A stretch of 64,000 nucleotides of DNA from Sulfuriferula multivorans. Its GTDB lineage: Bacteria > Pseudomonadota > Gammaproteobacteria > Burkholderiales > Sulfuriferulaceae. The translations under genes and the position numbers were made by a program. Within the stretch, counting starts at the first letter, position 1. Each line of letters begins with the position of its first letter. Location: positions 1 through 64,000 of the forward strand of contig NZ_BGOW01000033.1 in NCBI RefSeq assembly GCF_003851125.1, read 5' to 3'. Below are positions 1-64,000 of this stretch, piece after piece. The notes beneath the pieces are model-generated. The model was given only the letters and a program-made list of their open reading frames with translations, had not been told where the DNA came from and searched no databases.

Positions 1-28
1 CGGGCTGTACTACTTTGCGTTTGGTCAT
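1..28 (-). CDS. 5' end of an unidentified gene (partial)
   Basis: An ATG at 28-26 on the minus strand opens a frame MTKRKVVQP that runs off the left edge. An AAAGGA ribosome site lies a few bases upstream. It follows the kinase and lipoprotein genes in the same direction, about 90 bases after the lipoprotein stop, so it may belong to that unit. Too little is present to assign a function. Confidence 0.4.
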
Positions 29-118
29 GGTTTTCCTTTGGAGGTGGCAGTCTCCTGCCTAATGACCGTTTACACAAAATTATTTACACCCTCAGAATAG
101 CCGTCGCCGGCTCACACT

Positions 119-529
119 TTATCTTTTATGGCGGCTCTGTTCCGCCTGCACTTCCCGGAACACGGGACCCCAAATAGGATGACCTGCTTCCGAAGGGCTC
201 AGTTCAAAGTCGGAATCGATCTCCATTGCTTCCTTGAACTGTTCCCGGCACTGTTTTTTCTTGTCCGATACGCAGTAGATGAACGCCAGATACTTGTGCG
301 CCGTTACTCGGTCTTTCTTGAAAGCCAGCTCATCATTCAGGGCATTTTGAAGACTTTTTGCAGCAGTCTGGTAATGCCCGTTTTCGTATTCTTTCAAACC
401 TGCAGAAAGTTCCTGCTCCGCTTTTCGCGGTGCGAACTTGTCCAGTCCGATATCTCGAATGGGAGCGGATGAACAGGCACTTGCAAGAAATGCGGCAAGC
501 AAAAGGCTGAACAGTAATCGTATGGACAC
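119..529 (-). CDS. TPR-like lipoprotein (TssQ-family-like)
   Basis: The 136-residue protein starts with a lipoprotein signal ending in the lipobox LASAC (Cys about residue 19), so it should be lipid-anchored. Residues about 35-110 are helical with the look of one or two tetratricopeptide repeats (EYENGHYQTAAKSLQNAL, then AHKYLAFIYC). The C-terminus is short and polar. Its stop-to-start spacing from the kinase is only 9 bases, so the two are probably co-transcribed. Small TPR lipoproteins beside PpkA/PppA/FHA genes are named TssQ in some type VI secretion loci. No other T6SS genes are present here, so that name is by analogy. It may simply be a partner of the kinase. Confidence 0.6.
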   Translation of the reverse strand: MSIRLLFSLLLAAFLASACSSAPIRDIGLDKFAPRKAEQELSAGLKEYENGHYQTAAKSLQNALNDELAFKKDRVTAHKYLAFIYCVSDKKKQCREQFKEAMEIDSDFELSPSEAGHPIWGPVFREVQAEQSRHKR

Positions 530-538
530 GGAAAACCT

Positions 539-2122
539 CTATTTAAAAATGTATTTTATTTTCTTTGTCGAATCAGCCTGCAAGTCGACGACCTTGGAAT
601 AAGCTGGAAAATCCGTGTTTCTGATCTCGATAGTATGCCTGCCTGCTGGTATTTTTAACTCTTTAAGCGGAGGGGCTGCGCCTATCTTTTTTCCGTCTAT
701 ATAAACTTCGCCCCATGGAGTGATCGCAAAACTGAGTAGCGCCTCACCAGTTGGCTCAGAAACAAGGGGCACGCTTGTGGCTGCCTCGGTCTGCGCGATC
801 TCTTGCTTCAACGATTTATGAGGTTCGGCATTTCTTGGTATCTTTGCCGGGCCACGCAGAATCTTTGGTTGAGGGGCAATGGGTTCTGTTTTTAATAATT
901 CACTATTCAGAGCATTGTCATTCACCGCCACTTCTATTTTCGGCGCGATCGCGCCAGGTGCGGGGACGGGTGCTACAGGGGAAACGACTGGTTTAGATAG
1001 AGCCACTTTTTCTTCTTGATGCGTGGATCTGCTGCGCATCACGAGAAAGGTAAAAATAAGCAGCAAAATTATGATCACTGCAATCAGAGCATTTTTGTTT
1101 TGCCAGTCAAAAAACCCATTGGCATTTGTCTTTGCTTGCATTGCCCCTGCGTTTCCAGAAATCGCTCCTTTGTTGATTAGCTGAGCGGAAGCAGGGCTCA
1201 GCAAAACAGTGGCCTCACCCACGTCGTTTTTTGGCCTTGGCCGGCGTTTCGCGGGTTTGGCCTGGTCGGGTTCCGTAGTCGTGGATGTTGACCCATTGTC
1301 TTTGTAATGCCGTAGATCGTACGCCAGTTCTTTTGCGGTTTGGTATCGCTCGTCCGGGTTTTTGGCCAGAGCCTTGGCGACAATAAGATTAAACGCAGCC
1401 GGAATGCGCGGAACGATTGTTGTGGGGGGGGCGGGTGTCTCATTAACGATGCGATACATGGTGGAGTTGATGTTATCGCCATTGAAAGGTGACTCGCCCG
1501 TCAACATCTCGTAGAGCACCACACCCAGTGAAAACAAATCTGCGCGACCATCAACTTCCGTGCCTAGTACCTGTTCTGGCGCCATGTATTTTGGCGAACC
1601 CAAGACGGTGCCTGCAAGTGTTTTGGAACCGGTGGGCATTTGCGCGATCCCGAAATCGGTGATTTTGGCCATGCCGCCGCGTACCAGCATGATATTGGCG
1701 GGTTTAATGTCGCGGTGGACAACTCCATTTTTATGCGCATAGGCCAAGCCATGTGCAACCTGGGCAGCGATGTTGGAAATCTGGTCGACAGACATCGCGG
1801 TATGCACATCAAGGATTTCTTTTAATGACTGTCCCTCCAGAAACTCCATCGCCATGTAAACGATGTTATCTGTTTTGCCAATATCGTGGATGGTGACGAT
1901 ATTCGGGTGATTGAGGCGACCTACCGATTTGGCTTCCCGGTAGAAACGTTCCTCGAAATCTACGAGATCATTCTTGCAAAGATCAAGATTGATGGTCTTG
2001 ATGGCAACGGTACGATCTATGAGCGGGTCAATAGCCTTGTAAACGACACCCATGGCGCCTTGACCAAGCTCAGAAAGAATTTCGTAACGGCCAAGTTTTT
2101 CGGTTGATTTGTGAGTTGCCAT
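539..2122 (-). CDS. Membrane Ser/Thr protein kinase with C-terminal PEGA domain
   Basis: Hanks-type kinase of 527 residues. The kinase domain covers about residues 12-275: glycine loop GQGAMG at 20-25, ATP-binding Lys42 in VAIKT, catalytic HRD at 136-138 with Lys140 and Asn143, DFG at 156-158 and APE at 181-183, so it should be active. A basic, proline-rich linker follows. One transmembrane helix lies near residues 345-362 (ALIAVIIILLLIFTFLV), and a PEGA domain occupies about 460-527 (VYIDGKKIG, PAGRHTIEI). The topology is a cytoplasmic kinase with an exported sensor tail. It diverges from the PP2C phosphatase and FHA genes, the usual kinase-phosphatase-reader set. The Ser/Thr substrate is unknown; the FHA protein is a candidate reader. 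Confidence 0.9.
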   Translation of the reverse strand: MATHKSTEKLGRYEILSELGQGAMGVVYKAIDPLIDRTVAIKTINLDLCKNDLVDFEERFYREAKSVGRLNHPNIVTIHDIGKTDNIVYMAMEFLEGQSLKEILDVHTAMSVDQISNIAAQVAHGLAYAHKNGVVHRDIKPANIMLVRGGMAKITDFGIAQMPTGSKTLAGTVLGSPKYMAPEQVLGTEVDGRADLFSLGVVLYEMLTGESPFNGDNINSTMYRIVNETPAPPTTIVPRIPAAFNLIVAKALAKNPDERYQTAKELAYDLRHYKDNGSTSTTTEPDQAKPAKRRPRPKNDVGEATVLLSPASAQLINKGAISGNAGAMQAKTNANGFFDWQNKNALIAVIIILLLIFTFLVMRSRSTHQEEKVALSKPVVSPVAPVPAPGAIAPKIEVAVNDNALNSELLKTEPIAPQPKILRGPAKIPRNAEPHKSLKQEIAQTEAATSVPLVSEPTGEALLSFAITPWGEVYIDGKKIGAAPPLKELKIPAGRHTIEIRNTDFPAYSKVVDLQADSTKKIKYIFK

Positions 2123-2398
2123 GGGATGTTGCGGTTGAATAAAAAAATCATGAGATCGAAGCGTGATCGCGGGAGAAATATCCCAACCAATTTTCCTCCA
2201 TTGCGGTAAGAACGGCCTCGGTGCAGATATCTTTAGTGAATTATAAACATTCCCTACAGGTTGCGGTTTGTATTACTTATTTGATGAAGGCAATGGGGGA
2301 ATTAAATGCTCTCAAACCCTTCAGAATTTACGATAGAAGACGTATATATAGATTTAGTTGTACAGTCTCAAATCATAAAAACAGGAGCCGATATTCGT
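2123..2398. promoter_or_regulatory. Divergent intergenic region, kinase / phosphatase
   Basis: These 276 bases separate the kinase (minus) from the phosphatase (plus). They are AT-rich and should hold both promoters. An in-frame extension of the phosphatase starts at 2306, but it has no family similarity and no good ribosome site. I see no clear operator or hairpin. Confidence 0.4.
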
Positions 2399-3232
2399 AT
2401 GACTGTGCGCAGCCCTTTTCAACTAGAGATCGCCAGCGCCACAGATGCAGGCCAAATCCGTTCATTCAACGAAGACAGTATTGCTGCGGACGGTGATCTT
2501 GGATTGCTGGTTCTGGCCGATGGCATGGGGGGCTATAAGGCGGGCGATGTGGCGAGTTCTCTCGCTACCGGGCTGGTGATGGACTATGTGAAACGAATAT
2601 TGAATGACACGGAGCCTTCGCCGATAGAGTCTGCAAAGCTTTCCCGTGAATCGATGGCGATTAAATTTGCGATCGAAAAAACCAATCTGGCCATTTATAA
2701 AACAGCCCGAACCGAAGATAAATATACCGGAATGGGGACAACCATTGTACTTATTCTATTTCATCATGGCTTGGCGACCATTGCCCATGTAGGCGATTCA
2801 CGTCTCTATCGCTTGCGTCAGGGGCGTTTTGAATTGTTGACGACCGACCATTCTTTGCTCCAGGATCAACTGGAGATGGGCTTGATTTCATCCGATGATG
2901 CCAAGCTTTCCCATAACCGCAACCTTGTTTCACGAGCACTTGGCGTCGAAGCCACTGTCGACGTGGATGTCTATGAAGACAATGTGCAGGTAAACGATAT
3001 TTATTTGCTATGTTCAGATGGTTTGAATGACATGGTGGACGATGCAGACATTGAACTGGCGGTGAGTGCTTTGAGTACCAATATTTCCCTTGCCGCAACT
3101 CAACTGATACAGATGGCGAACGATAATGGCGGTCATGACAATGTTTCGGTGCTGATTGCCAAAGTGAGGAATGGCGAAGCAGAAAAACGTGGCCTCATGG
3201 ACAGATTATTAAATTGGCTGAAATCATTTTAG
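2399..3232 (+). CDS. PP2C-family Ser/Thr protein phosphatase
   Basis: The 277-residue protein has the full set of PPM/PP2C metal and phosphate motifs: NED at 24-26, DGMGG at 41-45, GDSR at 132-135, SDG at 206-208 and DN at 247-248. It should dephosphorylate phospho-Ser/Thr proteins with two Mn or Mg ions, opposing the divergent kinase. I place the start at the ATG at 2399, which has AGGAG at 2383-2387 and is where family similarity begins (TDAGQIRSFNED). A longer frame from 2306 adds 31 unrelated residues. The FHA gene follows after 12 bases. The last ~20 residues (RGLMDRLLNWLKSF) form an amphipathic helix that could touch the membrane. Confidence 0.9.
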   Translation: MTVRSPFQLEIASATDAGQIRSFNEDSIAADGDLGLLVLADGMGGYKAGDVASSLATGLVMDYVKRILNDTEPSPIESAKLSRESMAIKFAIEKTNLAIYKTARTEDKYTGMGTTIVLILFHHGLATIAHVGDSRLYRLRQGRFELLTTDHSLLQDQLEMGLISSDDAKLSHNRNLVSRALGVEATVDVDVYEDNVQVNDIYLLCSDGLNDMVDDADIELAVSALSTNISLAATQLIQMANDNGGHDNVSVLIAKVRNGEAEKRGLMDRLLNWLKSF

Positions 3233-3244
3233 GATCAATGCGCT

Positions 3245-3949
3245 ATGGCGAAACTAGTGGTCAGTTATGAAGGGATCGCGGAGGGGCATTATTTTCTCGA
3301 CAAGGCGCGGTTTGCGATTGGGCGAAAATCGGATAACGACATTTGTCTGGACGCACCGGGTGTCAGCCATTTGCACGCAGTAATCATCACCATTGGCAAT
3401 GATCATGTCTTGGAAGATGCAGATAGCACCAATGGTATTTCGATCAATGGAGAAAAAATCACCAAGCACATTCTGCAGAATAATGATGTGATCGAATTGA
3501 GCGGCTACCAGTTGAAATATGTCAATCAACGCGCAACGTCGGATATGGATTTCGACAAGACGATGATTATGAAAGCGCCGCAATTGGAAGTGAATGCGCT
3601 GCCCGCACACGTGACACCACAAACCAGGCCGCCATTGGCAACAGCGGTATTTTCTGCGCGTTCGGTAAAAACCAGTTTCCCTCTAGGCGGTGTGAAAAAC
3701 CTGAAAGGGCAGGATCCTGAGGAAGAAATATTGATTAGCCGTCCACTGAAAACATTTGGTCTGCCCGGGGTTCAGGTCGTTATGATTTCGCGTCGCCCGC
3801 ATGGCTATTATGTGACCCATGTAGAAGGCAAAAAACATCCCAGAGTCAATGGAAAATCCGTCGGTTCCCGGCCATTCCTGCTAAAGGAAAATGACCTGGT
3901 TGAAGCAGGAGAGATTAAGTTGAAGTTTTTTCTGAAACACTCCGGCTAG
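3245..3949 (+). CDS. FHA-domain protein (two FHA-like domains)
   Basis: The 234-residue protein carries a clear N-terminal forkhead-associated domain (about 20-95): GRKSDN at 26-31, SHLHA at 41-45 and STNG at 61-64, the residues that bind phosphothreonine. A second, weaker FHA-like fold covers about 155-232 (RVNGKSVG, FLLKENDLVEAGEIKLKF). A Thr- and Pro-rich linker holds FDKTMIMK, which could itself be a kinase target. It sits 12 bases after the phosphatase and opposite the kinase, so it is the likely reader of the phosphorylation signal. FHA proteins in such loci often regulate type VI secretion, but no secretion genes are in view. Confidence 0.85.
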   Translation: MAKLVVSYEGIAEGHYFLDKARFAIGRKSDNDICLDAPGVSHLHAVIITIGNDHVLEDADSTNGISINGEKITKHILQNNDVIELSGYQLKYVNQRATSDMDFDKTMIMKAPQLEVNALPAHVTPQTRPPLATAVFSARSVKTSFPLGGVKNLKGQDPEEEILISRPLKTFGLPGVQVVMISRRPHGYYVTHVEGKKHPRVNGKSVGSRPFLLKENDLVEAGEIKLKFFLKHSG

Positions 3950-4001
3950 ATGGCCTGTTCGTCGCAGTGAGCCACCCTTAATCCAGGCCACTTCGCTACG
4001 C

Positions 4002-5228
4002 TTAAATGTGCTGGACTCCTCCGATGCGACGAAAGCGTATTTGAATCGTCAGCATCGACAGGCTGATAAAGCTGCCAAATGCAATAATGATCCAGTCCAT
4101 TGGCCAGTTAGCCCAATCCATCAGTGCGTAGAAACCGAGCAGAACGAGAATAGAGAGGTTCTCGTTGAAATTCTGTACGGCGATGGAGTGGCCCGCACCC
4201 ATCAGCAAGTGGCCGCGATGTTGTAACAGGGCGTTCATCGGCACCACGAAAAAGCCACCCAGCCCGCCGATTACCATCAGCAGTCCGGCCGCGATGAGCG
4301 GGTCGCTGACAAACATCATGCCGATCACGACCAAGCCCATTACGATCCCTGCTGGAAGCACCTTGATTGAATCCTGTAGTTTGATGTAACGCCCTGCCAG
4401 TACTGAACCGATGGCGATGCCCACTGCTACAACGGCGGTGAGCTGGGTAGCCTGTTGCATATCGTATTTGAGTACCAGCCCGGCCCAGGTGAGGATGACC
4501 AGGCGCAATGTTGCGCCTGCTCCCCAGAACAGCGTGGTAACGGCCAGCGTTACCTGGCCGAGCGGGTCGCGCCAGAGCAGCTTGAAGCTGTGCCAGAAGT
4601 CATGCAGCAAGAACAGCGGATTGCGCTTGGGAGGACGGTGGTCCATGGCGATACAGGGAATGAACAGATTAGCCAGCGCAGCGGCAATATACAGCAGCGT
4701 AATCAATACAATGGCGAGCTTGGCCACGCTGATGTCACCCAGAAAAGACAGATGCAGAAGGATGTTCCCGGAAATATCGGAATTGAGCATCAGTCCGCCT
4801 AGAATGGCCCCGAGTACAATGGCCGCTACCGTGGCGCCTTCCATCCAGGCATTGGCGGCAACCAGCTTTGCAGGAGGAAGATATTCCGTAAGGATGCCGT
4901 ATTTGGCAGGAGAATAAGCCGCAGCCCCGAAGCCGACAATGCCGTAGGCGTACAAGGGATTTAATCCCGCCAACATGGCAAAACAACCGATCAGCTTGAT
5001 GTTGTTACTGATGAACATGACGCGTCCTTTGGGTAGCGCATCCGCAAATGCTCCGACAAAAGGTGCCAGCAAGATATACGAAACCACAAAGAATTCCTGC
5101 AACACTGGCGTGTGCCAGGACGGAGCACTCAAATCCTGGAGCAGGGCAATAGCGGCAAATAACAGAGCGTTATCAGCTAGCGCAGACAAAAACTGCGCGC
5201 AGAGAATGATGTAAAAGCCCAGTTTCAT
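4002..5228 (-). CDS. lplT: Lysophospholipid transporter LplT (MFS)
   Basis: The 408-residue, about 12-helix major facilitator matches LplT. It opens with QFLSALADNALLFAA and carries the loop FADALPKGRVM and then AYSPAKYGILTEYLPP. LplT flips lysophospholipids across the inner membrane for re-acylation, usually with the acyltransferase Aas; no aas gene is in this window. It is convergent with the FHA gene, 52 bases away. The C-terminal tail (RFRRIGGVQHI) is basic and cytoplasmic. Confidence 0.88.
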   Translation of the reverse strand: MKLGFYIILCAQFLSALADNALLFAAIALLQDLSAPSWHTPVLQEFFVVSYILLAPFVGAFADALPKGRVMFISNNIKLIGCFAMLAGLNPLYAYGIVGFGAAAYSPAKYGILTEYLPPAKLVAANAWMEGATVAAIVLGAILGGLMLNSDISGNILLHLSFLGDISVAKLAIVLITLLYIAAALANLFIPCIAMDHRPPKRNPLFLLHDFWHSFKLLWRDPLGQVTLAVTTLFWGAGATLRLVILTWAGLVLKYDMQQATQLTAVVAVGIAIGSVLAGRYIKLQDSIKVLPAGIVMGLVVIGMMFVSDPLIAAGLLMVIGGLGGFFVVPMNALLQHRGHLLMGAGHSIAVQNFNENLSILVLLGFYALMDWANWPMDWIIIAFGSFISLSMLTIQIRFRRIGGVQHI

Positions 5229-5298
5229 GCGTGCATCATGTCGTGGTGAATGGTCAGTTTAAGGTGCGGCAATATTTCCGGGTATATGACTTCCGGCA

Positions 5299-5850
5299 TC
5301 ACTGCGATTTGTTGTTTTGCTTGGACTTGACCAGCGCTTTAAGCATGGCTTCCTGCTCGGCAAAGGAGGGTGCGCGGCTACGACTATTGAGAGCTGGATC
5401 TTTGCCAGGCAAAACGTGACCGCCCCGTTCCTGTTCTTTTACCTTGAGATAGTCATCGAGGTCATCGTCCGTGAAGCGCCCACGGAATCCTTGGGGTGCC
5501 GCTGCGCCCGGTCTGCTTTTATAAACCTGCATGCGCAGCGCTTTATTGAGGGCGGCTACGCGGTCATCGATCCAGCGGATATCATAAACCGCAAAGCCCG
5601 CGATAAGCACAACAATGACCAGCGCAGCCCAACTTTGCCCGAACCACCATGCCATCAACGCCGCAATGCTTGCAATGCGATAAACCCAGGCACCTCGAAC
5701 ATCTTCTAGGTAAGCCCGATGCAGGCCTAGCGGAAACAATGCGAGCAGGCCGTACGACTTGGGACGGCGTTTCATTAACTGCACCAGACGCAAGTTCGCG
5801 CTTTGTAGACCTTCACCCTCAAGATCAAGATGTTTCCATGCTTCGCTCAT
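5299..5850 (-). CDS. Small membrane protein with TM2-like region
   Basis: The 183-residue protein has two adjacent hydrophobic helices near residues 33-48 and 60-88, separated by GLHRAYLEDVRGAW. This resembles the TM2 domain pattern (two helices with a Gly-x-His/Phe-Arg-Tyr-Leu turn). The N-terminus and the long C-terminus (about 95-183) are polar, with KVKEQERGG and ending KSKQNNKSQ. Function unknown. It ends 70 bases before lplT in the same direction and starts 71 bases from the divergent LysR gene. Confidence 0.6.
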   Translation of the reverse strand: MSEAWKHLDLEGEGLQSANLRLVQLMKRRPKSYGLLALFPLGLHRAYLEDVRGAWVYRIASIAALMAWWFGQSWAALVIVVLIAGFAVYDIRWIDDRVAALNKALRMQVYKSRPGAAAPQGFRGRFTDDDLDDYLKVKEQERGGHVLPGKDPALNSRSRAPSFAEQEAMLKALVKSKQNNKSQ

Positions 5851-5921
5851 AAAAACTATCTATCTTCATCCAAGAAATTGTGATTGAATAACGGATTATT
5901 CTTGCTCAAGTCCGCATACCC

Positions 5922-6836
5922 ATGGCTGATCGCCGTATCCAAGTATTCTACACTGTCGCCAAGCAGCTTAGCTTCACCAAAGCGGCTGAATTGCTATTCA
6001 TGACTCAGCCAGCCGTAACGTTTCAGGTCAAGCAGTTCGAGGAACATCTCAACACGCGTCTGTTTGAGCGCACCCACGGCAAGATTGCCTTGACGCCAGC
6101 CGGTGATTTGGCAATGTATTACGCTGAAAAAATTCTCGACCTGAATGCCGAGATGGAAGCCCGCATGGCCGAAATGACCGGACAGATGAGTGGGCCCTTG
6201 ATGATTGGTGCATCCACTACAATTGCGGAATACATGCTGCCGCGTATTTTGGGTGATTTCAAGGCCAAATTTCCACAGGTGCAGGCACGGCTTACCGTGG
6301 CCAATTCCGAAACCATAGAAAATCGGGTCAATGACCATAGTCTGGATGTAGGATTGATCGAGGCGCCCTCTCACCACCCCAACCTGACCACAGCGGTATG
6401 CTGCGAAGATGAATTGTTCCTGATCTGTGCCCCGGATCACGCTTTCGCCAAGCTGACTAAAATTTCCCCACGTCAATTGATAGAAATTCCTTACATCAGC
6501 CGTGAACTCGGGTCTGGCACGCGTGAAGTGATTGATCGGTATTTCCGTGACAATGGAATGCCACCGGAAGATCTCAATATCGTGATGGAGCTGGGTAGCC
6601 GCGAGGCGATCAAGGGAGCAGTTGAGGCCGGCCTGGGAGTGGCGATTGTGTCAGGCTCTACTGTGATTAAAGAGCTCAAGCTGGGTGATCTGGTTGCTGT
6701 GCCACTCGACAAGCCGCTGCGTCGGCAACTTACGTTAGTTTACGCGCAGGAAAAATTTCGCTCCAAATTGCTTCAATCATTTCTCGATTTTGTGGATACC
6801 TGTCTCATCAATATTTCCGACAAATCTGCGAAATAA
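5922..6836 (+). CDS. LysR-family transcriptional regulator
   Basis: The 304-residue protein has an N-terminal winged helix-turn-helix (about 1-60: FTKAAELLFMTQPAVTFQVK) followed by the periplasmic-binding-type effector domain (about 90-295, LMIGASTTIAEYMLP). It resembles the CbbR/CysL branch of LysR proteins. The next two genes run in the same direction, and phosphoribulokinase lies convergently beyond them. A role in carbon-fixation control is possible but not shown; no cbb promoter or RuBisCO gene is in the window. Confidence 0.88.
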   Translation: MADRRIQVFYTVAKQLSFTKAAELLFMTQPAVTFQVKQFEEHLNTRLFERTHGKIALTPAGDLAMYYAEKILDLNAEMEARMAEMTGQMSGPLMIGASTTIAEYMLPRILGDFKAKFPQVQARLTVANSETIENRVNDHSLDVGLIEAPSHHPNLTTAVCCEDELFLICAPDHAFAKLTKISPRQLIEIPYISRELGSGTREVIDRYFRDNGMPPEDLNIVMELGSREAIKGAVEAGLGVAIVSGSTVIKELKLGDLVAVPLDKPLRRQLTLVYAQEKFRSKLLQSFLDFVDTCLINISDKSAK

Positions 6837-6856
6837 ATTCTATACGGTAGTGAAAA

Positions 6857-7612
6857 ATGAAACGATTCATGGTTGTGCAGCATACCTATTCTGAATTTCT
6901 CGGTCCTATCGAAAAGCAGCTTGAATCGCGTGACATCGGCTTTCAGTACCAACGCCCGTTTTTGGGTGCGGATTTGCCCGGAACCGCCACCCAGCACGAT
7001 GCGCTGTGGTTGCTGGGCGGAGCTTATCCAGTTACCGACAGCGAGGCCTGCCCGTGGATTGACGACGAAATGCGTCTGATCGGATTGTTCAAGCGGATGA
7101 AGCGTCCGATTGTCGGCATCGGCTTTGGCGCGCTGGTCGTGGTGCAATACGAAGGCGGTATGGTGCATGAAGAGCCTTACTTCAATGCTTACTTCACCAC
7201 CTGCCATAAAACCGAGGCCGGCCGCGACGACCTGTTGGCCAATGCAGTGGATGGCAAGAAGATGCTGGTCATGTACAACGGTAGCGCAGACTTGCCCGCT
7301 GGGATTGAACCTATTGTGGTGGATGACGATGGCAATTGGCTCGCGATTCACCCGGATGAATTGACCTATGCCATGCTGTTTCGCCCGGAAATCAAACCCG
7401 GCATGATTGAAGACATGATCATGGAAGACAATCGTCCGCTGCCTGATAATATTGGTGAACTGCTGGGGCAGGCTCGCGAGCTTTGGGTACAGACGCAGAA
7501 GAATACCGCCGAAGTGTCTTTGGCGCTGGTCACAGCACTTGACTTGATGACTGAGCATCGGAAAATGCCGGTATTCAGTCTCAATGTGGTGAAGACCGAT
7601 GACTCAAAATGA
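6857..7612 (+). CDS. Class I amidotransferase-like protein lacking catalytic residues
   Basis: The 251-residue protein has the class I glutamine amidotransferase layout: WLLGGAYPV near 51-59 is like the oxyanion strand, and the nucleophile elbow is at 87-91. The elbow reads GIGFG, so Gly89 replaces the essential Cys. The usual FHPE catalytic turn appears as FRPE at 175-178, so the catalytic His is also lost. It cannot hydrolyse glutamine in the normal way, and a binding or regulatory role is likelier. It lies 20 bases after the LysR gene and overlaps the next gene by 14 bases, so the three are probably one operon. Confidence 0.75.
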   Translation: MKRFMVVQHTYSEFLGPIEKQLESRDIGFQYQRPFLGADLPGTATQHDALWLLGGAYPVTDSEACPWIDDEMRLIGLFKRMKRPIVGIGFGALVVVQYEGGMVHEEPYFNAYFTTCHKTEAGRDDLLANAVDGKKMLVMYNGSADLPAGIEPIVVDDDGNWLAIHPDELTYAMLFRPEIKPGMIEDMIMEDNRPLPDNIGELLGQARELWVQTQKNTAEVSLALVTALDLMTEHRKMPVFSLNVVKTDDSK

Positions 7613-7958
7613 AAAGAAACTGCTTCTGCAGTTTCGCAGTTTGACTGAAAATCAGCGCGAAACTTTGCTTGATTTTGCTGCATTTTTAGCAACGCGCGAA
7701 GAGGTTGCTGAAGCCTCCGAACCTGCCCAGCCTGTACCGATGGAGCGCCCGGCACAGGAATCGGTAGTCAAAGCCATAAAACGCCTGATGGCAACCTATC
7801 CAATGCTGGAGCGCAATAAACTGCTGCACGAAACTTCCAACCAGATGACCCGCCATGTGATCCATGGCATACCTGCCGTGACGGTGATTGATGACCTAGA
7901 AGTCTTATTTCATCGCCACTACGAAGCGTACATCACCCCTTCAGACAAGAAACCTTAG
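7599..7958 (+). CDS. Conserved hypothetical protein, 119 aa
   Basis: A small acidic-to-neutral protein. Residues 1-33 (LLLQFRSLTENQRETLLDFAAFL) recall the short N-terminal helix pair of DUF2281-like proteins. A Pro-rich linker leads to a helical C-terminal half (VKAIKRLMATYPMLERNKLL, then IHGIPAVTVIDDLEVLFHRH). The gene overlaps the amidotransferase-like gene by 14 bases and overlaps the 3' end of phosphoribulokinase by 4 bases on the other strand. No function recognised. Confidence 0.65.
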   Translation: MTQNEKKLLLQFRSLTENQRETLLDFAAFLATREEVAEASEPAQPVPMERPAQESVVKAIKRLMATYPMLERNKLLHETSNQMTRHVIHGIPAVTVIDDLEVLFHRHYEAYITPSDKKP

Positions 7959-8848
7959 CCTGTTACCGTATCGCGCGCAGCAATCATTTCGGCAATCAGC
8001 GGCGTGCAAATTATTTCGATCGCCAGCGTCATTTTCCCGCCGGGAACCAGCATGGTATTGCGCCGCGTCATTTGCGCACCGTCTATTTTTTTCAATAATT
8101 CCGGAAAATCGAACTGACGTGGATCGCGCAGGTGGATTACCACGATGCTCTCGTCAGCGCCTGGAATATCGCGTGCGACAAAGGGGTGTGAGGTATCCAC
8201 GAGTGGAACGCGCTGCACATTGATGTGAGTGCGTGCGAATTGCGGCACGATATAGTCTACATAATCCGGCATGCGATGCAGGATGGTATCAATCACCAGT
8301 TGCTCGCCGCAGCCGCTACGGCCGCAATCGTGATGAATTTTTTGTATCCACTCCAGGTTTACCGAAGGGGTGACACCCAGCAATAAATCCACCTGTTCGG
8401 CAATCTGAATGCGCTTGGCGGTTTTGCTTCCCGGTTGTGAAAATCCGCCATGATGCCCTTCATAAAACAATACATCAGTATCGGCAGGGAGTGCCTGCCA
8501 CGGGGTAAATTTTCCCGACTGCGTGCCGAAGCGCGCTGCTTCAGCATCGTCGTGGGCATAATTGCGGGTCATGCCGGTGCCGGATTGCGCATATTCAAGA
8601 AAAAGTGCTTCCAGTTTGTCGAGCAGATTAGCATCAGGATGGAAATGGCTGAAGCGCCTGCTCTGGGTGGTGGCAGCGTCGATTTTATCGCGCATGGCGG
8701 AACGCTCGTGGCGCAGGAAGCCGTCGCCCTGTATCCAAGCTGCCTGAATCTGCAAGCGCCGGAACAGATCGGCAAAGGCGCGCCGTACGGTTGTGGTACC
8801 CGCGCCGCTCGAACCGGTTACTGCGATGATGGGATGCTGTTTTGACAT
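7955..8848 (-). CDS. prkB: Phosphoribulokinase
   Basis: The 297-residue protein phosphorylates ribulose-5-phosphate to ribulose-1,5-bisphosphate, the step that feeds RuBisCO in the Calvin cycle. The P-loop is at 12-19 (GSSGAGTT). The proteobacterial class I signature residues follow (RHERSAMRDKI, SHFHPDANLLDKLEALF, FYEGHHGG), and length fits the bacterial octameric enzyme. GGAGG lies 7 bases before the ATG. RuBisCO genes are not in this window. The symbol could equally be cbbP. Confidence 0.93.
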   Translation of the reverse strand: MSKQHPIIAVTGSSGAGTTTVRRAFADLFRRLQIQAAWIQGDGFLRHERSAMRDKIDAATTQSRRFSHFHPDANLLDKLEALFLEYAQSGTGMTRNYAHDDAEAARFGTQSGKFTPWQALPADTDVLFYEGHHGGFSQPGSKTAKRIQIAEQVDLLLGVTPSVNLEWIQKIHHDCGRSGCGEQLVIDTILHRMPDYVDYIVPQFARTHINVQRVPLVDTSHPFVARDIPGADESIVVIHLRDPRQFDFPELLKKIDGAQMTRRNTMLVPGGKMTLAIEIICTPLIAEMIAARDTVTG

Positions 8849-8934
8849 TTGTATCCTCCGCCGCCAAGCCGTTTTATCAAGATAAGCTTTAAACCTTGAA
8901 AAACAGCCAGGATCAAATCCTGAATGACGCCGCT

Positions 8935-9402
8935 TTATTTGACCTTGATAAGTTCCACATCAAAAATCAGTACTGCATTGGGTGGAATCACGCCACCCGC
9001 ACCGCGTGCGCCATAGCCCAGTTCTGCCGGGATGGTGAGCTTGCGCTTGCCGCCTTCCTTCATTCCTACCACGCCCTCATCCCAGCCGCGAATTACCTGT
9101 CCGGCGCCAAGGCGAAATTCAAACGGTTCGTTGCGATCTTTACTGGAATCAAATTTGGTGCCATTGGTGAGCCATCCCGTGTAGTGCACCACCACGGTGT
9201 GACCCGCTGTTGCGGTAGCGCCGGTGCCTTCAACGAGGTCTTCATAAATCAAGCCGGATGCGGTGGTAGTTGCCATTCTGCTGCTCCTGTCGGTGGTGGA
9301 TTTGGTAAATTTTACGGTTGTGTTAACGGAACTGGTTGCATGTGCACTGCCGCTGGCAATGAATGCGACTAATGCAATAGAGATGAATAAGCGAATTTTC
9401 AA
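8935..9402 (-). CDS. FKBP-type peptidyl-prolyl cis-trans isomerase, exported
   Basis: The 155-residue protein has a signal peptide ending near residue 22 (ASGSAHA) and a single FKBP domain with [28 protein letters not shown] and [16 protein letters not shown], the conserved active-site segments. It should speed prolyl isomerisation in the periplasm. It ends with the usual DVELIKVK strand. It follows phosphoribulokinase on the same strand, though they are functionally unrelated. Confidence 0.9.
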
Positions 9403-9427
9403 GTTCAGGCTCCTGGTAGAGTATTAT

Positions 9428-10204
9428 TTAGTGTAATTTTTCCGGTGCACCGCAGCATTTTTTGAATTTCTTGCCGCTACCGCACGGGCAGATATCGTTG
9501 CGACCCGGGTCGGGTATGGTGCGCAGGGACTCCGACGGTGTGTAGTCTGCCACACGTTGCCAAAATCCGCGTAAATCATAGGCGGCCAGGATGGCGGCGC
9601 CTATCCATTCCGGACGGGTGTGCTCGCGTTCGTGTGTGGCTTGTTCCGTATCCGGAATGGTCAAAATGTAAAACGGGTCGAGCAGGGCATCCAGAACGTC
9701 TTCCAGCGCATGCCCGGCGGGCAATGTCCACTCGTCTTCCCAGTGTTCCACTCCCCAAATGAAGCCTTCCGCCCAAGCCATTCCCATGTAGGCAATATCC
9801 AGCGATGCTACTTCCGCTCGCTCATCGGGATTCATGTCAGACAAGGTAGCTTCCCAATCGTTGAGGAATGGCACCAGCGCCTCAGGTTCGGTCAAATCTT
9901 CGATGGGCTGGGCCAGCGCCGCGCCCACGTCATGCCAGCGCCGATTGAAAAAATCCATGAATTCAGTACATTGAGTGGTACTGGAAAATGCCGCCATGTA
10001 ATCTTCACCCAGTAGAGCAGTAAGATATTCGGCTGGATTGATCGGACGCGGCGCGCAGTGGAGCGCGCAAATCAGGCCATCCAGTGCTTCCAGTTCAAGT
10101 GGAAAATCGGTACGGTCGCCAATGCTGTCCAGTAGTTCGGCGAAGGCCGCAATCTCTTCGGGAGCGAGGGGCATGCACTTGTCGTTTACGGAAGGTGTAT
10201 TCAT
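9428..10204 (-). CDS. YecA/UPF0149-family protein with SEC-C zinc motif
   Basis: The 258-residue protein has an N-terminal UPF0149 domain ([15 protein letters not shown] near 42-56, then [12 protein letters not shown] and [15 protein letters not shown]). Its C-terminus carries the SEC-C zinc-binding motif [13 protein letters not shown], also found at the end of SecA. The molecular role of this family is not established; ribosome or SecA association has been proposed for SEC-C proteins. It is followed on the same strand by the FKBP isomerase and preceded by a lipoprotein gene. Confidence 0.85.
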
Positions 10205-10245
10205 GGGGCGTTCGCCGGGAAAATTCCAGACCTGAACAATGTTGT

Positions 10246-10950
10246 CTAAAGTGGTAAGAATACCATTGCTCCGGCCGTCTGCACGAACCAGTTAATGCTA
10301 CGGTTGGTTTTGTCGGCGATGATTTTGGCGAGGGTGTCTTGCTCGGCAATGAGTTTGCCGAATTCGCGTTCAAAGCTCAGATTGCTGCCCGCCGTGTCCA
10401 TGCTGTTGGAGATCAGGTACAGCCTGCCTTGTACGTCACGTGCTGTAGCAAGCTTCCACGCTGCCGTTTCGGTATTGCGCGCGCTATTGTAGAGTTTTTG
10501 CGGATCAAGGTCGTCAAGTACGAAAAACTCGGTTTGGTTATTGTAGGCAGCCATGATCATGTCTGAAAGCCCTACCATGTAGGCGAGGACTCGATCACCT
10601 CGGTAATCGGGGTTGAATGCGAGAAATATGGCTTCTGCGCCGTGCTTGCCTTGTAATGCTGCAAAGTTGCCAGTGCAGGGCGGGGTGAGCCGGTTGAGCG
10701 CGGTGTCCAGCGTCAGGCCGGATTTTCGTAATTCACGTGGGTTGCGTTTGTAGAGTTTTTCAGCCAGCACACGCAGATGCTCCAAAGCGGCTTGCTGGTG
10801 GGCTTCAATCACCATATCGGTATTGGATTTGGCGATGTCGCTGAAGCTGTAGTTTTTGTTGGGCAGAGGCTTTCCATCGCGTTGCATGATGGGTGTGCTG
10901 CATCCCGCGACTAGAAGGAGTGCGCAAACCAGCGGAACGGCCAATTTCAC
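10246..10950 (-). CDS. Putative lipoprotein, 234 aa
   Basis: I choose the GTG at 10950-10948. It overlaps the selO stop as GTGA, and it places a compact lipoprotein signal ([16 protein letters not shown]) at the very N-terminus. A longer frame from 10983 adds 11 polar residues. After the lipid-modified Cys the protein is mostly helical and has no domain I recognise. The hydrophobic end ([14 protein letters not shown]) is unusual for a lipoprotein. Overlap with selO implies co-transcription. Confidence 0.65.
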
Positions 10951-12410
10951 GATGAGCAACTCACGCTGATCTGGCTTGCCCAATCCGGCGGGGCACTTGC
11001 GTAGACTGCATTTTCTGGTTGCTCGTCGAAAGGACGTCGCAGCAGATCAAGCAGACGGTCAACTTCACTGAAATCGTGGTCGTCGCAGGCGCACCGTATT
11101 GCGATTTCAGCCAGATGGTTGCGCAGGATGTATTTGGGATTAGTGCGATACATGGCGTTGCGCCGCAGCGTATCCGTGCTGTTTTCCGTTTGCAGGCGGA
11201 CACGATAGTCCATTGCCCAGGAATCGAATGCAGCGCGATCCGGAAACAGATCGCGCAATGCTGCGTTGGCAGCACCTGATGAGGAGTCGAAATCGCACAG
11301 CGCGCGCCAGAACATTGTGTAGTCGACATGGTTGCTGTGCAGGATGTCGAGTACCCCGGTGATGAGCGGCACACTGTCCTTGCCGGCTGCGATACCCAGT
11401 TTGGCGCTCATCAGGTCTATGTAGTGGGTTGCGAAGGCAGCCGGATAGATGTCGAGGGCTTCTTTGGCTGCATCAACTGTCATCAGCGGCGTAAGTGCCT
11501 GGGCCAGGCGGGTGAGATTCCAGGCGCCGATATCGGGTTGCTGGTCAAAGGCGTAGCGGCCCCCCTGGTCTGAGTGGTTGCAGATATAGCCCGGATCATA
11601 AGCGTCGAGAAAGCCAAACGGACCATAGTCAAGTGTGAGACCGAGGATGGACATATTATCGGTATTCATCACGCCGTGGGCAAAACCGACTGCCTGCCAC
11701 TGTGCCATCAGGCGTGCGGTAGCCAGTACCACGGCACGCAGGAAAAGCGGGTATTTGTCTGGCGTATCCACCAGTTCAGGGAAATGCCTTGCGATGACAT
11801 AGTCGGCGAGGATGCGTATGGCTTCGGGTTGGCCACGAGAAAAAAAGACTTCAAACGAGCCGAAGCGCACAAAGCTCGGTGCCATGCGCATCACCACGGC
11901 GGCGGTTTCAATTTGTTCGCGGTACACCTCATCGGCACTGCCGACGATGGACAGTGCGCGCGTCGTGGGGATGCCCAGCCCATGCATGGCCTCCGAGCAC
12001 AGATACTCGCGGATACTGGAGCGTAATACGGCGCGTCCATCGCCATTACGTGAATAGGGCGTCAGGCCGGCACCTTTCAACTGCAATTCCCAGCCGCCAT
12101 GTGACGTTTGCACTTCACCCAGCAGGATGGCACGACCGTCACCGAGTTGCGGAACAAAGTAACCGAATTGATGGCCCGCATAGAGCGCTGCGATGGGTTG
12201 CGCGCCATCGATATGAGCGCTGCCGGACAGATAGGCAGGCGCTTCAGGGCGCTGTGCCTGGGCAGGATCCAGTCCAATGAGGATGGCGGCATCCGTATTG
12301 AAGCTCACCAGGTGAGGATGGGCTAGCGCAGTAGGTGTAACCGCGCTATAAAAAATGGGGGGAAGCGCGGCGAAGCTGTTGACGAAAGGGAGCGTTCCGA
12401 ATGTATGCAT
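10947..12410 (-). CDS. selO: Protein adenylyltransferase SelO (YdiU)
   Basis: The 487-residue pseudokinase-fold enzyme transfers AMP to Ser, Thr or Tyr of target proteins. Family landmarks are ALYAGHQFGYFVPQLGDGRA, the GWELQLKGAGLTPYSR stretch with the ATP-binding Lys, and HGVMNTDNMSILGLTLDYGPFGFLD with the Asn and Asp metal ligands. The C-terminus ends CSS; the antepenultimate Cys matches the redox Cys of E. coli SelO and the Sec of the human protein, so the redox switch appears intact. Its stop overlaps the following lipoprotein start. Confidence 0.93.
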   Translation of the reverse strand: MHTFGTLPFVNSFAALPPIFYSAVTPTALAHPHLVSFNTDAAILIGLDPAQAQRPEAPAYLSGSAHIDGAQPIAALYAGHQFGYFVPQLGDGRAILLGEVQTSHGGWELQLKGAGLTPYSRNGDGRAVLRSSIREYLCSEAMHGLGIPTTRALSIVGSADEVYREQIETAAVVMRMAPSFVRFGSFEVFFSRGQPEAIRILADYVIARHFPELVDTPDKYPLFLRAVVLATARLMAQWQAVGFAHGVMNTDNMSILGLTLDYGPFGFLDAYDPGYICNHSDQGGRYAFDQQPDIGAWNLTRLAQALTPLMTVDAAKEALDIYPAAFATHYIDLMSAKLGIAAGKDSVPLITGVLDILHSNHVDYTMFWRALCDFDSSSGAANAALRDLFPDRAAFDSWAMDYRVRLQTENSTDTLRRNAMYRTNPKYILRNHLAEIAIRCACDDHDFSEVDRLLDLLRRPFDEQPENAVYASAPPDWASQISVSCSS

Positions 12411-12453
12411 AGGCGTAGAATACCGTATTTGTCATTTTATATTTGGAGTCATA

Positions 12454-12753
12454 ATGCAGAAAACTTATGTTGGTATAGACCAGGATCAATACGGTGGCAT
12501 GAGTGCAATGGGTGCCATCATCAAGGACGCATGGCTGTTTGGGATTCTGCCGGAGACCGAAACCTGTGCCGGGTGGGATGTGAACCGTATTCAGATCTTG
12601 TATGACAAAACCCAGGTCGAATGGGACAAATATGGCTGCCTGGCCTCTAATTTGCCAGCGGAGTTGCGCGAACGCCATGCTCGCATCCATGCCGCAGCGA
12701 TTGAGCGTGCCAAGACTATGGGGTGGGAACCCGAGATGTATTTGAGTGAGTAA
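12454..12753 (+). CDS. Conserved hypothetical protein, 99 aa
   Basis: Start chosen at the ATG at 12454, which has GGAG at 12445-12448. The frame stays open to 12355 upstream, but that part overlaps the selO start. The protein begins MQKTYVGIDQDQYGGMSAMG and contains single Cys residues near 38 and 62, with a helical C-terminus (ERHARIHAAAIERAKTMGW). No domain recognised. It overlaps glucokinase by 8 bases and is probably translationally coupled to it. Confidence 0.65.
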   Translation: MQKTYVGIDQDQYGGMSAMGAIIKDAWLFGILPETETCAGWDVNRIQILYDKTQVEWDKYGCLASNLPAELRERHARIHAAAIERAKTMGWEPEMYLSE

Positions 12754-13726
12754 ACCGACGCATATTCTGGCTGGGGACGTGGGTGGCACCAAGGTGTTGC
12801 TGCGCCTGTCAGAAGTTGATGCAACGGGCAGTTCAAAAGTTAAGGAGCAGCGCTTTAACAGTACAGAATTCCAGGATTTCGAAACGCTATTGGCGCACTT
12901 CCTGGAAAATACGCCGCCCATTTCTGTCGCCTGCTTTGGCGTACCAGGACCAGTGAAAGATAACGCTGCGCGGCTCACGAATTTGCCGTGGTTTGTCGAT
13001 GGTGCCGCAATCGGCAAGCGGTTCGGGATTGCATCGGTGCAGCTTCTCAACGATTTTGCGGCGATTAGCCATGGAATTGCTGCGCTGACATCGCAGGATA
13101 TTCATGTTTTGCAAACTGGTGTGCCCCAGTCAGGTGCCGCACGTGCTGTGTTAGGGGCAGGTACAGGCTTGGGTGTCGGATTTCTGTTTCCATGTGGTGA
13201 GGGAGAAATTGTCATCCCTAGCGAGGGCGGCAACGTCGATTTTTCTCCCGGCAACGACATGGAAATCGAATTGCTGCGTTTTCTTCGGCGACTTTATGGA
13301 CAGGTTTGTGTGGAGCGAGTCGTATCCGGTCCGGGGCTCGCCAATATTTATGCTTTCGTCTGTGAGTATGAGCAACACCAGCCGGTGCTGCTGGAATCAG
13401 CAGATCCGCCTGCTGCGATTGCAGAAGCGGCGCAATCCAATAAGGACGTTGCTGCGAGGCACGCTCTGGCCATGTTTATTCGGGCCTACGGCGCTTTTGC
13501 CGGGGATCTTGCGTTGTTGTCGTTGTCGCATGGCGGGGTGTATATAGCAGGCGGAATTGCTGCCAAGCTGGCAACACAGATGGCGCAAGGCGGTTTTGTG
13601 GCAGGTTTTCTGGATAAAGGGCGCTACCGCAATCTGCTGGAAACGGTGCCCGTGTATCTGGTGATGAATGCCGAGGTGGGGCTACTGGGGGCAGAGCGAC
13701 TGGCGGCACGCCAAGCGTCAGCTTGA
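12746..13726 (+). CDS. glk: Glucokinase
   Basis: The 326-residue ROK/Glk-family enzyme phosphorylates glucose with ATP. The phosphate loop GDVGGTK is at 10-16, the sugar-binding segment LTNLPWFVDG follows, NDFAAISHG carries the catalytic Asp, and GAGTGLGVGF is the second ATP loop. PSEGGNVDFSP is the conserved Glk stretch. The GTG at 12746 is the start, inside the end of the preceding small gene. A hairpin terminator follows. Confidence 0.9.
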   Translation: MSKPTHILAGDVGGTKVLLRLSEVDATGSSKVKEQRFNSTEFQDFETLLAHFLENTPPISVACFGVPGPVKDNAARLTNLPWFVDGAAIGKRFGIASVQLLNDFAAISHGIAALTSQDIHVLQTGVPQSGAARAVLGAGTGLGVGFLFPCGEGEIVIPSEGGNVDFSPGNDMEIELLRFLRRLYGQVCVERVVSGPGLANIYAFVCEYEQHQPVLLESADPPAAIAEAAQSNKDVAARHALAMFIRAYGAFAGDLALLSLSHGGVYIAGGIAAKLATQMAQGGFVAGFLDKGRYRNLLETVPVYLVMNAEVGLLGAERLAARQASA

Positions 13727-13738
13727 GTCAGCAATAAA

Positions 13739-13763
13739 AAGGGCAGGAATACCCCTGCCCTTC
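13739..13763. terminator. Bidirectional rho-independent terminator
   Basis: GGGCAGG at 13741-13747 pairs with CCTGCCC at 13754-13760, flanked by A and T residues on either side. It lies between convergent glk and the small basic-protein gene and can serve both. Confidence 0.75.
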
Positions 13764-13781
13764 TACGTGCACTTTGCCTGA

Positions 13782-14018
13782 TTATTTGGCTGCAGGGCTC
13801 ATTTCTTTAGACTCTTCTTTCTTTTCTTCTTTTTTGGTTTCTTTTTTGGCGTGGTGCTTTTTAACGACGTGCTTCTTGGCGTGATGTTTTTTCATCGCTG
13901 GTTTGGCGGCTTCAGCTTTAGGAGCTTCGGCAGCAGGTGCTGCGGCATCGGCAGCAACGGCGGAGAAGGAAACAGCAGCAAAAGCGGCAACCAGCAGAGC
14001 GGACAGCAGTTTGTTCAT
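13782..14018 (-). CDS. Small exported Ala/Lys/His/Glu-rich protein
   Basis: The 78-residue protein has a signal peptide (LLSALLVAAFAAVSFSAVA, cleavage near residue 22-23). The mature part is of low complexity: an Ala/Pro/Glu stretch, then repeated KKHHAKK units, then KKEEKKEE. It resembles bacterial acid-shock (Asr-like) and other periplasmic basic repeat proteins in composition only. His clusters could bind metal. AAGGAAG lies a few bases before the ATG. Confidence 0.65.
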   Translation of the reverse strand: MNKLLSALLVAAFAAVSFSAVAADAAAPAAEAPKAEAAKPAMKKHHAKKHVVKKHHAKKETKKEEKKEESKEMSPAAK

Positions 14019-14124
14019 TTGGACTTCCTTTTAAAAACAATTAATCAAGGGTTTTTAGCAACACGAAACAACATGTGTCACGGCAACTAACGCAGCTTTA
14101 TTACAGTCGGTTGACATACTCGCC

Positions 14125-14688
14125 TTAATTTAATGCGGCGAATTCAGCTACAGTCGCCTCCCGGTACTCGCCGGGCATCAGCTTTTCCAGCGTGATGCTA
14201 CCAATTTGGCACCGGATCAGACGCAGGGTGGGGTAGCCAACTTTGGCCGTCATGCGCCTGACCTGGCGGTTTTTCCCCTCTTTCAGAACCAGTTCAATCC
14301 AACTGGTGGGGATATTTTTCCGTTCTCGAATGGGTGGCAAACGCACCCAAAGATTCGCAGGCTCAGTGATGGCGCGTGCCTGAGCTGGCAAGGTGATGAA
14401 ATCTCCCAGATTGACGCCGCTTTGCAAGGCTTGCAGTGCGATGCCATCGACTGCGCCCTCAACCTGCGCCCAATAGGTTTTCGGCAATTTATGGATGGGA
14501 TGCGCAAGACGATGTTGTAGCGCACCATCATCGGTTAAAATAAGCAGTCCCTCACTGTCTGTATCCAGGCGTCCGGCAGGATAAATGCCGGGAATAGGGA
14601 TGAAATCCTTGAGCGTAGGATGTTTGCCGTCCGGACTGAACTGGCAAATCACGCCGTAGGGTTTGTTGAACACTACAATACGACTCAT
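14125..14688 (-). CDS. rluE: 23S rRNA pseudouridine synthase RluE
   Basis: The RluB/E/F-type synthase of 187 residues starts at MSRIVVFNKPYGVICQF. The catalytic Asp lies in AGRLDTDSEGLLILT, and the RluE-type C-terminal signature is LKEGKNRQVRRMTAKVGYP. It should isomerise a uridine of 23S rRNA (U2457 in E. coli). The frame is open to 14748, which would overlap the divergent icd start. I prefer the ATG at 14688 because similarity begins there; neither site has a strong Shine-Dalgarno. No N-terminal S4 domain is present, as expected for RluE. Confidence 0.87.
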   Translation of the reverse strand: MSRIVVFNKPYGVICQFSPDGKHPTLKDFIPIPGIYPAGRLDTDSEGLLILTDDGALQHRLAHPIHKLPKTYWAQVEGAVDGIALQALQSGVNLGDFITLPAQARAITEPANLWVRLPPIRERKNIPTSWIELVLKEGKNRQVRRMTAKVGYPTLRLIRCQIGSITLEKLMPGEYREATVAEFAALN

Positions 14689-14746
14689 CTGTACCGGCAT
14701 CGCTGAAAGTAAAGCGACCATTCTAACCTGTTGAAATAGGGTAATC

Positions 14747-15985
14747 ATGTATCAGCATATCCAGATGCCGACTTCCGGCGAAAAAATCACGATCAACAAT
14801 GACGCTTCACTCAATGTTCCCGATCAGCCGATTATTCCCTTCATTGAAGGGGATGGGACTGGAGTGGATATCACACCGGTGATGCGTCGCGTGGTGGATG
14901 CCGCGGTAGCCAAGGCTTATGGCGGCAAGCGCAGTATCGCCTGGATGGAAGTCTACGCAGGTGAAAAGGCTGTCAAGGTTTATGGCGGTGACAACTGGTT
15001 GCCCGATGAAACGGTAGCTGCCGTACGCGAATACGTCATTTCAATCAAGGGGCCACTGACCACACCGACTTCCGGCGGTATGCGCTCGTTGAATGTGGCG
15101 TTGCGACAGTTGCTGGATTTGTATGTCTGCCTGCGTCCGGTACGTTATTTTGATGGCGTACCCAGTCCGGTAAAAGCGCCGGAAAAAGTGGATATGGTTA
15201 TTTTCCGCGAAAATACTGAGGATATATACGCCGGGGTGGAGTGGGAGGCTGGCACGGATGAAGTGAAAAAAATCATTGCGTTCCTGCAAAACGAAATGGG
15301 CGTGAAAAAAATCCGCTTTCCTGAAACTTCCGCCATCGGCATCAAGCCGGTTTCCGTGCAGGGCAGCGAGCGCCTGATCCGCAGGGCGATTCAATATGCC
15401 ATCGATAATGGGCGCAAATCCGTTACCCTGGTGCATAAGGGCAATATCATGAAGTTCACCGAGGGTGGCTTCAAGAAATGGGGCTATGAACTGGCCAGGC
15501 GTGAATTTGGCGCGGTAGAGATTGATGGCGGCCCGTGGTGCAAGTTGCCCAATGGTATCGTTATCAAGGACGTGATAGCCGATGCATTTTTGCAACAGAT
15601 TCTATTGCGGCCGGATGAATACGATGTGATTGCAACGCTGAACTTGAACGGCGATTACATCTCGGACGCGCTCGCGGCAGAAGTGGGGGGTATTGGTATT
15701 GCGCCGGGTGCCAATTTGTCCGATTCAGTCGCCATGTTTGAGGCTACGCATGGCACTGCGCCTAAATATGCGGGCAAAGATTATGTCAACCCGGGTTCCA
15801 TTATTCTTTCCGCAGAGATGATGCTACGCCACATGGGCTGGCTGGAAGCCGCTGATATCCTCATTGCGAGCATGCAACAGGCAATTGCAGCCAAAAGCGT
15901 AACCTATGATTTTGCGCGTCTGATGGAGGGTGCGACACAGGTGTCGTGCTCGGCATTTGGCGAAGCGATGATTTCGCATATGTGA
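14747..15985 (+). CDS. icd: Isocitrate dehydrogenase (NADP-dependent)
   Basis: The 412-residue enzyme converts isocitrate to 2-oxoglutarate. The substrate loop TSGGMRSLN carries Ser114, Asn116 and Arg120, matching E. coli Ser113, Asn115 and Arg119. The metal site follows in [17 protein letters not shown], and the NADP-type motif [19 protein letters not shown] is complete. It is divergent from rluE with little room for a promoter. Confidence 0.95.
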
Positions 15986-15987
15986 GT

Positions 15988-16191
15988 TTACTCAGGCCCG
16001 GCATATTCAGTGCGAACATGCTCGGGTTTGGGCGGCAGTTCGATGCCACTGTCGCGCAGTAAACTGATCAATTCATCGGCAATTTCACCGAGCTCATCAC
16101 GCATCGCTTCCAGGCCCTCCAGCAATTGTGCGGATTCGGTCGGCAACATCCTGATCTGTGTAGTTTGTTTGTCGAGTGCTGAAATGTTCAT
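15988..16191 (-). CDS. Small hypothetical protein, 67 aa
   Basis: I start at the ATG at 16191 (MNISALDKQTTQIRMLPTES), which has GGGTGG 5 bases upstream; a longer frame runs to 16272. The protein is helical and acidic, with heptad-like leucines (AQLLEGLEAMRDELGEIADELISLL) that suggest a coiled coil. It lies 10 bases downstream of another small gene on the same strand. Its end is 2 bases from the icd stop on the opposite strand. Function unknown. Confidence 0.55.
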   Translation of the reverse strand: MNISALDKQTTQIRMLPTESAQLLEGLEAMRDELGEIADELISLLRDSGIELPPKPEHVRTEYAGPE

Positions 16192-16201
16192 GATCCACCC
16201 C

Positions 16202-16423
16202 CTATTTGGTATCAGGCTGATGTGCGCCCGGCTCCCAGGCATGGGGTGGTTGCCGGAAATCATTCTCAGCATCGTAATGCGCTTCGTTCAGCAGGTAGGC
16301 AAAATTCAATAGCGCGGTATGCGCATCCTCGGCATGCTGAATGACGGTTTTGGCGAGTTCTCGCGCCTGTTTCTGAGTCAAGTCCAGAAGCAGGGATCCA
16401 TCTGGTTGAAGTTGAGTGCGCAT
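16202..16423 (-). CDS. Small hypothetical protein, 73 aa
   Basis: The likely start is the ATG at 16423, because AAGGA lies 7 bases upstream of it. An ATG five codons earlier (16438) has no ribosome site. The protein has a helical middle (QKQARELAKTVIQHAEDAHTALLNFAYLLNEAHY) and a polar Pro/His tail. It pairs with the next small gene as a likely two-gene unit. Function unknown. Confidence 0.55.
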   Translation of the reverse strand: MRTQLQPDGSLLLDLTQKQARELAKTVIQHAEDAHTALLNFAYLLNEAHYDAENDFRQPPHAWEPGAHQPDTK

Positions 16424-16516
16424 ATCCAGTTCCTTCATAAGGCTGTGGCAGATGCTTTAATCTAGCACAGCCTTTTTGAAAAGCCAGAATACAAAATTCA
16501 GGGCGAAAAAAACGAA

Positions 16517-16549
16517 AAAAAAACGCGGAACCAGGTTCCGCGTTTTTAA
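16517..16549. terminator. Bidirectional rho-independent terminator
   Basis: CGCGGAACC pairs with GGTTCCGCG around a single A at 16533, with an A-run on the left and TTTTT on the right. It lies after cspA (minus strand). The left A-run acts as the U-tract in the cspA direction. Confidence 0.8.
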
Positions 16550-16566
16550 GTAATCGATGAGCCGAT

Positions 16567-16770
16567 TTATGCAGGCTGAATGTTCGATGCCTGTTTGCCT
16601 TTCGGGCCTTGGGAGACCTCGAATTGGACTTTTTGACCTTCCTTCAGGGTTTTGAAGCCACCCATGTTGATGGCGGAGAAGTGAGCGAAAAGATCTTCGC
16701 TACCATCATCCGGGGTAATGAACCCAAAGCCTTTAGAATCATTGAACCACTTTACTGTGCCAGTTGCCAT
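16567..16770 (-). CDS. Cold-shock protein (CspA family)
   Basis: The 67-residue single cold-shock domain has KGFGFI (RNP1) and DLFAHF (RNP2), which bind single-stranded RNA and DNA. It begins [11 protein letters not shown], the family standard. It should act as an RNA chaperone. A terminator follows immediately. Confidence 0.95.
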
Positions 16771-17004
16771 TGCTACATCCTTGATAAAAACAGGCCAAAA
16801 CGGCCAGGGGCTGTTTGAAAATCAAGATCGCACAACGGCATTACCAGACTTGCAGGAACCTTGATGCCAAACTCCAGATTGCTTTTTACGCCTGACTAGT
16901 TGATTTGGCAAGTGCCTGGCAAATCTTTTTTTAATCGATAACACTTGAAAATTTCGCTCCAGTCGTCAAAATGGTTCCTGACTATCCGGAAATTATCCAG
17001 CGCC

Positions 17005-17313
17005 ATGGCAACCAAGCACCGCGATGACACCGTTCTGGAAGCAAGCGAAACAAAACTCAAGCCGCCGCCTTTATACAAGGTAATGTTGTTGAATGACGAC
17101 TACACGCCAATGGATTTTGTGGTTCTTGTGATTCAGAACTTTTTTTACAAGAGCCGTGAACAGGCTACGCAAATCATGCTCAAAGTACATAGGGACGGCA
17201 TGGGAGTGTGTGGCGTATTTCCCCGCGATGTTGCGGCAACCAAGGTAGAGCAAGTGGTCGGGTTCGCCCGCCAGCACCAGCATCCGCTGCAATGCGTGAT
17301 GGAGGAAAATTAG
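17005..17313 (+). CDS. clpS: ATP-dependent Clp protease adaptor ClpS
   Basis: The 102-residue adaptor hands N-degron substrates to ClpA. It shows [18 protein letters not shown] with the Asn-Asp pair that binds the N-terminal residue, and [20 protein letters not shown] start at the ATG at 17005 (MATKHRDD); the open frame to 16945 has no conserved content. The clpA ATG directly follows its stop. Confidence 0.92.
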
Positions 17314-19569
17314 ATGATTGCGCAGGAATTGGAAGTTAGTTTGCATATGGCGTTCATGGAGGCGAGACAAAAGCGCCATGAGTTCATTACGGTCGAGCAC
17401 CTGTTGCTGGCGATGCTGGATAATCCATCCGCTGCAGAGGTGTTGCGCGCATGCGGCGCCAACACGGATGAACTGCGCCGTGGACTGGCTGATTTCATCA
17501 CCGAACATACGCCTACTGTCACCGGGAGCGAGGAAGTTGATACCCAGCCTACACTCGGGTTTCAGCGGGTCATTCAACGTGCCATCTTGCATGTGCAGTC
17601 CTCGGGTAAAAAAGAGGTAACCGGCGCAAATGTGCTGGTAGCCATTTTTGGCGAGAAGGATTCACACGCAGTGTATTTCCTGAATCAGCAAGGCGTGTCG
17701 CGCCTGGATGTGGTGAATTTCATCTCGCATGGCGTCAGCAAAGTCCCGCAGGGCAGTACTGCGCGTCCGGAAGCCACCCCCGAGGCAGGTGAGGAAGCTG
17801 CGCCAGCTACGGCGCTGGAAACCTATACGCAAAATCTTAATGTGCAAGCGCTGGCAGGCAAGATTGATCCGCTCATTGGGCGTGCGATGGAACTAGAGCG
17901 GGTTATCCAGACATTGTGCCGTCGGCGCAAGAATAATCCATTGCTGGTAGGAGAAGCCGGGGTGGGTAAAACTGCCATCGCTGAAGGCTTGGCGCGGCGT
18001 ATCGTCGAAGGTGTGGTACCGGATATTTTATCGGATAGCACCGTGTATTCGCTGGACATGGGCGCATTGTTGGCGGGTACCAAATACCGTGGTGATTTTG
18101 AGCAACGCCTGAAAGCCGTGTTGAAACAGCTGTACGAAAACCCTCAGGCAATTTTGTTTATTGATGAAATTCATACACTGATTGGTGCAGGTGCGGCTTC
18201 GGGAGGTACTTTGGATGCTTCCAATCTGCTTAAACCGGCGCTTTCATCTGGTCAACTCAAATGCATCGGTGCTACCACTTACAATGAGTATCGCGGCATT
18301 TTTGAAAAAGACCATGCCTTGTCGCGGCGTTTTCAGAAAATCGATGTGAATGAGCCCTCGGTCGAGGAGACAGTGGAGATTTTGCGTGGTCTCAAGTCAC
18401 GTTTCGAAGCTCACCATGGAATCAAGTACACAGCTTCAGCGCTCACCACTGCAGCAGAACTTTCGGCACGCTACATCAATGATCGGCACTTGCCGGACAA
18501 GGCAATCGATGTGATCGACGAGGCAGGCGCTGCGCAGCGCATTCTGCCGAAATCACGGCAGAAGAAAATTATCAGCAAGCGCGAGATCGAAGAAATCGTC
18601 GCCAAGATTGCGCGGATTCCATCCAAGAATGTGACCAGCGATGACCGCGATGCGCTGAAAAATCTCGATCGGGACCTCAAGGCGGTGGTATTCGGCCAGG
18701 ATAAGGCAATCGACTCACTGGCCGCCGCGATCAAGATGGCTCGCAGCGGTTTGGGTAATCCACAGAAACCCATCGGTTCTTTCCTGTTTTCTGGCCCCAC
18801 TGGTGTGGGCAAGACAGAAGTGGCGCGCCAGCTTGCCTACACCATGGGCATTGAGCTGATTCGTTTCGATATGTCCGAGTATATGGAACGTCATGCTGTG
18901 TCGCGGCTGATCGGTGCTCCTCCGGGGTATGTCGGATTTGACCAGGGTGGCCTGTTGACTGAGGCGATTACCAAACACCCCTACGCAGTTCTGCTGCTGG
19001 ATGAAATTGAAAAAGCGCACCCGGACGTGTTCAACGTGCTGTTGCAAGTCATGGATCACGGCACGCTAACCGACAACAATGGACGCAAGGCGGATTTTCG
19101 CAACGTGGTGATTATCATGACCACCAATGCGGGTGCGGAGTCGCTCAATAAGTCCAGTATCGGCTTCACGCTTGGTAAGCAGACCGGTGACGAAATGGCA
19201 GACATCAAGCGTGCCTTTACCCCGGAATTCAGGAACCGGTTAGACGCGATGATTTCGTTTGCACCCTTGTCTCAGGAGGTTATCCTGCGTGTGGTAGACA
19301 AATTCCTGATGCAACTGGAAGACCAGTTGCACGAGAAAAAAGTCGAGGCGACATTTACGGATGCGCTCAAGGCACATCTAGGCAAGCGGGGTTTTGATCC
19401 ATTGATGGGTGCACGACCCATGGCCAGGCTGATTCAGGATGAAATACGCCGGGCGCTCGCAGATGAGTTACTGTTTGGCCGGTTGGCGAATGGCGGGAAT
19501 GTGCTAGTCGACATGGATGAATCCGGTGCCATCAAGCTGGTATTTGACGAGGAAAGTGTGACCGTCTGA
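17314..19569 (+). CDS. clpA: ATP-dependent Clp protease ATP-binding subunit ClpA
   Basis: The 751-residue AAA+ unfoldase works with ClpP. A double ClpN domain (about 1-140) is followed by AAA1 with Walker A GEAGVGKT and Walker B LFIDEIHTLIG, then AAA2 with GPTGVGKT and LLLDEIEKAH, and a C-terminal D2-small domain. Lack of a long middle coiled coil distinguishes it from ClpB. It is contiguous with clpS, and a strong terminator follows. ClpP itself is elsewhere. Confidence 0.95.
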   Translation: MIAQELEVSLHMAFMEARQKRHEFITVEHLLLAMLDNPSAAEVLRACGANTDELRRGLADFITEHTPTVTGSEEVDTQPTLGFQRVIQRAILHVQSSGKKEVTGANVLVAIFGEKDSHAVYFLNQQGVSRLDVVNFISHGVSKVPQGSTARPEATPEAGEEAAPATALETYTQNLNVQALAGKIDPLIGRAMELERVIQTLCRRRKNNPLLVGEAGVGKTAIAEGLARRIVEGVVPDILSDSTVYSLDMGALLAGTKYRGDFEQRLKAVLKQLYENPQAILFIDEIHTLIGAGAASGGTLDASNLLKPALSSGQLKCIGATTYNEYRGIFEKDHALSRRFQKIDVNEPSVEETVEILRGLKSRFEAHHGIKYTASALTTAAELSARYINDRHLPDKAIDVIDEAGAAQRILPKSRQKKIISKREIEEIVAKIARIPSKNVTSDDRDALKNLDRDLKAVVFGQDKAIDSLAAAIKMARSGLGNPQKPIGSFLFSGPTGVGKTEVARQLAYTMGIELIRFDMSEYMERHAVSRLIGAPPGYVGFDQGGLLTEAITKHPYAVLLLDEIEKAHPDVFNVLLQVMDHGTLTDNNGRKADFRNVVIIMTTNAGAESLNKSSIGFTLGKQTGDEMADIKRAFTPEFRNRLDAMISFAPLSQEVILRVVDKFLMQLEDQLHEKKVEATFTDALKAHLGKRGFDPLMGARPMARLIQDEIRRALADELLFGRLANGGNVLVDMDESGAIKLVFDEESVTV

Positions 19570-19597
19570 ATGTTGTCTGGATTCAAGTAATGCTGTG

Positions 19598-19630
19598 GCT
19601 GACTTCTGCAGAGAAGTCAGCTTTTTTTTT
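19598..19630 (+). terminator. Rho-independent terminator after clpA
   Basis: GCTGACTTCT at 19598-19607 pairs with AGAAGTCAGC at 19612-19621 around a GCAG loop, followed by nine T residues. A textbook intrinsic terminator. Confidence 0.92.
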
Positions 19631-19755
19631 ACCGTCATGACTATTTTGTAATTCAATTGGTCTATTGTTTGCTCTTGTAAGGCAACCGATAATACGCATC
19701 ATGACACGGGCTTATGGCATGATCGCTAATATAGTAATTTAGGGAGAAAACTCGG

Positions 19756-20646
19756 ATGAAATCGTATCCACTCATGAATAAGATCTCATTGGTGCTGTTG
19801 TTGGCTGTTACGCTCGCGGGTTGCAGCAAGCAAGAAAAGACATCTTCAGCCATTGCCAGTGTGAATGGAACGGCAATTACAAGCACACAATTCGACCAGG
19901 CTTTGTCGCGCCTGAGTCTGACCCCGCAAAATTTAACGCCGCAAGCCAAAGATCAAGTGGTACAGGCTCTTGTGGACCAGCAGCTTTTGGTGCAGGCAGC
20001 CACAGCACAAAAACTGGATCAGGATCCCGCTGTGCAGCAATTGCTGCAGGCCGCGCATGATCAAGTCTTGTCCCAGGCCTATCTGCAGCATGCAGGGCAG
20101 GCCGTCGCCAAACCAAGTGAAGCTGACATCAGCGCCTACTACAACCAGCATCCGGAGTTGTTCAGTCAGCGCCGTATCTATAATTTGCAGGAACTGGCTA
20201 TTGCAGCGCCCAAGGACAGGATTGCTGAACTCAACTCGCGCATTGAGACCAGTCATGATCTGGGCGAGTTTGTGAACTGGCTGCGCAGCCAGAATATTCC
20301 GTTCCGCACTGGCAGCGAAGTCAAGGCAGCAGAACAATTGCCAATGAATATCGTGCCCCGTATGCAGACCATGCAGAATGGACAGTTATTGGCATTGCCA
20401 TCTGCAAACGGGATAACGGTATTGCAGATAGCCTCTATACAGTCTGCACCAATTACCCTCGACAAGGCACATACGTTAATAGAGCGTTATCTGACCGCCG
20501 CCAAACAACGTGATGTCGCTACCGCGGACATCAAGAAACTGCACGATGCAGCAAAAATTGAATACATGGGCGAATTTTCCGGCATGGGAAAAACGGCGCA
20601 GGGCAAGTCCGAGAACAATACCTCCGGATTGCCGGAAATAAAATAA
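19756..20646 (+). CDS. epsD: EpsD-family peptidyl-prolyl isomerase lipoprotein
   Basis: The 296-residue protein has a lipoprotein signal with LAGC at 20-23. A SurA-N-like helical region follows ([31 protein letters not shown]) and then a parvulin-like region (about 135-235). This is the layout of EpsD, a factor in exopolysaccharide export loci of betaproteobacteria. The parvulin part lacks several usual active-site residues, so isomerase activity is uncertain. AGGGAGA sits at 19741-19747. The dTDP-rhamnose operon begins 20 bases downstream, linking it to polysaccharide assembly, but other eps export genes are absent. Confidence 0.75.
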
Positions 20647-20665
20647 AGACCAATCGGGAATTACT

Positions 20666-21730
20666 ATGATTCTAGTAACTGGCGGCGCCGGTTTTATCGG
20701 CGCCAATTTTGTATTGGACTGGCTTGCGGATTGTGACGAGCCAGTCATTAACCTCGACAAGCTCACCTACGCCGGCAACCTGCACAACCTCGCCAGTGTG
20801 GAGGGCGTCGCCCGCCATCTCTTCGTACAAGGTGATATTGGCGACCGCGCATTGGTGGCGGGTCTTTTGGCTAAACATCGCCCGCGTGCCGTGATCAACT
20901 TCGCTGCTGAAAGCCATGTCGATCGTTCCATTCACGGCCCCGAAGATTTTATCCAGACCAACGTTGTCGGAACTTTTCATTTCCTGGAAGAAATCCGCGC
21001 TTACTGGAATGCAATGGAGGGGATGGAGAAAGCCGAATTCCGCTTCCTGCACGTTTCCACCGACGAGGTATACGGTTCCCTCGGCCCGCATGATGACGCG
21101 TTTACCGAGACCACTGCCTACGCACCCAACAGCCCGTACTCAGCCTCCAAGGCCGCCTCTGACCATCTGGTGCGCGCCTACCATCACACCTATGGCCTGC
21201 CGGTGCTTACTACCAACTGTTCCAACAACTATGGTCCTTACCAGTTCCCGGAAAAGCTCATCCCGCTGGTGATGATGAACGCGGTGGCCGGCAAGCCTCT
21301 GCCGATATACGGCGATGGACTGAACGTACGCGATTGGCTCTATGTCGGCGACCATTGCAGCGCCATCCGCGCCGTGCTGTCTGCGGGCCAGGCAGGTGAG
21401 GTATATAACATTGGCGGCCGCAACGAAAAGACCAATATCGACGTGGTCAAGACCATCTGCACCATGCTCGACGCACTGCATCCGGCTTCACCCGTGACTC
21501 CACACGAAAAACTCATTACTTACGTCAAGGACCGTGCCGGTCATGATCGCCGCTACGCCATCGACGCGCGCAAAATCGAACGTGAACTGGGCTGGCGTCC
21601 CCAAGAAACGTTTGAGACCGGAATTCGCAAAACGGTTGCCTGGTACCTGGCCAACCCGGACTGGGTAGCCAACGTTGCCACTGGCGAATACCGTCACTGG
21701 GTTGAAAAACAGTATGGGAGCCAAGCTTGA
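20666..21730 (+). CDS. rfbB: dTDP-glucose 4,6-dehydratase
   Basis: The 354-residue short-chain dehydrogenase/reductase has the NAD loop GGAGFIG at 6-12, HVSTDEVYG, and the catalytic [10 protein letters not shown]. It makes dTDP-4-keto-6-deoxyglucose, the second step to dTDP-L-rhamnose. It is first in rfbBACD, and its stop overlaps the next start by 4 bases. Confidence 0.95.
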
Positions 21731-22611
21731 GCGCGCGCAAGGGCATCATCCTGGCTGGCGGCTCAGGCACCCGGCTGTATCCCGTGACTCAGGCAGTATC
21801 CAAGCAACTGCTGCCGGTGTACGACAAGCCCATGATCTATTACCCGCTTACTACGTTGATGTTGGCAGGGATCCGGGACATTCTCATTATCTCCACCCCG
21901 CAGGACACACCGCGTTTCGAGCAGTTGCTGGGTGACGGGAGCCAGTGGGGGATTCGCCTCAGTTATGCAGTCCAGCCCTCGCCCGACGGTCTGGCACAGG
22001 CCTTCATCATCGGCGCGGATTTCATTGGCGATGCGCCGAGTGCATTGGTGTTGGGCGACAATATCTTTTACGGCCATGAATTTTCCGGCGACTTGCGCAC
22101 CGCTTCAACTCGTCAGGACGGGGCATCGGTGTTCGCCTACCCGGTGCACGACCCGGAGCGCTATGGTGTGGTTGAATTCGACGCTCAGGGAAACGCCATC
22201 AGCCTGGAAGAGAAACCCGCCCAGCCCAAATCGCGCTACGCTGTCACTGGCCTGTATTTTTACGACAATCAGGTTATCGACATCGCCCGCAAGCTTAAGC
22301 CGTCTCCGCGTGGTGAACTGGAGATTACCGACGTTAACCGGCATTACCTGGAAATGGGGCAACTGCAGGTGGAAGTCATGGGGCGTGGCCATGCCTGGCT
22401 GGATACCGGTACCCATGAATCGCTGCTGGAGGCCTCGTTGTTCATCCAGACGATCGAGAAGCGCCAGGGACTCAAAATATCCTGTCCGGAAGAAATCGCC
22501 TATCGTGAAGGCTATATCGATGCTGCGCAGGTCGAGCGGCTGGCAACGCCCTTGCAGAAAAATGCCTATGGTCAATACTTATTGGCCATGCTCAACGAAC
22601 GCCTATTTTAA
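21727..22611 (+). CDS. rfbA: Glucose-1-phosphate thymidylyltransferase
   Basis: The 294-residue enzyme joins dTTP and glucose-1-phosphate to make dTDP-glucose. The nucleotide loop is [13 protein letters not shown], followed by [14 protein letters not shown] and LGDNIFYG with the metal Asp. Translation probably starts at the TTG at 21727, which overlaps the rfbB stop. Confidence 0.95.
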
Positions 22612-22613
22612 TC

Positions 22614-23156
22614 ATGAATATCATTCCTACTAAAATTCCCGATGTACTCGTGCTCGAGCCCAAAGTATTCGGTGACGAGCGCGGTTTTTTTTACGAGAGT
22701 TACAATCGTCGAGCCATGACCGAAGCAGGTATCCCGGACGACTTTGTACAGGATAACCATTCGCGCTCGGCCAAAGGCGTACTGCGCGGCCTGCATTACC
22801 AAATTCAAAATACCCAGGGAAAGCTGGTGCGCGTCATTAGTGGCAGCGTATATGACGTGGCGGTGGACTTGCGCAAATCCTCCCCCACGTTCGGCAAATG
22901 GGTGGGCATCGAACTTTCGGCCGAAAACAAACGCATGGCATGGATACCAAAAGGCTTCGCCCATGGCTTCGTGGTGACTTCCGACACGGCAGAGTTTCTT
23001 TATAAAACCACTGACTACTGGGCGCCGCAGTTCGAGCGCAGCCTGCTGTGGAATGACCCGGCGCTGGGTATTGCTTGGCCCCTGGAAGGCGAACCAACAA
23101 TCGCCGCCAAGGATGCTGCCGGCCTGCCGCTGGCGCAGTGCGAGGTGTTTGCGTGA
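22614..23156 (+). CDS. rfbC: dTDP-4-dehydrorhamnose 3,5-epimerase
   Basis: The 180-residue cupin epimerises the 4-keto sugar at C3 and C5. It carries FVQDNHSRSAKGVLRGLHYQ with the active-site His and VYDVAVDLRKSSPTFG. It is two bases after rfbA and overlaps rfbD by 4 bases. Confidence 0.95.
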   Translation: MNIIPTKIPDVLVLEPKVFGDERGFFYESYNRRAMTEAGIPDDFVQDNHSRSAKGVLRGLHYQIQNTQGKLVRVISGSVYDVAVDLRKSSPTFGKWVGIELSAENKRMAWIPKGFAHGFVVTSDTAEFLYKTTDYWAPQFERSLLWNDPALGIAWPLEGEPTIAAKDAAGLPLAQCEVFA

Positions 23157-24043
23157 ACATCCTGCTCACTGGCGTCAATGGCCAGGTTGGTTGGGAGTTG
23201 CGGCGCACATTGGCGACGCTGGGTACGGTGACCGCGCCTACAAGCAGCCAGCTCAATTTGACCGATGGGAATGCACTGCGCAGCTTCATCCGTACTTTGC
23301 GCCCTGAGTTGATCGTCAACCCGGCCGCCCATACCGCTGTGGACAAGGCAGAATCCGAGCCGGGACTGGCACGTACGGTGAATGCCATTGCCCCCGCCAT
23401 CATGGCCGAAGAAGCCGCAAAACTCGGCGCAGCGATGATTCACTACTCCACCGACTATGTGTTCGACGGCAACAAACCCGGTGCCTACACTGAGGATGAT
23501 GCGACGCATCCCTTGGGCGTCTATGGGCAAACCAAACTCGAAGGTGAGAATGCCATCCGTGCGGCTAATATTCCTCATCTCATTTTGCGTACCAGCTGGG
23601 TGTACGGCCTGCGCGGCAGCAATTTCCTTCTGACCATGCAGCGCTTGTTCAAGGAGCGTGACCAGCTGCGTATCGTTGCCGACCAATACGGTGCGCCCAC
23701 CTGGTCACGCATGATCGCGGAGGCTACGGCGCAGATGCTGGCGCAACAGCCGTTTGATCAGGGTAAATCCGCGCTGCACGGCACTTACAACCTGACCAGC
23801 CGGGGTAGGGTGAGCTGGTATCAATTTGCCCGGACTATTCTGGATTTAACCATTCAGTCCGGAGCCAGACGACCGGAGCTGATCCCCATTCCCGGTACGG
23901 ATTACCCCACGCCGGCCCAACGCCCCTCCAACTCAGTACTGGCGGGCGACAAACTGCAGCGCAGCTTTGGTTTATCCTTGCCGGATTGGGAGGCAGCGTT
24001 GGAGCTGTGTCTGGATTGCAACAAGGCGGTCAGCACCGACTGA
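23153..24043 (+). CDS. rfbD: dTDP-4-dehydrorhamnose reductase
   Basis: The 296-residue reductase completes dTDP-L-rhamnose using NAD(P)H. GVNGQVGWEL is the nucleotide loop; HYSTDYVFDG and YGQTKLEGE give the catalytic Thr and Tyr-x3-Lys. The GTG at 23153 overlaps the rfbC stop (GTGA) and is chosen over a longer frame from 23075 that has no family match. Confidence 0.93.
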   Translation: MNILLTGVNGQVGWELRRTLATLGTVTAPTSSQLNLTDGNALRSFIRTLRPELIVNPAAHTAVDKAESEPGLARTVNAIAPAIMAEEAAKLGAAMIHYSTDYVFDGNKPGAYTEDDATHPLGVYGQTKLEGENAIRAANIPHLILRTSWVYGLRGSNFLLTMQRLFKERDQLRIVADQYGAPTWSRMIAEATAQMLAQQPFDQGKSALHGTYNLTSRGRVSWYQFARTILDLTIQSGARRPELIPIPGTDYPTPAQRPSNSVLAGDKLQRSFGLSLPDWEAALELCLDCNKAVSTD

Positions 24044-24078
24044 TGGACTCGCCCGACTGATTGAGGAAACAGGAAAAC

Positions 24079-25497
24079 ATGCATATTCATCCCGTAATTC
24101 TCTCCGGCGGTTCCGGTACCCGGCTGTGGCCCTTATCCCGTGCCGCGTTGCCAAAGCAGTTATTGCCGCTGGTGTCCGAACGCACCATGCTGCAGGAAAC
24201 CATGCTGCGCCTTTCCGGTATTGCTGACGTCACGCCGCCCACGCTGGTATGTAACCATGAACACCGTTTCATGGTAGCCGAGCAGATGCGTGCGATTGAT
24301 GTTGCGCCCGAGGCCATTTTTCTCGAGCCCGTCGGGCGCAATACAGCACCGGCGGCGGCGGTCGCTGCGCTCGCACTGATAGCGCAGGATGCCGAGGCGT
24401 TGATGCTGCTGTTGCCTGCCGACCACCTGATAGGCGATGTGGCCGCATTTGAACGCGCAGTTGCCCAGGCCGCTGAAGCTGCTCAGGCTGGGCAGCTGGT
24501 GACTTTCGGTATCCTGCCGCAGACGCCTGAAACCGGCTATGGCTATATTCAGCGCGGCACAGCGAGCAGTCATTGGGATGGTGTATTTGCAGTCGCGCGT
24601 TTTGTTGAGAAACCCAGCCGTGAAATTGCCCAGGGCTATCTGCAATCAGGAGACTATTTCTGGAACAGCGGCATGTTCCTGTTCAAGGCTGCAACGTTTG
24701 TCAATGAACTGCGCGCGTTCCGCCCGGATATCCTTGCCGCCAGCCAGGCGGCGCTGGACAACAGCCAGCGCGATCTGGATTTTGTGCGTCTGGATACCCA
24801 GGCATTTACGGCATGTCCTTCCGAGTCCATCGATTACGCAGTCATGGAACGCACCAAAAATGCCGTGGTAGTGCCCGCGGACATTGGCTGGAGCGATATC
24901 GGCTCATGGTCGGCGCTTTGGGAAGTAGGCGCCAAGGATGATGCCGGCAATGTCATGCGCGGTGACGTCTACTGTGATGGCGCCAGCAACAATCTGATCC
25001 GTGCAGAGAGCCGCATGGTTGCTGTAATCGGCGTCTCCGACCTGGTGATCGTGGAAACCGGCGATGCCATCATGGTGGCGCACAAAGACCGCGTGCAAGA
25101 CGTCAAAAAAGTGGTCGAGCACCTGAAACAGCACAATCGTACCGAGCACCTCAACCATACTCGTGTGTTTCGCCCGTGGGGCTGGTACGAGGGCATCGAT
25201 GCGGGAGACCGTTTTCAGGTCAAGCGCATCATGGTCAAACCGGGCGAGAAGCTTTCATTGCAAATGCATCATCACCGTGCCGAGCACTGGATTGTCGTGA
25301 GTGGCACTGCGCGCGTGACGCGTAATGAAGAAGTGTTGCTGCTCACCGAGAATCAGTCCACCTACATTCCATTGGGCAGCACGCACCGATTGGAGAACGC
25401 GGGCAAGATTGCATTGCACATGATCGAGGTGCAGTCGGGCGCTTATCTTGGCGAAGACGATATCGTGCGTTTTGAGGATATTTACCAGCGCAGTTAG
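24079..25497 (+). CDS. manC: Mannose-1-phosphate guanylyltransferase / mannose-6-phosphate isomerase
   Basis: The 472-residue bifunctional enzyme has an N-terminal GDP-mannose pyrophosphorylase domain (LSGGSGTRLWPLSR, LLPADHLI, FVEKPS) and a C-terminal type II phosphomannose isomerase cupin (PGEKLSLQMHHHRAEHWIVV, with the metal-binding His and Glu). It supplies GDP-mannose for polysaccharides. The ATG at 24079 follows AGGAAA and is preferred to the upstream TTG. It probably shares a transcript with rfbBACD; a terminator follows. Confidence 0.93.
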   Translation: MHIHPVILSGGSGTRLWPLSRAALPKQLLPLVSERTMLQETMLRLSGIADVTPPTLVCNHEHRFMVAEQMRAIDVAPEAIFLEPVGRNTAPAAAVAALALIAQDAEALMLLLPADHLIGDVAAFERAVAQAAEAAQAGQLVTFGILPQTPETGYGYIQRGTASSHWDGVFAVARFVEKPSREIAQGYLQSGDYFWNSGMFLFKAATFVNELRAFRPDILAASQAALDNSQRDLDFVRLDTQAFTACPSESIDYAVMERTKNAVVVPADIGWSDIGSWSALWEVGAKDDAGNVMRGDVYCDGASNNLIRAESRMVAVIGVSDLVIVETGDAIMVAHKDRVQDVKKVVEHLKQHNRTEHLNHTRVFRPWGWYEGIDAGDRFQVKRIMVKPGEKLSLQMHHHRAEHWIVVSGTARVTRNEEVLLLTENQSTYIPLGSTHRLENAGKIALHMIEVQSGAYLGEDDIVRFEDIYQRS

Positions 25498-25509
25498 AAG
25501 TGCAGGCAA

Positions 25510-25541
25510 CAAAAAAGCGGAGCATCAAGCTCCGCTTTTTT
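25510..25541. terminator. Bidirectional rho-independent terminator
   Basis: GCGGAGC pairs with GCTCCGC across ATCAA, with an A-run on the left and T-run on the right. It separates convergent manC and the DsrE gene. Confidence 0.88.
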
Positions 25542-25559
25542 GTTGAGAGTAACCTGAGC

Positions 25560-25928
25560 TTAGTAGGTCAGAGTTACCACATCGTCATCCATGGCTTGCT
25601 GGATGACGTAGGCGCCGCCCACGGTTTCTTCGATTTCTGGGATCAGGTCATCGCCCCACAGTTCTAGGGTAGGGGTGCACACTTTGAAATGCACGCCGGC
25701 TTCATGGGCATCCTTGATGAAGTCATACACGCTCTTGGGTGAGCCTTCCTTCACGAACAGTTTTTCTGCCACGCCTTTAATGGCCAGTTCGCCGGAACGA
25801 GCGGTCAAAATCACTTCGACTTCATATTCCATCGCAGCGGCAACAGTTGCCTGAAAGAAAGGTGCGCCCAGTTCAGAACCGTTCGATGGGTCCGTGTTGA
25901 CCAGCATAATCATCAGTTTATCAGCCAT
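25560..25928 (-). CDS. DsrE-family protein, 122 aa
   Basis: The small soluble DsrE/DsrF-like fold protein begins MADKLMIMLVNTDPSNGSELG. A single conserved Cys lies in KVCTPTLELWGDD. DsrE-type proteins can carry persulfide sulfur on this Cys in sulfur-oxidising bacteria. GGAGATT lies 5 bases before the ATG. It stands alone rather than with TusA or dsr genes, so its partner is unknown. A role in cytoplasmic sulfur transfer is inferred from family and the sulfide-oxidising context. Confidence 0.75.
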   Translation of the reverse strand: MADKLMIMLVNTDPSNGSELGAPFFQATVAAAMEYEVEVILTARSGELAIKGVAEKLFVKEGSPKSVYDFIKDAHEAGVHFKVCTPTLELWGDDLIPEIEETVGGAYVIQQAMDDDVVTLTY

Positions 25929-26019
25929 ACTTCAATCTCCACATGCAAAAAATTAGGGGGTGATCTCAAGTCAAGAATTGAGATTATAACAATAAAACTG
26001 AATACTTATGAATAGCTAT

Positions 26020-27423
26020 TTAGTCGTTAAGCTTTGCCAATTGTTTTTGTAAACGGCCGATCACCGTCTCACGCCCAAGCAATTCAAGCGTGGCGTCGAT
26101 GCTGGGAGTCTGGGTTACACCCGTGACCAGAAGGCGAAGCGGCATGGCAATCCCGGGCATTTTCAGCCCCGAGTCCGCCACCACGGTCTTGAGCGCTTCC
26201 TGGATAGACTGGCGCTTCCAGTCGATCAGCATGAAGTTGTTGGTCAGCGTAGTCAATGCAGGAACCGCTTCTGGAGACAGATGCTGTGCGAGTTGTTCCG
26301 CGGAAGGCTCTATATAACGATAGAAAATCGTTGCTGCATCAGCAAGTTCAACCAGGGTATTCACGCGATCCTTTAATAGCTGCACCACGTCTGACAGTGC
26401 CGGGCCATTCGCAAGGTTTCCGCCATCGCGTAGCAGAAAAGGGGTAGTTAGCTCGGCCAGACGCGCATTGTCAGCAATTTTCAGATATTGCTGGTTGATC
26501 CACAGCAATTTTTCCGGGTTGAACTTGGCGGGGGAACGGCTGATGGCTTCGAGGTTGAACCATTCGACGAACTGCGCCATGGAAAATATCTCTTCGTCGC
26601 CGTGCGCCCAGCCCAGCCGCGCCAGGTAGTTGAGCAGCGCCTCGGGGAGATAACCGTCTTCCAGATATTGCATCACGCTTACCGCGCCGTGGCGCTTGGA
26701 TAAACGCTCGCCATCGGTACCCAGTATCATCGGCACATGCGCGTATTGCGGCAGGGTCGCACCCAGTGCCTTGAGGATGTTGATCTGGCGCGGGGTATTG
26801 TTAACGTGGTCGTCGCCGCGAATGACCTGGGTAATATTCATGTCCCAGTCGTCCACCACCACGCAGAAATTATAGGTAGGCGTGCCATCGGGGCGAGCGA
26901 TGACCAAATCGTCCAGTTCGCTGTTGCTGATCTCGATGATGCCTTTGACCAGATCATTCCATGCAACCGAGCCATCCAGCGGGTTTTTGAAACGCACCAC
27001 TGGTGCGATGCCAGTCGGAGGTGCAGGTAAATCTTTACCCGGCTCAGGCCGCCAGCGGCCGTCGTAGCGCGGTTTGAGTCCGGCTGCGCGTTGCTGCTCG
27101 CGCATGGTTTCAACTTCCTCCTTGCTGGCGTAGCAATGATAGGCGTGGCCGCTGGCCAGCATCTGTCCAATGACCTCCTTGTAGCGTGCCATGCGCTGCA
27201 TCTGGTAGAACGGGCCTTCGTCATAATCCAGACCAAGCCAGTCCATGCCTTGCAAAATGGCCTCGACGGATTCCGGCGTGGAGCGTTCAAGGTCGGTATC
27301 TTCGATACGCAGGATAAAAGTGCCGCCGTGCTTGCGGGCATACGCCCAGGAAAACAGCGCGGTGCGCGCACCGCCAATATGCAAATAACCAGTCGGGCTG
27401 GGAGCGAAGCGGGTACGAATCAT
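26020..27423 (-). CDS. gltX: Glutamate--tRNA ligase
   Basis: The 467-residue class I synthetase has the HIGH box as HIGG at 15-18 in [11 protein letters not shown] and the KMSKS equivalent in [12 protein letters not shown]. Length and domain order match bacterial GluRS with the anticodon-binding C-terminus. Confidence 0.95.
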
Positions 27424-27476
27424 GGGATGGGGCGGATAGGTAAAGTCATCATTTTACGCGAAACGGGATGCGGGCA

Positions 27477-28925
27477 TCAGCCTGCCAATATGCTTTGGTA
27501 CAGCGTCTGATATTGACGCGCGCTCGCCTTCCAGCTGAAGTCACGCGCCATGGCGTTCTTTTTCACCTGGCTCCATTGGCGCGGGCTATGGTAACAATCC
27601 AGTGCTCGACGTACCGCGGCGAGGAATGCTGCCGGAGTGGCTTCGTCAAACATGAAACCGGTGGCGCTGCCGTCTGCGAGCGACATGCCGGTGGTATCGG
27701 TCACGGTATCGGCCAGGCCGCCGGTGCGGTGCACTACCGGCGGCGTGCCATAACGCTGGCTGTACATTTGATTCAGTCCGCAGGGCTCGAAGCGGGACGG
27801 CATGAGGAAAATATCTGCCCCGGCTTCAATGCGGTGCGCGAGGCCTTCGTCATAACCAATGACAACGCCCACCTGCGCCGGGTATTCCGCGGCAAGCTGG
27901 CGCAACCGGGTTTCCAGCAGGGCATCGCCACCACCCAGTACCATGATTTGTACGCCTGCCTCGATCAGTTGAGGTGCAATGGCCAGCAGCAAATCCTGGC
28001 CTTTCTGATGTGTCATGCGGCTGATGACCCCGAATAGAGGCGTTTCCTTGCTGCCGGTCAGTCCATGTTCTATCTGTAACAGGCGTTTGACGGCTGCTTT
28101 TCCGGACATGCGGGCAGGGTGATAATGGCGGCACAGGTGTGGGTCGGTGGCCGGGTTCCAGTCGTCGGTATCAATGCCATTCACAATGCCGGTGAGCTGC
28201 GCGCGGCGATGGTGCAGCAGCCCTTGCATGCCGAAGCCGAGGGCGTCGTGCTGGATTTCTTCAGCGTAGCTGGGGCTGACCGTGCTGAGGTGGTCAGCGT
28301 AGTATAAGCCGGCTTTGAGGAACGACAGGTTGCCATAGTATTCCAGCCCCTCGATGCTGAAGCTGGCTGACGGCAACCCCAGCTCGGTGAGGGTGTGCGG
28401 CGGGAAAATACCCTGATAGGCCAGGTTGTGGATAGTCATCAGTGTGGCTGCCGGGCGTGTGCTGCCATGGTGCAGGTAGGCAGGAACGAGACCGGTCTGC
28501 CAGTCGTTGCAGTGCACGATATCCACCGGCCAGCGCAACGGCGAGGCGGCACTGCCCAATAGCGCAGCCACCGCCGATAGCAGCCCAAAACGCAGATAAT
28601 TGTCTGGCCAGTCGTGGCCGGTGATGTCCTGGTAGGGGCCGCCATGGCGGTTGTAATAACCGGGATGTTCGATCACGATCAACGGCACGGTGCTGTCCGG
28701 CATGATGGCGCCATACAGACGCAGCGCACCATGTACCGGGAGCTCAAGGCTGGCGAGCAGGGTTTTATCGGGTAACGCGGCCAGCACCTTGGGATAACCC
28801 GGGATGAGCACGCGCACGTCCAGGCCGAGCTTGCGCAGCGCGGCGGGTAGTGCGCCGCTGACGTCGGCCAGGCCACCGGTTTTGGCGAGCGGGTAAATTT
28901 CTGAAGTAGCAAAAAGAATATTCAT
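27477..28925 (-). CDS. glgA: Glycogen synthase (ADP-glucose)
   Basis: The 482-residue GT5 glucosyltransferase adds glucose from ADP-glucose to glycogen. KTGGLADV at 15-22 binds ADP-glucose; PSRFEPCGLNQMYSQRYGTPPVV with the catalytic Glu and RTGGLADTV are the C-terminal site. It starts 9 bases after mnmA. No other glg genes are in view. Confidence 0.94.
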   Translation of the reverse strand: MNILFATSEIYPLAKTGGLADVSGALPAALRKLGLDVRVLIPGYPKVLAALPDKTLLASLELPVHGALRLYGAIMPDSTVPLIVIEHPGYYNRHGGPYQDITGHDWPDNYLRFGLLSAVAALLGSAASPLRWPVDIVHCNDWQTGLVPAYLHHGSTRPAATLMTIHNLAYQGIFPPHTLTELGLPSASFSIEGLEYYGNLSFLKAGLYYADHLSTVSPSYAEEIQHDALGFGMQGLLHHRRAQLTGIVNGIDTDDWNPATDPHLCRHYHPARMSGKAAVKRLLQIEHGLTGSKETPLFGVISRMTHQKGQDLLLAIAPQLIEAGVQIMVLGGGDALLETRLRQLAAEYPAQVGVVIGYDEGLAHRIEAGADIFLMPSRFEPCGLNQMYSQRYGTPPVVHRTGGLADTVTDTTGMSLADGSATGFMFDEATPAAFLAAVRRALDCYHSPRQWSQVKKNAMARDFSWKASARQYQTLYQSILAG

Positions 28926-28934
28926 TGATGGCCT

Positions 28935-29996
28935 TTATTGAATAATGCCGCCGCCCAGGCATACATCGCCGGCGTATAGCACCACAGACTGGCCTGGAGT
29001 GACCGCCCATTGCGGCGTGTCGAAATCCAGCACGCATCGGCCTGGCTCGAGCGCGTCGAAGCGGCAACTGGCGTCGGCCTGACGGTAGCGGGTCTTGGCC
29101 GTATAGGTAAGCGCCATATCGGGCGCGGAACCGGCTATCCAGTTGAGGTCTGCGGCGTCCAGCCGAGTGCTGAACAGCAGCGGGTGATCGTGTCCCTGAA
29201 CCACGATCAGGCGATTCTCCGGCAGGTTTTTGCCTGCCACAAACCAGGCCTCGCCGGCACCGCCTATCCCCAGCCCTTGGCGTTGTCCCAGCGTATGGTA
29301 CATCAGGCCCTGGTGGCGTCCGACCACGCGCCCGTCCGGCGTGCACATATCACCGGGCTGGATCGGCAAATAACGTTGCAGGAATTCACGAAACGGACGT
29401 TCGCCGATGAAACAAATGCCGGTGCTGTCTTTTTTGGCGAAATTGGGCAGCCCGGCCTCCTCGGCGATACGGCGGACCTGCGGCTTGGTCAACTCGCCCA
29501 GCGGGAACATGGATTTGGACAGCTGCGCCTGATTGAGACGGTACAGAAAATAGCTTTGGTCCTTGGCAGTATCCACGGCTTTGAGCAGTTCATGGCGCCC
29601 ATCCACCTCGTGCAACCGCGTGTAATGGCCGGTGGCGATGCGTTCCCCACCCAGGCTCAGGGCATGGTCGAGAAACGCCTTGAATTTGATTTCCGCGTTG
29701 CACAGCACATCCGGATTGGGCGTGCGTCCGGCCTGGTATTCACGCAGAAAGTAACTGAATACCCGATCCTTGTACTCGGCACTGAAATTGACTGCTTCTA
29801 CATCCAGCCCGATGACATCGGCCACCGCCAGCACATCGAGAAAATCCTGGCGCGCCGGACAGTGCTCGTCGTCTTCATCTTCCCAGTTTTTCATGAACAA
29901 ACCGGTGACGCGATAGCCTTGCTGCTTGAGCAGCAGTGCGGTGACTGCGGAATCCACGCCGCCCGACATGCCGACGATAATATGCGGCTTAGACAT
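28935..29996 (-). CDS. mnmA: tRNA-specific 2-thiouridylase MnmA
   Basis: The 353-residue enzyme installs sulfur at wobble U34 of Lys, Glu and Gln tRNAs. The PP-loop [10 protein letters not shown] is at 9-18. The catalytic Cys pair lies in [12 protein letters not shown] and [13 protein letters not shown] start at the ATG at 29996 ([10 protein letters not shown]); the open frame to 30128 lies inside the preceding gene and has no match. It overlaps that gene by 8 bases. Confidence 0.94.
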
Positions 29997-30534
29997 CGGG
30001 GGAGGCGCCTTTAAGCCAGTCTTGCAAAGGGTAAATGGCGGCGGGGTGGCCGTTGTCATAAAACCATGAATCGACCGCGTATTCCTGCTGGGTGGTGCGG
30101 TCCATGATTCGCGCCGCCCAATGCTCATTCACGATCAAGGGTGAGCGTTCCACGCGGCCGAGTACGGTGTGAAAGCGTAATAAACCCAGGCGTTCCAACA
30201 AGGTGAGATATGCAGTGGTATTGGTTGAATGGTCAATGCAATCCATGCGCCCATCGACGCCGTCGTCATTGACATTGCCGCCCCTGTCGCGCCAGGTCGG
30301 CGTCTGCTTGCCGGCAAATTGCTCAAACAGGCCAATGGCCTTGGCGATCGCATTGCGCTCGGCTGCCGGGGTGGTTGCGCTCTTGAATAGCTGGCGCAAC
30401 TTGCGTATTTGTTGCGGACTGAAATCCACTCTGGCCTGGCTGGCGCAACCGTAGTTGTAACAGACGCTGATATCCACCGCCCAGGCAGGAATACTGGCCA
30501 GCAGGCCGAGGCTCAGTACAACGGCGCGCATCAT
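29989..30534 (-). CDS. Exported conserved hypothetical protein, 181 aa
   Basis: An N-terminal signal peptide ([16 protein letters not shown]) directs it to the periplasm. The mature part has CYNYGCAS, a paired-Cys stretch that could form a disulfide, [29 protein letters not shown] with conserved Asp/Cys/His, and [11 protein letters not shown]. The Cys-Asp-His pattern recalls transglutaminase-like folds, but I cannot assign activity. Its ATG overlaps the nudJ stop (ATGA), and its end overlaps mnmA by 8 bases, so nudJ, this gene and mnmA are coupled. Confidence 0.7.
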
Positions 30535-30977
30535 GCGTAGTGGGTCAACAGCGCCAACGGATAGCGTTTGCCGGCCAGGTAATCTTCCATACAGCGGATT
30601 ACCAATGGACTCCGATGGCGGTTTTGCTGAGCGCGCATCTCATCCGGGGTTTGCCAGACAGTGCGTAAAATGCCTGTGTCGAGACTGCGATCGGGCTCGC
30701 TGCCGGTGATTGCGCCGGTGAAGGCAAAACGCAAATAAGTGCGGTCCCGCCCAGCCTGATGCCACTGGTAAATTCCCAGCAAGGCATCCGGAGCAAAGTG
30801 ACAGGCCGATTCTTCCAGCGTTTCGCGTATTGCTGCGTCAATCAGCGACTCACCCGGGTCAAGATGACCGGCGGGTTGGTTGAACAGAATCCCGTCATCG
30901 GTTTGTTCTTCGACCAGCAAGAAACGGCCATTTTGTTCGATTACGGCGGCGACGGTTACGTGGGGTTTCCAGATCAT
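30531..30977 (-). CDS. nudJ: Nudix hydrolase (NudJ-like phosphatase)
   Basis: The 148-residue protein has the Nudix box (GHLDPGESLIDAAIRETLEE) at about 37-56. It resembles NudJ, which acts on HMP-pyrophosphate and nucleotides, and which also neighbours mnmA in other bacteria. It starts 53 bases downstream of the moaA stop on the same strand. Confidence 0.85.
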   Translation of the reverse strand: MIWKPHVTVAAVIEQNGRFLLVEEQTDDGILFNQPAGHLDPGESLIDAAIRETLEESACHFAPDALLGIYQWHQAGRDRTYLRFAFTGAITGSEPDRSLDTGILRTVWQTPDEMRAQQNRHRSPLVIRCMEDYLAGKRYPLALLTHYA

Positions 30978-31030
30978 GCGAAGCAGGATGTAATGAGAGT
31001 TGCCTGCAATTTTACCGCAAAGTCTGTTGG

Positions 31031-32023
31031 CTAGCCCCCGGTTGCAGACATGAAGCGCACGATCTTGTTCGGTTGTTCGCGGAATTCATGGCGTTCCGGC
31101 TTGAGTTCCAGCGCTGCACAGATGGCATTTTCCAGATCGACATCGGTTGCCCCGCCGCGCAACAGGGGACGAAACTCGAATTTTTCTTCCTGTCCCAGAC
31201 ACAGATAAAGCGTGCCGTCCACGGACAGGCGCACACGGTTGCAAGTGCCGCAAAAATGTTGCGAGATGGGGGTGATGAAACCCACAGAAAACTGTCCATC
31301 CGGACTGCCCAGATAACGCGCCGGCCCACCGCCCTGAAATGCCGTATCAACCAGGCCGAAACGCGCCTGGATACGTGCCTTGACTGGCTGCAGGTCGAGA
31401 TACTGGGTATTACGGCCGGTGTCGCCCATCGGCATCGCTTCGATCAGGCGCAGCACGAAGTTGCGCTCCATGCAGAACGCAACCATGGCGTCGATCTCGT
31501 CGTCGTTCACGCCGCGCATCGCCACCATATTGATTTTGATCGGAGCAAAGCCTGCCTGCTGCGCGCTGGTCAGGCCAGCCATGATCTTGTGCAGCACGTC
31601 GCGCCCGGTGACGGCCTCGATGCGTTCGGCGTGCAGGGAATCCAGGCTGACGTTCAGCCGTGTGACACCCGCAGCCTTGAGCGCGGTGGCGTGTTTGTCC
31701 ATCTGGGTGGCATTGGTTGAAAGCGATAGATCTTCGATGCCCGGCAAGCTGGCAATACGCGCAGCGAGCGCGGGCAAATCGCGGCGCAGCAGGGGCTCAC
31801 CGCCGGTGATGCGCACACGTTTCAGGCCCAGCCGGGCAAATGCGCCAAGCAAACGTTCGATTTCATCAAACGTGAGCCAGTGTGCGGGCTCCTCAAAATC
31901 CTTGAATCCTTCCGGCATGCAGTAGCTGCAGCGCAGGTCGCAGCGGTCGGTCACCGACAGGCGCAGATATTCGATGCGGCGGCCAAATCGGTCGGTAAGA
32001 TTGGGTATGAGCGTAGCAGACAT
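31031..32023 (-). CDS. moaA: GTP 3',8-cyclase MoaA
   Basis: The 330-residue radical SAM enzyme starts molybdopterin synthesis from GTP. N-terminal cluster Cys28, Cys32 and Cys35 lie in CDLRCSYC. The C-terminal cluster has CGTCNRVRL then CLG. The protein ends in the essential Gly-Gly. It is divergent from mobB across a ModE-like operator. moaC is not in the window. Confidence 0.95.
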   Translation of the reverse strand: MSATLIPNLTDRFGRRIEYLRLSVTDRCDLRCSYCMPEGFKDFEEPAHWLTFDEIERLLGAFARLGLKRVRITGGEPLLRRDLPALAARIASLPGIEDLSLSTNATQMDKHATALKAAGVTRLNVSLDSLHAERIEAVTGRDVLHKIMAGLTSAQQAGFAPIKINMVAMRGVNDDEIDAMVAFCMERNFVLRLIEAMPMGDTGRNTQYLDLQPVKARIQARFGLVDTAFQGGGPARYLGSPDGQFSVGFITPISQHFCGTCNRVRLSVDGTLYLCLGQEEKFEFRPLLRGGATDVDLENAICAALELKPERHEFREQPNKIVRFMSATGG

Positions 32024-32038
32024 GGCTTTGCAGGCAGT

Positions 32039-32062
32039 CGTTATGTTGTATAGAATATAACG
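32039..32062. promoter_or_regulatory. ModE-like operator between moaA and mobB
   Basis: A 24-base inverted repeat with half-sites CGTTATGT (32039-32046) and ATATAACG (32055-32062). It has the outer CGTTAT/ATAACG arms and overall length of the ModE sites described in front of E. coli molybdenum genes. It lies in the 72-base divergent promoter region. A stand-alone ModE DNA-binding domain is encoded at 43251-43628. The match is by eye. Confidence 0.6.
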
Positions 32063-32095
32063 CTATATGAGGCCAAAATCAAAGAAAAATCGCGA

Positions 32096-32587
32096 ATGAA
32101 AATCCTGGGCTTGGCAGGCTGGAGCGGCGCAGGCAAGACCACGCTGATCGAGAAGCTCATTCCGCTCTTTGTGGCGGATGGGCTGAAAGTGACGCTGATC
32201 AAGCAGACGCACCACGATGTGGACATCGATCAGCCTGGCAAGGACAGCTGGCGCGCGCGTCAGGCCGGTGCGCACGAAGTGCTGCTGGCATCGGGTCGGC
32301 GCTGGGCGCTGATGCACGAGATCCGTGACGGCGCAGCGCCGGGTTTGCAAGACATGCTGGCACGCTTGGCGCCGGTGGATCTGGTGCTGGTGGAAGGCTA
32401 CAAGCGCGAGGCCATCCCCAAGCTGGAAGTGCATCGCAGTGCCAACAATCAGCCTTGGCTGCACCCTGGCGATGCGTCCATCGTGGCAGTCGCCAGTGAT
32501 GTGGCGCCGCCGGGCGGAATAAAGCATCTGGATTTGAATGATGCTGTCGCTATTTATCGATTTATCCGAATGACAGTAGGAGTTTGA
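32096..32587 (+). CDS. mobB: Molybdopterin-guanine dinucleotide biosynthesis protein MobB
   Basis: The 163-residue GTP-binding adaptor for MobA has P-loop GWSGAGKTTL at about 8-17 and the HHDVDIDQPGKDSWRARQAG stretch typical of the family, then VLVEGYKREAIPKLEV. First gene of mobB-moeA-moaD-moaE; mobA is not here. Confidence 0.92.
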   Translation: MKILGLAGWSGAGKTTLIEKLIPLFVADGLKVTLIKQTHHDVDIDQPGKDSWRARQAGAHEVLLASGRRWALMHEIRDGAAPGLQDMLARLAPVDLVLVEGYKREAIPKLEVHRSANNQPWLHPGDASIVAVASDVAPPGGIKHLDLNDAVAIYRFIRMTVGV

Positions 32588-32588
32588 G

Positions 32589-33791
32589 GTGCTGACTGTA
32601 GACCAGTTATTGGAAGAATTGCTCAAGCGCGCGCGCGGGCTGACGCAAACCGAGGTAGTGCCTGCTGAACTGGCCTTTGGACGCGTGCTGGCGCAGCCGC
32701 AGGTATCTACGATCAGCGTGCCGCCGCTGGATAACAGCGCGATGGATGGCTACGCCGTACGTGCCGCCGAATGTGCGCCGGATGCGCTGCTGGCGGTCTC
32801 GCAACGCATCGCTGCCGGACAGGTGGGCGGGGCGCTGGCAACGGGCAGCGTGGCGCGGATTTTCACCGGCGCGCCGGTGCCGCCGGGAGCCGATGCGGTG
32901 GTGATGCAGGAGTATTGCAGCGTGGACGGTGACAAGGTGCAGATTAATCACCAGCCCAAATCGGGCGAGAATATCCGCCGCGCCGGGGAAGACATACGCC
33001 CCGGTGACACCATCCTGGCTGCAGGCACACGTCTGGATGCTGCCGCGATGGGACTGGCCGCGTCGGTGGGTCTGGCTGCGCTGCCGGTGTACCGGCGCCT
33101 CAAGGTGGCCAGCTTTTCCACCGGCGACGAACTGGTGCAACCGGGGACGGCGCTGGGGGCAGGGCAGATTTATAACTCCAACCGTTATACGCTGGCCGGC
33201 CTGGTGCAGGGCTTGGGTTGCGAATGGCTGGATCTGGGCAGCGTTCCCGACACCCTGGCGGCCACGCTGGCCGCACTGCAGCGCGCGGCAGCCATGGCCG
33301 ACGTGGTGATTACCAGCGGCGGCGTGTCGGTGGGAGAAGAAGACCACGTCAAGGCTGCGGTTGAACAACTCGGCAAAATCGACATGTGGAAGGTGGCGAT
33401 GAAACCCGGCAAGCCGCTGGTATATGGGCGCGTGGTTGAGGCGGATTTCATCGGTCTGCCCGGCAATCCGGTATCCACGTTTGTCACTTTTGTGCTGTTT
33501 GCCCGGCCGTTTCTGCTCAAACGCATGGGCGTGGTCGATGTGCTACCCAAAACCTATTGGGTCACGGCCGCATTCGACTGGACGAAACCGGGCCAGCGCC
33601 GCGAGTTCCTGCGCGCGCGGCTGCAAGCGGGACAGGGCGGCGAACTGGAAGCGCAGCTATTCCATAATCAGAGTTCCGGCGTACTCACCTCCGCAGTTTG
33701 GGCGGATGGCCTGGTGGATATTGACATTGGCCATACCGTCACACGCGGCGAGTTGGTGCGATTTATCCCGTTTAGCGAGGTGCTGGGATGA
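32589..33791 (+). CDS. moeA: Molybdopterin molybdenumtransferase MoeA
   Basis: The 400-residue enzyme inserts molybdate into adenylated molybdopterin. It has SVPPLDNSAMDGYAVR near its start, RIFTGAPVPPGADAVVMQE, STGDELVQPG and TSGGVSVGEEDHVK of the MPT-binding domain, then VGLPGNPVS-like GLPGNPVSTFV. Probable GTG start at 32589, one base after mobB. Its stop overlaps moaD (ATGA). Confidence 0.95.
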   Translation: MLTVDQLLEELLKRARGLTQTEVVPAELAFGRVLAQPQVSTISVPPLDNSAMDGYAVRAAECAPDALLAVSQRIAAGQVGGALATGSVARIFTGAPVPPGADAVVMQEYCSVDGDKVQINHQPKSGENIRRAGEDIRPGDTILAAGTRLDAAAMGLAASVGLAALPVYRRLKVASFSTGDELVQPGTALGAGQIYNSNRYTLAGLVQGLGCEWLDLGSVPDTLAATLAALQRAAAMADVVITSGGVSVGEEDHVKAAVEQLGKIDMWKVAMKPGKPLVYGRVVEADFIGLPGNPVSTFVTFVLFARPFLLKRMGVVDVLPKTYWVTAAFDWTKPGQRREFLRARLQAGQGGELEAQLFHNQSSGVLTSAVWADGLVDIDIGHTVTRGELVRFIPFSEVLG

Positions 33792-34045
33792 AACTCAAGG
33801 TTCTGTATTTTGCCCGCCTGCGCGAACGCCTGGGGGTGGCTGAAGAAACCGTGGAACTGCCCGACGGCATGGGCATGGTTGCCATGCTGCTCGACGTGCT
33901 GCGCGCGCGCGGCGGCGTATGGGCGGAGGAACTCGCCGCTGGCAAGAATTTCCGGGCGGCGGTCAACCAGGATATGGCCGGCATGGAAGCCCCCATTGAA
34001 GACGGCGACGAAGTGGCGATATTCCCGCCAGTAACGGGGGGCTGA
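33788..34045 (+). CDS. moaD: Molybdopterin synthase sulfur-carrier subunit MoaD
   Basis: The 85-residue ubiquitin-like protein ends in Gly-Gly (PPVTGG), the site that is thiocarboxylated to deliver sulfur. It overlaps moeA by 4 bases and moaE by 1 base. Confidence 0.93.
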   Translation: MKLKVLYFARLRERLGVAEETVELPDGMGMVAMLLDVLRARGGVWAEELAAGKNFRAAVNQDMAGMEAPIEDGDEVAIFPPVTGG

Positions 34046-34497
34046 TGAAAATTCTCGTCGATGACAAGGACTTTGACGCCGGTGCCGAAATCACCGCGCT
34101 GCGTGCAGGCAACCCGCAAGTCGGCGCGGTGGCGAGCTTCGTCGGCCTGGTGCGTGATAGCAATGCGGGCAGTAACGTGGACAGTATGACGCTGGAACAT
34201 TATCCCGCCATGACCCAGCGTGCACTGGGGGCGATTGTGGCCAAGGCCGGCCAGCGCTGGGCGCTGCTGGATGTGACGGTGATCCACCGCGTGGGCGAGT
34301 TACACCCGGGCGATCAGATTGTGCTGGTGGCGGTGGCCTCCAGCCATCGCGCGGACGCGTTTGCCGCGTGCGAGTTCATCATGGATTACCTCAAGACCCA
34401 GGCGCCGTTCTGGAAAAAAGAACAGACCCCTGAGGGACCGCGCTGGGTGGAACAGCGCGCCACGGATGAGCAGGCGGCGGCGCGCTGGACCGAGTAA
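34045..34497 (+). CDS. moaE: Molybdopterin synthase catalytic subunit MoaE
   Basis: The 150-residue catalytic subunit converts cyclic pyranopterin monophosphate to molybdopterin with MoaD. It has GAVASFVGLVRD, LEHYPAMTQ, HRVGELHPGDQIVLVAVAS and the active-site Lys in FWKKEQTPEGPRWVE. Its ATG shares one base with the moaD stop. Confidence 0.95.
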   Translation: MKILVDDKDFDAGAEITALRAGNPQVGAVASFVGLVRDSNAGSNVDSMTLEHYPAMTQRALGAIVAKAGQRWALLDVTVIHRVGELHPGDQIVLVAVASSHRADAFAACEFIMDYLKTQAPFWKKEQTPEGPRWVEQRATDEQAAARWTE

Positions 34498-34645
34498 TCG
34501 CCAAAAAAATCTGTCGAGGAATATGCCAGGAAAAATCTGGTCCCTACACTCAACATTCCAGACAACAAATAACAGCGCGTGATGGCCTGTTTCTTCCAGG
34601 CCAGGTTTCCATATAGCGGCTGCCTTCCAGACCATCAGTTGCAGA

Positions 34646-35830
34646 GTGAGTATGCACAAGTCATCCAGGCGCAATTTTTTTCTCCTTATCTGCGTGATCG
34701 GCGGCTTGGCAATACTCAGCTCAACGATGTCGAAGACACCCGTATTGCCCCTGTTTTCAAAAGCTCTGGGGGCAAGTCCAGCGGAAATCGGCTGGATCGT
34801 CATGGCGTCGACTGTTCCAGGCATATTGATCAGTTTTCCTGCCGGGGCGTTATCCGATTATCTGGGCAAGCGCAGCATTATCTATGCTGCGCTTATTGTG
34901 TTTGCCACGGCACCTTTTCTTTACCTGCTGGTGAGCGATGTTTGGCAACTGATAGCAGTGCGTTTCTATCATGGCTTTGCCACCGCCATTTTCGGCACAG
35001 TGGTCAATGCTGCGATCGCTGAAAGATATGTGCAGGATAGGGCGGAAAAGCTTTCGGCTTATTCTTCCGCCACCATAGTCGGACGTTCCGTCGCGCCATT
35101 CCTGGGCGGCTTGCTCATTTCTCTGGCGAGTTTCCGGATGGTCTATCTGGCCTGCGGCATCAGTGCCGTATTGGCGCTGGCACTCGGATTTCTGCTCCCG
35201 GCCGAATCGAATCCCGCTACCCGAAGCCATCCCCGCGATCACTTCGTGGAAAGTCTGAAAACGGTGTTGAAAGATCGCTATATCCTGGCCACCAGTCTGG
35301 TCGAGGCCGCACTGTACCTTGTCTTCGGCGCGGTAGAAGCATTCCTGGCATTGTTCGCTTCATCCAAAGGTATTCCCGCCTGGGAGATCGGTATGATCCT
35401 CGGGGCACAACTGCTCAGCATCGTCTTTTTGAAACCATTGATGGGAGTCCTTTCTGATAAGACGGGCCGCGAGCGCGTTATTATCCCTGGCCTGATCGTG
35501 GCAGGGATAAGCGTCCTGCTGCTGCCGCATTTCCCCAGCGTGTTTGGTTTGATGTTTCTGATTTCGATATTTGGCATCGGTTTTGCCGCTGTCACTTCGT
35601 CTACTTCCGCGCTGGTGGCAGACCTCACCAAAAACGGTGCGTATGGTTCTTCGATGGGTGTGCTGAGCACTATCATGGACATCGGTCAGTCCATCGGTCC
35701 GGTGCTGACGGGCTGGATGGTCGGCCGGCACGGATATACCGCCGCTTTTTACCTTCTCGCGGCGATCCTGCTGGCTGTCGCGATATCGTTTGGATATATC
35801 GCGTGGGTGCGAGTTAGGCATAGACGGTAA
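34646..35830 (+). CDS. Major facilitator superfamily transporter
   Basis: The 394-residue protein has about 12 hydrophobic helices and the MFS loop motif near GALSDYLGKRSII after helix 2, repeated as GVLSDKTGRERVI in the second half. Substrate unknown; it resembles drug or metabolite exporters. The start could be the GTG at 34646 or the ATG at 34652. A 148-base gap separates it from moaE, so it is probably a separate unit. Confidence 0.82.
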   Translation: MSMHKSSRRNFFLLICVIGGLAILSSTMSKTPVLPLFSKALGASPAEIGWIVMASTVPGILISFPAGALSDYLGKRSIIYAALIVFATAPFLYLLVSDVWQLIAVRFYHGFATAIFGTVVNAAIAERYVQDRAEKLSAYSSATIVGRSVAPFLGGLLISLASFRMVYLACGISAVLALALGFLLPAESNPATRSHPRDHFVESLKTVLKDRYILATSLVEAALYLVFGAVEAFLALFASSKGIPAWEIGMILGAQLLSIVFLKPLMGVLSDKTGRERVIIPGLIVAGISVLLLPHFPSVFGLMFLISIFGIGFAAVTSSTSALVADLTKNGAYGSSMGVLSTIMDIGQSIGPVLTGWMVGRHGYTAAFYLLAAILLAVAISFGYIAWVRVRHRR

Positions 35831-35839
35831 CTCAGGCAC

Positions 35840-36016
35840 CTATAGTCCAATATAGTGAGTGAGCAACTTAAACGGCCAAATTTTCTCCCACAAAAAGTGC
35901 TCTACCGGAAAGCCTAGCGTTAATCCCAGCCAAAAGCTCACGGACAGCAGCACTGTTTTAGACTTGTGGTAGCACTTCACCATCAGGCCGTTTTCGTCCA
36001 TATGCGTATGAAACAT
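35840..36016 (-). CDS. Small conserved membrane protein, 58 aa
   Basis: I choose the ATG at 36016 (MFHTHMDENGLMVKCYHKSK) because AAGGA lies 8 bases upstream; a longer frame to 36073 exists. One hydrophobic helix (TVLLSVSFWLGLTLGFPVEHFLW) follows a basic segment and precedes WEKIWPFKLLTHYIGL. The sharp residue pattern looks like a real small protein, not a chance frame. Function unknown. Confidence 0.6.
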   Translation of the reverse strand: MFHTHMDENGLMVKCYHKSKTVLLSVSFWLGLTLGFPVEHFLWEKIWPFKLLTHYIGL

Positions 36017-36189
36017 CTTAAATTCCTTCGTCTTGTTGTCGACCGTTGTGTGCAATTTTACGGCTCCAAGCACCTGACTCAGCGTGGAATCGCGTCTTGT
36101 GAACTGATTAAGCCGTTACGCTGTTTTATAGTGCCAAGGCGTTACGTCCCGTTGCGGAAGGCGGGTTGAGATAGGGTGTGATCTGTGCG

Positions 36190-36822
36190 TTAAAACTTCC
36201 ACCCAAAACCGACCCCCAGCACTAGCGGGTCGAGCCGGACATGGCTGACCGTGGCGCCAGTCGCTGCCAGCTTTACGTCAGAGCTGATATAGATTTTCTT
36301 GACGTCGAAATTGATGAATTTGTTTTCGCCCACTTCCACATCGAAACCCGCCTGGAGTGCGCCGCCCCAGCTACTCCTGCCCATATCCAGTTGCCCCACG
36401 CCGGGCACACTGAGGTTGACGTCGGAAAAATGCGTATAGTTGATCCCCGCCCCCAGATAAGGTCTGAATTTTCCATCCGGGATGAAATGGTATTGAACGG
36501 TCAAGGTGGGAGGCAGGTGCTTGGCGGTTCCGATCTTTGTCCCATTCAAGGAAACGTCATGCCTCTGGGGATAGGTCAGTATCAATTCCAGCGCGATGTT
36601 GTTCAGCAAAAAATAGCTGAGATCGATTTCAGGCGCCCATTTGTTATTCAATGTAATCGCATTGGCAGGCACACCTAGCGCCGGGATGGGATCGGACTGG
36701 TTTCTGGGTTGAATATCAAGCGCGCGTATGCGGACCAGCCAATCCCCCTGATCTGCATGGGCTTGTGACTGCACTATCGTCAAGACACCGAAAACAAATG
36801 CCGGATATAAATATTTTTTCAT
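36190..36822 (-). CDS. ompW: OmpW-family outer membrane protein
   Basis: The 210-residue protein has a signal peptide cleaved near SQAHA, then an 8-strand beta-barrel pattern (WLVRIRALDIQPRN, PEIDLSYFLLNNIALELIL, FRPYLGAGINYTHFSD) and a C-terminal aromatic (GVGFGWKF). OmpW forms a narrow channel for small hydrophobic molecules. I use the ATG at 36822 (GGGAG 6 bases upstream) over the GTG one codon earlier. A sigma-54-type promoter lies 42 bases upstream. It is next to two sigma-54 activator genes. Confidence 0.88.
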   Translation of the reverse strand: MKKYLYPAFVFGVLTIVQSQAHADQGDWLVRIRALDIQPRNQSDPIPALGVPANAITLNNKWAPEIDLSYFLLNNIALELILTYPQRHDVSLNGTKIGTAKHLPPTLTVQYHFIPDGKFRPYLGAGINYTHFSDVNLSVPGVGQLDMGRSSWGGALQAGFDVEVGENKFINFDVKKIYISSDVKLAATGATVSHVRLDPLVLGVGFGWKF

Positions 36823-36863
36823 CACTTTCTCCCTGGTATGAACGACAAGCTACAGGGGATAAA

Positions 36864-36878
36864 GCAATGCTTATGCCA
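36864..36878 (-). promoter_or_regulatory. Sigma-54 (-24/-12) promoter of ompW
   Basis: On the minus strand the sequence reads TGGCATAAGCATTGC, with GG and GC separated by exactly 10 bases as sigma-54 requires. It differs from the sqr promoter at one of 15 positions. Predicted transcription start is about 30 bases before the ompW ATG. A 5-base inverted repeat ATTGT-N6-ACAAT lies just upstream at 36887-36902 and might be an activator site. Confidence 0.72.
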
Positions 36879-37062
36879 TAATTAATATTGTTATAATACA
36901 ATCGATTATGATATTTATCGGCGGGATCATCAGAAGCTGAACTTCCCACAAGCGAGAGTGTTTAGAAACAAAACACCCAATAAACAAGGGAAATTGGATA
37001 CGAAAATAATTTGCCCGATGGGAAATTTCATTTCTTACTTTGCCATGGAAGCTCGGGGTTGG

Positions 37063-38715
37063 TCACTTGCCTTTATCCATATGTACGACTTTGAGCCTCA
37101 CCTGGGAGCGATAGCTGTTGGGATCCATGCTGTGTAAATTGAGCTTCTGATGGATCGCCCTGGGCGTCACACCTAAAGACTTCGCTACCTCGCTGACATT
37201 GCCATGGAAACGGCTAAGTGCCTGCCTGAGAATGAGCGCCTCCACCTGCTCGCCTGCCCGCTGTTTCGCCTCCTTGAGCGACAGGTCAGCGGCCTGCATC
37301 GCGCTTGCCGGCGCATCGCTGCCGGTTTTTGGAAGCAGCAGCTCGGTCATGATCGGACCAGGTGAGAACAGGAACGAGCGCTCCAGTACGTTCTCCAGTT
37401 CGCGCACGTTGCCAGGCCAATCGTACTGCATCACCCGCGCTATTGCGGCCGCGCTTAATGCTTTGATGACTTTGTTGTATTTGGTGGAGAGCTGCGCAAG
37501 GATGTGATTGACGAGCGGCAAAATATCCTCGCATCGTTCGCGTAGCGGCGGGAGAAGAATGGGCACCACGTTGATCCGGTAATAGAGATCCATCCGGAAA
37601 GTCCCCTCGGCAATGAACTTGTCCAAACGTGTACCGGCTGCGGCAATTACCCGAACATTTGCGGACAGGCGCTGCTTCCCGCCTACGCGTTCGAACTCGC
37701 CACCCTGCAGCACGCGTAGCAGGCGCGCCTGCGCAGCCAGTGGCAAGGAATCGATCTCGTCCAGAAACAGGCTTCCGCCCTCGGCCTGTTCAAACAGACC
37801 GTGATGAACTTCGTAAGCGCCGGTAAACGCACCGCGCTCATGTCCGAATAGCGTGGTTTCGACCAAATTTTCGGGTATTGCGCCGCAGTTTACTGCAACG
37901 AAATTCCGGTTCCAGCGTTCGCTCAATGCGTGGATGCGACGCGCAATGACCTCCTTGCCCACGCCGGTCTCACCGGTAATCAGCACGGTCGCGGTGGTCG
38001 GCGCCACGACCTTGATTGTCTCCAGTGCATTGAGCATGGCCGGGGACTTTGCCACGATGAAAGGTTTGTCGGCATTCTCGGGCTGGTTCGGGCTGGCACC
38101 GCACCAGACTTTTCCGTCGCGCCGTTCTCTAATGATCTGCGCTTTGACTGTTGCTCCCCGGCCGCGGATGACGCCCTGTTCGCGGTGATATTCGTCTCCT
38201 TCGAAGTCGGCGGCAATCCTGGGGTCGGTATAAATGCGCGCCTCGCACATCCCGTCTCCCACCGCAATGCGTTTGTCCAGGATCACTTTCGCGTAACCGA
38301 AGTTACGTGCGGCAATCCCGCCGAATACGCTGGAGGTCATCTTGCACAGCTCAGGCGCCTGCATGACTGCATCCCCGAAAGGGCAGCGCGTATTGACCAC
38401 GCGCACCATATCCGGCTCGCTTGATGCACGCGAAAAATTTCCGCCGATCTTGTTCTTGATTTCCACGATCATGTCCGCGTACTTGTCATGATCCAGAGGG
38501 CCGTCTTGCGCCAACTCCTGGCGATACGCGGTTTCAAAGCAGCCGCTCGCGGTGAGGCCGAGCTGTTCGATGTAATTCAAGCGGTCATTTCCGTTGCCGC
38601 CCCCCATCTTTGCGCTGACTTCGACGCTCTGGGCAACAAAGGTTTGCAAAAACAGGATGGGATTCAGATGGGAAAAAAGCTTATCGGGCACAGTCATTCT
38701 CCTCAAATCCGACAC
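37063..38715 (-). CDS. Sigma-54-dependent activator with methanogen-output-like sensor domain
   Basis: The protein of about 550 residues has three parts. The N-terminal sensor (about 1-205) contains VNTRCPFGDAVMQAPELCKM and GDGMCEARIY, resembling the so-called methanogen output domain with conserved Cys. The AAA+ domain (about 225-460) has GETGVGKE and the sigma-54 contact loop GAFTGA. A Fis-type helix-turn-helix (NVSEVAKSLGVTPRAIHQKL) is near the C-terminus. The start is the GTG at 38715 or the ATG at 38697. It follows the carbonic-anhydrase-like and fmdB genes in the same direction. Likely targets are the sigma-54 promoters of ompW or the carbonic-anhydrase-like gene. The ligand is unknown. 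Confidence 0.85.
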   Translation of the reverse strand: MSDLRRMTVPDKLFSHLNPILFLQTFVAQSVEVSAKMGGGNGNDRLNYIEQLGLTASGCFETAYRQELAQDGPLDHDKYADMIVEIKNKIGGNFSRASSEPDMVRVVNTRCPFGDAVMQAPELCKMTSSVFGGIAARNFGYAKVILDKRIAVGDGMCEARIYTDPRIAADFEGDEYHREQGVIRGRGATVKAQIIRERRDGKVWCGASPNQPENADKPFIVAKSPAMLNALETIKVVAPTTATVLITGETGVGKEVIARRIHALSERWNRNFVAVNCGAIPENLVETTLFGHERGAFTGAYEVHHGLFEQAEGGSLFLDEIDSLPLAAQARLLRVLQGGEFERVGGKQRLSANVRVIAAAGTRLDKFIAEGTFRMDLYYRINVVPILLPPLRERCEDILPLVNHILAQLSTKYNKVIKALSAAAIARVMQYDWPGNVRELENVLERSFLFSPGPIMTELLLPKTGSDAPASAMQAADLSLKEAKQRAGEQVEALILRQALSRFHGNVSEVAKSLGVTPRAIHQKLNLHSMDPNSYRSQVRLKVVHMDKGK

Positions 38716-38783
38716 CGCTATCGTAAGTCGCCATAGTGGCGCGCCGGCTATTTTTCCAGACTACGCCAAAAAATTGATTGCGT

Positions 38784-39035
38784 TCAAGAATGTTGACGTT
38801 GCCCACATCCGCACCCGGACCCGTGTACGTGTTTCTCCTGTCCTGGTTTTGGTTGCAGCGAGCGCATTGCCAGATCACGACCGCGCGCCATATGGCCATG
38901 CATCGCCGGGGCCGTGAGGATTACTTTAGCGGTAGCAGCCCCGCATATCGGGCAATCCGGGCTGGGGGCACTGATTGCATGGTGTGCTTCAAATTGTAGC
39001 TTGCATTGCGTGCACTGGTAATCATAAGTAGGCAT
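38784..39035 (-). CDS. FmdB-family zinc-ribbon protein
   Basis: The 83-residue protein starts MPTYDYQCTQCKLQFEAHH, and its second Cys pair is CPICG, forming a zinc ribbon. A His/Cys/Gly-rich tail (HVHGSGCGCGQRQHS) may bind further metal. FmdB-type proteins have been tied to regulation of amide or C1 enzymes, but most are uncharacterised. The start at 39035 matches the family. It lies between the carbonic-anhydrase-like gene and the sigma-54 activator. Confidence 0.85.
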   Translation of the reverse strand: MPTYDYQCTQCKLQFEAHHAISAPSPDCPICGAATAKVILTAPAMHGHMARGRDLAMRSLQPKPGQEKHVHGSGCGCGQRQHS

Positions 39036-39132
39036 CTGGAACCTCATTTTGTAGGTTGGCGCGTTTCCCGGAAACGCCACGGCGTGGACACCCGTTACGC
39101 CAGGCGCCCACGCTTGGGTTTCCTTTAAGAGA

Positions 39133-39786
39133 CTAGCTCCAGCGCGCAGGTTGCTTCCCCTTGACGCCGAATTGGCTGGCGGTAACGTCGGTCCGGGACC
39201 GTTTTTCCGGATCCCGGGTCGGCGCCCTTAGCCGACGCGTCTCCACCTCCCAGACCCAGCCGCTGATGACCACATCCTTGGGAATGAGGGGATGATTTTT
39301 GAATGCCTCGATTGTTTTCATGCAGGTTTCGTCTACGTCGTCCATCATCCCGATCCACTTGGCGAACGCGCCTTTCTCCAGCTTCAATTCCGGCAGTGTT
39401 GGGTCCATTGCGATATTGTCCGTATCGACCCCCTTGTCACGTAACATCTTTTCCAGATCGGTCGCGTTCGCAGACAGCATGCCGCATTGCGTATGCTGCA
39501 CGATGACGATTTCCTCAGTACCAAAGAAATTGCAGGTCAGCATCGCCGAACGGATTGCATCGTCGGTGACGATTCCTCCGGCGTTGCGGAAGCAGTGCGC
39601 ATCACCATGCCCGGCTGGCGTGTCTACGTGAATGCCGAGCGCTTCGTCTACCGGCAGGCGTTCGTCCATACAGGCAAGCACCCACAATTTCCGGTCGTTA
39701 GCCCCGGCCGGTCCATGACGGCGGCGTTTTTCCCAGATGTCGTATGCAGCGACGTGCGCTGTCAGTTGCTCTTTGAGAGTTGTCAT
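39133..39786 (-). CDS. Beta-carbonic-anhydrase-family protein (possible COS hydrolase)
   Basis: The 217-residue protein has the beta-carbonic-anhydrase zinc set: Cys39, Asp41 and Arg43 in ACMDERL, and His98 and Cys101 in HTQC. The RNAGG loop at 67-71 and the LPVDEALG segment resemble the clade that includes the carbonyl sulfide hydrolase of Thiobacillus. The reaction is either CO2 hydration or COS hydrolysis to H2S and CO2; sequence alone does not decide. COS hydrolysis would feed the nearby sulfide:quinone oxidoreductase. A sigma-54-type promoter lies 112 bases upstream, and fmdB and an activator gene follow. Confidence 0.8.
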   Translation of the reverse strand: MTTLKEQLTAHVAAYDIWEKRRRHGPAGANDRKLWVLACMDERLPVDEALGIHVDTPAGHGDAHCFRNAGGIVTDDAIRSAMLTCNFFGTEEIVIVQHTQCGMLSANATDLEKMLRDKGVDTDNIAMDPTLPELKLEKGAFAKWIGMMDDVDETCMKTIEAFKNHPLIPKDVVISGWVWEVETRRLRAPTRDPEKRSRTDVTASQFGVKGKQPARWS

Positions 39787-40139
39787 TTTCAGTCTCCTCG
39801 GTAAAAGGCTACAAATTTAGAATTCCTTGAGCAGCCTGACTGCTACGGAAGTTGCACAAGGAAATTGGTTGCGGGCGATTACCCGCACCCCTGACTAGCA
39901 AGCCTCATACCAAAAATATATTTTATTAAAATTCAATAGGTTATATTTATCCACTTGGCATCAAGCGGTTTCAATTTCGTGCCGAAAACAAGTTGATTGC
40001 TTGTAATTCATTGAATTAAATGATGATATTTAAATGAAAAAAAGCTTCTTAGTGGGAAGTAACGCTGCTTAAGGTGGGGTGATGGAACAATCGGACGTCG
40101 CGCTACCCTGACGGGGGCTTATTCCATCGCAATGAAAAC
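39787..40139. other. AT-rich intergenic region with regulatory sites
   Basis: These 353 bases hold no gene. They contain the sigma-54 promoter match at 39898-39912 and an inverted repeat AATTCA-T-TGAATT at 40005-40017 that could bind an activator. fisR ends at the right edge. I see no clear terminator for fisR. Confidence 0.5.
39898..39912 (-). promoter_or_regulatory. Sigma-54 (-24/-12) promoter of carbonic-anhydrase-like gene
   Basis: The minus strand reads TTGGTATGAGGCTTGCT, which fits the relaxed consensus YTGGYAYR-N4-TTGCW with 10 bases between GG and GC. The predicted leader is about 100 bases. It matches the ompW and sqr sites in spacing but not in the variable bases. Confidence 0.62.
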
Positions 40140-41486
40140 TCAGGCCAGTTTGTAATGCTTCAGTTTGCGATACAGGGTGCGTTCGCTGATACCCAGCACA
40201 TCCGCCACATTGCGGCGATGGCCGTTGTGGCTGATCAACAGCTCGGCAATGTGATGCGCCTCCAGTTCCGCAATGGAGGATCCAGATGGACTGCCCGTCC
40301 TGGTCGTGTCGCTGGGCGTTCCGGAAGGTGCATGGTTGTGCATGGATGAGTGGCCGCCAAGGTGGATATGCGCGGCGCTGATGATGCCGTGGCTGCTCAT
40401 GGCCACGGCTTTCAGCAAAATATTGCGCAGTTCCCGCACATTGCCCGGAAAGCTATACCGCATCAATTTTTCCAGAGCGTCATCGGTGAGCTTGCAGCGA
40501 GGCGCACCCGCCTGAGTAATGCGTTTGAGCATGGCCTCTGCCAGTGCCGGGATGTCACCGCTCCGTTCCCTCAAACTCGGCAGAGCCAAGTCTATGCCAG
40601 CAATACGGTAATACAGGTCGAGGCGAAAGAGTTTGGCTTCGGCCATCTCCAGCAGGTCGCGGTTGGTGGCCGAGATCAGCCGCACATCGGCGCGTAACGT
40701 ATCTGTGCCGCCGAGGCGGCGGAACTCGCCGGTTTCCAGTACCCGCAACAGTTTGGCCTGCATATTGGACGGGATTTCTCCGGCTTCATCCAGAAACAGG
40801 GTACCGCCGTCGGCCAGTTCGAATAACCCCTGCCGCCTTCCTATACAGCCAGTAAACGCGCCACGCTCGTGACCAAACAGCTCATCCTCGAACATGGTCT
40901 CTGCAATGGAGGCGCAATTCACTGCGATGAAGGGTTTGTTGCGCCGTGTCGAGCGGCGATGAATGTACTGCGCTGCCAGTTCCTTGCCGACTCCGCTTTC
41001 GCCCAGCAGCAGGATGGCGGCCTCGGATTCGGCGGCACGGGTAAGTTGGTCAAGGCAGGCAAGAAAAGCAGGCGAATTGCCGATCATGCGCAGGTCTTCA
41101 CAGTCCAGTTCATCCGAATTGGCGATGTGGAAAATCGCTTCGCCCAGATAGCGGTGCTGGCCGGGACCCTGGATTGGATGCCCCTTGATACGTGCGTATT
41201 CCGGGCGATTATGGCGGTCGAAATGGGTATGGATGACTTCATGTGTCTGGCCGCTACGAAACACTTCCTGATGCGGGCAGTCCTCGCCATTCTGATGACA
41301 GGGAACCGGAGAGCGGTGCGATACCTCGTGGCAGGTTTTCCCCACCACTTCGTTTTTATCCATCGCATAGGTAACGCAATAAGCACGGTTGGCTGCAACG
41401 ATGCGGTAGTTTTCGTCTATCAGCACAAAAGGATTTTCCTGTACGTCAATCAGGGATTGGAGTTCCGGTGCAAGCAGGGTATCCAT
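40140..41486 (-). CDS. fisR: FisR-like sulfane-sulfur-responsive sigma-54 activator
   Basis: The protein of about 448 residues has an N-terminal PAS-like sensor (about 1-110), an AAA+ domain with GESGVGKE and GAFTGC, and a Fis-type helix-turn-helix ([19 protein letters not shown]). With the start at 41486 (AGGA 9 bases upstream), Cys52, Cys63 and Cys70 lie in KTCHEV, VPCHQ and DCPH. The 11- and 7-residue spacing is that of Cys53, Cys64 and Cys71, reported as the sulfane-sulfur sensing residues of Cupriavidus FisR. It diverges from sqr, which has a sigma-54 promoter, as in known FisR systems. GAFTGC in place of GAFTGA is a small oddity. An upstream frame to 41555 exists. Confidence 0.88.
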
Positions 41487-41506
41487 AAGCATTATTCCTG
41501 ACAGAG

Positions 41507-41558
41507 TGTCATGACATGAATGTGTCAGCTTAGTATAAAGCGGCCAAAATGACATGAC
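41507..41558. promoter_or_regulatory. Candidate FisR upstream activator sites
   Basis: A perfect palindrome TGTCATGACA (41507-41516) overlaps an inverted repeat TGACA-N6-TGTCA (41512-41527), and a further copy TGACATGAC lies at 41550-41558. They stand about 65-115 bases before the sqr -24 element, the usual distance for sigma-54 activator binding, and next to the fisR start, so they may serve autoregulation too. Confidence 0.55.
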
Positions 41559-41620
41559 GTTTTTGGATAGAACATGTAGTGATTTGAACGATTCTTTTTG
41601 TAATCAAAGTATTGAAATGG

Positions 41621-41635
41621 TGGCATAAGTATTGC
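41621..41635 (+). promoter_or_regulatory. Sigma-54 (-24/-12) promoter of sqr
   Basis: TGGCATAAGTATTGC has GG at 41622-41623 and GC at 41634-41635, ten bases apart. The predicted start of transcription is near 41647, leaving a leader of about 70 bases to the sqr ATG. Confidence 0.8.
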
Positions 41636-41719
41636 AAAGCCATGATGCATGGGGCGACACCTGCGCAGCAGATGTTCACCATAAAAACCGATATTCAACA
41701 GATTGCAGAGGATGACCAA

Positions 41720-42988
41720 ATGGCACACATCGTTATCATTGGCGCGGGTATTGGCGGCATGCCCATGGCTTACGAAATGCGCGAACAGGCACGCAAGGAT
41801 GACAAGGTGACGGTTATTTCAGATACCGATACTTTCCACTTCGTCCCTTCCAACCCATGGGTGGGTGTGAAATGGCGCACTCGAGCAGACATTGCCTTCC
41901 CCATTGCCAATTATTTACAGAAAAAAAATATCGATTTCATCCACAGTGGCGCCAAACGCGTACATCCGGACAAAAATCAGGTCGAGCTGATGGATGGACG
42001 TAACGTCGATTACGATTACCTGATTATCGCCACCGGTCCCAAATTGGCGTTTGACGAAGTACCCGGTCTGGGGCCTGAGGGGCATACCCATTCCATTTGT
42101 CATGTCGATCACGCTGAAAAATCCGCCCAAAAATGGGAGGATTTCTGCGCCAATCCTGGCCCCATCGTCGTGGGTGCGGTGCAGATGGCCTCCTGCTATG
42201 GGCCGGCCTACGAATATGCCTTCATCATGGACACCGATCTCAAGCGCCGCAAGATACGCGACAAGGTGCCGATGACTTTTGTCACCGCCGAACCCTATAT
42301 TGGCCACCTTGGCTTGGGCGGCGTGGGGGACTCCAAGGGCTTGCTGGAATCCGCCATGCGTGACCGCCACATCAAGTGGATATGCAATGCCAAAACCACC
42401 AAAGTCGAGGCGGGCAAGATGTTCGTCACGGAGCTCAACGACGACGGCAGCGTGAAAAAGGAACACGAACTGCCGTTCGACTACGCGATGATGCTGCCCG
42501 CGTTTAAAGGCGTAGACGCAGTATTCGGCATCGAGGGGCTGACCAACCCGCGCGGTTTCATCCTGATCGATCCCTATCAGCGCAACCCCAGGTTTCAGAA
42601 CATCTATTCGGTGGGTGTGTGCGTCGCCATTCCTCCGGTGGAAGTCACGCCGGTGCCCACTGGCGCGCCCAAGACCGGCTACATGATCGAATCCATGGTT
42701 GCAGCCACCGCGCTCAATATCCGCAGCGCCCTGGATGGCAGGGAGCCGATGGAAAAGGCCACCTGGAATGCCATCTGTCTGGCCGACTTCGGCGATACCG
42801 GCGCGGCCTTTGTGGCCCTGCCACAAATCCCGCCGCGCAACGTCAACTGGTTCAAGGAAGGAAAGTGGGTTCACCTGGCGAAAGTTGCGTTTGAAAAATA
42901 TTTCATCCGCAAGATGAAACAAGGTACCACCGAGCCGCTGTATGAAAAATATGTATTAGGGGCCTTGGGGATTAAAAAACTCAAGTGA
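41720..42988 (+). CDS. sqr: Sulfide:quinone oxidoreductase
   Basis: The 422-residue FAD disulfide oxidoreductase oxidises sulfide to sulfane sulfur and passes electrons to quinone at the membrane. The FAD loop is GAGIGG at 8-13. Three redox cysteines, Cys127 (SICHVDHA), Cys159 (MASCYGPAYE) and Cys353 (AICLADFGD), match the active-site set of the Acidithiobacillus enzyme. The C-terminal region (VAFEKYFIRKMKQG) is amphipathic and suits membrane association. I use the ATG at 41720 (AGAGGA 8 bases upstream). It is divergent from fisR and has a sigma-54 promoter. Confidence 0.93.
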   Translation: MAHIVIIGAGIGGMPMAYEMREQARKDDKVTVISDTDTFHFVPSNPWVGVKWRTRADIAFPIANYLQKKNIDFIHSGAKRVHPDKNQVELMDGRNVDYDYLIIATGPKLAFDEVPGLGPEGHTHSICHVDHAEKSAQKWEDFCANPGPIVVGAVQMASCYGPAYEYAFIMDTDLKRRKIRDKVPMTFVTAEPYIGHLGLGGVGDSKGLLESAMRDRHIKWICNAKTTKVEAGKMFVTELNDDGSVKKEHELPFDYAMMLPAFKGVDAVFGIEGLTNPRGFILIDPYQRNPRFQNIYSVGVCVAIPPVEVTPVPTGAPKTGYMIESMVAATALNIRSALDGREPMEKATWNAICLADFGDTGAAFVALPQIPPRNVNWFKEGKWVHLAKVAFEKYFIRKMKQGTTEPLYEKYVLGALGIKKLK

Positions 42989-43077
42989 CGGGATTGAGAC
43001 GTTCTGCCAGCTGCAATTCTGCATCGACAAAGTGACATGGCCGAACCACAGGGATGGTAAATGACCTGCTCTGTGTG

Positions 43078-43226
43078 TTCGGGGCACCTCTATAAATTCA
43101 AAATCCTAAGCGAGACAAGGCGCGAAAGTGATTTTAGCGCGCAGCATATGCTTGATATGTAAGCGATAAAATTTCTTGAGCAACGCAGTATCGCGACGGA
43201 GTTTGGATTTATAGAGGTGCCCTTCG
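43078..43226. mobile_element. MITE-like element with terminal inverted repeats
   Basis: Perfect 16-base inverted repeats, GGGCACCTCTATAAAT at 43082-43097 and its complement at 43207-43222, bound a 141-base element. The 4-base sequence TTCG occurs directly on both sides (43078-43081 and 43223-43226), as a target-site duplication would. The interior is non-coding and partly self-complementary around GCAGCATATGC. It has no transposase, so it would need one in trans. It may also form a large hairpin downstream of sqr. Confidence 0.78.
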
Positions 43227-43250
43227 GTATTTCCCTGGCTAAATCCACTA

Positions 43251-43628
43251 CTACTGAATCGTACCTTCACCCGTCACCAATGCAACCGAAAATTCCTGCT
43301 CAAGCTGGCCAAGAAAATCCTGGTGACGTTGTTCCAGTTGGCGATATGCAGCGATCAATGCCAGCGCCTGCGGGGTAAGACGCGCGCCGCCACCGCCCTT
43401 ACCGCCGGTGCTGGTGTTCACCAGCGGAGAATTGAACGCATTACCCATTGCATCCACGGCATCCCAGGCAGCTTTGTAACTCATTTTCATGGCGCGGGCA
43501 GCCTGCGAAATAGACCCGGTCGCGCCAATTTTTTCCAGCAGCTCCACGCGCCCGCGACCCAGCATGTTTTTGCCCGCTGCGGTCAGCCAGATGCGTCCGC
43601 GTATGCGAATATTGGCGGTATCTGTCAT
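43251..43628 (-). CDS. ModE-type DNA-binding domain protein (no molybdate domain)
   Basis: The 125-residue protein matches the N-terminal winged helix of ModE (GRIWLTAAGKNMLGRGRVELL, GSISQAARAMKMSYKAAWDAVD, GKGGGGARLTPQA). It ends before the molbindin domains that bind molybdate in full-length ModE (about 260 residues), so it cannot sense molybdate the usual way. The start at 43628 has AGGAAAA upstream. A ModE-like operator lies between moaA and mobB, its likely target. It is divergent from the DUF302 gene. Confidence 0.85.
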   Translation of the reverse strand: MTDTANIRIRGRIWLTAAGKNMLGRGRVELLEKIGATGSISQAARAMKMSYKAAWDAVDAMGNAFNSPLVNTSTGGKGGGGARLTPQALALIAAYRQLEQRHQDFLGQLEQEFSVALVTGEGTIQ

Positions 43629-43729
43629 GGCTTTTTCCTGCAGTTGAAATATCATATTGTAACCAAGCTGCGTTGCTGGATACTTGCTTGTGGTGCCCTT
43701 TGGATGAAGATATTTTGAGGAGATGCAGC

Positions 43730-44206
43730 ATGAAAACAATGAAATTGTTTCTGGCAGTAGTCCTGATGGCATGCGCGCTGGGCAGCCATGCCGCGGATAA
43801 AGATTCCTACAGCGTGGTGTATACAGCGCACGGCGATTTTGAATTCATCCGCGATGCGATAGCCGCCGCCGTTGAGGGCCAGGGGCTGAAAATCAATCAT
43901 TTCAACAAGATTTCCGCCATGCTGGACAATACCGCAGCGGCGGTGGGATCTACCCGGAAGATTTATCTCAATGCCGAGCAGATTGAGTTTTGCAGCGCCA
44001 CCGTCTCGCGTCAGATGATGGAAGCCGACCCGCATAGCGTGGCAATGTGCCCCTATATCATTTCGATATATAACTTGCCGGCTGATCCAAAAACCATCTA
44101 TGTCAGCTACCGCAAGCCGCCCGTCGTTAGTTCTCCAAAATCCAGAGCAGCATTTCGTGCGGAAGAAAAACTGCTCGACAGGATTATCAAAGAAGGTATC
44201 CAGTAA
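43730..44206 (+). CDS. Exported DUF302-family protein
   Basis: The 158-residue protein has a signal peptide (KLFLAVVLMACALGSHA) and one DUF302 domain (FEFIRDAIAAAVEGQGLKINH, CPYIISIYNLPADPKTIYVSYRKP). DUF302 proteins are common in sulfur-oxidising bacteria; their role is unknown. The start at 43730 has AGGAGA 6-7 bases upstream. It is divergent from the ModE-like gene and precedes the arsenic operon. Confidence 0.78.
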   Translation: MKTMKLFLAVVLMACALGSHAADKDSYSVVYTAHGDFEFIRDAIAAAVEGQGLKINHFNKISAMLDNTAAAVGSTRKIYLNAEQIEFCSATVSRQMMEADPHSVAMCPYIISIYNLPADPKTIYVSYRKPPVVSSPKSRAAFRAEEKLLDRIIKEGIQ

Positions 44207-44238
44207 TACCGGCCGGGTTCTGGTCGTTTAGGCAAAAC

Positions 44239-44266
44239 TTGATACATTCGATAAAACGAATATAAT
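44239..44266 (+). promoter_or_regulatory. ars promoter with overlapping ArsR operator
   Basis: TTGATA at 44239-44244 and TATAAT at 44261-44266, 16 bases apart, form a strong sigma-70 promoter. Between them is a perfect inverted repeat ATTCG-N6-CGAAT (44246-44261), which should bind ArsR and block RNA polymerase. The predicted transcription start falls within a few bases of the arsR ATG, so the mRNA is probably leaderless. Confidence 0.75.
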
Positions 44267-44273
44267 TGCCGCC

Positions 44274-44621
44274 ATGCTCAGCGAACAGGCCCTTTTCGAA
44301 ATTCTGTGTGACGCCACCCGTCGCCGCATTCTCAGCCTGTTGCGGCGCGAAGGCGAGCTGTGTGTGTGCGAGCTTTATTACGCGCTGGACATGCCGCAGC
44401 CCAAGGTGTCACGCCACTTGAGCGTGATGCGCGAAGCCGACATGCTGCTAGTGCGGCGTGAAGGTACGTGGGTTTTTTATCGGCTGAATGCTCAGATACC
44501 GGCTTGGTGTGATCGCATTCTGACGCAGATGAACGACGTCTGGCGCGCGAATCCGACGCATGTGCAGGATGCGGCGAAACTGGCTGACATGAGCAACCGT
44601 CCGGCACGCTGTTGCGCCTGA
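44274..44621 (+). CDS. arsR: Arsenic-responsive repressor ArsR
   Basis: The 115-residue winged-helix repressor has the metal-binding ELCVCEL at 28-34 (Cys30 and Cys32) in the recognition-helix region, as in E. coli ArsR. It releases DNA on binding arsenite. A C-terminal RCCA adds two more Cys. There is no ribosome site before the ATG, consistent with a leaderless transcript. First gene of the ars operon. Confidence 0.92.
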   Translation: MLSEQALFEILCDATRRRILSLLRREGELCVCELYYALDMPQPKVSRHLSVMREADMLLVRREGTWVFYRLNAQIPAWCDRILTQMNDVWRANPTHVQDAAKLADMSNRPARCCA

Positions 44622-44640
44622 GATTTTTTTGTCTTCTTAT

Positions 44641-44668
44641 ATTCGTTTTGGCGTATGTATTTTCGAAT
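44641..44668 (+). promoter_or_regulatory. Possible second ArsR site before arsC
   Basis: ATTCG-N6-CGTAT (44641-44656) matches the first operator with one mismatch, and CGAAT recurs at 44664-44668. It lies in the 65-base space between arsR and the first arsenate reductase. It may be a weak second operator. Confidence 0.35.
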
Positions 44669-44686
44669 CTGGTAAGGAGTTGCGGC

Positions 44687-45196
44687 TTGGACAATAAGGT
44701 TTTCAATGTGCTGTTCCTGTGTACCGGCAATTCAGCGCGGTCAATTCTGGCCGAGGCTTTGTTGAATCGCTTGGGAAACGGACGTTTTCATGCCTCCAGT
44801 GCGGGCAGTCACCCCGGTGGGACAGTGAATCCATTTGCCCTCGAACTGTTGGAAAAAAGCGGCTTGCCAGTGGCAGATTTGCGCAGCAAGTCGTGGGATG
44901 AATTTACGCTGCCCGGTACACCGGTGTTCGATTTCGTCTTTACTGTGTGCGATAACGCTGCCGGGGAGGTATGCCCGGTCTGGCCGGGTCAGCCGATGAC
45001 GGCGCATTGGGGGATTGAAGACCCGGCAGCCGTAGACGGCAGCGATGACGTCAAGCGCAAGGCGTTCCACACGGCGTATACGCAACTCAATCGCCGGCTG
45101 TCCATATTCACCTGTTTGCCGATCGCCAAGCTGGATGCCTTGTCACTGAAACACGCGCTGGATGATATTGGCCATTTACGTGAGCGCGGCGAATAA
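44687..45196 (+). CDS. arsC: Low-molecular-weight arsenate reductase (first copy)
   Basis: The 169-residue phosphatase-fold protein has the CX5R loop C12-TGNSA-R18. It belongs to the group with Ala in place of the second loop Cys. VCDNAAGEVCPVWPGQPMTAHWG carries further Cys and the catalytic Asp region. It should reduce arsenate. The TTG at 44687 is chosen because AAGGAG lies 7 bases upstream; the longer frame from 44612 overlaps arsR. Confidence 0.85.
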   Translation: MDNKVFNVLFLCTGNSARSILAEALLNRLGNGRFHASSAGSHPGGTVNPFALELLEKSGLPVADLRSKSWDEFTLPGTPVFDFVFTVCDNAAGEVCPVWPGQPMTAHWGIEDPAAVDGSDDVKRKAFHTAYTQLNRRLSIFTCLPIAKLDALSLKHALDDIGHLRERGE

Positions 45197-45231
45197 TATG
45201 AAGCGTGACAAGCATAACAACCTGAAGGGCT

Positions 45232-46194
45232 GTGATGTTTGAGGCATTGGCCGACTGGCTAGTGTATGACCTGGGCGGCATGCAGGGTAGCGCGCTGGGG
45301 GATGCGCTGCATTTCTTCGTCATGGATGTGACCAAGATACTGGTGTTGCTCACGCTGGTGATTTACCTGATGGGGCTGCTGCGCGCATTGCTCAAACCCG
45401 AGCGTGTGCGTGAATTCGTGCGCAAGCGCTCGAATCTGTCGGCGCGGTTTACGGCAGTGGGGCTGGGCGCAGTGACACCGTTTTGCTCGTGTTCCTCGGT
45501 GCCGCTGTTCATCGGTTTTGTCGAGGCGGGCATCCCGCTGGGGGTGACGCTATCGTTTCTGATCGCGAGCCCGATGATCAATGAAGTCGCCGTGGTGGTA
45601 CTGGCATCGGCCATCGGCTGGAAGTTCACCGCCTTGTATGTGGTGACGGGCCTGACGGTGGCGCTGATCGGCGGCTTCGTGCTGGAGCGTTTCAAGCCCG
45701 AGCGCTGGGTAGAAGACTATGTGTGGAAAATCCACATGGGCGAGGCGGCCCAGATTGAACCGGATAATTCGCTGGCTGCGCGCCACGTCTACGCCATGGG
45801 TCAGGTGCGCGAGATTGTTGGACGCATCTGGAAATATGTGCTGATCGGGGTCGGCGTGGGCGCGCTGATTCACGGCTTTGTACCGGCGGATTTTGTCGTC
45901 AAGGTCGCGGGCGGCGGCGGGGCATTGTCGGTACTGGCTGCCGTGTTGATCGGTGTGCCGCTGTATTCCGATGCGGTCGGCATTATCCCGATTGCCGAAG
46001 TGCTGCTGCACAAGGGGGTGCCCATCGGTACCGTGCTGGCGTTCATGATGGCGGTCACGGCGCTGTCGTTTCCGGAAATGATCATTTTGCGCAAGGTCGT
46101 GAAGTGGCCGCTGCTGGCGTTGTTTGCCGGCTATCTGGCGCTGGCGTTCTGGGTCGTGGGTGTGTCGTTTAATTTTTTAAGAGGTGTGTTATGA
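45232..46194 (+). CDS. Permease, DUF318/ArsP type
   Basis: The 320-residue protein has about 8-10 hydrophobic helices and the family motif TPFCSCSSVPLFIGF with two closely spaced Cys, repeated as SPMINEVAVV and VPLYSDAVG. Related ArsP proteins export trivalent organoarsenicals. Its position in an ars operon supports a metalloid efflux role. It overlaps the next gene by 4 bases. Confidence 0.85.
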   Translation: MMFEALADWLVYDLGGMQGSALGDALHFFVMDVTKILVLLTLVIYLMGLLRALLKPERVREFVRKRSNLSARFTAVGLGAVTPFCSCSSVPLFIGFVEAGIPLGVTLSFLIASPMINEVAVVVLASAIGWKFTALYVVTGLTVALIGGFVLERFKPERWVEDYVWKIHMGEAAQIEPDNSLAARHVYAMGQVREIVGRIWKYVLIGVGVGALIHGFVPADFVVKVAGGGGALSVLAAVLIGVPLYSDAVGIIPIAEVLLHKGVPIGTVLAFMMAVTALSFPEMIILRKVVKWPLLALFAGYLALAFWVVGVSFNFLRGVL

Positions 46195-46499
46195 GCAATA
46201 CAGAACTGCATCCGTCCATTGTGGCGCTGGTGTCGCTGGCGGCCAATGTGGCCGCCAATCATCCCGGTCAGGGTCTGTGCCAGCTGGACAAACTCAAGCA
46301 ATACGGCGTCAGCGCCGAACAGATTGATCTGGTGGTGGACATCGCCCGTCATATCCGCGACGAAGCGGGTACCAAACTGGACGAACGTTTCGACGCCGAA
46401 CTGGCAGCGCGCACGTCTGCTGTGCGCACCCCGCTGACCATCCCGGTAGTGGCAGCAGCGTGCTGCACGCCGACGCCTTCTGGCAAATCCTGCTGTTAA
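46191..46499 (+). CDS. AhpD-like small protein with Cys-rich tail
   Basis: The 102-residue protein has a helical core (SIVALVSLAANVAANHPGQGLCQL, AEQIDLVVDIARHIRDEAG) that resembles the carboxymuconolactone decarboxylase/AhpD fold but lacks the CxxC active site. Its C-terminus ends AACCTPTPSGKSCC, two Cys pairs suited to binding arsenite. It is coupled by ATGA to the permease and followed by a thioredoxin-like gene. A metallochaperone role is inferred only. Confidence 0.65.
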   Translation: MSNTELHPSIVALVSLAANVAANHPGQGLCQLDKLKQYGVSAEQIDLVVDIARHIRDEAGTKLDERFDAELAARTSAVRTPLTIPVVAAACCTPTPSGKSCC

Positions 46500-46512
46500 T
46501 CGAGGTTGGATC

Positions 46513-46743
46513 ATGAAAAATATCAAGGTACTCGGCACCGGCTGTGCCAATTGCACTGCCACGCTCAAGCTGATTGAACAGGTGGCGGCCGCCCGAGGCG
46601 CAGCAATCGAGCTGGAAAAGGTCGAAGACATCGCCCGGATTCTGGGTTATGGCGTGATGTCCACGCCCGGTGTGATGATCGATGGAAAAATCGTGCATGC
46701 CGGTGGCGTGCCCGCTAAATCAACTGTGGAAGGCTGGCTATGA
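46513..46743 (+). CDS. Small thioredoxin-like protein (TM0996 type)
   Basis: The 76-residue redox protein has CANC at 11-14 and a cis-Pro in STPGVMIDG. This family often pairs with DUF318 permeases. It could reduce the permease or the arsenate reductase whose gene overlaps its end by 4 bases. Confidence 0.88.
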   Translation: MKNIKVLGTGCANCTATLKLIEQVAAARGAAIELEKVEDIARILGYGVMSTPGVMIDGKIVHAGGVPAKSTVEGWL

Positions 46744-47147
46744 GCAAGAAAACCGTTTTGATTTTGTGTACCGGCAATTCCTGTCGCAGCCAGATGGCAG
46801 AAGCGTTGGTGAATCACGATCTGGGTGACGCAGTGCATGCGATCTCCGCAGGCACGCGGCCCCAGCCGAAAGTGGCCGATGGTGCGATTGCCGCGCTGCA
46901 GGATCTGGGTATTGCGACTGACGGCCTGTACCCCAAGGATGTGGATGCGGTCATGAACGAGGCGATTGATCTGGTGATTACCGTGTGCGACAACGCCAAG
47001 GAAGCATGCCCGGTATTCCCGCGCGCCATTCCCAGCGTGCACATGCCGTTTCACGATCCGCACGGCGAACCGCTGGAGAGCTTCATGCGCGTGCGCGATG
47101 AAATCCGCGCCAAGCTGGTGGCAGAAGTCGCACGGCGTTTGGGATAA
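46740..47147 (+). CDS. arsC: Thioredoxin-coupled arsenate reductase ArsC (second copy)
   Basis: The 135-residue LMW-phosphatase-fold enzyme has CTGNSCR at 10-16 (Cys10 nucleophile, Cys15, Arg16) and VCDNAKEACPVFP with the other redox Cys of the Staphylococcus-type mechanism. It reduces arsenate with thioredoxin; the upstream small thioredoxin-like protein is a possible donor. It overlaps that gene (ATGA) and lies 6 bases before arsB. Confidence 0.92.
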   Translation: MSKKTVLILCTGNSCRSQMAEALVNHDLGDAVHAISAGTRPQPKVADGAIAALQDLGIATDGLYPKDVDAVMNEAIDLVITVCDNAKEACPVFPRAIPSVHMPFHDPHGEPLESFMRVRDEIRAKLVAEVARRLG

Positions 47148-47153
47148 GCAGCC

Positions 47154-48467
47154 ATGCTGGTTGCGCTGCTTATTTTTCTGGTGACGCTGGCCCTTGTCAT
47201 CCGCCAGCCCAAAGGCCTGGGCATCGGCACTGCGGCCTGGCTGGGGGCGGGGGCGGCGCTGCTGGCGGGTACGGTATCGCTGACCGACATTCCCACCGTC
47301 TGGCACATTGTCTGGGATGCCACCTTCACGCTGATAGCGCTGATCCTGATTTCGCTGATCCTCGATGCGGCGGGATTTTTCGAGTGGTCGGCGCTGCATG
47401 TGGCGCGTTGGGCGCAGGGATCGGGCCGGGCGCTGTTTGTGCTGATTGTGCTGCTGGGCAGCGTGATTGCGGCACTGTTTGCAAATGACGGTGCAGTGTT
47501 AATTCTGACGCCACTGGTCGTCGAAATGCTGCGCGCGCTGCGCTTTTCGCCGCCTGCGATGCTGGCGTTCGTGATGGCGGCGGGGTTTGTATCGGATTCG
47601 GCCAGCCTGCCCTTCAAGATTTCCAATCTGGTCAATATCGTTGCCGCCAACTACGCAGGCATAGGCTTTGCCGATTACGCGGCGGTGATGGGGGTGGTCA
47701 ACCTGGTATCGGTCGCGGCTTCGTTGCTGGTGCTGGCCTGGTATTTCCGCCGCGATGTGCCACCCGCTTACGATGCTGCCCAGCTTGCTGATCCCGCGGG
47801 CGTGATTCGCGACCCGTTTGTATTTCGCGCCGGTTGGGTGGTCTTGCCCAGTTTGCTGGTGGGCTATTTTCTGTCGCAACGCTGGGGCGTGCCGACCTCG
47901 CTGATTACCGGGGCAGGCGCCTTGTTATTGATGCTTGCCGCAGGCCGTGAGCATCTGCTCAGGCGTCAACCCAACGCGGTCATCCCGGTATGGACTATCC
48001 TGCGCGGGGCGCCTTGGCAGGTGGTGGTTTTTTCGCTGGGCATGTATCTGGTGGTATATGGTCTGGGCGACCACGGTCTGACCGCAGGCCTGTCCCATGC
48101 ACTGGAATGGCTGGCAAGTTATGGCCTCACCGCAGCCACGCTGGGCACGGGCTTCATGATGGCGGCACTGTCGGCACTGATGAACAATATGCCCGCGGTA
48201 CTGGCCGGCAGCCTCGCCGTGGCGCATGCGCAGGTCGATCCGGCGATACGCGAGGCGATGGTTTATGCCAACATCGTCGGCTGCGATCTCGGCCCCAAGA
48301 TCACCCCCATCGGCAGCCTCGCCACCCTGCTGTGGCTGCATGTGCTGGCGCAGCGGGGCATGACGATAGGCTGGGGGCAGTATTTCCGCATTGGCATCGT
48401 ACTCACCGTGCCGGTACTGTTCGCCACGCTGTTTGCGCTGGCGGGCTGGCTGAGTTTTTTGCGTTAA
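47154..48467 (+). CDS. arsB: Arsenite efflux permease ArsB
   Basis: The 437-residue protein has about 12 hydrophobic helices and ArsB landmarks [34 protein letters not shown] and [10 protein letters not shown] plus [18 protein letters not shown]. It exports arsenite across the inner membrane. No ArsA ATPase is present. It closes the ars operon. Confidence 0.95.
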
Positions 48468-48494
48468 ACCCGCGCTTCACGCTATCCTTGCAAC

Positions 48495-48878
48495 ATGGGA
48501 TTGAACGCTTTTGTTGCTATTGGAGTGGGCGCGGCGCTGGGTGCATGGCTGCGCTGGGGGCTGGGGCTGTGGCTGAACCCGCTGTTTCCCACGTTGCCGA
48601 TGGGTACGCTGGCGGCTAATTTGCTGGGCGGTTATCTGATCGGGCTGGCGATGGCTTTTTTCGCCAGCTATACCGGGCTGGCGCCGGAAGCACGGCTGCT
48701 GGTGATTACCGGATTTCTGGGCGGATTGACCACGTTCTCCACTTTTTCTGCCGAGATATTCACGCTGCTCTCGCGCCAGCAATGGGGCTGGGGACTGACG
48801 TCGGTGTTCCTGCATCTGGTCGGCTCGGTGCTGATGACTGCGCTCGGCGTGCTCACCTTCAAATTTTTGAAAGCCTGA
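48495..48878 (+). CDS. crcB: Fluoride ion channel CrcB/Fluc
   Basis: The 127-residue four-helix protein forms dual-topology dimers that export fluoride. It has GAALGAWLRWGL, GTLAANLLGGYLIG with the conserved Asn, and GFLGGLTTFSTFSAE with the Phe-box. No fluoride riboswitch fits in the 27-base space upstream. It is followed by a DUF190 gene, a common pairing. Confidence 0.93.
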   Translation: MGLNAFVAIGVGAALGAWLRWGLGLWLNPLFPTLPMGTLAANLLGGYLIGLAMAFFASYTGLAPEARLLVITGFLGGLTTFSTFSAEIFTLLSRQQWGWGLTSVFLHLVGSVLMTALGVLTFKFLKA

Positions 48879-48882
48879 TGCC

Positions 48883-49197
48883 ATGCAAGACCACTGGCTG
48901 CGCCTCTATACTTCCGAAAAACAAAAACACGCCGGCAAGCCGCTGTATGAATGGCTGCTGGAAACCGCACGCAAGCAAGGTATCGCAGGCGGTACGGTAT
49001 TCCGGGCGACCGCCGGATTCGGCCGCCATGGCTTCACTGAGGAAGCCTTCTTCGAGCTGGCAGGCGAACTGCCGATGCTGGTGGAATTCATCGCCAGCGC
49101 GGAACAGGTCGAAGCGCTGCTGGCCCTCTGCACGCAGCAAAACCTGCGCCTGTTCTATACCCGCATCCCCATTACCCACGGCATCACCGGTTCCTGA
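48883..49197 (+). CDS. DUF190-family protein
   Basis: The 104-residue PII-like fold protein (YTSEKQKHAGKPLYEWLLE, GIAGGTVFRATAGFGRHG) is typical of small DUF190 proteins coded beside crcB. It may regulate the channel, perhaps by nucleotide binding, but function is unproven. It lies 4 bases after crcB and 5 before the exporter gene. Confidence 0.85.
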   Translation: MQDHWLRLYTSEKQKHAGKPLYEWLLETARKQGIAGGTVFRATAGFGRHGFTEEAFFELAGELPMLVEFIASAEQVEALLALCTQQNLRLFYTRIPITHGITGS

Positions 49198-49202
49198 AAG
49201 GC

Positions 49203-49961
49203 ATGACGTCTTACGCCGACCAGGGCATCCTGTTCGTCGCGTCTTTCGTCGCCAACTGGTTTTCTGCACTGTCCGGCGGAGGCGCGGGGCTGATCCAGTT
49301 TCCCATGCTGATTTTCCTCGGACTGCCCTTCGGCGTGGCGCTGGCCACGCATAAAGTTGCCAGTGTGGCGCTGGGGCTGGGTGCAACGATTCGTTACCTC
49401 AAGGGGAACCATCTGGAGCGGCGTTTTTCCCTGATCATCCTCGGGGCAGGCTTGCCCGGCGTGGTACTGGGGGCCGGCACCATCCTGCAGATATCGCCGC
49501 GCATTGCCATTTTTTTGCTGGGTGTGTTGACACTGGGCCTGGGGGTGTATTCGGTATTTAAACCGCGTCTGGGCATGGATTACGCACCGAAAAATCAGCA
49601 CGGTAGCGGGCTGCTGACTGGCATGTTCGGTCTGTTCGTAGTTGGCTTTCTGAATGGCTCGATCACTTCCGGTACCGGCTTGTTCCTGACCATCTGGCTG
49701 ATTCATCATTTCGGCCTCGATTACAAACGCGCCGTGGCTTACACACTGGTGCTGTGTGGTTTGGTCTGGAACGGTACCGGCGCCGTGGTGCTGGGCTATC
49801 TGGGCACGATCGCCTGGGGCTGGATGCCGGCGCTACTGGCGGGTTCGATTCTGGGTGGCTATTTCGGCAGCCACATTGCCATCAAAAAAGGCAATTTGTG
49901 GATCAAGCGTGCATTTGAAGTAATCACCATCCTCATTGGTCTCAAGCTGGTTCTGGGCTGA
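49203..49961 (+). CDS. TSUP (TauE/SafE) family membrane exporter
   Basis: The 252-residue protein has about 7-8 hydrophobic helices and the duplicated TSUP motif (NWFSALSGGGAGLIQFPML, then GFLNGSITSGTGLFLTIWL). TSUP proteins move sulfite, sulfonates or other organic anions. In this sulfur-oxidising context sulfite export is possible, but the substrate is not visible. Confidence 0.85.
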   Translation: MTSYADQGILFVASFVANWFSALSGGGAGLIQFPMLIFLGLPFGVALATHKVASVALGLGATIRYLKGNHLERRFSLIILGAGLPGVVLGAGTILQISPRIAIFLLGVLTLGLGVYSVFKPRLGMDYAPKNQHGSGLLTGMFGLFVVGFLNGSITSGTGLFLTIWLIHHFGLDYKRAVAYTLVLCGLVWNGTGAVVLGYLGTIAWGWMPALLAGSILGGYFGSHIAIKKGNLWIKRAFEVITILIGLKLVLG

Positions 49962-50049
49962 AACTGCGGCGGCTATCATATTCCGTAACAAAATAAACGC
50001 GGTACGGGGTCTATAGTGAGAATCGGTCAACGTGAATCACCTCCTCGCT

Positions 50050-51393
50050 ATGAAGCGTTTTTCCATTTTCATATTGCTGCTACTGGCATTGGGCTGGAGT
50101 GCGCCCGCCTGGGCCAGCGCGCCGGTGCTGCTGTTGAAGGTGGATGGCGCTATCGGCCCTGCCACTGCGGATTACGTGACACGCGGGCTGGAACACGCCG
50201 CCCGGGACGGTGCGCAGCTGGTGGTGTTGCAAATGGACACGCCGGGCGGGCTCGACACCGCCATGCGCCAGATTATCAAGGCGATTCTCGCCGCACCGGT
50301 GCCGGTGGCCAGTTATGTCGCGCCCAGCGGCGCGCGTGCCGCCAGCGCCGGCACCTACATCCTATACGCCAGCCAAATTGCGGCGATGGCGCCCGGTACC
50401 AATCTGGGCGCTGCCACTCCGGTGCAGATCGGCATGCCGGGGGCACGTGAAGTGCAAGGTGCTGGCGAAGGCGCCGGAAAATCCGCACAGACGTCCAAGG
50501 ATGCCATGGCGAAGAAGGCGACCAACGACGCAGTCGCCTACATCCGCGGCCTTGCCCAGTTGCGCGGACGTAATGCCCAGTGGGCAGAACAGGCAGTTCG
50601 TGAAGCGGCCAGCCTGCCTGCCGGAGAAGCACTCAAAATCGGGGTGATTGATTATGTGGCGCCAGACCTGCCGCAATTGCTCAAACAGATGGATGGCAAG
50701 CAGGTCAGCGTAATCGGTGGCGAGCGCACCCTGGCCACCGCCGGCGCACCCATCATCACTTACCAGGCCGATTGGCGCACGCGTTTCCTGGCGGTGATTA
50801 CCGATCCCAGCGTGGCACTGATTCTGCTCATGATCGGCGCATACGGCCTGTTTTTCGAATTTTTCAACCCCGGCTTTGTGGCCCCCGGTGTGCTGGGCGG
50901 CATCTGTTTGTTGCTGGCGTTGTATGCTTTCCAGCTGCTGCCGGTGAACTACGCCGGACTGATGCTGATTCTGCTGGGCATTGCATTCATGGTGGCGGAA
51001 GGGTTTGCGCCCAGTTTTGGCGTGCTCGGTATTGGCGGGGTAGCCGCTTTTGTGTTTGGCGCGGTGATATTGATTGACACCGAACAACCCGGATTTGGTA
51101 TCCCGGTTGGCTTGATAGTATCAATGGGGGTTATCAGCGCGATATTCATTGCAAGCCTGGCCGGCATGGCGCTAAAAGCGCGGCGCAGAACGGTGGTGAG
51201 CGGGGCCGAGCAACTGCTCGGCAGCGTCGGCGAGGTGGTTAAATGCAGCGAAGATATTTGCTGGGCGCGCGTTCACAGCGAATTGTGGCAGATCAAAAGC
51301 ACTAAAGTTCTGACTCCCGGCCAGCATATCCGGGTCACTGGCAGGGAAGGCCTGACGCTTATTGTCATGCCTCAATTTGAAAAAGGAGTCTGA
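50050..51393 (+). CDS. nfeD: NfeD-type membrane serine protease
   Basis: The protein of about 447 residues starts with a signal ([19 protein letters not shown]), followed by a ClpP-like protease domain with [11 protein letters not shown] and the nucleophile loop [12 protein letters not shown], and a Lys in [14 protein letters not shown] as catalytic partner. Four to five membrane helices and a C-terminal OB-fold NfeD domain (about 385-447) follow. Such proteins cleave slipin C-termini; the slipin gene follows by 2 bases. A GTG at 50032 is another possible start. Confidence 0.88.
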
Positions 51394-51395
51394 GC

Positions 51396-52190
51396 ATGGA
51401 ATTCAGTTTCGGTTTTGGTGGTGTGTTCATCATCCTGATTGCGCTGGCGGTTTCGTCTATCCGTATCCTGCGCGAGTACGAGCGCGGCGTGGTGTTCCAG
51501 CTGGGGCGATTCTGGAAGGTGAAAGGGCCGGGGCTGGTGATTATCATCCCGGGGATTCAGCAAATGGTGCGGATAGAATTGCGCACCGTGGTGCACGAGA
51601 TCCCTCCCCAGGACGTAATCTCGCACGACAACGTCTCCATCAAGGTCGACGCGGTGCTTTACTTCCGCGTGGTGGATCCGGAAAAAGCCTTCATCCAGGT
51701 GGAGGATTATTTTTCCGCCACCAGCAAGCTCGCCCAGACCACCTTGCGCTCGGTGCTGGGCAAGCATGACCTGGATGAAATGCTGTCCGAGCGGGACAAG
51801 ATCAACACCGACATCCAGACGATACTCGATTCCCAGACCGAGGCCTGGGGGATCAAGGTCAGCGTGGTCGAGATCCGCAATATCGAACTCACCGAAGACA
51901 TGATTCGAGCCATCGCCAAACAGGCCGAGGCCGAGCGCGACCGCCGCTCCAAGGTCATCCACGCCGACGCCGAGTTCCAGGCATCGCAGACCTTGGTCAA
52001 TGCCGCCGCCATTCTGGCCTCCGCGCCGGGGGGCATGCAATTGCGCTATCTGCAGACCCTGGCCGAAATCGCCACGGAAAAGAATTCCACCATCGTTTTC
52101 CCGCTGCCCATCGATCTCATCAAGCCGTTCCTTGAGATCATGGAGAAAGCGGCCGGGAAAAGCATCATTAAGGACACGCCCGCCGCCTAG
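51396..52190 (+). CDS. Slipin (stomatin/prohibitin-like, SPFH domain)
   Basis: The 264-residue protein has an N-terminal membrane helix ([17 protein letters not shown]) and an SPFH domain ([65 protein letters not shown]). It should form membrane scaffolds. It directly follows nfeD, the known partner arrangement. Confidence 0.93.
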
Positions 52191-52289
52191 GCCTGCCGGT
52201 CGCAGCGCCCGGCTTTGTCACCAAAAATTCATACAGCGTCCATCAGCTTGCTGGCGGTCGTGAAGCTGGCAACATTGACGGAGACTCAA

Positions 52290-53399
52290 GTGACCGAACC
52301 CCCATTTTTATTTCTGCCGCGTGAGTGTTTTCAGGCGCTGCTGGCTACGCTTGCCGGACAGGGTTTCCACTGCAAGGGGCCGCAACTGCATGATGGCAGC
52401 ATCGTGTATGCCGAGCTTGCAGAGGCGAGCCAGTTGCCGCGCGGCGTGCGCGACCGGCAGGCGCCGGGCGAATACCGCATCGAGACGGGCGCCGATGCGC
52501 GTTGTTTCGCCTGGGCGAATGGCGCGCAGGGATTGAAGCCGTATCTGTTCGCGCCGCAGGAAGTGCTGTGGCAGGCCGAACGCCACGCCGACCACACGCA
52601 ATTTCACGAAACCCTGCCGCAAGCCAGGCCCATCGCATTCATCGGTGCAAGAGCCTGCGACCTTGCGGCACTCGCCTTGCAGGACGCGCACTTTCTGCAG
52701 CAGGATTACGTTGATCCCTATTACGCCCGGCGCCGCGAAAACCTGTTCATTGTCGCGGTGGATTGCAGTCATCCCGCCGCGACCTGTTTCTGCGCCTCTA
52801 CCGGCGATGGGCCTGCGGCATCCGCCGGCTATGACATTGCACTGGCCGAACTGGAGGAAGGTTATGTGGCGCGCGCAGGCAGCGCGCGCGGGCAGGGCGT
52901 GCTCGAACAACTGGCGCTCGATCCGGCCAGTGCCGCGCAACAGGATAGCGCAACCCGACAACATCAGCAGGCGGTCAGCGCACAGACGCGACGGTTGCCC
53001 AGCCGCAATCTGCACGATGTCCTGTTCGCGCAACTGGAACACCCGCGCTGGGAGGAGGTGGCCGAGCGCTGCCTGTCCTGCGGCAACTGCACCTCGGTGT
53101 GTCCAACCTGTTTCTGCCACCATGAACTGGAACAACCGCAGCTGGACGGGACGCGCAGCGACCATGTGCGTGAGTGGGATTCGTGTTTCACGCAGGGGCA
53201 CAGCTACATTCACGGTATCGTGGTGCGCAGCGAGACAAAATTCCGTTATCGTCAATGGCTCACCCACAAGCTGGGCAGCTGGCACGAGCAGTACGGACGT
53301 TCCGGCTGCGTGGGGTGCGGCCGGTGTCTCACCTGGTGTCCGGTGGGCATTGATTTGACCGAGGAAGTTGCAGCAATTTGCGGGGATGCGAATGAATAA
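52290..53399 (+). CDS. hydB: Group 3b [NiFe] hydrogenase, beta (Fe-S) subunit
   Basis: The 369-residue electron-transfer subunit has two [4Fe-4S] motifs near its C-terminus: CLSCGNCTSVCPTCFC and CVGCGRCLTWCPVG. The N-terminal half (FIGARACDLAALALQD, AVDCSHPAATCFCAS) is of the AsrA/HydB type. It passes electrons between the gamma and delta subunits. The GTG at 52290 is chosen because GGAG lies 6 bases upstream; the open frame to 52215 has no similarity. First gene of hydBGDA; it overlaps hydG by 8 bases. Confidence 0.9.
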   Translation: MTEPPFLFLPRECFQALLATLAGQGFHCKGPQLHDGSIVYAELAEASQLPRGVRDRQAPGEYRIETGADARCFAWANGAQGLKPYLFAPQEVLWQAERHADHTQFHETLPQARPIAFIGARACDLAALALQDAHFLQQDYVDPYYARRRENLFIVAVDCSHPAATCFCASTGDGPAASAGYDIALAELEEGYVARAGSARGQGVLEQLALDPASAAQQDSATRQHQQAVSAQTRRLPSRNLHDVLFAQLEHPRWEEVAERCLSCGNCTSVCPTCFCHHELEQPQLDGTRSDHVREWDSCFTQGHSYIHGIVVRSETKFRYRQWLTHKLGSWHEQYGRSGCVGCGRCLTWCPVGIDLTEEVAAICGDANE

Positions 53400-54225
53400 C
53401 CCTTATCTGCCGTGGGAGGCGGAAGTCGTCGAGCGCGTTCAGGAGTCGGACAGCATCTTCACCCTGCGTCTGCGCCTGACCGACCCTGAGGCCAGAAACC
53501 ATTACCGCTTCGTCCCCGGACAGTTCAACATGGTGTATCTGTACGGGGTGGGTGAGGTGGCGATTTCCATCGTGTCCGATCCGGAAAGCGAGGCGCTGCT
53601 CGATCACACCATCCGTGCAGTGGGGCGCGTCACCCATGGGCTGGCCAAGCTGCAGGCGGGTGAGCGCGTCGGCATACGCGGTCCGTTCGGGCGCGGCTGG
53701 CCGATGCCGCTGGCGGAAGGCCGCGACGTGTTCATCGTCACCGGCGGTCTGGGCTGCGCGCCGGTGGTGGGCGTCATCAACTATGTCCTGGCGCGCCGCA
53801 CCCGCTTCGGGCGGGTATGTATCGTGCAGGGCGTGAAGCATGCAGAGGATATGATCTGGCGCGAACGCTATGCCGAGTGGAGTGCGCACCCGGATGTCCA
53901 GGTGCTGCTGGCGGCGGAACATGGCGGTGTTTTATGGCCGTGGCATGTTGGGCTGGCCACGGAGCTTTTCGACCAGGCCGTCATCGAGCCATCCAGAACA
54001 ATCGTGATGATGTGCGGGCCGGAAGGCATGATGCGCGCGGCGGCCAGGGGGCTGATGCAGCGCGGCATCGCGCCGGAAGAAATCTACCTCAGCATGGAGC
54101 GCAACATGCAGTGCGGCGTCGGCCACTGCGGCCACTGCCAGTTCGGCGGCAGCTTCATCTGCCGCAACGGCCCGGTGTATCGCTACAGCGAAGTACGGGA
54201 ATTGCTCGGCGTGAAAGGTTTCTGA
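53392..54225 (+). CDS. hydG: Group 3b [NiFe] hydrogenase, gamma (NAD(P)/FAD) subunit
   Basis: The 277-residue flavoprotein has FAD- and NAD(P)-binding ferredoxin-reductase domains (RFVPGQFNMVYLYGVGE, FIVTGGLGCAPVVGVI, MMCGPEGMM) and a C-terminal [2Fe-2S] motif in CGVGHCGHCQ then FIC. It exchanges electrons with NAD(P). The ATG at 53392 follows GGGG; an ATG at 53386 is also possible. One base separates it from hydD. Confidence 0.9.
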   Translation: MNNPYLPWEAEVVERVQESDSIFTLRLRLTDPEARNHYRFVPGQFNMVYLYGVGEVAISIVSDPESEALLDHTIRAVGRVTHGLAKLQAGERVGIRGPFGRGWPMPLAEGRDVFIVTGGLGCAPVVGVINYVLARRTRFGRVCIVQGVKHAEDMIWRERYAEWSAHPDVQVLLAAEHGGVLWPWHVGLATELFDQAVIEPSRTIVMMCGPEGMMRAAARGLMQRGIAPEEIYLSMERNMQCGVGHCGHCQFGGSFICRNGPVYRYSEVRELLGVKGF

Positions 54226-54226
54226 A

Positions 54227-55012
54227 ATGCGTAATCGTCCGCGTGTCGCCATCCACAAATTCAGCTCCTGCGACGGCTGCCAGTTGGCCTTTCTGAATCT
54301 CGGCGAGGCGCTGCTCACCGCGGCGGAGCTGGTCGAGTTCGTCCATTTCGCCGAAGCCGGGCCGGTGGCGCCGGATGAAAAAGTGGACATCGCCTTCGTC
54401 GAAGGCAGCCTCTCCACGCCGCATGAACTGGAGCGCATCCGCCAGGTACGCGCCAATTCCACTTACCTGGTGACCATCGGCGCCTGCGCCACCAGTGGCG
54501 GCGTGCAGGCATTGCGCAACATGGCGGATGCCGGGCAGTGGGTTGCCGGCATCTACGCCCAGCCGCAATATATCGAGAGCCTCGCCACCGTGTCGCCCAT
54601 CGCCCAGCATGTGCCGGTGGATCTGGAACTTTGGGGGTGTCCGGTCACCAGCCGGCAAATCGTCGCTGCCATCCGCGCGCTGCTGTTCGGCGTGCTGCCC
54701 GTGGAGGAAAACGACAAGGTGTGTCTGGAGTGCAAGCGTCGCCAGCAGGTGTGCGTGATGGTGAGCAAGGGCGAGCCGTGCATGGGGCCGGTTACGCGTA
54801 CCGGCTGCGGCGCATTGTGTCCCAGCTTCGGGCGCGATTGCTATGGCTGTTTCGGCCCCGCCGAGAATCCCAATACCACAGCGCTTTCCCGTCGTTTTGC
54901 CGGGCTGGGGCTGTTGCCGGAACAGGTGGCGCAACGCTTCCTGTTCATCAATAATGCGGCACCTGCATTTCATGCAGCCGGACTGAAAGCCAGAGAGGAC
55001 AGCCATGACTGA
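54227..55012 (+). CDS. hydD: Group 3b [NiFe] hydrogenase, small (delta) subunit
   Basis: The 261-residue small subunit carries the Fe-S clusters next to the active site. Cys15 and Cys18 lie in SSCDGCQL, GACATSGG gives the next ligand, and CLECKRRQQVC, PCMGPVTRTGCGALCP and DCYGCFG complete the set. It has no Tat signal, so the enzyme is cytoplasmic. It overlaps hydA by 8 bases. Confidence 0.93.
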   Translation: MRNRPRVAIHKFSSCDGCQLAFLNLGEALLTAAELVEFVHFAEAGPVAPDEKVDIAFVEGSLSTPHELERIRQVRANSTYLVTIGACATSGGVQALRNMADAGQWVAGIYAQPQYIESLATVSPIAQHVPVDLELWGCPVTSRQIVAAIRALLFGVLPVEENDKVCLECKRRQQVCVMVSKGEPCMGPVTRTGCGALCPSFGRDCYGCFGPAENPNTTALSRRFAGLGLLPEQVAQRFLFINNAAPAFHAAGLKAREDSHD

Positions 55013-56312
55013 CGGCGCCGTCACACGCAGCATCAACATCACGGTGCCGGTACTGGCACGGGTGGAGGGCGAAGGCGCACTGGATATCTGCATCGAACAG
55101 GATCGCATCGTCGCGGCGCACCTGCGCATCTATGAACCGCCGCGCTTGTTCGAAAAATTCCTCGAAGGACGCGCCTGGCATGAGGTGCCGGACATGGTGG
55201 CACGCATTTGCGGCATCTGTCCCGTCGCCTACCAGATGAGCGCAGTGCATGCGCTGGAGGGCATCTTTGGCACCGTCGTTACGCCGTGGGTGCGTGCGAT
55301 GCGCCGCGTGCTGTATTGCGGCGAGTGGATCGAGAGCCACAGCCTGCACATCCACCTGCTCGCCGCGCCGGATTTTCTGGGCTACGCCAGCGCCATCGAG
55401 ATGTCCAAAGACTATCCGGAAATAGTGCGGCGCGGCCTGCGTCTGCAGGAACTCGGCAATGCGCTGATCCGCCTGCTGGGCGGGCGCTCGGTGCATCCGG
55501 TCGGGGTGCGCGTGGGCGGTTTTTATCACGCACCAGGTATGAGCGAAGTGGCCGAATTGCTGGGCCGGCTGCGCGCCGCCCTGCCCGAAGCGGAAGCGCT
55601 CATCGCCTGGACCGCTGCGCTTGATCTGCCCGCTTCCGCCACGCCGGCCATCACGGTGGCGCTGCGCCATGGCGATGAATATCCGATGAACGAAGGCCGC
55701 ATCGTCTCCAGCACGGGACTGGATATTGCCATCGCCGACTATGAACAGCACTTCGCCGAATCGCATGAAGCGCATTCGACCGCGCTGTTCAGCCGCTTCG
55801 ACGGGCAGCCCTATCTGGTCGGGCCGCTGGCGCGTCTCAACCTGAATCTGGATCAACTCGATCCTGCCGTGCGCCGGGCGCTGGCGGACGGCAGCGTGCA
55901 TTTTCCAAGTGCCAACATGTTCCACAGCATCGTGGTGCGCGCGGCGGAAATCCATCAGGCATTGCTCGAAGCCATCGCCCTGCTCGAGGTCTACGTTGTG
56001 CCGGAGGCACCTTATACCGAAGTGACGCCGCGCGCCGGCGTGGGCTACGGCTGCACCGAGGCGCCGCGCGGCATCCTCTGGCATCGCTATGAAACAGACG
56101 CCGCCGGACGAATTCTGTCCGCGCGCATCGTGCCGCCGACCAGCCAGAATCAGGCACAGATCGAGGCCGACCTGCTGCATACCCTGCAAGCGCTCGACGC
56201 CAACAGCCCAAGCGAGCAATTGCGTCTGCGCGCCGAGCAGGTCATCCGCAACTATGACCCATGTATTTCCTGCGCCACCCACTTCCTCAAACTGACTGTG
56301 CGGCGCACATGA
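55005..56312 (+). CDS. hydA: Group 3b [NiFe] hydrogenase, large (alpha) subunit
   Basis: The 435-residue catalytic subunit has Ni ligands in RICGICPVA (about 66-74) and DPCISCATH near the C-terminus. A short tail after the His (FLKLTVRRT) is probably removed by the protease coded next. Group 3b enzymes oxidise H2 with NADP or reduce protons or sulfur. Its stop overlaps the protease start (ATGA). Confidence 0.93.
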   Translation: MTDGAVTRSINITVPVLARVEGEGALDICIEQDRIVAAHLRIYEPPRLFEKFLEGRAWHEVPDMVARICGICPVAYQMSAVHALEGIFGTVVTPWVRAMRRVLYCGEWIESHSLHIHLLAAPDFLGYASAIEMSKDYPEIVRRGLRLQELGNALIRLLGGRSVHPVGVRVGGFYHAPGMSEVAELLGRLRAALPEAEALIAWTAALDLPASATPAITVALRHGDEYPMNEGRIVSSTGLDIAIADYEQHFAESHEAHSTALFSRFDGQPYLVGPLARLNLNLDQLDPAVRRALADGSVHFPSANMFHSIVVRAAEIHQALLEAIALLEVYVVPEAPYTEVTPRAGVGYGCTEAPRGILWHRYETDAAGRILSARIVPPTSQNQAQIEADLLHTLQALDANSPSEQLRLRAEQVIRNYDPCISCATHFLKLTVRRT

Positions 56313-56776
56313 GCGGCATCGGCGTATTCGGCGTCGGCTCGCCGTTCGGCGATGACCGCATCGGCTGGGAGGCGATCCGCGCCGCACAGGAACTGGGATT
56401 CGCGCAGCGCCACGGATTGCAGCGCCTGGAAGCCTGCGACCGCCCCGGCACGCACTTGCTGGCGCTGCTGCAAGGGCTGGACAGCGCCATCGTGATCGAT
56501 GCCATGCACAGCGGCGCGCCCCCCGGCACGCTGCGGCGGCTGGATGGCGCCGAACTCGGGGGCTTGCACGCCACCAACTCGACGCACGGCTTTGGCCTGG
56601 CCTACACCTTGTCGCTGGGGAAGATGCTCGCTGCGCTGCCGCCGCGCCTGGTGCTGTACGGCGTGGAAATTTCTGCGGCCTCGCCCCAGGACGGATTGAG
56701 CGATGCCGTGGCGCAGGCCATCCCGCAACTGCTGCAGGCAATCGCCCGCGAGCTTGGCGAAGTGTACATAATGTAA
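56309..56776 (+). CDS. Hydrogenase maturation protease (group 3b)
   Basis: The 155-residue HyaD/HycI-family endopeptidase starts MSGIGVFGVGSPFGDDRIG, with the conserved Asp in GDD, and has VIDAMHSG with the second metal Asp. It should trim the HydA C-terminus after nickel insertion. Start taken at 56309, overlapping the hydA stop. Confidence 0.9.
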   Translation: MSGIGVFGVGSPFGDDRIGWEAIRAAQELGFAQRHGLQRLEACDRPGTHLLALLQGLDSAIVIDAMHSGAPPGTLRRLDGAELGGLHATNSTHGFGLAYTLSLGKMLAALPPRLVLYGVEISAASPQDGLSDAVAQAIPQLLQAIARELGEVYIM

Positions 56777-56998
56777 GCGGGGTATCCAGACAAATGCGAT
56801 TAGCTAACGGCGCCATGGGCTGGTGAAAATTTACAAATGGAGTGAAGAAGGCGTTGTCTTGGTCGAGCTGGGTGACGCAGGCCGATTTCCTCCCGCTTTT
56901 CTGGGCCTCTGGTTCGCCACGAGGTCACGAAAGGAGATGCGATGTATCGCTACTGATTGTTCAAGGAGTTAGCTGTTCTGAGGGTCGGGATTGGTTCG

Positions 56999-57890
56999 CT
57001 AAGTTGATGTATTGATTTCCAATTCATCGAAGCGCTTCCACCTATATACTGCTACTGACAGCACCCAACCGATAGCGAATACAGCGATGATGATGTAGCC
57101 GAGCATTCCGAAATTGTCGTTCAGGCGACTAATAGAAACCCAAAAATGTCCACTCATATGCAACTTGTCGCCGAAAAGTTTCAGTCCTTCAATACTGCCT
57201 ACCAGCAGTGCGACGATTACTGAAATCACTGTGATGATCATATTGTAGTAAAGCTTGCGGATCGGCTTGACGAATGCCCATCCGTACGCGCCGAGCATAA
57301 GGATGCTGTCGGTGGTATCTATTAGTGTCATGCCCGCAGTGAATAGCACAGGGAACACCAGAATTGACCAAATTGGCATCTCTTGCGTCGCTCCAGCAGC
57401 GGAGATCCCTAGTAGGCTGACTTCGGTCGCGGTATCAAAACCGAGCCCGAATAGGAAGCCGAGAAAATACATATGCCAACTGCACGTAATCAGCTGGAAC
57501 AGTGGACGAAATATACGGGCGAGAAAACCACGGTTAGCCAGCAATAGATCAAAGTCTTCATCAATGTAGGGTTCGCCGCGCAAAACATGTAGAAATGCAC
57601 GAATTACTGAACGCAATATCACCAGGTTCATCAGCGCGATTGCAAACAAAAACAGCGTCGAAACCAGCGTACCGATCAGGCCTCCAATCTCTTTGAAGCC
57701 GCCCTCCGGCTTTGCAGGGCAAATGCCGTAGCCGCGATGCCTATGGACGCCAGCACCACGATCGTCGAATGGCCGAGCGAAAACATTAAGCCAACGGCAA
57801 TAGGGCGTTTTCCTTCCTGCAGATGCCAAGAATTTTTTGACGCAGGTAATCACCCCCATCACCCAATACTGCCTTCAACAGCCCCTTCAT
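56999..57890 (-). pseudogene. Broken NiCoT nickel/cobalt permease
   Basis: The C-terminal ~230 residues match NiCoT (HoxN/NixA) permeases: EIGGLIGTLVSTLFLFAIAL, LGFLFGLGFDTATEVSLLG and FTAGMTLIDTTDSILMLG. Upstream, the homologous stretch WHLQEGKRPIAVG and MFSLGHSTIVVLASIGIAA lies in another frame (about 57712-57826). So there are two frameshifts: one at a run of six T (57833-57838 on the plus strand) and one near 57705-57715. The first transmembrane segment and its HX4DH nickel-binding motif are missing from the sequence upstream. The gene should be non-functional. It lies between two [NiFe] hydrogenase operons. Confidence 0.82.
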
Positions 57891-58095
57891 TATGTTTTCT
57901 CCGCAAAGCCCGCGAACGCTGACCGAATACCGTGGTACTTGTTTCAAATGATCAGATGTTTATCTATTTCAAAATAAGTCATATTGATTTCGATTGGCCT
58001 CCGTATGTCGAGCAAGTGCGCAGAAGCGGGCGCAGAAAGGAGGGTACAGATGCTGGCAAGGAAAAGTTGAATATTGAATGCGCATGGTGACGTTA

Positions 58096-59877
58096 CTATC
58101 GGATTTTGACCTTGATAAGCTCTTCGCCTTCCGGGTCGGTGACGTGCACTGCGCAAGCTATGCAGGGATCAAAACTGTGGATGGTGCGCAGTATTTCTAT
58201 GGGTTGCTTGGGATCGTATAGCTGAGTGCCTTTGAGCGCGGCTTCGTAGGGCCCATCCTGTCCTGCGGCGTCGCGCGGGCCTGCGTTCCAGGTGCTGGGT
58301 ACGACGGCCTGATAGTTGTCGATCTTGCCGTCCTTGATGATGATCCAGTGCGCCAGTGCGCCGCGCGGCGCTTCCGTGTAACCCACACCTTTGGCCGTGG
58401 CAGGCCAGGAAGAGGGTTCCCACAGTTTTTCATTAAAGGTTCTGACATCGCTGGACTTGATGTTGGCAATCAGGTTGTCGTACCAGGTCTGCATGGCATC
58501 GGCGATAATCTTGCTCTCCAGCGTGCGTGCGGCAGTACGTCCCAGCGTGGAGTAGAGCGCGGTGACCGGCAGGTCAAGTTTTTTCAGCGTCATGGCCACC
58601 AGTTCTCTGGTTTGTGGGTGGCCTTTGGCATACAGCATCAACACCCGTGCCAGCGGCCCGACTTCCACTGCGTGGCCTTTCCAGCGCGGGGACTTGAGCC
58701 AGGAATAGGACTGATCCACGTCCAGTTGGGCATACGGTGGCTTGGGTCCGGTGTAGTGCAAGTTGGTTTCGCCGACATAAGGATGCAGTCCCTTGTTCTT
58801 GCCTTCGCTGTAGTCGTACCAGGAGTGCGCGATGTACTCCTGGATCTGGTCATCGGCATTGAGATCGACTGGGTGGATGGTGGACAGGTCGCGGTTGAGG
58901 ATGACGCCGGAAGGGATCAGGAAACTGCTGGGGTCGGACATGCCCTTTTCCGGGAAATCGCCATAGGTCATGAAGTTACCGATACCTTCACCCTGCTGGA
59001 ACCAGTCCTTGTAGAAACCGGCGATGGCCAGAGTGTCGGGCACATACACCTGATCGACGAAATCGCGCATTTGCTGGATGATGCCCTGCACTTTTTGCAG
59101 ACCGATGCTGTTCACGGACGTCGCTGCAGCGCCCCCGCCGCGGTAGTGTGGACCATTGCCTTTCCCTTCATGCTCCGGGTGCACGCTGATCGCACAGGGC
59201 ACGCCGCCCACCACAAAATTGGGATGCGGATTCTTGCCGCCGAAGATGGTGTGCAGTTGCGCCACGTTGCGTTGCCAGGCCAGTGCGTCAAGATAGTGGG
59301 CGACGGCCATCAGGTTGGCTTCGGGTGGCAATTTGTACGCGGGGTGCCCCCAGTAGCCGTTGGCAAAGATGCCCAGCTGACCGCCCTCAACAAAGCCTTT
59401 GAGTTTCTTCTGCACGTCAGAAAAATAGCCGGGGGAGGATTTGGCATAACCGGAAATGCTTTGTGCCAGCGAGGAAGTAGCTTTGGGGTCGGCTTTGAGC
59501 GCGGAGACGACATCCACCCAGTCCAGCGCGTGAAGGTGATAAAAATGCATGACGTGATCGTGTACAAACTGCGCGGCGATCATCAGGTTGCGGATCAATT
59601 GCGCATTGGCAGGGATTTCATATTTCAGCGCATCTTCCACCGCGCGCACCGAGGCGATGCCGTGTACCAGCGTACACACGCCGCAGATGCGCTGGGCGAA
59701 CGCCCAGGCATCGCGCGGATCGCGACCACGCAGGATGATTTCGATGCCACGCACCATGGTGCCAGCACTGGAAGCACGGGTAATGCGGCCATCGGCGTCG
59801 GTTTCCGCCTCAATGCGCAGATGCCCTTCGATACGGGTAATCGGATCGACGATTACTCGATTGGTGGGTGCGTTCAT
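58096..59877 (-). CDS. hynL: Group 1e (Isp-type) [NiFe] hydrogenase, large subunit
   Basis: The 593-residue catalytic subunit has RICGVCTLVH near its N-terminal third and DPCIACAVH near the C-terminus, the four Ni-binding Cys. A 15-residue tail after the His (VTDPEGEELIKVKIR) should be removed by the protease coded at 63370-63837. It oxidises H2 at the periplasmic face of the membrane. It is last in the order small subunit, isp1, isp2, large subunit, as in Thiocapsa and Allochromatium. Its ATG overlaps the isp2 stop. Confidence 0.95.
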   Translation of the reverse strand: MNAPTNRVIVDPITRIEGHLRIEAETDADGRITRASSAGTMVRGIEIILRGRDPRDAWAFAQRICGVCTLVHGIASVRAVEDALKYEIPANAQLIRNLMIAAQFVHDHVMHFYHLHALDWVDVVSALKADPKATSSLAQSISGYAKSSPGYFSDVQKKLKGFVEGGQLGIFANGYWGHPAYKLPPEANLMAVAHYLDALAWQRNVAQLHTIFGGKNPHPNFVVGGVPCAISVHPEHEGKGNGPHYRGGGAAATSVNSIGLQKVQGIIQQMRDFVDQVYVPDTLAIAGFYKDWFQQGEGIGNFMTYGDFPEKGMSDPSSFLIPSGVILNRDLSTIHPVDLNADDQIQEYIAHSWYDYSEGKNKGLHPYVGETNLHYTGPKPPYAQLDVDQSYSWLKSPRWKGHAVEVGPLARVLMLYAKGHPQTRELVAMTLKKLDLPVTALYSTLGRTAARTLESKIIADAMQTWYDNLIANIKSSDVRTFNEKLWEPSSWPATAKGVGYTEAPRGALAHWIIIKDGKIDNYQAVVPSTWNAGPRDAAGQDGPYEAALKGTQLYDPKQPIEILRTIHSFDPCIACAVHVTDPEGEELIKVKIR

Positions 59878-61235
59878 TTATCCTCTAGATTGTCAGCGAC
59901 TAGATCCAGCAGGCTGAGCATGGTTTTGTCCCAGTGAAAGTGGTCCTGACCATCATCAAACGTCTGGCGGCAGTTGGAACAACTTGAAACCAGCATTTCT
60001 GCGCCGGTGTTGTCAATTTGCTTCATTTTGATCTGGAACGCCTGGTAACGGATATGGTCGGCGCGATGTATGGTGACGACACCGCCACCGCCGCCGCAAC
60101 ACCAGTTCAGTCCCTTGGTATCCTGCATTTCGATCAGTTCTGCGCCCAGGCCGTCGATCACTTCACGCGGCGCCTCAATGGCACCGCCGCGGCGCGATAC
60201 CTGGCACGGGTCGTGAAAAGTCATGGTCTTGCTCAGCGGCTTGGTCTTGAGCGCGCCGGATTTGGTGTTTTCCGCCAGAAATTCGGAAATGTGCAGCACT
60301 CTGAACGGCAGCGGTTTGCCGTAAATATTCGCGCCCTGCCAGCGCATCGCGCCGTAGGCGTGCCCGCATTCGGGTAGTATCAGCAACTTCGCTCCCGCGG
60401 CAATGGTCGCGTTAATGAGCTTCATGCTCGCTTCCCTTTGCCAGGCGCTGTTGCCGGAGAGCATGCCGAAGTTGGTGGCCTCGTAGCCGTCGCTGCGGAA
60501 AGTCCAGTTCAGTCCGAGGTGGTTGAGTATCTTCGACGTGGCGACGATGGAGCCCGGGTATTTCATGATTTCGATAGAAGACATCGCCGCGACGACATCA
60601 GCCTGCGCCTTATCTACGAAAATTTCGACTTCGTTATCGTCAGCCAGCCATTCGCAGCGTTCCTTGAATACTTTGGGCGTGGCGCCAAGCGGGCTGCCTT
60701 CGCGTTCGGCGCGTTCGGCTACTGCCCAAAGTTCATGCGGCACCAGCCCGGCTTGGTTCATGCCGTGGCGCGCCAGCCCGACCAGCGCGGCAATGTCGAT
60801 ACCCATTGGGCAGATCAGCGTGCAGCGACCGCATAGGGTGCAGCTGTCATAGAGCAGTTCCTGCCATTCCTCCAACTGTTCCACCGTGACTTTTTTCTTC
60901 AGATTGAGTGCTCTGTAGATTGCGGCGAATGGTCCGGCTTCGCGCTTGTAGGCTTGCTTGAACGGCTCCAGTTTCCAGATGGGGGTGTACTTCGGGTTTT
61001 CGGTTGCTATGTAAAAGTGACAGGCTTCTGCACACATGCCGCAATGGATGCAGGATTCCATGTAGGTGGCAGCAACTGCGCCAAAATCTTTTACAAAGTA
61101 GCGCATGGCAGTTTCCACCCGCTGTGCGTCGGGCATGTCGCCTTGCTTGTCGTAACGTGGTTCGGGTTTCTTTACCGAGAAACGCGGCTGGTTGAGTTCG
61201 AGTGGGTGCGCGCTGTCAATATCCGCCGTACTCAT
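59874..61235 (-). CDS. isp2: Isp2, HdrD-like Fe-S protein of hydrogenase
   Basis: The 453-residue protein has two [4Fe-4S] motifs (CIHCGMCAEACHFY and CTLCGRCTLICPMG) in its N-terminal third and two CCG-type domains (PECGHAYG and WCCGGGGGV, then SSCSNCRQTF), as in HdrD of heterodisulfide reductase. With Isp1 it carries electrons from the hydrogenase to the quinone pool or a cytoplasmic acceptor. Overlaps isp1 and the large subunit gene by 4 bases each. Confidence 0.92.
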   Translation of the reverse strand: MSTADIDSAHPLELNQPRFSVKKPEPRYDKQGDMPDAQRVETAMRYFVKDFGAVAATYMESCIHCGMCAEACHFYIATENPKYTPIWKLEPFKQAYKREAGPFAAIYRALNLKKKVTVEQLEEWQELLYDSCTLCGRCTLICPMGIDIAALVGLARHGMNQAGLVPHELWAVAERAEREGSPLGATPKVFKERCEWLADDNEVEIFVDKAQADVVAAMSSIEIMKYPGSIVATSKILNHLGLNWTFRSDGYEATNFGMLSGNSAWQREASMKLINATIAAGAKLLILPECGHAYGAMRWQGANIYGKPLPFRVLHISEFLAENTKSGALKTKPLSKTMTFHDPCQVSRRGGAIEAPREVIDGLGAELIEMQDTKGLNWCCGGGGGVVTIHRADHIRYQAFQIKMKQIDNTGAEMLVSSCSNCRQTFDDGQDHFHWDKTMLSLLDLVADNLEDK

Positions 61236-61885
61236 ATCGAGGCCCCCTTGCGTTCAAATAATGCGCCGGTGCTGCCGCGCGAGACAAATACCAGGGCCGC
61301 ATGCATGAGCTTGCCAAAAGGAAACCACACCAGTAACAGCGCTACCGACAGGATGTGGATAGCCAGCAGCGTTTCGTAACGTGCACCCAGGTGGGCGACA
61401 GCCAGCATGCCGGTGGCGACGGGGGCAAAGGTGACGAACCAGCTGAAATAATCGTCGAAATTGGATAATAGCCGCAGTACCGGATGGATGAGTCGCCGTC
61501 CCAGTACGACAATGAGCGCGCCGAGGGTGATTGCGCCGCTCAGATAAATAATGGCATTGGGTAGATTGGGCCAGTCGAGTCCCGTCAGCCCCCTGAAAAA
61601 TAATATGTGGGGAGCGAAACCGAACACCACGATCGCCAGCCCGATATGAAAGATATAACCCAGGGCTTGGCCAAAGGCGGTGCGCTGGATGAACTCGCGA
61701 CGTGGCCAGGAGCGGCTGATGATTAACTTGAGCGCGCCCGGCCAGCTGGTCGCGTTGCGTGGTTCCGAGTAATCGGGTCGGCGTTTGAGCAGGAGGATGC
61801 CAGCCAGACGCCAGGTCATGCCGAAAGCGAAAATGGCCAACGCCCAAGTCAGCGCAGGGCCGCGGGCAAACTGCAGCAAGTCCAT
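61232..61885 (-). CDS. isp1: Isp1, cytochrome b-type membrane subunit of hydrogenase
   Basis: The 217-residue protein has about five membrane helices and resembles the NarI/DsrM cytochrome b family (FHIGLAIVVFGFAPHIL, VTFAPVATGMLAVAHLG, HILSVALLLVWFPFGKLMHA), with His residues in helices for heme b. It anchors Isp2 and passes electrons to quinone. It begins one base after the small subunit stop. Confidence 0.92.
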   Translation of the reverse strand: MDLLQFARGPALTWALAIFAFGMTWRLAGILLLKRRPDYSEPRNATSWPGALKLIISRSWPRREFIQRTAFGQALGYIFHIGLAIVVFGFAPHILFFRGLTGLDWPNLPNAIIYLSGAITLGALIVVLGRRLIHPVLRLLSNFDDYFSWFVTFAPVATGMLAVAHLGARYETLLAIHILSVALLLVWFPFGKLMHAALVFVSRGSTGALFERKGASI

Positions 61886-61886
61886 G

Positions 61887-62945
61887 CTATTTCTCCTCGC
61901 TAATGCTGGTTTGGTGTTTGCGCGATATCACCGCTGCTGCCGTGCCTACTGCGATACCGCCCAGTGCGGCGGCGGTGATGATAGGGGTATTATCGGCGAG
62001 CGGAACGGGTAATGGTTTGTAGAAACTGCCTTTGTCCCAGAAGTTGGGTTCCGAGCAGCCCAGACAACCATGCCCGGATTCGATCGGGAAACTGACTCCG
62101 CCATTCCACTTTATCGTGGCGCAGGCGTTATAGGTGGTCGGGCCTTTGCAACCCAGTTCGTAGAGACACCAGCCATTGCGCGCGCCTTCGTCGTCGAAGG
62201 TCTTGGCAAACTTGCCTTGATCATAAAATGGCCGCCGGTAGCAGCGGTCATGGATGGTGTCGGCAAAGAACACTTTGGGACGATTGAGGTTATCCAGCTC
62301 CGGCAATTTGCCGTAGGTGATGAAATAAGCCAGCACCCCCGCAATCACCGACGGAATGGGCGGGCAACCCGGCACATTCATGATCGGTTTGTCTTTGATA
62401 ATATCTGATACCGATACTGCGCCGGTCGGGTTGGGGTTGGCGTGGGGAATGCCGCCAAACGATGAGCAGGTGCCCACCGCGACAATGGCCGCTGCACCCT
62501 TGGCAGCTTCTACCAGCAAATCATGGTTGGAAACGCCGGCAACAGTGGAATACACGCCGCCGTCCTTGGTGGGGATGGAGCCGTCCACAATCAGCAGGTA
62601 TTTGCCATAGGATGCTTTCATCGCCTGTTTGCGTGCTGACTCGGCAGCCTCGCCGGAGGCGGCTTGCAGCGTCTCCTGATAATCCAGCGAGATCATCTCG
62701 AAGATCAGCTGTTCCAGCGTCGGGTCGAAGGAGCGGGTCAGCGATTCCACGCAGCCGGTACATTCCTGAAACGATAGCCAGATCACCGATTGGCGTTGCG
62801 CCCGCTTGAGTGCGTCGGCCATGGCATACGCGGCGCTGGGGGGCAGCGCCATCAGCGATGCCATGGCGGTGCAGAATTTGAGAAAGGAACGGCGGCTGAT
62901 GCCGCTGCGCGCCAGGCTTGCGCCCAGGATATCAGGTTCGTTCAT
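61887..62945 (-). CDS. hynS: Group 1e [NiFe] hydrogenase, small subunit
   Basis: The 352-residue small subunit has a Tat signal (SRRSFLKF at about 18-25, then AMASLMALPPSAAYA) that exports the folded dimer. Cluster Cys lie in ECTGCVES, GTCSSFGG, PGCPPIP and the C-terminal CYRRPFYD, CKGP and CLGC. A C-terminal helix (IITAAALGGIAVGTAAAVI) anchors it in the membrane. It overlaps the HupH-like gene (ATGA). Confidence 0.95.
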   Translation of the reverse strand: MNEPDILGASLARSGISRRSFLKFCTAMASLMALPPSAAYAMADALKRAQRQSVIWLSFQECTGCVESLTRSFDPTLEQLIFEMISLDYQETLQAASGEAAESARKQAMKASYGKYLLIVDGSIPTKDGGVYSTVAGVSNHDLLVEAAKGAAAIVAVGTCSSFGGIPHANPNPTGAVSVSDIIKDKPIMNVPGCPPIPSVIAGVLAYFITYGKLPELDNLNRPKVFFADTIHDRCYRRPFYDQGKFAKTFDDEGARNGWCLYELGCKGPTTYNACATIKWNGGVSFPIESGHGCLGCSEPNFWDKGSFYKPLPVPLADNTPIITAAALGGIAVGTAAAVISRKHQTSISEEK

Positions 62946-63373
62946 GGCTGCTCCTGTTTTAACAATTCGCGTAAATGGGCAAGCCCCTCGCGTACATCGT
63001 CCGCAGGTGCTTTCAGGATTTCGGGAACAGCGGTGACTTCAATCAGGTCCGCAACGATGTCACCTTCTGCATTGTAGTAAGTCACCCACCACACGCCGGG
63101 GTAGAGCGTCTCGCGTACCTCGGAGTTGCCGATCGCGTCAATGTGCGCATGCACTTCGCCGTCGGCCAGGGTGATGCGTAGCAATTCGTAGTCGTCAAGG
63201 GTGAGGGGGAGGCTATGCAGGTCAATCGCGCCGGTTTGTCCGGTAGCCGTATAAGCTTCCAGCAGCGCCACGATTTCATGCAGAATGGCATCGGCGTTGC
63301 CGGATAAACCATCCTCCGGCGGCGATGGCAGCGGGTTGACCACCTTGGTGCCGATATTATCCAGTCCACTCAT
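62942..63373 (-). CDS. HupH/HyaF-like hydrogenase accessory protein
   Basis: The 143-residue protein (LHSLPLTLDDYELLRITLADGE, RETLYPGVWWVTYYNAEGDIVADLIEVTAVPEIL) matches the C-terminal HupH domain linked to [NiFe] hydrogenase assembly. Start at 63373, where ATGA overlaps the protease stop; the ATG at 63382 is an alternative. Probably helps small-subunit or Fe-S maturation. Confidence 0.82.
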   Translation of the reverse strand: MSGLDNIGTKVVNPLPSPPEDGLSGNADAILHEIVALLEAYTATGQTGAIDLHSLPLTLDDYELLRITLADGEVHAHIDAIGNSEVRETLYPGVWWVTYYNAEGDIVADLIEVTAVPEILKAPADDVREGLAHLRELLKQEQP

Positions 63374-63837
63374 GCGCGCCACGCTGCGATCAGGTCGAGG
63401 GTCAGGCTGCAGGCTTGCGGTATGGCTTCTGCTACTGCTGCGGTGGGCGCATCGCCCCAGTCCACGATGTCGGGTTGAATGCCGATCAGCGCACGACGTT
63501 GCGGCAGGTGACCGGCGAGATGGGCGACCGCCATCAGATCAAGCAAGCCGACTTCATGCACGCTGCGTTTACGATTGACGCCAAGAAAACGATCCATGTC
63601 TTCTCCAACAAAAGCGCGAACCGTGCCCGGTGCGCTGTCCAGTTCAGCGGCATCGATGACGATGAGTTGGGTGGCATCTTCCACATCACCGGCGAGGGAG
63701 AAACTGAGGGTGCCGCCGTCCATGAATTCAACGCCGGCCAGATTGGGATGGTCTTGTGCCAGTGACCGTACCGCGTGTACTCCCACGCCTTCGTCGCAGA
63801 GTAGGGTATTGCCGATACCGAGCACCAGAGTCGTCAT
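63370..63837 (-). CDS. Hydrogenase maturation protease (group 1e)
   Basis: The 155-residue HyaD-type endopeptidase begins LVLGIGNTLLCDEGVGVHAVR with the metal Glu/Asp, and has VIDAAELDSAPGT with the second Asp and HEVGLLDLMAVA. It should trim the large subunit tail. First gene of the operon. The 163 bases upstream to the window edge show no gene and no clear promoter. Confidence 0.92.
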   Translation of the reverse strand: MTTLVLGIGNTLLCDEGVGVHAVRSLAQDHPNLAGVEFMDGGTLSFSLAGDVEDATQLIVIDAAELDSAPGTVRAFVGEDMDRFLGVNRKRSVHEVGLLDLMAVAHLAGHLPQRRALIGIQPDIVDWGDAPTAAVAEAIPQACSLTLDLIAAWRA

Positions 63838-64000
63838 GGATTTACACTAAAACCATCCGGTAATTGAGGCTGAAGTTAAGCCTAGCACGTCAAAGTTAAA
63901 TAACAACCAAGCAAATCAGTAGGGTAATTTCAGGCCGGCAAGCTGCCGCAATAGCGGAATTTTCATCCGGGTTTATACTGTATTGAACCAAACGAGGTGC

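Follow-up and report, generated by a model that had tools for sequence, protein, structure and literature searches.

We find that the gene at 39133-39786 of the window (the whole stretch of DNA that was analysed, 64 kb in length) most probably encodes a CS2 hydrolase that lies within a sigma-54 controlled module; we give this reading a probability of roughly 0.8. The enzyme is a further member of the known CS2 hydrolase family, and its predicted reaction leads from CS2 via COS to CO2 and H2S, the substrate being suggested by homology to the Acidianus CS2 hydrolase 3ten. CS2 is a toxic sulfur gas, and the locus is a conserved, switchable gene cluster that is common to sulfur oxidisers and ammonia oxidisers. 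The cluster and its surroundings contain the following features.

36190-36825, minus strand: OmpW-family outer membrane protein (Pfam; the NCBIfam OmpW model is below its cut-off)
36863-36878, minus strand: sigma-54 site upstream of OmpW, TGGCATAAGCATTGCT (pattern search)
37063-38715, minus strand: sigma-54 activator with an N-terminal MetOD1/V4R-like sensor (Met54), an AAA+ domain and a Fis-type HTH
38784-39035, minus strand: FmdB-type zinc ribbon protein (Pfam, NCBIfam); its likely start is M16 of the ORF 38784-39080, judged from the onset of the Pfam and NCBIfam matches
39133-39786, minus strand: CS2 hydrolase-type gene (CSase), an ATG ORF of 217 codons (217 aa), Pfam Pro_CA
39897-39912, minus strand: sigma-54 promoter (-24/-12 type) in front of the CSase gene, TGGTATGAGGCTTGCT; its first base is 126 nt 5' of the ATG
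40045-40059, no strand: CTTC-n7-GAAG inverted repeat, located about 147 nt 5' of the -24 element and put forward as the upstream activator site
40140-41555, minus strand: PAS-domain sigma-54 activator (Pfam), divergent from the SQR-like gene
41621-41636, plus strand: sigma-54 site before the SQR-like gene, TGGCATAAGTATTGCA, 99 nt 5' of the likely ATG
41720-42988, plus strand: SQR-like flavoprotein, likely ATG at 41720 (listed ORF from 41612)

Two sigma-54 activators flank the hydrolase gene, of which the one at 40140-41555 is probably the regulator of the SQR-like gene. The name SQR is one that we infer, as the NCBIfam type III SQR model is below its cut-off.

The product of 39133-39786 matches Pfam Pro_CA with 35.8 bits (cut-off 25.7) and is the sole match to PF00484 in its own genome of 3.62 Mb. 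We compared it with 80 loci, which are the relatives among the matches listed for queries with peptides of the window protein; since they were found in this way, they form a sample of near relatives and not a census. An alignment of 38 proteins comprises the window protein and 37 of the 80 listed loci at less than 90% mutual identity; L045 (disturbed reading frame) and L074 (cut off by the contig end) were dropped beforehand, and the mycobacterial rows were trimmed to the enzyme part. The beta-CA zinc site is complete in the window protein (C39, D41, R43, H98 and C101), and these residues are invariant in 38 of 38 aligned proteins. An earlier note on this DNA had stated that the active-site residues fit the beta class, and this holds for both the Cys-His-Cys zinc site and the Asp-Arg pair.

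The same note had asked whether the protein is a carbonic anhydrase or a COS hydrolase. Both options miss, as the nearest characterised relative that we tested is the CS2 hydrolase 3ten. In a search of PDB sequences, 3ten is the best match (168 bits, residues 28-191). The Thiobacillus thioparus COS hydrolase (COSase) 3vqj reaches 64.6 bits, which is lower than two carbonic anhydrases (88.8 and 77 bits) and similar to Rv1284 (65.7 bits). An AlphaFold2 monomer model of the product (mean pLDDT 84.7) aligns to 3ten with Z 19.1 and an rmsd of 3.0 over 183 residues, with 46% identity over the aligned part. Here, model residues 5-195 correspond to 3ten residues 3-191, and the N-terminal arm is included. 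The next best structure is the carbonic anhydrase 3las (Z 15.7), and 3vqj has Z 13.2.

In a tree of 51 rows, a branch with 100/100 support has 3ten on the same side as the window protein, its bacterial relatives and three haloarchaeal proteins, and the COSase 3vqj pairs with the Rv1284-type carbonic anhydrase (98/87); the Acidianus enzyme is the only characterised CS2 hydrolase in this tree, and the rows of 3ten and 3vqj are partial and on long branches, where the tool flagged long-branch joining. A constraint that unites the bacterial rows with COSase without 3ten is 48.5 log units worse and is rejected (p-AU 0.0101). In the phylogeny, which had been suggested beforehand as a check, the enzyme stands apart from the carbonic anhydrases and groups with 3ten and not with COSase.

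According to PMC6382920, a Phe-Phe pair is characteristic of CS2 hydrolase. This pair is F87-F88 in the window protein, and it is also present in 3ten, in 79 of 79 scorable loci among the matches listed and in 3/3 haloarchaeal rows, where FFDT, FFEA and FFDT replace FFGT. It is absent from COSase, which has Leu-Leu, and from eight rows of the carbonic anhydrase type (four solved structures and four genome proteins). The motif CMDER is common to the window protein and 3ten. The earlier note had placed the Thiobacillus COS hydrolase in the clade with ACMDERLPVDEALG. This was not confirmed, as COSase has ACMDARLDVEDLLG in the corresponding position and is located outside that clade.

Compared to the Acidianus A1-3 CS2 hydrolase (3ten, 3teo), the window protein shares the clade (100/100), CMDER together with NFFGT, and the N-terminal arm; arms are present on both sides of the beta-CA core, as in CS2 hydrolases. 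The window protein differs by six extra residues at 56-61 (TPAGHG) and by its C-terminal tail, which has 26 residues past position 191 compared to 17 past the matching position 187 in 3ten. S1p of A. thiooxidans reportedly has PD at 26-27, TPAGGG at 56-61 and a tail extended by nine residues. The window protein is alike: PA occupies 26-27, TPAGHG occupies 56-61, and the tail exceeds that of 3ten by nine residues. The insertions and tail of S1p are said to have been proposed to prevent a catenane, and S1p reportedly forms only octamers. By analogy, given the S1p-like insertions and the longer tail, we would expect the window enzyme to assemble into a ring without catenane formation. The gap between D55 and GDAH has five residues, of the TPAGG/SPVGG kind, in the window and in 73 of 79 scorable listed loci. 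It is one residue long in six listed loci (L075-L080, Acidithiobacillus and similar), of which four have 199 aa; compared to such Acidithiobacillus-type loci, the window protein has two further residues at 26-27.

The THI115 COS hydrolase of T. thioparus (3vqj, 3vrk) has in common with the window protein the clade D beta-CA fold, the zinc site and, as a likely shared substrate, COS. It is unlike the window protein in its distance (64.6 bits, Z 13.2), in CMDAR instead of CMDER, in its Leu-Leu and in its grouping with Rv1284. We rejected membership in the THI115 type based on the bits, the Z score, the tree, the p-AU value and Leu-Leu vs Phe-Phe. COS activity would nevertheless be expected because CS2 hydrolases reportedly act on COS too; in the window enzyme, it would represent the second half of CS2 hydrolysis.

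Sigma-54 control of the hydrolase gene, which the earlier note had claimed, is strongly supported: a -24/-12 site is found at 39897-39912, an activator gene is adjacent, and the two are coupled across loci. We found a homologue of the activator encoded at 37063-38715 in 66 of the 80 relatives among the matches listed (42% identity or more across 100 aa or more); the FmdB zinc ribbon is present in 66/80 and both in 65/80. When the listed loci are counted together with the window, all 66 places with the activator have a -24/-12 site, compared to one of the 14 places without it (Fisher p 4e-14, which overstates the evidence as the places are related). This count is tblastn-based and covers 350 nt upstream in the 80 scorable places among 81 (80 listed loci and the window; L074 could not be scored). 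Among the matches listed, the 66 places with activator and site span 38 genus or MAG labels, and the 13 with neither span seven. As 11 of the 14 activator-less places among the matches listed lie outside the Pseudomonadota (nine Actinomycetota and two Nitrospirota), the contrast may partly be one of lineages. The cut-off for the site score, 20.3, was chosen after the scores were seen; at this cut-off, sites are found in 63 of 4000 shuffled and in 99 of 1604 downstream 350-nt stretches. The pattern TGGYAYRN4TTGCW has exactly three matches in the 64 kb, located before the OmpW gene, the hydrolase gene and the SQR-like gene. Shuffles contain 0.26 matches on average, and three were reached in 0 of 100.

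The putative activator site was noticed as a dyad by eye and then counted on the same sequences, so that the following counts, from the upstream 400 nt and among the matches listed, are post hoc: GAAG-n5-CTTC is present in 42/66 places with the activator and 0/14 without it, CTTC-n7-GAAG in 33/66 and 0/14, and a looser dyad (n3-7 or n5-9) in 51/66 vs 0/14, the looser form being found in 72 of 1112 downstream 400-nt stretches. The lone CTTC-n7-GAAG match in the 64 kb is not above chance by itself, and its conservation is seen in the counts across loci. A search for exact palindromes in 33 upstream regions resulted in nothing common to more than two of them.

Similar sites accompany some of the neighbouring genes. 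OmpW homologues are found near only seven of the 80 relatives among the matches listed, and sites scoring at least 20.3 precede them in four of these seven loci (L002, L046, L054 and L068). Such a site precedes the close SQR homologue in one of five listed loci (L011); in the other four, the SQR gene follows the hydrolase gene on the same strand. In G399, which belongs to the same genus, a site is present before both the hydrolase gene and the SQR-like gene, and OmpW has no match in the G399 stretch. In G102 (L123), promoter and dyad are located about 1.5-1.6 kb upstream, and a transposase-like frame (recognised by eye), located between 10997 and 12666, separates them from the hydrolase gene.

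The sensor comprises the N-terminal 205 residues of the activator 37063-38715 and is recognisable in 62 of 64 cluster members; the other two are PAS activators, one from the window and one from L011. All 35 rows compared keep its cysteines C111, C124 and C157. The sensor model has a pLDDT of 80.1, and the Pfam match is MetOD1. The best fold matches are TRAPPC3 chains (Z up to 12.4) and not bacterial sensors, and the phenol sensors MopR, DmpR and PoxR follow with Z 10.6-11.4 at 6-13% identity. The Foldseek matches are modest: the best E-value is 5.8e-4, and MopR has 1.3e-2. Like activators of the DmpR/MopR/PoxR type, the window activator carries a V4R-like sensor fold before AAA+ and a Fis-type HTH, and the three invariant cysteines presumably resemble the zinc site of these activators. 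Unlike them, its sensor matches MetOD1 and its gene adjoins a CS2 hydrolase-type gene instead of phenol genes. As the V4R/DmpR-like fold is one that occurs in sensors for small hydrophobic effectors, the model points to a small hydrophobic compound as the ligand. Considering the genes that are controlled, this ligand may be CS2, COS or a relative.

The closeness to sqr that had been put forward beforehand is confirmed by the SQR-like gene on the plus strand at 41720-42988, and a functional link is likely. SQR-like genes of three types were counted in 20 of 80 fetched flanks among the matches listed, besides the window; flank length varies between loci, and weaker matches such as L073 (24%) were left out of this count. 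Close homologues are present in five listed loci (L011, L065, L066, L068 and L074), the second type in 13 and the third type in two. The second type is an FAD-type protein, whose representative in L025 is fused to a BLH_phosphatase domain, and ten of its 13 loci are labelled Nitrosomonadaceae (27 such loci among the matches listed). It occurs together with a metallo-beta-lactamase gene in five listed loci and with a TauE gene in five, where one representative of each was checked with Pfam. In our reading, the set serves to oxidise sulfide and persulfide and to export sulfite, with the Pfam domains as the computed part. Four ammonia-oxidiser genomes of about 3 Mb contain one to two second-type matches each. 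In the genomes of L019 and L016, the single match has its coordinates on the copy beside the hydrolase gene. The complete genome of G102 contains just a 49-aa SQR piece in the 20 kb around the hydrolase gene.

Metal transporters also recur beside the hydrolase gene. These are a MerC-like membrane protein in seven listed loci (L061, L063-L065, L067, L068 and L072; assignment based on one Pfam-checked representative, L065), ZIP transporters in methanotrophs, and NiCoT-like proteins, recognised by eye, in L052, L053 and L078.

We next turn to how widely the enzyme is spread. Among the listed loci and the window, Nitrosomonas accounts for 20 of 81 places and Mycobacterium for seven. Nitrosomonadaceae make up 27 of the 80 relatives among the matches listed; other listed hosts include Nitrosovibrio, Nitrosospira, Methylomonas, Methylobacter, Acidithiobacillus and Thiobacillus, and the near relatives include the sulfur oxidisers Sulfuricella, Thiobacillus and Thiohalocapsa. 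On plasmid NZ_CP091425.1 of Methylobacter sp. YRD-M1 (L118), genes for the hydrolase, a zinc ribbon, a ZIP transporter, a sigma-54 regulator and a cupin form a cassette that is flanked by IS-family transposase genes. In Mycobacterium L056 (5096-5900), the enzyme carries a YHS-like domain fused to its C-terminus (Pfam 28.5 bits, below the cut-off of 30.3), and the other six Mycobacterium proteins (L055, L057-L060 and L073) are similarly long, with about 60 extra aa. This YHS-like extension, compared to the separate zinc ribbon gene in most Pseudomonadota, hints at a metal-handling partner. Three proteins from haloarchaeal plasmids (L119, L121 and L122) are members of the CS2 hydrolase clade with CMDER and Phe-Phe, and they are annotated as carbonic anhydrase.

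Based on these observations, we propose the following mechanism. The hydrolase, an enzyme of the clade D beta-CA family, would be the core of an inducible module, in which a zinc-hydroxide bound by Cys-His-Cys would attack CS2, giving COS and then CO2 and two H2S. For the V4R-like sensor of the neighbouring activator, the probable ligand is CS2, COS or another small hydrophobic sulfur compound related to them. The activator would then dock at the GAAG/CTTC dyads and activate the -24/-12 promoter in front of the hydrolase gene. Hydrophobic CS2 may cross the outer membrane with the help of OmpW, the SQR-like enzyme would oxidise the H2S that is set free, and the zinc ribbon (FmdB) protein may help to provide zinc.

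The substrate can also be read in other ways. The protein might be a functional carbonic anhydrase for CO2/bicarbonate balance that was recruited into a sulfur locus: its beta-CA zinc site is complete, its own genome contains neither another PF00484 protein nor an alpha-CA, so that some CO2 hydration is possible, and public records, including those of plasmids, name such proteins carbonic anhydrase. However, of 18 genomes of the genus, only three contain the hydrolase gene (two of the 14 near-complete ones), and a PF00484 protein is absent from 14 of the 18, so that the lineage does not depend on such a protein; DabA has a match in 11 of the 18, the own genome among them. Control by a dedicated sigma-54 activator and the sulfide-type neighbours also argue against this alternative, as does the negligible or absent CO2 hydration that PMC8209446 gives for the CS2 hydrolases of Acidianus and A. 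thiooxidans and for the T. thioparus COSase. We thus consider a recruited carbonic anhydrase highly improbable. A housekeeping role in CO2 hydration is unlikely and was rejected, as the gene is not part of the conserved core of the lineage and DabA is present in the own genome; the preference of the earlier note for a sulfur substrate over such a role is supported. Alternatively, COS could be the physiological substrate, for example from thiocyanate breakdown, and CS2 incidental. This would agree with the reported action of CS2 hydrolases on COS, with near relatives that include sulfur oxidisers such as Sulfuricella, and with H2S being the product either way. Characterised relatives act on COS as well (the title enzyme of PMC8209446 and the COSase discussed there). 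Yet 3vqj is far more distant than 3ten by sequence, fold and tree, the Phe-Phe pair is that of CS2 hydrolase whereas COSase has Leu-Leu, and a sensor fold of the hydrophobic-effector type suits CS2 at least as well. We therefore regard COS as the physiological substrate as unlikely and retain the CS2 hydrolase.

For a CS2 hydrolase, the module might mainly detoxify sulfur volatiles that are made or met in the cell instead of serving growth on CS2, which we consider a possibility at somewhat less than even odds. Nitrosomonadaceae, which to our knowledge are not known to live on H2S, carry the enzyme (27/80) and the activator (26/27) among the matches listed. Ten of these 27 loci have a second-type SQR-like gene and some have a metallo-beta-lactamase or TauE gene. 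Furthermore, CS2 inhibits ammonia monooxygenase (Hyman 1990, as cited in PMC13056722), and PMC6091914 names CS2 as a possible nitrifier inhibitor formed from thiosulfate, so that protection of nitrifiers is reasonable as a hypothesis. On the other hand, the relatives include sulfur oxidisers able to use H2S for energy (Sulfuricella, Thiobacillus and Thiohalocapsa), 17 of the 27 Nitrosomonadaceae loci among the matches listed have no such SQR-like gene in the available flanks, and G102 has only its SQR piece. Detoxification and growth on CS2 are not exclusive.

More tentatively, and with a little less than an even chance, the CS2 hydrolase could belong to a transferable CS2-response regulon. 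In such a regulon, the V4R-sensor activator would sense CS2 or a derivative and induce the CS2 hydrolase and sulfide-clearing enzymes; it would move between sulfur oxidisers, nitrifiers and methanotrophs and protect the copper monooxygenase in ammonia oxidisers and methanotrophs. We know of no earlier regulator for CS2, so that this regulon, if true, would be the first. It would also mean heritable resistance of nitrifiers to a natural nitrification inhibitor. In the literature that we searched, which covers few subscription journals, we found neither an account of a CS2 hydrolase with a sigma-54-regulated module nor a link of CS2 hydrolase to ammonia oxidisers. The presence in many Nitrosomonadaceae suggests a candidate explanation for the differing responses of nitrifiers to CS2 and CS2-releasing compounds, and the conserved dedicated activator offers a way to test how CS2 is perceived by bacteria. 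As the public plasmid records that we consulted label such proteins carbonic anhydrase, counts of the genetic potential to break down CS2 may be too low.

Lastly, two further gene pairs lie on the plus strand of the window. At 44274-45196, an ArsR-family regulator is followed by a protein of the low-molecular-weight phosphatase type, probably of the arsenate reductase kind. At 33788-34497, a ThiS/MoaD-type gene and a MoaE gene form a molybdopterin synthase pair.
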